A stretch of 46,248 nt of DNA from the NCBI GenBank assembly GCA_030530875.1, contig JAUMUD010000017.1, positions 1 through 46,248 on the forward strand, read 5' to 3'. The stretch is from Corynebacterium sp. Lineage in GTDB: Bacteria > Actinomycetota > Actinomycetes > Mycobacteriales > Mycobacteriaceae. The notes below the pieces were generated by a model. The model did no database searches, was not told where the DNA came from, and was given only the letters and a program-made list of their open reading frames with translations. Positions 1-46,248 of this stretch are shown here, one piece after another (position 1 is the first letter of the stretch; the number at the start of each line of letters is the position of its first letter). The position numbers and the translations under genes are program-made.

Positions 1-567
1 ACGCTGTATTTGCGCGATGGTATCTGGCATGCGGAAAATACCGATGTGGATGGCCTCATTGCCTGCATCAACCACGTGGCTGATAAACCTCGCCGCGCAC
101 TGCTCATTGGCGGTGGCGGTACCGCACGCCCAGCAGTCTGGGCACTGGCGAAATGCGGTGTCACCGAACTCACCATTATCAACCGCACGGATAAGTCCGA
201 GGAATTCGGGGAGCTTGCGAAGGCAGCAGGTATTTCCACGCTGGTCTTCCAGGACTATTCGGCACCGGTCCCTGCAGTAGATATTGTGGTCTCCACCGTC
301 CCATCGGCCGTCCTTGCCGATAATGAGGAGCGCTATGCCGTGGCCCCACTTGTGGATGTCATTTATAACCCATGGCCAACCCCACTAGTCCAGGCAGCAC
401 GCGCCAAGGGGCAGGCTGCTGTTGGTGGGCATTTGATGCTTGCCCACCAAGCCTATGGACAATTTAAACTCTTCACCGGCCATGATGCACCACAGGAGGC
501 CATGTGGAATGCCCTGGTCGATGCCGTGCCAGAGCTGGCTGCTGCCCGTGATAAAGGCGAGCTCTAA
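1..567 (+). CDS. aroE: Shikimate dehydrogenase, 3' part (5' end outside window)
   Basis: The reading frame is open from base 1 to TAA at 565-567, giving 188 residues of the C-terminal part. It begins inside the substrate-binding part, with NTDVDG matching the family NTDxxG motif whose Asp contacts shikimate. Next comes the Rossmann loop GGGGTARPA, then NRT, which contacts the NADP phosphate. The family's late G..ML..Q signature is present as GGHLMLAHQA. AroE reduces 3-dehydroshikimate to shikimate with NADPH in the cytoplasm. The other shikimate genes (aroC, aroK, aroB, aroQ) lie 10.5 kb downstream, separated by accessory genes. The stop codon overlaps the 3' end of the convergent gene by 4 bases. 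The N-terminal third, including the SKS-type shikimate-binding motif, is not in the window. The assignment is secure. Confidence 0.93.
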   Translation, partial: TLYLRDGIWHAENTDVDGLIACINHVADKPRRALLIGGGGTARPAVWALAKCGVTELTIINRTDKSEEFGELAKAAGISTLVFQDYSAPVPAVDIVVSTVPSAVLADNEERYAVAPLVDVIYNPWPTPLVQAARAKGQAAVGGHLMLAHQAYGQFKLFTGHDAPQEAMWNALVDAVPELAAARDKGEL

Positions 568-1007
568 GCCGCGCTGAGACCACTGTCGCTGGTTGCACCC
601 GTATTTCCATTGAGACGCTTGATGTCCGGGTCGATCTGTGGCATTTCGAGGGGGTAGCGGGTTTTGAAATGGCTGCGTGGGGTGCGCTTGGCGAAATAGA
701 TGGTGCGGATTCGTGCTTTGGGGAAAAGATGCCAGCGGCACTCGGAATAGGCATCATCAAGATAGAGCAGGATTTGTAGATCTGTCAGCTCCGCCGGGCA
801 GGGTAGTAATCCCCGCCGGATTTCAATGAAGGCATCATCGACACGCTTCTTGAGTGCCTTGCGGTTTAAGGTCATTCCTTCTTCCATATGAGCGAGAATG
901 GCCTCAAAATGCCAGCCGCGATTTCGTAGATCATCGAGGATACTTGCGGACAAACGCTCAGGGGCATTGTTAATGTTGTTGAACTTGGTGTTTGGGGTCA
1001 TAGTCAT
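564..1007 (-). CDS. Conserved-looking protein of unknown function (147 aa)
   Basis: This is a 147-residue protein on the minus strand, convergent with aroE and overlapping its stop by 4 bases. The ATG (1005-1007) is preceded on its strand by a good AAGGAG ribosome-binding site, and a TAGAAT-like -10 box lies about 35 bases upstream (1042-1047 on the minus strand). These signals argue that it is a real gene. I do not recognise the family. It has no signal peptide or membrane segment. Residues about 25-65 (RNRGWHFEAI through EIRRG) look helical and basic, and the C-terminal half contains a conserved-looking YLDDAYSECRWHLFPK segment. A nucleic-acid-binding or regulatory role is possible, but nothing in the sequence proves it. 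Confidence 0.7.
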   Translation of the reverse strand: MTMTPNTKFNNINNAPERLSASILDDLRNRGWHFEAILAHMEEGMTLNRKALKKRVDDAFIEIRRGLLPCPAELTDLQILLYLDDAYSECRWHLFPKARIRTIYFAKRTPRSHFKTRYPLEMPQIDPDIKRLNGNTGATSDSGLSAA

Positions 1008-1086
1008 GGAAAACTCCTTCGAAAATTTATTTGTTTGATTTCATTCTAGGAAGCGATCCGGACATTAATTTCTGTACTATTGACTC

Positions 1087-1530
1087 ATGGGAAGCACTGC
1101 ATGGATTTTTGGCATTGCAGTCATAGTCTGGGCCATGGCGCTTATCTACTATGACCTGCGCTATTTCCGCCTGCCTAATGTGCTTACCCTTGGTGGCGGA
1201 TTAGTAAGTGTGATTCTGAGTCTGGTCTATGACTGGCATGCATTACTTAGCGGGCTAGTGTGGGTATTACTAAGCCTTGCTATTTACCGCTTTGGCCTTG
1301 GCATGGGCGATATTAAACTGGCCCTGCCACTGGGTATTCTCATCGGTCTTAGTCATGATGAGTGGTTTCTACCGCTATGTGGAGCCATCATTGGCGCCTC
1401 GGTAATGAGTGTGCTTTTTCTTTGCGTCGCCAGGCAAATAAAAGCAGCTGCGCGCTTTCATAAAATAGTGCCCCATGGGCCAAGTATGATTCTATCCTCC
1501 CTGTTTAGCTGCGCAATTTCGCTAATCTAG
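1087..1530 (+). CDS. A24 family prepilin peptidase (short form)
   Basis: This 147-residue, very hydrophobic protein has about four to five membrane segments. Both catalytic aspartates of the A24 aspartic peptidases are visible. The first is in YYDLRYFRLPNVLT, which matches D....RLPN.LT. The second is in GMGDIKLA, which matches GxGDxK. The protein lacks the N-terminal methylase domain of the long PilD type, as is usual in actinobacteria. Such enzymes cleave class III (prepilin or Flp/Tad pilin) signal peptides at the cytoplasmic membrane. No pilin gene lies in the window, so its substrate would be encoded elsewhere. A TACTAT -10-like box (1075-1080) ends six bases before the ATG and no Shine-Dalgarno is present, which suggests a leaderless transcript. 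The position between aroE and aroC is the usual corynebacterial one. Confidence 0.85.
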   Translation: MGSTAWIFGIAVIVWAMALIYYDLRYFRLPNVLTLGGGLVSVILSLVYDWHALLSGLVWVLLSLAIYRFGLGMGDIKLALPLGILIGLSHDEWFLPLCGAIIGASVMSVLFLCVARQIKAAARFHKIVPHGPSMILSSLFSCAISLI

Positions 1531-1583
1531 TTTTATCTATTGTATGATAGTTAAAAATTGCTTTTGCGTGTAGGGAGAAAACC

Positions 1584-2630
1584 ATGATGCGGAAAATTTG
1601 TGCACTGCTCGCTGTCCTCGCTCCAATTGGACTCACCGCCTGCGTGGGACCCAAGGCCGATGAGCTCGGCCAAAAATGGGGAATGATGCCGAAGGTGGAA
1701 AAGACCTGCCCTGTGGAACCCGATACCAGCGCTACCGGCACAGCCCGTGTCGGCTGGATGGTGACCGCTGATGGTGAGGCCCTGCTCTATGGCAATGGCT
1801 GGCTTGAAGCTTGCCTGCCAAATATGAAAATCCAATGGCAGAAGTATGATGCGGGTGCCGATGTGGCTCAGGCCTTTGGCTCGCATTCCACTGATTTGAG
1901 CCTTATTGGTTCCTCGCATATGGCCTCAACCTTGAGCCAGCCACTGGATTTGAATGTGGATATGGCCTGGATTTTCTCTATTATTGGCACGGCCGAATCC
2001 CTCGTGGTTAAGGATCCGAATGTGCATTCCTTGCGCGATCTGAAGGGCAAGACCATTACGGTTTCGACCGGTTCCACTACCCACTATTCGCTGCTTTCTG
2101 CCATTAAGCAGGCGGGCATGCAGCCAACGGACTTCAATATTGTCTTCCTGACCCCGGATAAGATGCTTGCTGGTTGGGCAGGCAATCAGCTCGATGCTGC
2201 CTGGGTTTGGGACCCAACGCTTTCCAAGCTCACTGAAACTGGCCATATTATTATGAGCTCGGCGGATACGGCTGCCAAGGGTGCGCCAACTGCCAATGTG
2301 GCCATTGTGGATAAGGACTTTGTTGCTGCCAACCCGCAGTTTATGAAGATGTGGTGGTTGCTGCAAGAAAAGGCCATTGAGCAGCTCAATAATGACCCCG
2401 ATGAGGCTGCACAGACCTTGGCACCAATTCTTAATATCAGTGTGGATGAAACAAAGAAGCAGCTTGAGGGCTACCAGTACCTCACCGCTGAACAGCAGCA
2501 CGCACTGAACTTTGGTGAATCCCTCTATAGCACCGCCCAGTTCCTTCAAGACCAGGGCCGCTGCACTGTTGTGGATGAGGCGCATTACATGGATTCCGTG
2601 ATTATCCCCGCCACTAATCCAAGTGCTTAA
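1584..2630 (+). CDS. Lipoprotein substrate-binding protein, taurine/sulfonate (NMT1/TauA) type
   Basis: This 348-residue protein has a lipoprotein signal peptide (MMRKICALL through LTAC), with the lipobox cysteine at residue 20, so it is probably anchored on the outer face of the membrane. The body matches ABC periplasmic-type binding proteins for taurine, alkylsulfonates or thiamine precursors. Examples are DLRDLKGKTITVSTGSTTHY-like segments (written here LRDLKGKTI and VSTGST), AGWAGNQLDAAWVWDP and the late region with DEAAQTLAPIL. An AGGGAG ribosome-binding site (about 1572-1577) and a TATGAT -10 box (1543-1548) lie upstream. No permease or ATPase gene is adjacent, so it is an orphan binding protein in this window. 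Nearby sulfatase and anion-exporter genes make an organosulfur ligand attractive, but this is inference. The general family is secure; the ligand is not. Confidence 0.85.
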   Translation: MMRKICALLAVLAPIGLTACVGPKADELGQKWGMMPKVEKTCPVEPDTSATGTARVGWMVTADGEALLYGNGWLEACLPNMKIQWQKYDAGADVAQAFGSHSTDLSLIGSSHMASTLSQPLDLNVDMAWIFSIIGTAESLVVKDPNVHSLRDLKGKTITVSTGSTTHYSLLSAIKQAGMQPTDFNIVFLTPDKMLAGWAGNQLDAAWVWDPTLSKLTETGHIIMSSADTAAKGAPTANVAIVDKDFVAANPQFMKMWWLLQEKAIEQLNNDPDEAAQTLAPILNISVDETKKQLEGYQYLTAEQQHALNFGESLYSTAQFLQDQGRCTVVDEAHYMDSVIIPATNPSA

Positions 2631-2667
2631 GAATCAAAGAAAAAGAAATAAATGAAAGGAAAGAGAG

Positions 2668-2705
2668 AAAAACCGTTGCTGCAACGGGGAATATTGCAGC
2701 AACGG
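2668..2705 (-). terminator. Rho-independent terminator of the HAD gene
   Basis: A perfect 12-bp inverted repeat (CCGTTGCTGCAA at 2673-2684 and TTGCAGCAACGG at 2694-2705) encloses a 9-base loop. On the minus strand it is followed directly by five T (plus-strand AAAAA at 2668-2672). It therefore terminates the minus-strand phosphatase gene that ends at 2745. On the plus strand there is no T-run, though the hairpin may also slow transcripts from the binding-protein gene. Confidence 0.8.
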
Positions 2706-2744
2706 CGTGGTATCACCATCATACGGTATGAGTAGTGTGAAAAC

Positions 2745-3431
2745 CTAATTCATAGACCATTCTTTGACCCAGGACTCCAAAATCTCCCGATTCAGGCCTT
2801 CATAGGTGCGATCCCCATTGAGATCGGCCAGAAGATGCACGCCCTCGGGGATGAGTTCTGGGTTAATCTCTGGTTCCGGAAGACCAACCACATGGCAGCC
2901 GGCATCAATGGCCGCGCGCATACCAGTCAGGGAATCCTCAAAGACCAGCGTGGTTTCCGGGGTGGAACCAAGTAGCTCACAGGCGCGCAGATAAATATCC
3001 GGGGCGGGCTTAGGATTAGGTACCTCATCACCGCAGACGCTGGTTGTGAAAAATTCGGGGCCGATAATGTCGAGCATGGGGCCCGTGACCTCACGGGGAG
3101 TATTCGTTGATAGTGCCATTGGTAGACCACTGGCCTTAAGGTGTGCCAGTAGATTCTTTACGCCCGGCATATAGGGGCAGTGGGCGCGCACCTTAGCTAA
3201 GACTTTCTCATGCAGGGCATCCTCAAGGGCGTCGGGGTTGAGATTTTGGTCACCAATCGTGGCAATAATGCCGGCCACAATATCGGGAGAGGAAGCGCCA
3301 AGTAGCTTCGCCTGCATTTCGGGGCTTAGTTCTTTGCCCAGTTCACGGGATAATTCCACTGCGGCGGCTGTCCATTGGGGTTCGGTATTAACAAGGGTTC
3401 CGTCCATGTCCCAAGAAATTGCTCTCAACAT
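2745..3431 (-). CDS. HAD-superfamily phosphatase (beta-phosphoglucomutase/phosphatase-like, subfamily IA)
   Basis: This 228-residue cytoplasmic hydrolase shows all four HAD motifs. They are DMDGTLV (nucleophile D8, acid/base D10), STNT (motif II), the lysine in NPKPAPD (motif III) and FEDSLTGM (motif IV). The helical cap between motifs I and II is that of subfamily IA, which includes sugar-phosphate phosphatases and beta-phosphoglucomutase. A much longer in-frame start exists at 3647, but its first 72 residues are not HAD-like and would overlap the divergent kinase gene. I chose ATG 3429-3431, which begins MLRAISWDMDG. A TACAAT -10-like box ends six bases before this ATG, so the transcript is probably leaderless. 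It is divergent from the ROK kinase with about 110 bp between starts. A sugar-phosphate substrate fits the surroundings but is not demonstrated. Confidence 0.85.
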   Translation of the reverse strand: MLRAISWDMDGTLVNTEPQWTAAAVELSRELGKELSPEMQAKLLGASSPDIVAGIIATIGDQNLNPDALEDALHEKVLAKVRAHCPYMPGVKNLLAHLKASGLPMALSTNTPREVTGPMLDIIGPEFFTTSVCGDEVPNPKPAPDIYLRACELLGSTPETTLVFEDSLTGMRAAIDAGCHVVGLPEPEINPELIPEGVHLLADLNGDRTYEGLNREILESWVKEWSMN

Positions 3432-3542
3432 ATCTGCATTGTAACAGATATTGGGAATTAAAACCGGGGGAGCGGTATTAATTCCAGTGCGATATTCTGG
3501 GTTTAAAGGTTTGTGGTTTTGTTTTTCTAGATTGGAGTGAAA

Positions 3543-4541
3543 ATGAGCGTTATTGCAGTTGACGTGGGCGGAACCACCATCAAAGCCGCAGTCTATGAGC
3601 CTGGTACGCAGCGCGTGGGCCCAGTTCATGTGGAAGCAACAGGCCATGGGGATACACTCCTTGGGAGCATTATTGCTGCTATTCGCGCCGCTGCCGGGGA
3701 TTCGCGCATTTCGGCCATTGGTATCTGTGCGCCAGGAATTGTGAACCGGGATACCGGGGTTATTGCACTGGCTGGAAATTTGGGCATCACGGATTATCCG
3801 CTACGAGACCTTCTTCGTGCGGAATTCGGGGTGCCTATTATTTTGGACCATGACCTGCGTACTGGCGCCCATGCCGAGGCTCAACTGGGCCATGGTAAAG
3901 AGGCTAGTAACTTTGTCTATGTGGCCATTGGTACTGGTCTGGCGCTTTCTGTGGTGATTGATGGGCAGGTTTTGTGCCTGGATCCCTGGGCAGGGGAGAT
4001 TGGTCAGATTTCTTATCCTTCCCCGCATATAGGGCCAACGGCCTATGCTGCCTTGGAGAATATTGCCGCAGCTGGCGGTATTTGTAGCAGGGTCATGCAC
4101 TTAGCCGAACCAACAGGGCAGATTCCTGGCAGGGTAGTAATGAGCGTGGAGGAATTGAATTATTCAACCATCTACCAGGCCTTTAGCACCTGGGGTGCTG
4201 CCACTCACCACAGTATGGGTGAGGAACTGCTGCTGAGTTTCGGTGGTAAGAGTGAGGTCAATATTCGCGATATTGACGGTATTGTGCGCGATCAAATTAA
4301 TGCATTAGCGCAGCTGGTGGCCAATATTGCTGGCATTCTTGGCCCAGTGGATATTGTCCTTGGCGGCGGTGTTGCCCAGGCTGGGGAGAAGTTCCGTGAG
4401 GCCATCCTGGAATCGGCCAAGTCCTATTATCTGCGCATTATGCCGGCGCCGAAATTGGTTCCTGCGGTGCTTGGTGCGGGTGCACAACTGCTCGGGGCCG
4501 GACTTTTGGGTGCTTCGGTTGCAAAATTACCCCCGAATTAG
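3543..4541 (+). CDS. ROK-family sugar kinase (divergent)
   Basis: This 332-residue protein is of the ROK/ASKHA fold. The N-terminal phosphate-binding loop is DVGGTTIKAAVY. The ICAPGIVNRDTG segment and the catalytic region LDHDLRTGAHAEAQLG (proposed base D104) follow, then the adenosine-binding GxG region VLGGGVAQAG. It should phosphorylate a hexose or amino-hexose with ATP. Two usual ROK features are missing. The CxCxxxxC zinc motif is absent, and the GExGH histidine is replaced (AGEIGQ). ATG 3543 is preferred over GTG 3537 because GGAG (3534-3537) then sits five bases upstream. It is divergent from the phosphatase gene and ends in its own terminator just before the transporter operon. It could phosphorylate the sugar released by the sulfatase locus next door, which is inference. 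The substrate cannot be read from sequence. Confidence 0.8.
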   Translation: MSVIAVDVGGTTIKAAVYEPGTQRVGPVHVEATGHGDTLLGSIIAAIRAAAGDSRISAIGICAPGIVNRDTGVIALAGNLGITDYPLRDLLRAEFGVPIILDHDLRTGAHAEAQLGHGKEASNFVYVAIGTGLALSVVIDGQVLCLDPWAGEIGQISYPSPHIGPTAYAALENIAAAGGICSRVMHLAEPTGQIPGRVVMSVEELNYSTIYQAFSTWGAATHHSMGEELLLSFGGKSEVNIRDIDGIVRDQINALAQLVANIAGILGPVDIVLGGGVAQAGEKFREAILESAKSYYLRIMPAPKLVPAVLGAGAQLLGAGLLGASVAKLPPN

Positions 4542-4550
4542 GGTAATTTT
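4523..4550 (+). terminator. Terminator overlapping the end of the ROK kinase gene
   Basis: A perfect 10-bp inverted repeat (AAAATTACCC at 4523-4532, GGGTAATTTT at 4541-4550) has an 8-base loop and ends in T4. The kinase stop codon (TAG, 4539-4541) lies within the hairpin. The symmetric A/T flanks could make it bidirectional. Confidence 0.75.
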
Positions 4551-4674
4551 CCTAAGAATTTTATAAATTTTGCGGAATATTTAAGACCCTAGATGCGGTT
4601 AAAAATCGGAGGCCTTATCGTTTTAGTTAATGCAGCATAAGCCGCAGATCATTGAACTGAGAGGAGTCGTGATC

Positions 4675-6099
4675 ATGACGACTATCGCTACACCTGAGGT
4701 GCGTAAGGCCCAGCGCCGCGCGACAGGTATTGCGCTGATTGCCTCACTCGGAGCTTTCTTCTATGGCTTCGAGGGTATGGTTCTTAACGGCGCTATTAAA
4801 GCTGTAGGCACTACCTTCGAACTTGGTGCTTTTGCCAAGGGCGTTGCGGGCTCCGCCGGTATTATCGGTGCCCTATTTGGTGCCTTTGTTGCTGGCCGTC
4901 TTTCTGACAAGATTGGCCGCAAGAAGATGCTTCTCGTTGTTGCCCCATTCCTGCTCTTTGAGGCAGTCTTTGGCGCAATGAGTCCGCTCTTCGGTGATTT
5001 TGGTTATCCATTCCTGCTTCTGTGCCGCGTGGTTGGTGGTTTTGGCTTCGGTGCCGCGACCACCGTTGGTCCTGGCTATATTGCTGAGATTGCTCCGGCG
5101 CATATTCGTGGTCGACTCATTGCCTTCCGTCAGCTTGAGATTATTATCGGTCTCTTTATTGCCGGCGTGATTAATATGGTCGTGATTAATAAGGCTGGTT
5201 CTTCCTCTGCGGAGATTGTCTTTGGTCTGGCCGCCTGGCAGATGATGTTCCTCTGCCTGATTATTCCGGCAGTTTTCTACACCATTATGACCGCGCTTAT
5301 TCCGGAATCCCCGCGCTTCCTGGTTTCCCAGGGTCGCCTGGAAGAGGCAAAGGCCGTTTTGGCTAAGGTGACTGGTGAAACAGATCTTGACCACCGAGTG
5401 GCTGCTATCCGTGAGTCCATGGGTGGCGAGAATGCTCGTACCCTTTCTATGGGCGAGATTATGCGCTCCCCATATGTGGGCCTGGTCTGGGTTGGCATGA
5501 TGATTGCTGCCTTCCAGCAGCTCACCGGTATTAATGGCGTGTTCTTCTTCTCGAATGCACTCTTTGAGGCTGTGGGCTTTGATGAGAGCACCGCCTTTAC
5601 TCAGACGCTGATTATCACCGCCTTCAAGATTGTGGGTGTTTGTACTGGTATTGCACTGGTGGATAAGGTGGGTCGTCGAAATATGCTCATCTACGGCGGC
5701 TGCTTGATTGCCTTCTCGCTGGGTGTGGTCGCCACCGTCTTTACCATTGCCCCTGTGGTCGATGGCAGCCCAGATATTTCTGGCAACCCAGTTCTTGGCT
5801 TCTTCGCCGTGGCAGCCCTGTGTACCTTCATCCTTGGCTTCACCTCCTCCTGGGGTCCAATCTTCTCCATTGTTATGGGCGAGATGTTCCCGAACCAGAT
5901 TCGTGGTGGTGCAATGTCCATGGCGGCCGGCGCTGACTTTGCCGTGAACCTGGCCGTGGTGCTCATGTTCCCTTACCTCATTGCATGGTCCCCAAGCTTC
6001 ACCTACTGGATGTACTGCATCTTCGGTGTCCTGTCGGTCATCTGCACCGCTAAGTGGCTCAAGGAAACTAAGGGCCGCCAGCTTGAGGACATGGGTTAA
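4675..6099 (+). CDS. MFS sugar-porter family transporter
   Basis: This 474-residue protein has 12 predicted membrane segments and the hallmarks of the MFS sugar-porter (SP) family. They are GRLSDKIGRKK between TM2 and TM3, PESPRFLVSQGR after TM6, QQLTGINGVFFFSNA in TM7, VDKVGRRN between TM8 and TM9, and ETKGRQLE at the C-terminus. It should be a proton-coupled importer of a sugar or polyol in the cytoplasmic membrane. The start at 4675 (MTTIATPEV) is chosen over 4630 because AGGAG precedes it by eight bases. The sulfatase gene follows after 15 bp, indicating co-transcription. The likely cargo is the sulfated substrate of that enzyme, since the sulfatase has no export signal. This makes it a candidate sulfated-sugar importer, by inference. 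Confidence 0.9.
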   Translation: MTTIATPEVRKAQRRATGIALIASLGAFFYGFEGMVLNGAIKAVGTTFELGAFAKGVAGSAGIIGALFGAFVAGRLSDKIGRKKMLLVVAPFLLFEAVFGAMSPLFGDFGYPFLLLCRVVGGFGFGAATTVGPGYIAEIAPAHIRGRLIAFRQLEIIIGLFIAGVINMVVINKAGSSSAEIVFGLAAWQMMFLCLIIPAVFYTIMTALIPESPRFLVSQGRLEEAKAVLAKVTGETDLDHRVAAIRESMGGENARTLSMGEIMRSPYVGLVWVGMMIAAFQQLTGINGVFFFSNALFEAVGFDESTAFTQTLIITAFKIVGVCTGIALVDKVGRRNMLIYGGCLIAFSLGVVATVFTIAPVVDGSPDISGNPVLGFFAVAALCTFILGFTSSWGPIFSIVMGEMFPNQIRGGAMSMAAGADFAVNLAVVLMFPYLIAWSPSFTYWMYCIFGVLSVICTAKWLKETKGRQLEDMG

Positions 6100-6114
6100 A
6101 GAAAGGAAAGAACA

Positions 6115-7692
6115 ATGTCGCGTATTATTCCCGATAATGTGCGTAATGTGCTCGTCATTATGACTGACCAGCACCGCGTGGATACCATCGGCTGCCTGGG
6201 TAACCCTCATGCCATCACTCCTAACCTGGATGAGATTGGTGCCAATGGCTTCGCCTTTACCCGCGCTTTTACCCCAACAGCCATCTGTACCCCGGCGCGT
6301 GCCTCGCTTCTCACCGGTAAGATTCCGCTCAAGCACCAGGTGGTTGCTAACCCGGAGTGGAATATCTCCTATAACTGCGAGATTCGCCCAGGGGAATGGA
6401 CCTATACCCAGGAGCTTCGTGATAATGGCTATAACGTGGGTCTGGTGGGTAAGTACCATGTGGGCACCCTTCCACCGGATGCCCATGGCATGGATGATGA
6501 TTCCTTCTTCGGTGCCATTAACCCCGTGGCCAATGAGCGCTATGTCAAGTGGCTGGAGGATAATAATCTTCCCCCAGTCAAGGCCTTTGACTTCCACCAG
6601 GGCCTGCTGCCGGGCGATCGCCCAGGCCACGTGATTGCCGCCCGCCTGGACCAGCCGGAGGAAGCCACCTTTGAGCGTTTCATTGCTGATACCGCCATTG
6701 AGCGCATGAAGCAATACGCCAAGGACTGGAAGGAAAATGGAAAGCCATTTAGCCTGGATATTCACTTCTTTGGCCCGCATCTTCCATACTTCCTCCCATC
6801 CAAGTGGTTCGATATGATCGACCCTGAGGTTGTGGAACTTCCACCGAACTTTGGCGATAGTCTCGTCGGAAAGCCACAGGTGCAGCAGAACTATGCCACC
6901 TACTGGTCCACCTCGAGCTTCAGCAATGACCAGTGGAAGAAGCTCATCGCCATCTACTGGGGCTATGTGGCCATGATTGACATGGAAATTGGCCGCATTA
7001 TGGATGCCGCCAAGGAACTTGGAATTCTCGATGACACCGCAGTTTTCTTCACTGCGGATCATGGTGAGTTCACCGGCTCCCACCGCCTCAATGACAAGGG
7101 TCCTGCAATGTATGACGACATCTACAATGTCCCATTCATTGCCAATATTCCGGGAGTTTCTGCTGTTGGTACCTGCGGGGAATTTGTCTCCCTGCTTGAC
7201 CTGCCGGCAACTGTCCTTGATATTGCTGGTCTGGATCCATCCCTGGCTGAGGATGGCCGCTCCATTGTGGCTCTGTCCACCGGCAAGGATATTGAGGGTT
7301 GGCGTGAGGATATTGTCTGTGAGTTCCATGGCCACCACTTCCCACTCCAACAGCGCATGCTGCGCACCAAGGAGTTCAAGTTGGTGGTCAGCCATGAGGG
7401 TGTCAATGAACTCTATGACCTTCGGGTTGACCCTTATGAGATGAATAACTGCTACTATGTGCCGCGCTATCGGGACATTGTGGCGGAGCTCTCCAAGAAC
7501 CTCTACTACCAGCTCGTTGAGCGCGGCGATGAGGCATTCGCCAAGTGGATGAACGCCATGACTGATTATGACGTTCCACTGGGTGGCACTTCTAAGTCCG
7601 ATTGGGATAATGTAGAGGATGAAAATGCAAGCGTGGACTCCAGTGCTGAAACCTTAGCGGAGTCCGAGTCGGATGAGAGACTACGCGCCTGA
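6115..7692 (+). CDS. Cys-type sulfatase, cytoplasmic
   Basis: This 525-residue member of the sulfatase (alkaline-phosphatase-like) superfamily carries the activation motif CTPAR with Cys58 in ICTPARASLLTG. That cysteine is the one converted to C-alpha-formylglycine. Metal-ligand motifs are visible as TDQHR (D18) near the N-terminus and TADHGEFTGSH (D315, H316). The C-terminal segment NELYDLRVDPYEMNN is typical of sugar sulfatases. There is no signal peptide, so the enzyme should act in the cytoplasm, unlike most secreted glycosulfatases. It hydrolyses a sulfate ester, releasing free sulfate. A ribosome-binding site (AAAGGAAAG) precedes the ATG. The C-terminus has a 30-residue acidic, probably disordered tail. 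Its neighbours are the importer upstream and, downstream, a ROK regulator, the maturase that would make its formylglycine, and an anion exporter. The exact sugar is unknown. Confidence 0.93.
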   Translation: MSRIIPDNVRNVLVIMTDQHRVDTIGCLGNPHAITPNLDEIGANGFAFTRAFTPTAICTPARASLLTGKIPLKHQVVANPEWNISYNCEIRPGEWTYTQELRDNGYNVGLVGKYHVGTLPPDAHGMDDDSFFGAINPVANERYVKWLEDNNLPPVKAFDFHQGLLPGDRPGHVIAARLDQPEEATFERFIADTAIERMKQYAKDWKENGKPFSLDIHFFGPHLPYFLPSKWFDMIDPEVVELPPNFGDSLVGKPQVQQNYATYWSTSSFSNDQWKKLIAIYWGYVAMIDMEIGRIMDAAKELGILDDTAVFFTADHGEFTGSHRLNDKGPAMYDDIYNVPFIANIPGVSAVGTCGEFVSLLDLPATVLDIAGLDPSLAEDGRSIVALSTGKDIEGWREDIVCEFHGHHFPLQQRMLRTKEFKLVVSHEGVNELYDLRVDPYEMNNCYYVPRYRDIVAELSKNLYYQLVERGDEAFAKWMNAMTDYDVPLGGTSKSDWDNVEDENASVDSSAETLAESESDERLRA

Positions 7693-7706
7693 TGATTATT
7701 CTCTTC

Positions 7707-7735
7707 TTCGGGTAGTCTTCTCCGAGCTACCCGAG
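7707..7735 (+). other. Hairpin between sulfatase and regulator genes
   Basis: The inverted repeat CGGGTAG (7709-7715) / CTACCCG (7727-7733) can be extended by a T-A pair and a wobble pair. It lies in the 53-bp gap just before the GAGGGAG ribosome-binding site of the ROK regulator. There is no T-run, so it is not a classical terminator. It may be an mRNA stability element, a weak attenuator, or a dyad operator for autoregulation. Confidence 0.4.
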
Positions 7736-7745
7736 GGAGAGCGTT

Positions 7746-8921
7746 ATGTCCCACGAGAATGATTATGCCCCAAGGCTTGTGCCCATCCACCACAGTGGAC
7801 GCACACCCCAGGAAGATGCCGTAGTTGAACTGCTACGGGAACAACCCAGGACTCGTGTGGACATAGCGGAACTCCTGGAGACCTCCCGCACAGCACTTGC
7901 CCGAGTGCTTGCCCCCTTATTGGACACCGGAGTGGTGCTAAGCCGCTCCATTGAGACTCGCGGGCGGGGTCGCCCCACGGAAATGCTCTCCTTGGGAACA
8001 GAGACCATCTGCGGCATCGGCATTGATATTAACCGCCAATGTGCAACCATGCTGGCCGTCAATGCCCTGGATGAGGATCTGACCCGCCTCGTAATACCCG
8101 CTAGTGGTGACTGGCGGACTGACCTGGAAACCCTGGTCAAAAAGTTCGTCCGCTTTAACCTCAAGCGCTATGCTCAGGCTCCACATATCAGCATGGGCAT
8201 AGGGCTACCACACCCCTTTGGTAGCACCAGGGTTCCTAAAAGTGCCCATGATGACATTATCGAATATGTACGTGAATTCATGGGCATCTATTTCCCTGGG
8301 ACACGCCCCTTCGTGGACAATACCGTGCGCATGGCCGCTGTGGCCGAAGCACAGTTTGTGCAAAACGGGGCCATGGATAATGTGCTCTATATCCGCATTG
8401 CCGACGGCATTATGGGCGCGGCAACCATCAACGGTTATTTCGCTCTCGGTTCCGCTGGCCACGCCGGGGAAGTAGGGCATGTGACCGTCCCTGGGGCCCA
8501 AGGAGCCTGCCACTGCGGCAAGATTGGTTGCCTGGAAACTGTGGCCACGGCACCCAAACTTCTCGCCCTTTCCGGTCAAGGAAAACTTCTGGACCTCGCC
8601 AATGCATGGGAACACCATGACCCGGCCGCCACCCACGCCATTGTGCAAGCGGCTGATGCCACCGCCCATATCTGCGCGCAGGCCATTTTCTTCCTCAACC
8701 CGGAAAGCATCATCCTTTCGGGCAGCGTGGTCGAAAGCCTCCCCGCCTTCCTCCCACTGCTCCAAAACAGCATCCAAAACTTACTCATTAAAGGCATAAA
8801 CGCCAATACACGCATCACCAAGGCCCAAGCCAGCCCCGAAGATTGCGCCCGTGGTGCCATTATTGCCGCCCGCCAGTGGGACTATGCCAAAGCAGGACCG
8901 AAAGCAGGACCAGCATCATGA
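7746..8921 (+). CDS. ROK-family transcriptional regulator (NagC/Mlc/XylR type)
   Basis: This 391-residue protein has an N-terminal winged-helix DNA-binding domain (residues about 20-75: EDAVVELLREQP, VDIAELLETSRTALARVL) followed by a ROK sugar-binding domain. The domain contains the zinc motif CHCGKIGCLE and the HAGEVGHV segment that are both missing from the kinase at 3543. Regulators of this type are usually repressors released by a sugar or sugar phosphate. The start is set by GAGGGAG five bases upstream of ATG 7746. The stop overlaps the start of the maturase gene as ATGA (8918-8921), so the two are translationally coupled. Its place in the middle of the sulfatase operon suggests it senses the sugar product and controls the cluster. 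No operator could be identified with confidence. Confidence 0.9.
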   Translation: MSHENDYAPRLVPIHHSGRTPQEDAVVELLREQPRTRVDIAELLETSRTALARVLAPLLDTGVVLSRSIETRGRGRPTEMLSLGTETICGIGIDINRQCATMLAVNALDEDLTRLVIPASGDWRTDLETLVKKFVRFNLKRYAQAPHISMGIGLPHPFGSTRVPKSAHDDIIEYVREFMGIYFPGTRPFVDNTVRMAAVAEAQFVQNGAMDNVLYIRIADGIMGAATINGYFALGSAGHAGEVGHVTVPGAQGACHCGKIGCLETVATAPKLLALSGQGKLLDLANAWEHHDPAATHAIVQAADATAHICAQAIFFLNPESIILSGSVVESLPAFLPLLQNSIQNLLIKGINANTRITKAQASPEDCARGAIIAARQWDYAKAGPKAGPAS

Positions 8922-10180
8922 CAAGTGCACATGTGCGACAGCCGCAGCACCAGCCACAAACTCGGCCGCAGCCTCAACCCCTTCCATTCTCCGTCGTGGC
9001 CAAACCAACCGGCGCTGCCTGCAATCTCGACTGCTCCTACTGCTTCTTCCTCTCCAAGGAACTCCTCTACGATGAGAAGCGCCAACGGATGGATAAACAC
9101 ACCCTTGAAAACTACATCCGCCAATACCTCGCCGCCTCCCCGGATGGTCCCGTGGTCATGCTCTGGCAGGGCGGCGAACCCACCATGCGTGGACTCGAAT
9201 TTTTTGAAAAAGTCGTCGAACTCGTCGACAAGCTAAAGCGTCCCACGCAAATTGTCTCCCATAGCCTCCAAACCAATGGCACACTCATTACCAAAAAGTG
9301 GGCAGAATTTTTCAAAAATAATAACTTCCTGGTTGGCGTCTCCCTCGATGGCCCCGCCAAGTACCACGACGTCTACCGCATCAATAAAGCCGCCATGGGC
9401 ACCCACAAGCTCGTCGAACGCGGCTGGCGCATCCTCCAGGAACACGGCGTCGAACTCAATCTCCTGTGCACCGTCAATGCCGCCAACCAGGACTATCCGC
9501 TGGAAACCTACCGCTACTTCCGCGATGAACTGGGCGCGCGCCATATCCAATTCATTCCCATTGTTGAGCGTGTCGACGCCTCCAAGCTCGCCCGCGCGGA
9601 AATCGGCTGGACCACCTCCGAACTGCTCTATCAGCAAAAGGGCGATGCCATTACCTCCCGCAGCGTCAGCCCTGAAAAATACGGCCACTTCCTCAACACC
9701 ATCTTCGATGAGTGGTACAGCCACGATATTGGCACCGTCTTTATTCAGGACATTGAATCCGCCCTCGCCGGCCTCTTCAACAGCCCCACAGTCTGCGTCC
9801 ACGCCCCCGAATGCGGCAATAACTTCGCCATGGAATATAACGGCGATATCTACACCTGCGACCACTGGGTGGAACCCGACTACCTCATTGGCAATGTGAA
9901 CGACAACGCAGCAGCATTAAGCAATCAAAACATCACAAACTTCCACACCGCCGCGCAAAGCGCCATCATGCGTGACTTCGCCACAAAGAAGACCACGCTC
10001 TCCGCGCGCTGCCGAAGCTGTGATGTTCGCAGCTTCTGCAATGGCGGTTGCCCAAAGGACCGCTTCATTAAAAACGGCCCCGACACCGAAAACTACCTCT
10101 GCGCCGGGTACCACAGCTTCTATACCCACATCCGCCCACGCCTGACATACCTCGCACGCCTAGTGCAAGCAGGCATGTAG
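8918..10180 (+). CDS. Anaerobic sulfatase-maturating enzyme (radical SAM/SPASM)
   Basis: This 420-residue enzyme has the radical SAM motif CNLDCSYC (C35, C39, C42), the LWQGGEPTMRG segment that contacts SAM, and a C-terminal SPASM region with many cysteines (CVHAPECGNN, YTCDHWVEPDYLIGNV, CRSCDVRSFCNGGCPKDR). This set is typical of anSME, which oxidises the active-site Cys or Ser of sulfatases to formylglycine using three [4Fe-4S] clusters. The partner is almost certainly the Cys-type sulfatase two genes upstream. The start at 8918 gives an ATGA overlap with the ROK regulator; a longer in-frame start at 8843 would lie deep within that gene. The first 23 residues are rich in Gln, Pro and Arg and precede the conserved domain. 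The clusters are oxygen sensitive, so maturation is expected when oxygen is low. Confidence 0.92.
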   Translation: MTSAHVRQPQHQPQTRPQPQPLPFSVVAKPTGAACNLDCSYCFFLSKELLYDEKRQRMDKHTLENYIRQYLAASPDGPVVMLWQGGEPTMRGLEFFEKVVELVDKLKRPTQIVSHSLQTNGTLITKKWAEFFKNNNFLVGVSLDGPAKYHDVYRINKAAMGTHKLVERGWRILQEHGVELNLLCTVNAANQDYPLETYRYFRDELGARHIQFIPIVERVDASKLARAEIGWTTSELLYQQKGDAITSRSVSPEKYGHFLNTIFDEWYSHDIGTVFIQDIESALAGLFNSPTVCVHAPECGNNFAMEYNGDIYTCDHWVEPDYLIGNVNDNAAALSNQNITNFHTAAQSAIMRDFATKKTTLSARCRSCDVRSFCNGGCPKDRFIKNGPDTENYLCAGYHSFYTHIRPRLTYLARLVQAGM

Positions 10181-10192
10181 AGGAGGACCAAA

Positions 10193-11065
10193 ATGGGCGA
10201 ACTCCTTCTCCCCGCACTTGGCGCACTGCCCGTTGGCCTGCTGCTTGGGGCCATTGTCGGCATACTCGGCGCCGGCGGGGGAATTATCGCTCTGCCAGTG
10301 CTCATTCATATCTACGGGCACAGCCCCCACGTGGCCACCATGGAATCCCTCATGATTGTCTGGGCCACGGCACTCATTGCCCTCATCCAAAAAATCCGCA
10401 AAAGCAATGCCACCCAACCACTCCCATGGCGCATTGCCATTAACTTCGCGATTTTCTCCATGCTGGGCGCCATCATCGGCCGCCACATCGCACCCCACAT
10501 CCACGAAGATATCCTCATGTGGGCATTCGCCACTTTCGTGCTCATTGTCGCCATTGCCATGATCCTCAATGGGTGGAAGGGGAAGGAGGATTCGGAGGAA
10601 GCGGAGGACTTTGAAAATTCTTCAAAATCGATGGTTGTTGAAAAATCTTCTGGTTCCGCCGGCGCTCGCGCCGGGCTTTGGTCGATGGTGCACTTCGCGG
10701 CGGTGGCGGCCGGTGTGGGTGCGCTGACGGGATTGTTTGGTGTTGGCGGCGGCTTTATTGTGGTGCCGGCATTGTGCGTGCTTGGGGGCATGGGCATGTA
10801 CACGGCCACGGGGGCGAGCACGGTGGTCATGTTTTTGACCGCGACCGCGGGGATTCTGAGCCCCTTGGTGGGCAGCATGATTGCGGGTGGTGGTGTGGGC
10901 TTATACGGCGCAGTGGACTGGCCAGTGGTCGGGGGATTTGGGGCCGGCAGTATTGTGGCCGCAGCCATCGCAAGCCCGCTGGGCGCACTTGTACCAGAAA
11001 AGTGGCTGCGCCGGAGCTTTATTGTCCTGCTGATCCTGATTGGTGTGCTGAGTTTTCTGCTCTAG
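10193..11065 (+). CDS. TauE/SafE family anion (sulfite/sulfate) exporter
   Basis: This 290-residue membrane protein contains two homologous halves of about four helices each. The halves carry the paired glycine-rich motifs GILGAGGGIIALPVLI and GLFGVGGGFIVVPALC that define TauE/SafE (DUF81). A charged loop of about 35 residues (KGKEDSEEAEDFEN through SGSAG) joins them. Characterised members export sulfite, sulfoacetate or related anions. A GAGGAGG ribosome-binding site lies in the 12-bp gap after the maturase gene, so it closes the operon. In this context it probably removes the sulfate released by the cytoplasmic sulfatase; that role is inference. The gene switches visibly to a more G-rich stretch in its second half. 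Confidence 0.87.
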   Translation: MGELLLPALGALPVGLLLGAIVGILGAGGGIIALPVLIHIYGHSPHVATMESLMIVWATALIALIQKIRKSNATQPLPWRIAINFAIFSMLGAIIGRHIAPHIHEDILMWAFATFVLIVAIAMILNGWKGKEDSEEAEDFENSSKSMVVEKSSGSAGARAGLWSMVHFAAVAAGVGALTGLFGVGGGFIVVPALCVLGGMGMYTATGASTVVMFLTATAGILSPLVGSMIAGGGVGLYGAVDWPVVGGFGAGSIVAAAIASPLGALVPEKWLRRSFIVLLILIGVLSFLL

Positions 11066-11122
11066 GGCCGCCGGGGTAAGTGGTATTTTCGCAAATAAAT
11101 CATTACTCTGTGTAGGGTGACT

Positions 11123-12325
11123 ATGCTTCGTTGGACTACAGCAGGTGAATCCCACGGCCAGGCCCTGGTGGCCCTGGTGGAAAACATGCCAGCCGGTGTG
11201 CCCATTACCCGTGAGGATATTCAATATCAACTAGCCCGCCGCCGCCTTGGTTATGGCCGTGGTGCCCGCATGAGTTTTGAGGCCGATGAAGTGACGCTTC
11301 TTACCGGTATTCGCTTCGCCAAAACCCTTGGCAGCCCAATCGCCATCCAGATTGGTAACACCGAATGGCCAAAGTGGACCACCATTATGAGCGCCGATGC
11401 CGTGGACCCAGAGGACCCAGCCTTCGCATCAGGCCGTGGTGCCAAGCTCACCCGCCCACGCCCAGGCCATGCTGACTTCGCAGGCATGATTAAGTACGGC
11501 TTCGATGAGGCCCGCCCGGTCCTGGAGCGCTCTTCAGCCCGTGAGACCGCCGCCCGCGTGGCAGCGGCCACCGTGGCCCGCAACTTCCTGCGCGAAACTC
11601 TAGGCGTTGAGGTCCTTAGCCACGTGGTCAGCATTGGCCGCAGTGCCGCCTATGATGGCCCACTGCCACGCTTTGAGGATCTCTCCCGCATTGATGAATC
11701 CCCAGTGCGCGCCGCATCCGCCGCCGCAGAAGCATCCATGATCGAAGAGATCGAAGCCGCCAAGCGTGAGGGCGATACCCTCGGTGGCATTGTTGAGGTC
11801 ATTGTGGAAGGCCTCCCAATCGGCCTTGGCTCCCATATCAGCGGTGACCAGCGCCTGGACTCCCAGCTGGCTGCGGCCCTCATGGGCATCCAGGCCATCA
11901 AGGGCGTAGAAATCGGTGATGGCTTCGAAGAGGCCCGCCGCCGTGGCTCCGAGGCCCATGATGAGATGGAATTTGTGGAAGAAGATGGCCAGCGTGTCCT
12001 CCACCGCCTCTCCAACCGCGCAGGTGGCCTTGAGGGCGGCATGACCAATGGCGAACCACTGGTTCTGCGCGCAGCCATGAAGCCAATTTCCACCGTTCCA
12101 CGAGCACTTCGTACCATCGACATGAAGGACGGCAGCCCAGCCACCGGTATCCATCAGCGTTCCGACGTCTGCGCGGTCCCAGCCGCTGGTGTTGTCGCCG
12201 AGGCCATGGTGGCTTTGGTCCTGGCCCGCGCAGTCCTGGACAAGTTCGGTGGCGATAGCCTCGAGGAAACCAAGCGCAATATCGAATCCTATAAGCAGTA
12301 CTGCGCCAAGCGTCTGGAGTTCTAA
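11123..12325 (+). CDS. aroC: Chorismate synthase
   Basis: This 400-residue enzyme converts 5-enolpyruvylshikimate 3-phosphate to chorismate, the last shikimate-pathway step, using reduced FMN. The family N-terminus [12 protein letters not shown] fixes the start at ATG 11123; GTG 11117 is also in frame but gives an atypical N-terminus. Other signatures are [31 protein letters not shown], the serine/arginine-rich [18 protein letters not shown], and [12 protein letters not shown]. It is the first gene of the aroC-aroK-aroB-aroQ-pepQ run. aroK begins one base after its stop. A short 57-bp gap separates it from the exporter gene, and no terminator is evident there. Confidence 0.97.
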
Positions 12326-12326
12326 T

Positions 12327-12848
12327 ATGGCCTATGTTGTACTCGTTGGCCCACCGGGCTCGGGTAAAACCACCATTGCCCGCAGGCTTGCTAATTCCAC
12401 CCAGCGACCAATGCTTGATAGCGACCATATCCTGGAAGAGATGGTAGGCAAGCCCGCAGGGGAGTACTTCGCTGAGGTCGGCGAGCCAGCCTTCCGTGAG
12501 AAAGAAATCGAAGCTGTAGCGGAGGCCCTTAATCAAGCCGATGCCACCGGTGCCATTGTGGCCCTGGGTGGTGGGGCAGTAGTCACCGAGGCTAACCGTC
12601 AGGCCCTCAAAGGCCAGCCAGTGATCTGGCTTGACCTCGAGGTCGAAGAGGGTGTGCGCCGCACCATTGGCAATAATGACCGCCCAGTGCTGCAGGCCGA
12701 TGACCCCATTGCCCGCTATACCGAGCTTCGTAGCACCCGTGAGCCTTTCTACCGTGAGGTAGCCACCCACCGCGTGCGCACTGATAAGCGCAGCCCACAG
12801 CAAGCCGTGGTAGATATTCTTTCCTACCTGGAGGAGGAAAATGACTAG
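12327..12848 (+). CDS. aroK: Shikimate kinase
   Basis: This 173-residue P-loop kinase phosphorylates shikimate at the 3-hydroxyl with ATP. The Walker A motif is GPPGSGKTT (residues 8-16), the substrate-binding DSD follows at about residue 31, and GGGAV and the lid segment NDRPVL are present. The ATG lies one base after the aroC stop, with GGAG inside the end of aroC as its ribosome-binding site, which suggests coupled translation. The stop overlaps the aroB start by 8 bases. Confidence 0.96.
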
Positions 12849-13929
12849 TCCTAATTTCGCCGACAACGCCACCTTCGAGCCAATCACCGTCAATGGCTAT
12901 AAGGTCCACTTTGGCTATGACCTCATTGCCGATATTGCTGATTGTGCCCAGGTGGCCACCAAGGTCGCTGTTATCTACCAGCCAGGCCGTGAGATTGATG
13001 CACTCTGTGCGGCCCTCTATGACCGTGGCCTTGAGGCCCATGCCTTCGAAATCCCCGATGCTGAAGAGGCAAAGAGCTATGCCACCTGCGAGCGCCTCTG
13101 GGATGCCTTGGGGGAGGCGAATTTCTCCCGCGGTGACCTCGTCATTGGTTTCGGTGGCGGTGCCGCCACTGACCTTGCGGGCTTTATTGCCGCCACCTGG
13201 ATGCGTGGCATCAAGGTAATCCAGGTCCCAACAACCCTGCTCTCCATGGTGGATGCTGCTGTGGGTGGCAAGACCGGTATTAATACCGCCGCTGGTAAGA
13301 ATCTCGTCGGCTCCTTCCATGAGCCTTATGCCGTCTTCATCGATATGAAGAACCTCGAGACTCTCCCACCAGGGGAGCTTATTGCCGGCAGCGCCGAAAT
13401 CATTAAGACCGGCTTCATCGGCGACCCGGAGATTCTTAATATCTACGAGACTGATACCGCCAATGTTCTGGGTTCCCGCCTGCCAGAGCTTATTTACCGC
13501 TCGGTTTCCGTCAAGGGCCGAGTGGTTAGCGCGGATCTCAAGGAATCCAATCTCCGTGAGATTCTTAATTATGGTCACACCTTCGGCCATGCCGTGGAAC
13601 ACCGCGAAAATTATAAGTGGCGCCATGGTAAGGCTGTGGCCGTGGGCCTCATGTTCATCGCCCACCTTTCTCATAACCGTGGCCTCATTGATGAGGCCCT
13701 GCTGGACCGTCACCGCCGTATTCTTCACAGCGTTGGCCTCCCAACCTCCTATACCGATGGGGCCTTCGAGGAACTCTATGAGGGCATGACCCACGATAAG
13801 AAGAATAAGAATGGCAAGATTCGCTTCGTCGCCCTCGATGGTGAGGTCGACCGCTGCACCCGCATTGAAGGCCCAAGCCGTGAGGAACTCGAAGAGGCCT
13901 ACGCCCAGCTCGTGGCTGAGGGCGAATAA
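12841..13929 (+). CDS. aroB: 3-Dehydroquinate synthase
   Basis: This 362-residue enzyme cyclises DAHP to 3-dehydroquinate, with NAD and a divalent metal. Visible signatures are the NAD-binding [30 protein letters not shown], and the metal-binding [11 protein letters not shown] followed by [13 protein letters not shown] strong GAGGAGG precedes ATG 12841, which lies inside the end of aroK. Length and motifs are normal for the family. Confidence 0.97.
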
Positions 13930-13936
13930 AGCGCAG

Positions 13937-13960
13937 CACAAAGCACATCACAAAGCACAT
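13937..13960 (+). repeat. Two tandem copies of a 12-bp unit
   Basis: CACAAAGCACAT occurs twice head to tail (13937-13948 and 13949-13960) in the short aroB-aroQ gap. Copy number could vary by slippage, but no function is apparent. Confidence 0.7.
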
Positions 13961-13985
13961 CCAATTACGCGAAAGGGAAAGTCAG

Positions 13986-14435
13986 ATGACCAATATTCTT
14001 CTGCTCAATGGTCCGAACCTCGATAGGCTCGGAAAGCGCCAGCCAGAGATTTATGGTGCGACCACCCTCCAGGATGTGGAGCACAATGTGCAGACCCTCG
14101 CCCAGGAGCTTGGCCTTAATCTCACCGCCAAGCAGTCCAATTATGAGGGCCAACTCATTGAATGGGTCCACGAGGCAGCCGATAATGGCGACTGGATTAT
14201 TATCAACCCCGGCGGCTTGACGCACACCTCCGTGGCCCTGCGTGATGCCCTCGCTGAGCTCGATGGTCGCTTCGTTGAAGTGCACATTTCCAATATCCAC
14301 GCCCGCGAGGAATTCCGCCACCACAGCTATCTCAGCCCCATTGCCGCCGGCGTGATTGCAGGTCTTGGTACTGTGGGTTATGAACTAGCCCTGCGCTTTA
14401 TCGCCACTAAATTGAAGGAAAGCTATGCTTGCTGA
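13986..14435 (+). CDS. aroQ: 3-Dehydroquinate dehydratase, type II
   Basis: This 149-residue type II enzyme dehydrates 3-dehydroquinate to 3-dehydroshikimate. The N-terminal [17 protein letters not shown] contains the catalytic Arg/Tyr pair, and [10 protein letters not shown] and [17 protein letters not shown] carry the substrate-binding Asn and catalytic His. The ribosome-binding site GAAAGGGAAAG lies just upstream. Its end overlaps pepQ by 11 bases. It completes the aroC-K-B-Q set; aroE lies at the left edge of the window. Confidence 0.96.
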
Positions 14436-15522
14436 TTCCCGTTTCGCCCGCCGTCGCCGTACACTCACCTCCACTTTCATTGCTGAGCGTCTCGACGCCC
14501 TCCTTGTTACGCACCTCCCACACGTGCGTTACCTCTCCAATTTCTCTGGCTCCAATGCAGCCCTGCTTCTCAATAAGGACCACAGTGCGCTGATTTCCAC
14601 CGATGGTCGCTATGTGACTCAGATCGGTGAAGAGGTTCCAGATATTGAACTGCTGGAGGCTCGCCAGTGTGACCAGGCACTGCTCAAGACCCTAGAAAAC
14701 CGTGGCCCACTGCGTGTAGGTTTTGAGGCTGATTATCTTTCCGTTGCTGGTCTCGAGGCTCTCTCCGGGGTCTGCCCAGAGGGCGTGGAGCTCATTCCAA
14801 TTTCCGGCGAGATTGAAAAGATTCGTCTCATCAAGGATGAGGTCGAACTGCAGCGCAATCGCGATGTGGCTGGTCTTGCTAACCAGGCTTTGAAGAGCCT
14901 TCTGGAAGAGGGTCTTTTGGCCGTGGGTCGTACCGAAAACCAGGTTGCCGCTGATCTTGAATATAAGATGCGCATCCTTGGTGCTGAATGCCCATCCTTT
15001 GAAACCATCGTGGCAGCAGGCCTCAATTCCGCCAAGCCTCACCACCGTGCCGGCAATTATGAAATTGCCCCCGGCGACCTGGTCACCATCGACTACGGTG
15101 CCCACGACCGTGGCTTCAATTCCGACTGCACCCGCACCTATATCATGGGCCACACCACGGACTTCTCCAAGGAAATCTATGAGATTGTCCTCGAGGCTCA
15201 GCTTGCCGGTGTGGAGGCAGCCACTCCAGGCACTCCACTGGTTGAGGTTGACAAGGCCTGCCGTGACATTATCGAAAAGGCAGGTTATGGCGAGTATTTC
15301 GTCCACTCCACCGGCCATGGCATTGGCCTTGATGTTCATGAGGCCCCCTATGCCTCCAAGGCCGGCAAGGGTGAACTCGCCCCTGGTATGACGCTCACCA
15401 TCGAACCAGGCATCTACGTTCCAGGTAAGGGTGGTGTCCGCATTGAAGACACCCTCATTATCACCGATGGTGCCCCAGAAATTATCACCACTCTGCCCAA
15501 GGACCTTACCATCATTGGTTAA
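14425..15522 (+). CDS. pepQ: Xaa-Pro aminopeptidase/dipeptidase (M24B)
   Basis: This 365-residue pita-bread-fold metallopeptidase has an N-terminal creatinase-like domain (residues about 1-130) and a catalytic domain. The dimetal ligands are visible in [20 protein letters not shown] (two Asp), [15 protein letters not shown] (His), and [19 protein letters not shown] (two Glu). It releases residues next to proline from peptides in the cytoplasm. The start overlaps aroQ, with AAGGAAAG as ribosome-binding site. A position between aroQ and efp is usual in actinobacteria. Whether it acts as an aminopeptidase or a prolidase cannot be told from sequence. Confidence 0.92.
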
Positions 15523-15543
15523 TTGCGCAGGGTAGTGTAGAAT
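15515..15543 (+). promoter_or_regulatory. Predicted promoter of efp-nusB
   Basis: TTGGTT (15515-15520) and TAGAAT (15538-15543) are separated by 17 bp; the -35 box overlaps the pepQ stop. A leader of about 40 bases with GGGAG then leads to the efp GTG start. Confidence 0.6.
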
Positions 15544-15590
15544 AGACAAGTATTTTTCTCGTATCCTTTTGGAATCTTTAGGGAGTATTC

Positions 15591-16154
15591 GTGGCAACTA
15601 CCGCCGATTTTAAGAACGGTCTTGTACTCAAGATTGACAACAAGCTTCAGCAGATCATCGAGTTCCAGCACGTGAAGCCAGGTAAGGGTCCTGCCTTCGT
15701 GCGTACCAAGCTCAAGGACGTTGTTTCCGGCAAGGTTGTGGATAAGACCTTCAACGCTGGTGTGAAGGTGGAGACCGCTACCGTTGACCGCCGTGACATG
15801 ACCTACCTCTACAATGACGGTACCAACCTCGTCTTCATGGATGCCAAGACCTTCGATCAGGTTGAGCTTGCTCCTGAGCTGCTCGGTGGCGGCGAGAAGT
15901 TCCTCCTCGAGAACACCGTTGTTCAGATCTCCTTCCACGAGGGTGAGCCACTCTTCGGCGAACTCCCAGTTTCCGTGGAGCTCAAGGTTGAGCACACCGA
16001 TCCAGGCCTGCAGGGTGACCGTTCCACCGGTGGTACCAAGCCAGCTACCCTCGAGACCGGCGCTGAGATCCAGGTTCCTCTCTTCATCGAGACCGGTAAC
16101 ATCCTCAAGGTTGATACCCGCACCGGTGAGTACCTCTCCCGCGTGAATAGCTAA
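15591..16154 (+). CDS. efp: Translation elongation factor P
   Basis: This 187-residue, three-domain EF-P rescues ribosomes stalled on polyproline stretches. The domain I loop reads KPGKGPAF with Lys32 at the tip. This is the PGKGP loop of actinobacterial EF-P, in which the lysine is reported to work without modification. The start is GTG 15591 with GGGAG upstream. nusB follows after 5 bases. The domain III end is normal ([18 protein letters not shown]). The three giant surface genes nearby are not notably proline rich; the metalloprotease at 41980 does have a Thr/Pro-rich linker. Confidence 0.97.
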
Positions 16155-16159
16155 GCACA

Positions 16160-16651
16160 ATGAGTTCACGCGATTCTCGTCACGGCACGCGCTATAAGGC
16201 ACGTGCCCGCGCCGTTGATCTCATCTTTGAAGCAGAGCAGCGCGATGCCGATCCTCTCGAGGTGACTGCCACCCACGTGGAACTCTCCCGCGAGGACGGC
16301 TCCGCTCCTGTGCGCCCATATACCCACGACATCATTGAGGGTATTGCTGTGGAGATGGACAGCATCGATGATGCTATCCAGGCCCATCTGGCTGATGGCT
16401 GGAAGCTGAATAATCTCCCTGCTGTTGACCGTGCCATCCTGCGTGTCTGTGCCTGGGAACTTCTCTTCAACCCTGAGGTTCCTACCAAGGTCACCTGCAA
16501 GGAAGGTGCTGAGCTCGGTCTCCAGTACTCTGGCCCTGATGCTGGCCAGTACATCAACGCTGTGCTTGACTCCATTGCCAAGGAGCGTGCGGCTGACTCA
16601 GCCCCAACCGCCTCCGATGAAACTACTGATTCCACCCCTGAAATTAAGTAG
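16160..16651 (+). CDS. nusB: Transcription antitermination factor NusB
   Basis: This 163-residue helical RNA-binding protein is part of the rRNA antitermination complex with NusE. Signatures are the N-terminal RYKARARAVDLIFEAEQRD, LPAVDRAILRVCAWELLF and GQYINAVLDSIAK. The C-terminus has a short acidic, Thr-rich tail after the domain. It is separated from efp by 5 bases. In corynebacteria pyrR normally follows it directly; here 16 kb of other genes intervene. Confidence 0.96.
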   Translation: MSSRDSRHGTRYKARARAVDLIFEAEQRDADPLEVTATHVELSREDGSAPVRPYTHDIIEGIAVEMDSIDDAIQAHLADGWKLNNLPAVDRAILRVCAWELLFNPEVPTKVTCKEGAELGLQYSGPDAGQYINAVLDSIAKERAADSAPTASDETTDSTPEIK

Positions 16652-16663
16652 TCGACAGGTAGG

Positions 16664-16693
16664 TTGACTTTAAATATATATCTGTGTTAATAT
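16664..16693 (+). promoter_or_regulatory. Strong predicted promoter of a small-RNA candidate
   Basis: TTGACT (16664-16669) and TAATAT (16688-16693) are separated by 18 bp. A TGn extension (16685-16687) sits directly before the -10 box. Initiation is expected near 16700. Confidence 0.65.
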
Positions 16694-16699
16694 AGATTT

Positions 16700-16801
16700 T
16701 GTCTGGTAAGGCCTTATCGAGTGTTTCGTGGTTGGACACTCGGTATTGAAACCAGATAGATATAAGGGGGAGGGCCGATGCCAAGAGCATCGGCCCTTTT
16801 T
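16700..16801 (+). ncRNA. Candidate structured small RNA (about 100 nt)
   Basis: This noncoding stretch lies between a strong promoter and a perfect intrinsic terminator. It can fold into an outer stem (TCTGGT 16702-16707 with ACCAGA 16751-16756) that encloses a 7-bp inner hairpin (CGAGTGT 16718-16724 with ACACTCG 16736-16742). A purine-rich single strand (AAGGGGGAGGG) and the terminator hairpin follow. No open reading frame with a ribosome-binding site is present. I do not recognise the RNA family. It could be a free-standing small RNA or a relic of a leader once linked to pyrR. The rest of the intergenic stretch (16802-16928) shows nothing recognisable. Confidence 0.5.
16771..16801 (+). terminator. 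Terminator of the small-RNA candidate
   Basis: A perfect 10-bp stem (AGGGCCGATG 16771-16780, CATCGGCCCT 16788-16797) with a 7-base loop is followed by a run of T ending at 16801. Confidence 0.88.
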
Positions 16802-16928
16802 AATTTCCTGAAGCAATTCTGTCAGTTCGCCTTGCAGTAAATTGGATAATAGTGCGAGGTGGAACCCTTTGCCTTAGAGCTCTCCTGAGAATAGTTACTA
16901 AGTCTCTTTAATTTTCCGAATTCATTGA

Positions 16929-16955
16929 TTGCATAAACCTGATAGGGATTATGCT
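16929..16955 (+). promoter_or_regulatory. Predicted promoter of giant surface protein gene 1
   Basis: TTGCAT (16929-16934) and TATGCT (16950-16955) are separated by 15 bp. The -10 box is 54 bases before the start codon, almost the same distance as in the two paralogous genes, and the sequence downstream of it aligns with theirs. An alternative -35, TTGATT (16925-16930), would give a 19-bp spacer. Confidence 0.5.
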
Positions 16956-16975
16956 TCCCTGTGTTAAGCGAAAAA

Positions 16976-16998
16976 TTTCATCGGGTCTTAGTGAAAGG
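16976..16998 (+). promoter_or_regulatory. Shared 5' UTR hairpin/RBS element, copy 1
   Basis: TTTCAT (16976-16981) and GTGAAA (16991-16996) can form a short stem around GTCTT, leading into GAAAGG, which serves as the ribosome-binding site. The same element precedes both paralogous genes at nearly the same position. Confidence 0.55.
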
Positions 16999-17009
16999 AC
17001 TGACAAAGG

Positions 17010-20000
17010 ATGAATTCTAAGGGGAATATTTCCCGCGGTCTTGGCCGCATGGCCATTGCCTCGGCTCTGGCTCTGAGCACGACTGCGGGTGTGGTCGTAG
17101 CGCCTCAGATGGCTCAGATTGCTCACGCTGATGATTCGACAACAAAGTCGTACTACAGCGCTGATTCGAGTGGTTTTGGTGAAAGCACCCTCTATGTCAC
17201 TAAGAACAGTGACGGTACCTATGACTTGAAGCTGATTTTCAAGAACTTGACCAAGATTCCACTGATCAATCCAAAGTTGACCATCAGTGGTATCACCTAT
17301 GATGCTTCCAAGGCTACTATTCTGATTGGTGATGCACGCTATAGCCAGTACGCGCCAGTGTATAACCCTTACAGCAACCTCTCTGACGGTCGCTACCCAT
17401 TCACCCTCGCCAGCGGTGATGGCTCGGCCATCATCAACAACCAGGTAACTACCAGTCTTGGCATTTATGCCTCGGGACAGAGTGGTACCCGTCTGATTGT
17501 GGGCGCACTTCCTGATGGTTCTACGGGCGCCAATAGCCAGTCCGCATTGCTCGCACAGGTAGAGGTCGATATTCCAAATGCCACCATCGACAGCAGTGCA
17601 AATCCGGTTTTGTCCTTCAGTGCTACTCCAGGTGTGCCACTGACAAGCTCCAAATGGAATACCACAAATGGCGATTCGCAGGGTAGCGATCTGTGGAATG
17701 CGATGCACGATGTGGAGACATATTCTACGCTTCCGGCTAAGAATATCTGGAGCCTGATGAATATCCAGTATTATTCCACCAATACTGAGTCTGTTCAGAG
17801 TAAGCTTGCGACCGTAGTTAACACCACATTAATTCCAACCGTTAACAAGGTCAGTGCAGCGGGTAACCCACGTGTCAGCTCTGTAACAACTAATAAGAGT
17901 GGCGAGAATGTCATCACTGCTCTGGTTGATAGCAGCACTGATCCATACGCTAACCTGAGTAACCTTCGTGAGGCTCAGCGCTCGTACTATCAGACCAATG
18001 CGGCGAGCGATTCGACTGCTGCTTCCACCGCCACTGCAATTAATACTGTGATGGGTGGCTCCAGCGATTCTACCGCTAATAGCACCAAGGTCAACGATGT
18101 TGATGCTAAGGCAGCTAATGCCTACATCGACACTCTGAAGTCCAACGCATCTAGCAGCGACCAGACTGCGCTTCAGACTATTGAAGATGCCCTCACAGCT
18201 AAGGTAACCGCTGGTACCGCAACTGCACTCGATGTGTATAAGGCTATCGCCAAGGCTGAAATCCAGACCAACTCTAACCTGAGCGATGCTCAGAAGAAGG
18301 CACTGGAAGACCAGATTGATGCTGCCGCTGATGGTGCAGCGGTCAAGGATATTCTTGATGCTGCTGATAAGTTGACCGATGAGGACACTAAGACTAACAC
18401 TGCTGATGACAACACCAAGGCTGTAGCTGCTGATGTGATTAGCGGTCTTGACAATCTGGTGGATGGTCAGAAGTCCTCTTATGAGGATGCTGTTAAGGCT
18501 GATGGTCTCACGAATGAGCAGGTTAAGGAGATTCTTGACCATGCTACTAACCAGGATGCTGTTCAGGGTGGCGATGACAGCGCTGCTTATACCCAGGCAA
18601 CCAATGATGCCGATAAGGCCGCTGCTAAGTCTGGTGTACAGGGTATTCTGACCACTGATGGCACCACTCCTAAGGATGGTGTCCGTGCGGACAAGGTCAC
18701 CGAGCTCGAGAATGAAGCTGCTAGTGCTGCTACCGCTCTTGATGTGGCTAAGGCTATTGCTAAGGCAGAGATTGAAGCCAATACTGATCTGACCGATGCT
18801 CAGAAGGATTCTTTGGAGCAGCAGATTGCTGATGCAAGTAAGCCTTCCGAGATTCAGAATATTTTGGATTCTGCTGATGCACTGTCTGGTAACTCTAAGG
18901 ACAGTGAGGCTGCTAGTGATGCAGTGAAGGCTGTTGCTGAGGCTCAGATTGGTGCGATGGATAATTTGACTGATGGTCAGAAGACTTCGTATAAGGCTGC
19001 TATTGCTGCTGATGGTGTGACTGTTGGTACTGTTAAGGCCATTGTTGCCGCTGCTGACAATATCGATAAGGTCATGGGTGCCGAGTCTGATGGTAAGGCA
19101 GATACCGCTACCATCCAGCAGGATAAGGACGCTGCTAAGGCTGGTGTTCTTGGTCTGCTGACTACTGATGGCACCACTCCTAAGACTGGTGTTCGCGCCG
19201 ATAAGCTCACTGAGATTGAGAACGAGGCAGCTAATGCTGCTACAGCTCTTGATGTGGCTAAGGCTATTGCTAAGGCAAAGATTGAAGCTAACACTAACCT
19301 GTCTGATGCTCAGAAGGATGCTCTTGAGAAGCAGATCGATGATGCCACCACTGCTGAGCAGGTTAAGAACATTGTTGATGCTGCTGATAAGTTGACCGAT
19401 GAGGACACTAAGACTAACACTGCTGATGACAACACCAAGGCTGTAGCTGCTGATGTGATTAGCGGTCTTGACAATCTGGTGGATGGTCAGAAGTCCTCTT
19501 ATGAGGATGCTGTTAAGGCTGATGGTCTCACGAATGAGCAGGTTAAGGAGATTCTTGACCATGCTACTAACCAGGATGCTGTTCAGGGTGGCGATGACAG
19601 CGCTGCTTATACCCAGGCAACCAATGATGCTGATAAGGACGCTGCTAAGGCCGGTGTTCAGGGTATTCTGACCACTGATGGCACCACTCCTAAGGATGGT
19701 GTTCGTGCGGACAAGGTCACTGAACTTGAGAACGAGGCTGCAAATGCTGCTACCGCTCTTGACGTCGCCAAGGCTATTGCCAAGGCTGAGATCGAGGCTA
19801 ACTCCAAGCTCAGCGATGAGCAGAAGGATGAGCTTCAGCAGCAGATCGATGATGCAACCAAGCCATCTGAGGTGAAGAGCATTGTCGATGCCGCTAGCGA
19901 CCTGACCGATGACTCCAAGAAGGATGAGACCGCATCCCAGGGCACCAAGGATGTCGCAAGCAAGTCCATCGACGATATGACTAACCTGGTCGACGGACAG

Positions 20001-21170
20001 AAGTCTTCCTACAAGGACGCCATCAGCGCAGCTGATACCACCAACGGTGATGTCGCTCAGATTCTTGAGAATGCTTCCAACATTGACAAGGTCCAGGGTG
20101 GCGATGATTCTGCTGATGCATCCAAGGCAACCAGCCAGACCGATAAGGACGCTGCTAAGGCCGGTGTTCAGGGTATTCTGACCACTGATGGCACCACACC
20201 TAAGGATGGTGTTCGTGCGGACAAGGTCACTGAGCTCGAGAACGAGGCTGCAAATGCTGCTACCGCTCTTGATGTGGCTAAGGCTATTGCCAAGGCAGAG
20301 ATTGAAGCCAATACTGATCTGACTGATGCTCAGAAGGACGCCAATCAGAAGGCCATCGATGAGGCAACCACTCCTTCTGCGGTGAAGGATATTATCGATA
20401 ACCCATCCAAGGACGCTGGCGAAAGCACTGATACCAGTGGTACCGCTGATTCCCGCACTGATTATCAGAACAAGGCAGATACCATCATCGACAATCTGCC
20501 AAATCTGACTGATGATCAGAAGAAGGACTACAAGGACCGTGTTGCAGGTACTACCAATCCTTCCGAGATTTTGACCATCGTCAAGGAAGCAGCTGTCGAA
20601 TCCATCAATAGCTCCGGCATGACCGACGATCAGAAGCAGAGCGCGACTGACAAGGTCAACGACGGTGATGACATTGACTCCGTGGATACTGTGGTGAAGC
20701 AGTATAGCAACCTCGATGCCGCTCTTGAGCGTGCAAAGCGCCTGCTCGATGAAGTAACTTCTGTCCGCAACGGTGATAACTACACCAAGGCTTCTGATGA
20801 TTTGAAGAATGCCTATGACGAGGCCATCGAGACTCTCAAGGATAACTACGACAAGGCCAAGGCAGCTGTTGATGCTGGTACTGATTCCCCTGTAACGGCT
20901 GCTGACCTTACGGAATACTCCGATAAGGTTGAGGCTGCTCGCGACGCACTGACCCCAGCTTCCAGCAATAGCGGTTCTTCGCTTTCCTCCGGTCCTGCTT
21001 GGTGGGTATGGCTCCTCGGTGTGCTTGGTCTCACCGGTGGCGTGCTTGGTTGGGGTTACGTCCACGACGCTGACTTCCGTGCAGTAGTCGACACCGCCAT
21101 TGCCAACTTCCAGCATGCAGTGGATGATGCACGTGCCAATGTTGAGCGTGCCCTGGGTATTCGCCAGTAG
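17010..21170 (+). CDS. Giant repetitive secreted/surface protein 1 (GA-like repeats, C-terminal membrane anchor)
   Basis: The product is 1386 residues. It has a Sec signal peptide (hydrophobic core around MAIASALALS, cleavage probably after IAHA at about residue 40). Residues 42-300 form a beta-rich head with no family I recognise, including NPKLTISGITYDA. Residues about 370-1140 form an acidic, helical stalk with a strict period of 170 residues; the TTDGTTPK landmark recurs every 510 bp at 18651, 19161, 19671 and 20181. Each period holds two three-helix units resembling GA modules (ATALDVAKAIAKAEIEAN and NLVDGQKSSY types). Further GA-like units (NLTDDQKKDYKDRV) and a FIVAR-like module ending AARDALTP (about 1235-1315) follow. 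The membrane segment WWVWLLGVLGLTGG (about 1331-1351) precedes a conserved 35-residue tail. There is no LPXTG. It is probably a long surface stalk; GA modules in other bacteria can bind host albumin, but binding here is unproven. Confidence 0.85.
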   Translation: MNSKGNISRGLGRMAIASALALSTTAGVVVAPQMAQIAHADDSTTKSYYSADSSGFGESTLYVTKNSDGTYDLKLIFKNLTKIPLINPKLTISGITYDASKATILIGDARYSQYAPVYNPYSNLSDGRYPFTLASGDGSAIINNQVTTSLGIYASGQSGTRLIVGALPDGSTGANSQSALLAQVEVDIPNATIDSSANPVLSFSATPGVPLTSSKWNTTNGDSQGSDLWNAMHDVETYSTLPAKNIWSLMNIQYYSTNTESVQSKLATVVNTTLIPTVNKVSAAGNPRVSSVTTNKSGENVITALVDSSTDPYANLSNLREAQRSYYQTNAASDSTAASTATAINTVMGGSSDSTANSTKVNDVDAKAANAYIDTLKSNASSSDQTALQTIEDALTAKVTAGTATALDVYKAIAKAEIQTNSNLSDAQKKALEDQIDAAADGAAVKDILDAADKLTDEDTKTNTADDNTKAVAADVISGLDNLVDGQKSSYEDAVKADGLTNEQVKEILDHATNQDAVQGGDDSAAYTQATNDADKAAAKSGVQGILTTDGTTPKDGVRADKVTELENEAASAATALDVAKAIAKAEIEANTDLTDAQKDSLEQQIADASKPSEIQNILDSADALSGNSKDSEAASDAVKAVAEAQIGAMDNLTDGQKTSYKAAIAADGVTVGTVKAIVAAADNIDKVMGAESDGKADTATIQQDKDAAKAGVLGLLTTDGTTPKTGVRADKLTEIENEAANAATALDVAKAIAKAKIEANTNLSDAQKDALEKQIDDATTAEQVKNIVDAADKLTDEDTKTNTADDNTKAVAADVISGLDNLVDGQKSSYEDAVKADGLTNEQVKEILDHATNQDAVQGGDDSAAYTQATNDADKDAAKAGVQGILTTDGTTPKDGVRADKVTELENEAANAATALDVAKAIAKAEIEANSKLSDEQKDELQQQIDDATKPSEVKSIVDAASDLTDDSKKDETASQGTKDVASKSIDDMTNLVDGQKSSYKDAISAADTTNGDVAQILENASNIDKVQGGDDSADASKATSQTDKDAAKAGVQGILTTDGTTPKDGVRADKVTELENEAANAATALDVAKAIAKAEIEANTDLTDAQKDANQKAIDEATTPSAVKDIIDNPSKDAGESTDTSGTADSRTDYQNKADTIIDNLPNLTDDQKKDYKDRVAGTTNPSEILTIVKEAAVESINSSGMTDDQKQSATDKVNDGDDIDSVDTVVKQYSNLDAALERAKRLLDEVTSVRNGDNYTKASDDLKNAYDEAIETLKDNYDKAKAAVDAGTDSPVTAADLTEYSDKVEAARDALTPASSNSGSSLSSGPAWWVWLLGVLGLTGGVLGWGYVHDADFRAVVDTAIANFQHAVDDARANVERALGIRQ
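18355..18610 (+). repeat. Exact 256-bp direct repeat, copy A
   Basis: This segment is identical by eye to 19375-19630, offset 1020 bp (two 170-residue repeat units). Recombination between the copies would remove or add 340 residues in frame. Confidence 0.9.
19375..19630 (+). repeat. Exact 256-bp direct repeat, copy B
   Basis: This is the second copy of the repeat at 18355-18610. Identity extends imperfectly downstream into the TTDGTTPKDGVRADK region, which is itself repeated again near 20140-20270. Confidence 0.9.
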
Positions 21171-21189
21171 GTTGATCCCTCCGAATTCT

Positions 21190-21213
21190 CCCTACCAGAG
21201 ACGAGATAAACTA
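21190..21213 (+). other. Shared 24-nt 3' UTR element, copy 1
   Basis: CCCTACCAGAGACGAGATAA followed by ACTA begins 20 bases after the stop codon. The same 24 bases, with one substitution, occur at the same distance after both paralogous genes (25690-25713, 30241-30264). Function is unknown; it may be an mRNA-processing or stability element, or simply part of the duplicated unit. Confidence 0.7.
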
Positions 21214-21233
21214 TCAATCCTATAATGTGTGTG

Positions 21234-21264
21234 CACCCCAGTACTTCGGTACTGGGGTGTTTTT
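21234..21264 (+). terminator. Terminator of giant gene 1
   Basis: An 11-bp perfect stem (CACCCCAGTAC / GTACTGGGGTG) is capped by the stable TTCG tetraloop (21245-21248) and followed by TTTTT. Confidence 0.93.
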
Positions 21265-21369
21265 ATGTGTATATACGAGTTTCAGAAAAGCTACCGGGGC
21301 AGTGAAAATAACCGAAATTGACGGCATACGACGACTCAAATGTATTACATAAAAAGGGGAGTAGTGCAT

Positions 21370-21411
21370 ATGTTGCCGGGCATAAAAGCTGCAGCTAGAA
21401 CCTTAAATTAA
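21370..21411 (+). CDS. Possible 13-residue leader peptide
   Basis: ATG at 21370 is preceded by a good AAGGGGAG ribosome-binding site eight bases upstream, and TAA follows after 13 codons (MLPGIKAAARTLN). A TTGACG box (21318-21323) with TGTATT 17 bp later could drive it. It lies 24 bases upstream of the -35 region of giant gene 2. It is too short to judge by composition, so this is a weak call. The remainder of 21265-21434 shows nothing else. Confidence 0.2.
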   Translation: MLPGIKAAARTLN

Positions 21412-21434
21412 GCTGTGAAAATGCAAAAGTTTGC

Positions 21435-21462
21435 TTGCGGGGGGGGGATTTGCTGCTATTCT
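21435..21462 (+). promoter_or_regulatory. Predicted promoter of giant gene 2 with a G9 tract in the spacer
   Basis: TTGCGG (21435-21440) and TATTCT (21457-21462) are separated by 16 bp. Nine consecutive G (21439-21447) overlap the end of the -35 box and fill the first part of the spacer. The -10 box is 53 bases before the start codon, the same as in gene 3. A gain of one G would give a 17-bp spacer. This is the classical geometry for promoter phase variation by slipped-strand mispairing. Confidence 0.6.
21439..21447 (+). repeat. Homopolymeric G tract (G9)
   Basis: Nine G in a row form the longest homopolymer noticed in the window. It sits in the predicted promoter spacer of giant gene 2 and is absent from the aligned promoters of genes 1 and 3. 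Confidence 0.95.
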
Positions 21463-21482
21463 TCCTGGTGTTTAAATCGCAG

Positions 21483-21505
21483 TTTCATCAAGTCTTACTG
21501 AAAGG
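21483..21505 (+). promoter_or_regulatory. Shared 5' UTR hairpin/RBS element, copy 2
   Basis: TTTCAT (21483-21488), GTCTT and CTGAAAGG align with the elements before genes 1 and 3. A short stem is possible, and GAAAGGG provides the ribosome-binding site for ATG 21516. Confidence 0.55.
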
Positions 21506-21515
21506 GCTTTGAAAG

Positions 21516-24500
21516 ATGAATAAAAAGGGTCGTATTACCCGTGGCTTTGGCCGTATGGCTGTAGCCTCCACCCTTGCTCTGAGCACCACCGCTGGTGTCA
21601 TGGTTGCACCTCAGATGGCTCAGGTCGCCCATGCCGATTCCAGTGATCTGGGCACACTTGTAAAGCGTATTGGTACTGACACCAACTACATTGATGTATA
21701 CACTCAGAATGGCACTGTTAACCTCAAGGTTTACTTCTATAACCCAAGTGGTTACACTAACAAGATGCCAATGACGGACATGAGTGTCCAGCTCGGCGGT
21801 TTCACCTACGACGCAGATAACAGTACGCTCGAGTATCAGGATCTTCGCTCTTGGAACACTCCGACCGGCGATACCAGTACCGTGATTACCGATCGCTCCA
21901 AGATGAATACGACCGGCAAATTCAGCGGAACTAATATGCCGGCAACCTTGATTGGTTCCACTAAGCAGACCTCTTGGAATGGTGACGTTAATAATTACAA
22001 TCGCGTTGTTCTTGCAGCGAATGCTGCTTGGACTGCAGTTTTCAAGGACGTGAAGCTGACAAGCGATAATACTGCACCGTATGTTTATTTCCAGGGCAAT
22101 TTCCGTGCTATTACCGATGGAATTACTCGCGACAATGGCGGTAGCTGGTTCAATGACCGTGTGAGCGCATTCTCGGCTTCTAATACTGTCGGTGGTAACA
22201 ACAATGCTCTCGCAGTTTATGGCCAAGACTTCATCGATGCATACAACTCTTGGAAGAGTGGTCATGCTTCCGGCGCCTTTGATTCTGTTATTGCCAATTA
22301 TTTGGCAGCAGTTACTGCTCGTCAGGGCACCAGTGCCCAGTCTGCTGGTGTTGATTTGAAGGGGGTAGCCAATAATGATTTGTCTAAGGCTATTACCTCT
22401 GCTGCTAATGGCGGTGCTGCAACTCAAGAAGATAAAGACACGGCAAAGACAAAGCTAGGTTTGTTGACTGATCTTGCACCTAAGCAGCTTGATACGTATA
22501 AATCCACCGTTGACAGTGCTTCGACGACTTCAGATATCAACGCTATCGTCGAAGCTGCGACTAAGCAGAATGCTGTTCAGGGTGGCGACGATAACGCAGC
22601 ATACAGTGAACAGCCTGTAGGTTACGGCCAGTCTGATGGCAAGGACTATGAGAATGCCGCTGGTGCAGCAGGTGTTGATGGCCTGCTGAAGAACGACGAC
22701 GGTACTTATAAGAACACCGTCCGTGCTACTGTGGCTACAAAGCTCCACGATGATGCCGCTAAGGCTGATACCCGTCTGGGTATTGCTAAGGCTATTGCCA
22801 AGGCACGTATCGAGGCTAACGAGAATCTGACTGATGACCAGAAGGATGCCCTCGAGCAGAAGATTGATGACGCTACTAAGCCATCGGATATCAAGACCAT
22901 CGTTGATGATGCTGCTAAGCTGACTGATCCTAAGAAGGAGAATGAAGCAGCCGATCAGTCCACCAAGGACGATGCTGCTTATGTCATTGGTACCTATAAG
23001 AACCTTGCTCCTGGTCAGAAGAATTCTTACAAGGACTCTGTCAATGCAGCTGACCTGACCAATGGCCAGGTCAAGGAAATTCTTGACGCTGCTACTAAGC
23101 AGAATGCTGTTCAGGGTGGCGACGACAACGAGGCCGTTTATACCGAGGCTGCCAAGGATTATGATAAGGCTGCGGCTGTCAAGGGCGTCGATGGTCTGCT
23201 CAAGAAGGACGATGGTTCTTATAACACGGGCGTCCGTGAGGATGTAGCTAAGAAGATCCATGATGAGGCTGAAAAGGCCGAGGATCGTCTTGATATTGCT
23301 AAGGCCATCGCCAAGGCACGTATTGAAGCTAATACCAACCTCAGCAATGATCAGAAGGACCAGCTTGAGGCTGCTATTGATGCAGCAAAGAAGCCATCCG
23401 ATATTAAGTCCATTCTTGACAACGCTGACAGCTATGCTGATGACTCGAATAAGGGTAACGTCGCAGATCAGGCATTCAAGGACTTCGCAGCTCACGTCAT
23501 TGACGGTATGGGCAACCTCGTTGATGGCCAGAAGGATGCTTATAAGAAGGCTATTAATGAAGGCAGCCTGACCGTCGGTCAGATCAAGGAAATTCTTGGT
23601 ACTGCCGGCAATATCGATAAGGTCCAGGGCGCAGTTGCTGGTGGCAAGGCAAATGAGCCTACTACTCAGACGGACAAGGATGCTGCGGTTTCCGGCGTTG
23701 ATGGTCTGTTGAAGGGTAAGGACGGTTCTTATAACCCAGGCGTCCGACCAGAGAAGGCAGCCGCTATTGCCAAGGAAGCTAGCGAGGCAGCAACCGCTCT
23801 TGATGTTGCTAAGGCCATCGCCAAGGCAAGGATTGAGGCTAATTCTAAGCTGAGCAATGCCCAGAAGGATGCTCTTGAGGATGCCATCGACAATGCAAAG
23901 ACCCCTGAAGAGGTAAAGGCTATTGTCGACTCCGCCGACAAGATCACCAAGGACGATGACAAGACTAAGCCAGCTGAGCAGGGCACCAAGGATGCCATTG
24001 CCAAGGTTATTGAGGGCATGGAAAACCTCGCCCCAGGTCAGAAGAAGTCCTATGAGGATGCTGTTAAGGCTGACGGTGTAACCAACGAAAAGGCCGCCGA
24101 AATTCTTGACCACGCCTCCAACATCGACCAGGTCCAGGGCGGCAATGACAAGGCTGATGCTTCCAAGGAAACCAACAAGGAAGACAAGGACGCAGCTAAG
24201 GCCGGCGCCGAGGGCATTCTGAAGAATGATGATGGCACCTATAAGCCAACCGTCCGTCCAGAGGTTGCTGACAAGATCATCGAGGATGCATCTGAGGCTC
24301 CTACCGCTCTTGACGTTGCTAAGGCAATTGCCAAGGCAAATGTTGAGGCTAATCCAAATCTGAGCAATGATCAGAAGGATGCTATCGAGAAGGCCATCGA
24401 CGGTGCTACCAAGCCTTCCGAGGTCAAGGGTCTTGAGGATTCTGCTGACAAGATCACCAATGATAAGACCAAGACTGATCCAGCTGACCAGACCACCAAG

Positions 24501-25670
24501 GATGCCATCAGCAAGGCAATTGATGGCTTGACCCACCTGGTAGACGGCCAGAAGGACTCCTATAAGGAGGCCATTTCCAAGGATGGCGTAACCAACGAGA
24601 AGCTTGGCGAGATTCTTGACCACGCTGCGAACATCGACCGTGTCCAGGGTGGCGATGACAACGCTGATGCTTCCAAGGCAACCAACCAGGAAGACAAGGA
24701 CGCTGCTGTTAAGGGCGTTGAGGGTCTGCTGAAGAATGCCGATGGTTCCTACAAGGACGGTGTTCGCGAGGATAAGGCCAAGGAGATCATCGAGCAGGCT
24801 AAGAATGCTGGTACTGCTCTTGATGTTGCTAAGGCCATTGCCAAGGCAAAGATTGAGTCTGACTCGAACCTGAGCGATACTGATAAGGACGCTAACGAGA
24901 AGAAGATCGACGACGCCACCAAGCCTTCCGAGGTTGCTGAGATCACCAATAACCCAACTAAGGGCAATGGTGAGAGCACTAATCCTTCTGATACTCGTAC
25001 CGATGATCAGAAGAAGGCAGGTACCATCATCGATGCTCTTCCAAACCTGACTGATCAGCAGAAGAAGGACTTTAAGGACCGTGTGAATAACACCACCGAT
25101 CCTTCCCAGATTCTGAGCATCGTGAAGGATGCTGCTGTTGCCTCCATCAATGGCTCCGGTATGACCGATGACCAGAAGAAGGATGCTACTGCCAAGGTCA
25201 ACAATGGCGACAACATGGACGATGTCCAGAATGTGGTCAGCCAGTATACCGACCTTGATGCAGCTATCGCTCGTGCTAATAAGCTGCTTGATGAGGCTGC
25301 TACTGTCCGCAGCGGTGATAACTACACCAAGGCAAGTGACTCCCTGAAGAAGGCTTATGATGATGCCATCTCTGCACTTCAGGAGAAGTACGACAGCGCA
25401 GTGAAGAACGGCAAGGACGGCGACGTCAGTGCCGCTGACCTTACCGCATACTCTGACAAGGTTGAGGCTGCACGTGATGCGTTGACCCCAGCTGCTGGTA
25501 ATGGTGGTTCTTCGCTGTCTTCCGGTCCTGCTTTGTGGGTCTGGATTTTGGGTCTGCTTGGTCTTGTTGGTGGTGTGCTCGGTTGGGGCTATGTCCACGA
25601 CGCTGACTTCCGTGCAGTTGTCGATGGTGCTATCGCCAATGTTCAGCGCGCACTGGGTATTATCCGCTAG
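21516..25670 (+). CDS. Giant repetitive secreted/surface protein 2
   Basis: The product is 1384 residues with a signal peptide very close to those of proteins 1 and 3 (cleavage after VAHA, about residue 41). The head (about 42-280) keeps GGFTYDADNSTLEY but is otherwise clearly different from the heads of 1 and 3. The stalk (about 290-1150) has five landmark repeats (VDGLLK/AEGILK type) at 22671, 23184, 23694, 24204 and 24714, spaced 513, 510, 510 and 510 bp. Each unit has a DVAKAIAKAxIEAN helix pair followed by a NLxxGQKxSYKxA unit. GA-like NLTDQQKKDFKDRV and the FIVAR-like C-terminal module follow. The anchor is ALWVWILGLLGLVGGVLGWG (about 1339-1359) plus the tail VHDADFRAVVDGAIANV. No sorting motif is present. 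Its predicted promoter contains the G9 tract, so expression may switch. Confidence 0.85.
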   Translation: MNKKGRITRGFGRMAVASTLALSTTAGVMVAPQMAQVAHADSSDLGTLVKRIGTDTNYIDVYTQNGTVNLKVYFYNPSGYTNKMPMTDMSVQLGGFTYDADNSTLEYQDLRSWNTPTGDTSTVITDRSKMNTTGKFSGTNMPATLIGSTKQTSWNGDVNNYNRVVLAANAAWTAVFKDVKLTSDNTAPYVYFQGNFRAITDGITRDNGGSWFNDRVSAFSASNTVGGNNNALAVYGQDFIDAYNSWKSGHASGAFDSVIANYLAAVTARQGTSAQSAGVDLKGVANNDLSKAITSAANGGAATQEDKDTAKTKLGLLTDLAPKQLDTYKSTVDSASTTSDINAIVEAATKQNAVQGGDDNAAYSEQPVGYGQSDGKDYENAAGAAGVDGLLKNDDGTYKNTVRATVATKLHDDAAKADTRLGIAKAIAKARIEANENLTDDQKDALEQKIDDATKPSDIKTIVDDAAKLTDPKKENEAADQSTKDDAAYVIGTYKNLAPGQKNSYKDSVNAADLTNGQVKEILDAATKQNAVQGGDDNEAVYTEAAKDYDKAAAVKGVDGLLKKDDGSYNTGVREDVAKKIHDEAEKAEDRLDIAKAIAKARIEANTNLSNDQKDQLEAAIDAAKKPSDIKSILDNADSYADDSNKGNVADQAFKDFAAHVIDGMGNLVDGQKDAYKKAINEGSLTVGQIKEILGTAGNIDKVQGAVAGGKANEPTTQTDKDAAVSGVDGLLKGKDGSYNPGVRPEKAAAIAKEASEAATALDVAKAIAKARIEANSKLSNAQKDALEDAIDNAKTPEEVKAIVDSADKITKDDDKTKPAEQGTKDAIAKVIEGMENLAPGQKKSYEDAVKADGVTNEKAAEILDHASNIDQVQGGNDKADASKETNKEDKDAAKAGAEGILKNDDGTYKPTVRPEVADKIIEDASEAPTALDVAKAIAKANVEANPNLSNDQKDAIEKAIDGATKPSEVKGLEDSADKITNDKTKTDPADQTTKDAISKAIDGLTHLVDGQKDSYKEAISKDGVTNEKLGEILDHAANIDRVQGGDDNADASKATNQEDKDAAVKGVEGLLKNADGSYKDGVREDKAKEIIEQAKNAGTALDVAKAIAKAKIESDSNLSDTDKDANEKKIDDATKPSEVAEITNNPTKGNGESTNPSDTRTDDQKKAGTIIDALPNLTDQQKKDFKDRVNNTTDPSQILSIVKDAAVASINGSGMTDDQKKDATAKVNNGDNMDDVQNVVSQYTDLDAAIARANKLLDEAATVRSGDNYTKASDSLKKAYDDAISALQEKYDSAVKNGKDGDVSAADLTAYSDKVEAARDALTPAAGNGGSSLSSGPALWVWILGLLGLVGGVLGWGYVHDADFRAVVDGAIANVQRALGIIR

Positions 25671-25689
25671 ATGATTCCCTCTTTAGGCT

Positions 25690-25713
25690 CCCTACCTGAG
25701 ACGAGATAAACTA
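25690..25713 (+). other. Shared 24-nt 3' UTR element, copy 2
   Basis: CCCTACCTGAGACGAGATAA plus ACTA starts 20 bases after the stop codon, identical to the copy after gene 3 and one base different from that after gene 1. Confidence 0.7.
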
Positions 25714-25735
25714 CCAAATCCTAATAATGTGTTTG

Positions 25736-25767
25736 AACCCCGGTACTTCGGTATCGGGGTTCTTTTT
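25736..25767 (+). terminator. Terminator of giant gene 2
   Basis: The stem AACCCCGGTAC / GTATCGGGGTT (one G-T wobble) with a TTCG tetraloop (25747-25750) is followed by CTTTTT. The stretch from here to 25939 shows no supported gene. Confidence 0.88.
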
Positions 25768-25939
25768 GCGCCTGCATGCATAATATGCCTTCATGGCATT
25801 CATCGAAGAACTTGCCCGAATTTCCACGACATTACATGACCTTCAAATCACGATCCTTGCCTATGTGGGTGCATAAGATTGGTGTCTCTATTTTTACTGG
25901 TCAAGCAAGTTAATTTGTGCTGATCGCAATTTCGGTTGC

Positions 25940-25968
25940 TTGCAAGGCTTCAGATGCGTTGCTATGCT
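25940..25968 (+). promoter_or_regulatory. Predicted promoter of giant gene 3
   Basis: TTGCAA (25940-25945) and TATGCT (25963-25968) are separated by the optimal 17 bp, and the -10 box is 53 bases before the start codon. It aligns with the promoters of genes 1 and 2, whose spacers are 15 and 16 bp. Confidence 0.55.
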
Positions 25969-25988
25969 ACCTGGTTGTCAAATTGGAA

Positions 25989-44900: not shown

Positions 44901-46002
44901 CTTGTCTGAATTTGCCGTCTTGCTTGATGGCGCAAACTCGGACTATGGCTCCGTCCAAGCATATAACCGATACGGCCAAGTCCACTTCACCCGTACACTG
45001 CTGAATAACTACGGCACCTACACGCACGAATATACCCACGCAACAGATGAAGATGCGCCACTATTTGGCAAAGGCACCGACTTCCGTCAGGTGGGCGGCG
45101 CAAAATTGGGCAGCGAAACAGTAACCCAAAATGTCATGGAGCAAGAATTCAACTACTCCAGTTTCGCACCCACCTTCAGCAACGTAACAGTCGGCAATGA
45201 TGCAATGAGTGCCTATACTCCGGACCGTCTTAGCAGCGACGCTGACTATAAGAGCTACTACCGTGGACTCTTCGATACATTGAACTTGCTCAACTATGTT
45301 CAGGGCGAAGCCTTCTTGAAGCTGACTTGGGAGGAGCAACAGAAGCTTGGTTCTCAGGCTGCTGAGACAAACAAAGCCGGGGTAATCGCCCCCGCCAATT
45401 CGACTGATCCATTGGCTCGAATCAGCACTAAGTGGACTCACCTCGATGTGACATATGCAAATTCCACAGAGCAACTAAAGCTCACTTCTCTTGAAGACCT
45501 GTGGGATAACAAGATCGTGGTTAACCCTAATTTCACGAAGACTGCAACAACTTCCTTCTCTGGTAGTAGCTATTCTTCCGTTCCTGGTGTAGCAGCAACC
45601 TGGTACTTGCCTCATAATGACTACGGTATTTCGGATGGTGTCACCAACAAGTACTATGCCTTCATGATGGCTGGCGAAGCCGGATGGCAAGGAACCAAGA
45701 ATGTTCTCACCGGTAAGATGACTGACCTCGCGATGCTCCGTGCTTGTACCCAGAATGACACCATTGATTGGAAGAGCTACATTGTCGATGGCTACAAGAA
45801 TGCAGGTGCGAAGGCACGCGCTGAAGGCAAGGACGTTGATGGCATGATTGACGCTATGTATAAAGCCATGGTGGCTGATGCCAAGCAAGCCAAGCTGTAT
45901 AGCGAGAACAACGCCAAGGAGTGGAACTACACCAAGACCACAAGACAGCGTCTGGACTTCTTCAACCAGATAAAGCGAGAAACCAACGACTTCCGCAACT
46001 AA
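41980..46002 (+). CDS. Surface lipoprotein zinc metalloprotease, M26 (IgA1 protease/ZmpB)-like
   Basis: The product is 1340 residues. The lipoprotein signal (MRSSMKHIAIYAV, lipobox LSAC) places the anchored Cys at residue 24. A linker and a beta-domain (about 65-165, ISLSFTPDSD through DCGYSLFF) follow, then a Thr/Ser/Pro/Glu-rich stalk of about 150 residues. The catalytic part contains YTHEYTHATDED, a zinc motif HExxH (H1016, E1017, H1020). The C-terminal end RLDFFNQIKRETNDFRN resembles the closing segment of streptococcal ZmpB-type M26 proteases, as do other late segments (DLAMLRACTQND). A glutamate in KLGSETV could be the third ligand. It should cleave host or surface proteins outside the cell; IgA1 as target is unproven. 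Starts at 41971 and 41992 are also in frame; 41980 fits the promoter. A strong terminator follows. Confidence 0.8.
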   Translation: MRSSMKHIAIYAVLALGIPSLSACAGSSNFLGSSLSSGHGSGANQAQAQDENTNPSDQSEEPSEDKKQFSDYISLSFTPDSDVTASDSYDTGDILTLYLRVKDGADLTPTSVQFNGESYPLTAVGAGNYTFEFPVDKAQNPEVALTQVRFADGTSWDCGYSLFFTKDLHATSTPATTEESTTTSNDTEATEELTQPLDNRSTEATTSKEEQPVAPTTTTSPTPTKATGNEATPEATDTSATTAKDGGSEAGDKDSTTTTAKEEPSSEKSTEVAPVVSPTTSAEEPSSEPEDTSQPESPEVQPTEETSTTTPTTSPTTSETAPVELNVTSQWVDAQNVEFTAVGEGQKLVVSDDDGNELGSVDATPTGAKLKLNAAGSTDLHWTAGDKSGTVDAAARISFGHVTGVTVYRKGSKGLDKLPPNVVKPNDIMLVKFSNGMNKFLRVDSTNWKTTNGVTVNSVTPKLDQDTKYVRSYRDDLDANFDGLTKPEGAEDKLYIAMSNTDTFRQVGDDTKTDTLSDNLYLLAPYMDPAQRVRVAHFLPQDSVLRTHAISQIVPRNADGDAVGYTSKNNADQVTSVEVAFTDATPIVIPLGAPTIHAGVVSYRSTVDSDKEAAAVWYQPATAAFNDESAYLNDIYTKAAAATQMNVQKEEAKYQAPLNRNWAEYKGSRLKTDIATALAADPYWNSVGDDADFQTLATQFATPLIKTDADAKRLALLLNWNDRGFRYKFNSMRASTLLLGYRGPDARTHLGYGSIRALSLESRFASWNGLLLNGGRFANAWYTDAFPNTTNFAQKTELWIQRFTTHGTDYSAWAKEAFPGTVFEADHTSYKGNDFNFWKNLTTFNYSGNKANLGGTLNSVLSVPEHGTPQESGYSAGAKASANSLEPQMYIVNLPGTLAFGNAGRYTPQNFTTLGNKFAADATFYVEHIDNVVDGYMARLTSGTYGSYKHSGTYIVWDTKGAKTAGYADTDNPYLSEFAVLLDGANSDYGSVQAYNRYGQVHFTRTLLNNYGTYTHEYTHATDEDAPLFGKGTDFRQVGGAKLGSETVTQNVMEQEFNYSSFAPTFSNVTVGNDAMSAYTPDRLSSDADYKSYYRGLFDTLNLLNYVQGEAFLKLTWEEQQKLGSQAAETNKAGVIAPANSTDPLARISTKWTHLDVTYANSTEQLKLTSLEDLWDNKIVVNPNFTKTATTSFSGSSYSSVPGVAATWYLPHNDYGISDGVTNKYYAFMMAGEAGWQGTKNVLTGKMTDLAMLRACTQNDTIDWKSYIVDGYKNAGAKARAEGKDVDGMIDAMYKAMVADAKQAKLYSENNAKEWNYTKTTRQRLDFFNQIKRETNDFRN

Positions 46003-46009
46003 GAACAAG

Positions 46010-46044
46010 AATCGCGCCGGGCTGATGTCCGGCGCGATTTTTTT
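46010..46044 (+). terminator. Terminator of the metalloprotease gene
   Basis: A perfect 11-bp stem (AATCGCGCCGG / CCGGCGCGATT) with an 8-base loop is followed by a T-run to 46044. The stretch 46045-46152 shows no supported gene. Confidence 0.94.
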
Positions 46045-46152
46045 GTATAAGCCACAGCTCTGATGGGCGGAGATGGAAGCCGGTGCCGCTTTTGGCGACA
46101 CGTTGAAGCAGCGGTGAATCCGCTGTAATCGAGAAAAAAGCCGTACAAAGAT

Positions 46153-46193
46153 AAGGGTCGACGTTGAGGAGTAGTTCCTTGTAGTCGACCCTT
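46153..46193 (-). terminator. Hairpin, probable terminator of a minus-strand gene
   Basis: AAGGGTCGAC (46153-46162) and GTCGACCCTT (46184-46193) form a perfect 10-bp stem, with a second inner stem AGGA/TCCT. On the minus strand it starts four bases after a stop codon. Only a weak T-rich stretch (ATCTTTG) follows, so termination is plausible but not certain. Confidence 0.4.
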
Positions 46194-46197
46194 TCGG

Positions 46198-46248
46198 CTA
46201 GCTTGCGGTCTTGCGCTTTAGCAGGATTTTCTCATCTGCTGCGCGCAA
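46198..46248 (-). CDS. Possible C-terminus of a minus-strand gene running off the window
   Basis: The minus strand is open for 16 codons from the window edge (ending EKILLKRKTAS) to TAG at 46198-46200. A hairpin immediately downstream supports a real gene end, convergent with the metalloprotease. It is too short to identify. Confidence 0.28.
   Translation of the reverse strand: MRAADEKILLKRKTAS

Follow-up and report, generated by a model that had tools for sequence, protein, structure and literature searches.

The window, the whole 46,248-nucleotide stretch of the Corynebacterium sp. contig that was analysed, carries three giant genes in tandem on the forward strand, with efp and nusB on their 5' side and a pyrimidine gene cluster on their 3' side. 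Reading frames and a PF01468 search give gene 1 (17010-21170) 1386 amino acids and nine GA-module stretches, gene 2 (21516-25670) 1384 amino acids and eight such stretches, and gene 3 (26022-30221) 1399 amino acids and, again, eight. The three genes are tandem paralogs that are predicted to encode albumin-binding-type GA-module proteins; the GA module of gene 2 scores 183.7 bits against a cut-off of 24, with several modules above the curated cut-off, while a phmmer search with the whole gene 2 protein matched no solved structure at an E-value of 0.001. Inspection by eye finds an N-terminal signal sequence in each of the three proteins, and a C-terminal membrane segment followed by a short tail in that of gene 2. 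Signal sequence, membrane segment and GA modules together predict that the gene 2 product is a surface protein. An intrinsic terminator of gene 1 (21233-21260, forward strand; terminator scan) separates it from gene 2, and a similar hairpin is visible by eye 3' of gene 2, so that each gene is likely to form its own transcription unit.

All three proteins share the C-terminal segment LSSGPA(L/W)WVW...WGYVHDADFRAVVD. A model of the C-terminal end finds 15 matching places in the own genome, 13 in G058 and four in G242, with a single weak match in each of three further genomes, for a total of six of the 242 genomes of the genus. The numerous paralogous sites of the own genome that share this C-terminal anchor lie in the window (17010-30221) and on contigs C61, C26, C38, C24, C54, C55 and C57; several of these matches are at or near contig ends, and the repeats have therefore probably broken the assembly. 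Genes 2 and 3 have an identical C-terminal end, which suggests recombination between copies. Further along the window (41971-46002) is a lipoprotein-like protein of 1343 amino acids with a HEYTHA motif, by eye a possible metallopeptidase, for which we found no Pfam or NCBIfam match at an E-value of 0.01.

A first-pass annotation of this DNA had placed nine Gs between TTGC and TATTCT, 53 bp 5' of gene 2, and the window sequence bears this out. The full reading at 21435-21462 of the forward strand is TTGC-GGGGGGGGG-ATTTGCTGC-TATTCT, made up of TTGC (21435-21438), the G9 homopolymer (21439-21447), the stretch between run and -10 (21448-21456), and the -10 element TATTCT (21457-21462), whose aligned counterpart in genes 1 and 3 is TATGCT. 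The start codon (ATG) of gene 2 is at 21516, 53 bp from the -10, and is preceded by a likely ribosome-binding site, GAAAGGG (21500-21506), of which GAAAGG is common to genes 1-3. The likely -35 is TTGCGG (21435-21440), a weak element at the place where gene 3 has an aligned TTGCAA; it ends in the first two Gs of the tract, and the remaining seven of the nine Gs fall in a 16-bp promoter spacer (21441-21456; window sequence and promoter scan). The promoter scan also recognizes an extended -10, TGC (21454-21456), directly 5' of TATTCT. An alternative -35, TTGCTT (21431-21436), has a spacer of 20 bp and a score equal to that of TTGCGG. A strict consensus promoter scan found nothing at the tract (0, compared with 0.9 in shuffles). 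The G-run most likely sits inside the likeliest sigma-A promoter predicted for gene 2.

Comparison with the flanking paralogs sets the tract apart. The aligned promoters of gene 1 (TTGCAT-15-TATGCT, or TTGATT-19; 16929-16955) and gene 3 (TTGCAA-17-TATGCT; 25940-25968), found by alignment and promoter scan on the forward strand, have ordinary sequence without a run, as had been claimed; across the three genes the -10 and leader are conserved and the spacer is not. The near-constant gap between -10 and ATG in the earlier account also holds, at 54 bp in gene 1 and 53 bp in genes 2 and 3. The spacers of 15, 16 and 17 bp assigned to genes 1, 2 and 3 stand with the TTGC adjoining the tract as the -35, but become 19, 20 and 21 bp with the overlapping TTGATT/TTGCTT 4 bp upstream; the values hinge on this choice, and so does the optimal length, since in gene 2 the two candidates score equally. 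Sigma-A promoters of C. diphtheriae are described as having a -10 of TAgaaT and a weak ttgcaa -35 at 16-20 bp, with transcription starting 6-9 bp 3' of the -10 (PMC5784534), and TTGCAA of gene 3 matches that -35 motif exactly. For C. glutamicum the -35 motif is given as ttgnca, in a survey that allowed spacers of 16-19 bp and found extended -10s to be numerous and -35s weak (PMC3890552).

To place these values in the family, we scanned 13 of 14 family promoters, omitting one with an unclear start codon; the scan gave no spacer bonus, allowed spacers of 13-22 bp, and took a -35 beginning TT and a -10 of the form TA...T. A spacer of 17 bp alone scored best in six of the 13 (gene 3, C61, C38 and three G058 promoters) and shared the best score in three more; in the remainder the best value was 15, 16 (tied with 20) or 19 bp, or no value stood out, so that best-scoring spacers range from 15 to 19 bp. 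The distance from -10 to start ran from 8 to 66 bp across the 13, and the layout of genes 1-3 is thus not common to all. None of the other 13 family promoters examined contains a G/C run longer than five. The predicted spacer of gene 2 would be 15 bp at G8, 16 at G9 and 17 at G10. Since 17 bp is the commonest clear spacer in the family, G10 would match it, and to this extent the proposal that one added G would yield an optimal 17-bp spacer is supported; with TTGCTT as the -35 (spacer 20), however, the direction of the effect would be reversed.

The G9 tract is the only G/C run of at least six in the window and the only one of at least nine, on both strands, in the assembly of 2,187,412 bases (67 contigs, 93.9% complete), which contains three G/C runs of at least eight, G9 included, and four A or T runs of at least nine. 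A dinucleotide shuffle of the window predicts about ten G7 matches where three are found, all within the G9 tract; with fewer matches than the shuffle expects, the run is not surprising by this model. Over 99,480 bases, comprising the window and seven stretches of the own genome that were not fetched for a tract, G/C runs of 4, 5, 6, 7, 8 and 9 number 329, 41, 1, 0, 0 and 1. Three genomes simulated from an order-4 Markov model of these bases give expectations of 2.0 runs of at least eight and 0.33 of at least nine per genome, where 3 and 1 are observed. One G9 in the genome is unusual and by itself not significant; the notable point is accordingly where it lies. No second copy of the tract locus was found in the genomes searched (one genome per species), nor was there a copy in viral contigs.

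One of the G8 tracts of the own genome was considered as a promoter switch and rejected, as it lies inside a glycosyltransferase-like reading frame (contig C18, L089, 2127-3299); the other looks intergenic by eye. In G058, the nearest relative with the GA-giant family, we found no orthologous G-tract, and two stretches tried as the syntenic locus were not syntenic. The only G run of at least eight in that genome is a G14 close to where a glycosyltransferase-like gene ends (contig C34, L047, 1428-2618). Both glycosyltransferase-like genes lie near an ATPase of a polysaccharide-export-type ABC transporter (gene and ATPase named by eye), and the tract in either could be a frameshift switch.

Across the genus, G9 tracts are present in 224 of 242 genomes. 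An enrichment of such tracts 4-11 nt before TANNNT was rejected, with 68 cases (a count that includes two rows each for three tracts) against 66 in the backward control over the 242 genomes, and the counts reveal no general association between G9 tracts and promoters. Among the first-listed G9 tracts of 30 genomes, 18 were intergenic by a crude reading-frame rule (nine of them 200 bp or less from the start of a reading frame), and no clear promoter class emerged. The narrower TTGC-G8 pattern gave six hits and no control hits; it was framed after four of the six were known, and serves as an illustration and not as a test. Of the two hits not known beforehand, that in G272 falls within longer reading frames and has no start less than 300 bp away; that in G028 is ambiguous, 63 bp short of a 185-amino-acid frame whose beginning is hydrophobic.

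Elsewhere in Corynebacterium, stretches that are otherwise nearly the same carry comparable G-tracts of unequal length 5' of genes for surface or secreted proteins. One such run, at about position 1500 of the stretches concerned, lies upstream of a SpaA-type pilin gene and is G12 in G050 (L137) and G10 in G202 (L138); an alignment of the two 3-kb stretches (3019 columns) shows 29 mismatches, of which one is no more than 300 bp from the tract, and a 14-bp gap elsewhere. The product has SpaA and GramPos_pilinD1 domains and 466 amino acids within the stretch. Matches to this promoter region at an E-value of 0.001 occur in four of the 242 genomes, the other two being G217 (L143) and G022 (L144), both of which have G10 before the pilin gene, near position 1500, despite 17 near-by mismatches; this is a result against fast change. 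The pilin tract resembles that of gene 2 as a run of G10-G12 upstream of a surface-protein gene whose length differs between two near-identical stretches. It differs in that the start codon is about 110 nt downstream, the -35 and -10 are less clear, and the protein family is unrelated.

A second set of tracts lies closer to the layout of gene 2. On the minus strand of contig C40 of G197 (L150), two tandem genes for secreted proline-rich proteins are preceded by TTGC-G12/G11-CTTTTGTC-TATGCT, with 8 nt between tract and TATGCT and spacers of 18 (G12) and 17 bp (G11). The promoter and signal-peptide stretch of this pair is near identical, and the copies align poorly beyond the promoter. In G055, TTGC-G9-TTCTAAGT-TAACCT, also with an 8-nt gap and with a spacer of 15 bp, precedes a secreted protein of 140 amino acids. 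Secretion was judged by eye from the N-terminus in both genomes, and the proteins scanned against Pfam matched no family. We also note CTGGC-G10-ATCGCTGC-TAGCCT in G111 (L025/L161), which resembles the tract and flank in the window; 148 bp beyond this tract begins the next long frame, whose product looks membrane-anchored by eye.

The repair genes of the host bear on whether such runs would be stable. A MutS_V search of the own genome (93.9% complete) found no match, the same search being positive in 11 of 14 control genomes, and NucS_C has one match (E-value 3.7e-47). A review that draws on M. smegmatis and C. glutamicum describes short indels as escaping NucS, and adds that DnaE proofreading may suppress most indels (PMC8228993). 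The lack of a MutS match, together with a NucS blind to indels, makes slippage plausible; given DnaE proofreading, the absence of MutS alone is no proof of a high slippage rate.

Weighing these observations, we favor, with somewhat better than even confidence, the interpretation that G9 is a slippage-prone promoter spacer that tunes gene 2 expression. As a simple sequence repeat in the predicted sigma-A promoter of that gene, the run would gain or lose Gs by replication slippage, which a cell with NucS and without MutS should leave uncorrected. Each gain or loss would alter the -35 to -10 distance, and cells of one population would come to differ in how much they make of a single GA-module surface protein; genes 1 and 3, each under its own promoter, would stay fixed. 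We infer that the promoter of gene 2 is used, that the tract varies and that expression follows its length, probably in steps and not on/off. The extended -10 and the 16-bp spacer suggest that the G9 form is already active, and the extended -10 may blunt the effect of tract length.

The most serious competitor, to which we give a clearly smaller share of belief, treats the run as neutral filler that arose by chance expansion and wobbles without phenotype, the extended -10 making spacer sequence and length nearly irrelevant. The TGC-TATTCT arrangement fits such filler, as do the many extended -10s and weak -35s of C. glutamicum (PMC3890552), the variation of the best family spacers from 15 to 19 bp, and the genus-wide result, with no enrichment and one G9 per genome not significant under the order-4 model. 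Against it, the sole G9 of the assembly falls in the promoter spacer of a surface gene, for which the chance of a random place is about 1% on a rough reckoning (approximately 1190 promoters, the C. diphtheriae count of PMC5784534, x 17 bp / 2.19 Mb), and the same layout recurs before other secreted-protein genes. It is far from probable that the tract acts elsewhere, either in a 5' leader transcribed from an upstream start site or as a regulator-binding feature. The strict consensus scan, which detected no promoter here, would agree with this, but genes 1 and 3 share the conserved -10 region and leader and not the tract, and the near-constant distance to the ATG fits TATTCT as the -10. That the run length is an assembly artefact, the true run not being nine, we regard as barely credible: the assembly is a draft, in 67 contigs, yet the flanks align with the paralogs and the spacer lengths agree to within 1-2 bp.

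A true on/off phase switch of the porA kind, with G9 as one phase, G10 as the other and a large difference in expression, also seems improbable to us. In its favor, G10 would bring the spacer to 17 bp, the commonest in the family, and the -35 TTGCGG is weak, so that spacing may matter. However, 16 bp is within the ranges in use in C. diphtheriae (16-20; PMC5784534) and allowed for C. glutamicum (16-19; PMC3890552), an extended -10 is present, and promoter repeats of Neisseria are described as usually causing no complete loss of expression (PMC10745880). With 16 bp inside these ranges and an extended -10 making the promoter less reliant on its -35, we consider it likelier that expression changes by degrees than that it switches on and off. 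The earlier suggestion that gene 2 may flip its expression therefore survives in part: a run in the likeliest promoter, a G10 form with the family spacer, a genome with NucS and no MutS found, and the unequal tract lengths before other surface- or secreted-protein genes of the genus all speak for variable expression, but the change is likelier to be graded than a flip.

If slippage does tune gene 2, this would be, within the reach of the open-access literature, the first Corynebacterium surface gene described as phase-variable through its promoter spacer, and it would tie surface variation in the genus to a repair system blind to indels. The first-pass annotation knew of no well-described corynebacterial case, and none is apparent from titles and the beginnings of abstracts in the open-access literature, in which we likewise found no work on a GA module together with a Corynebacterium surface protein. 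A broader proposal, which we advance tentatively and hold to be doubtful, is that corynebacteria in general diversify their surface by slippery poly-G promoter spacers (those of GA giants, SpaA pilins and secreted proline-rich proteins), that repair by NucS only leaves the tracts free to change, and that paralogs are switched singly. The pilin pair, G12 and G10 in near-identical stretches, makes the idea testable with existing sequence data.

Two systems described elsewhere offer a comparison. In Cutibacterium (Propionibacterium) acnes, 54 polymorphic tracts, 96% of them G or C, are reported from 90 genomes; tract lengths mostly follow clades, from which slow accumulation was concluded, and in HPT_37, a C-run between the -10 and -35 of PPA1943, 5 and 7 Cs are associated with a 2-fold difference in expression (PMC4746626). 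Like HPT_37, the tract of gene 2 is an actinobacterial G/C run in a promoter spacer; unlike it, HPT_37 is shorter and its gene encodes a methylase and not a surface protein. The porA repeat of Neisseria meningitidis is said to be a poly-G in the promoter spacer. Promoter repeats that alter the spacing of promoter elements are an established source of phase variation in Neisseria, usually by degree and not all-or-none, with porA phase-variable (PMC10745880). The host of gene 2 differs in being an actinobacterium without a MutS match, and its promoter in having an extended -10. A porA-type contingency locus has a homopolymer of about eight or more upstream of its gene, as G9 is upstream of gene 2; both are mononucleotide runs between the -35 and -10, here predicted, of a surface-protein gene, with a length that would set promoter strength stepwise. 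The G9 locus would thus work in the manner of porA, and is a candidate member of that class.
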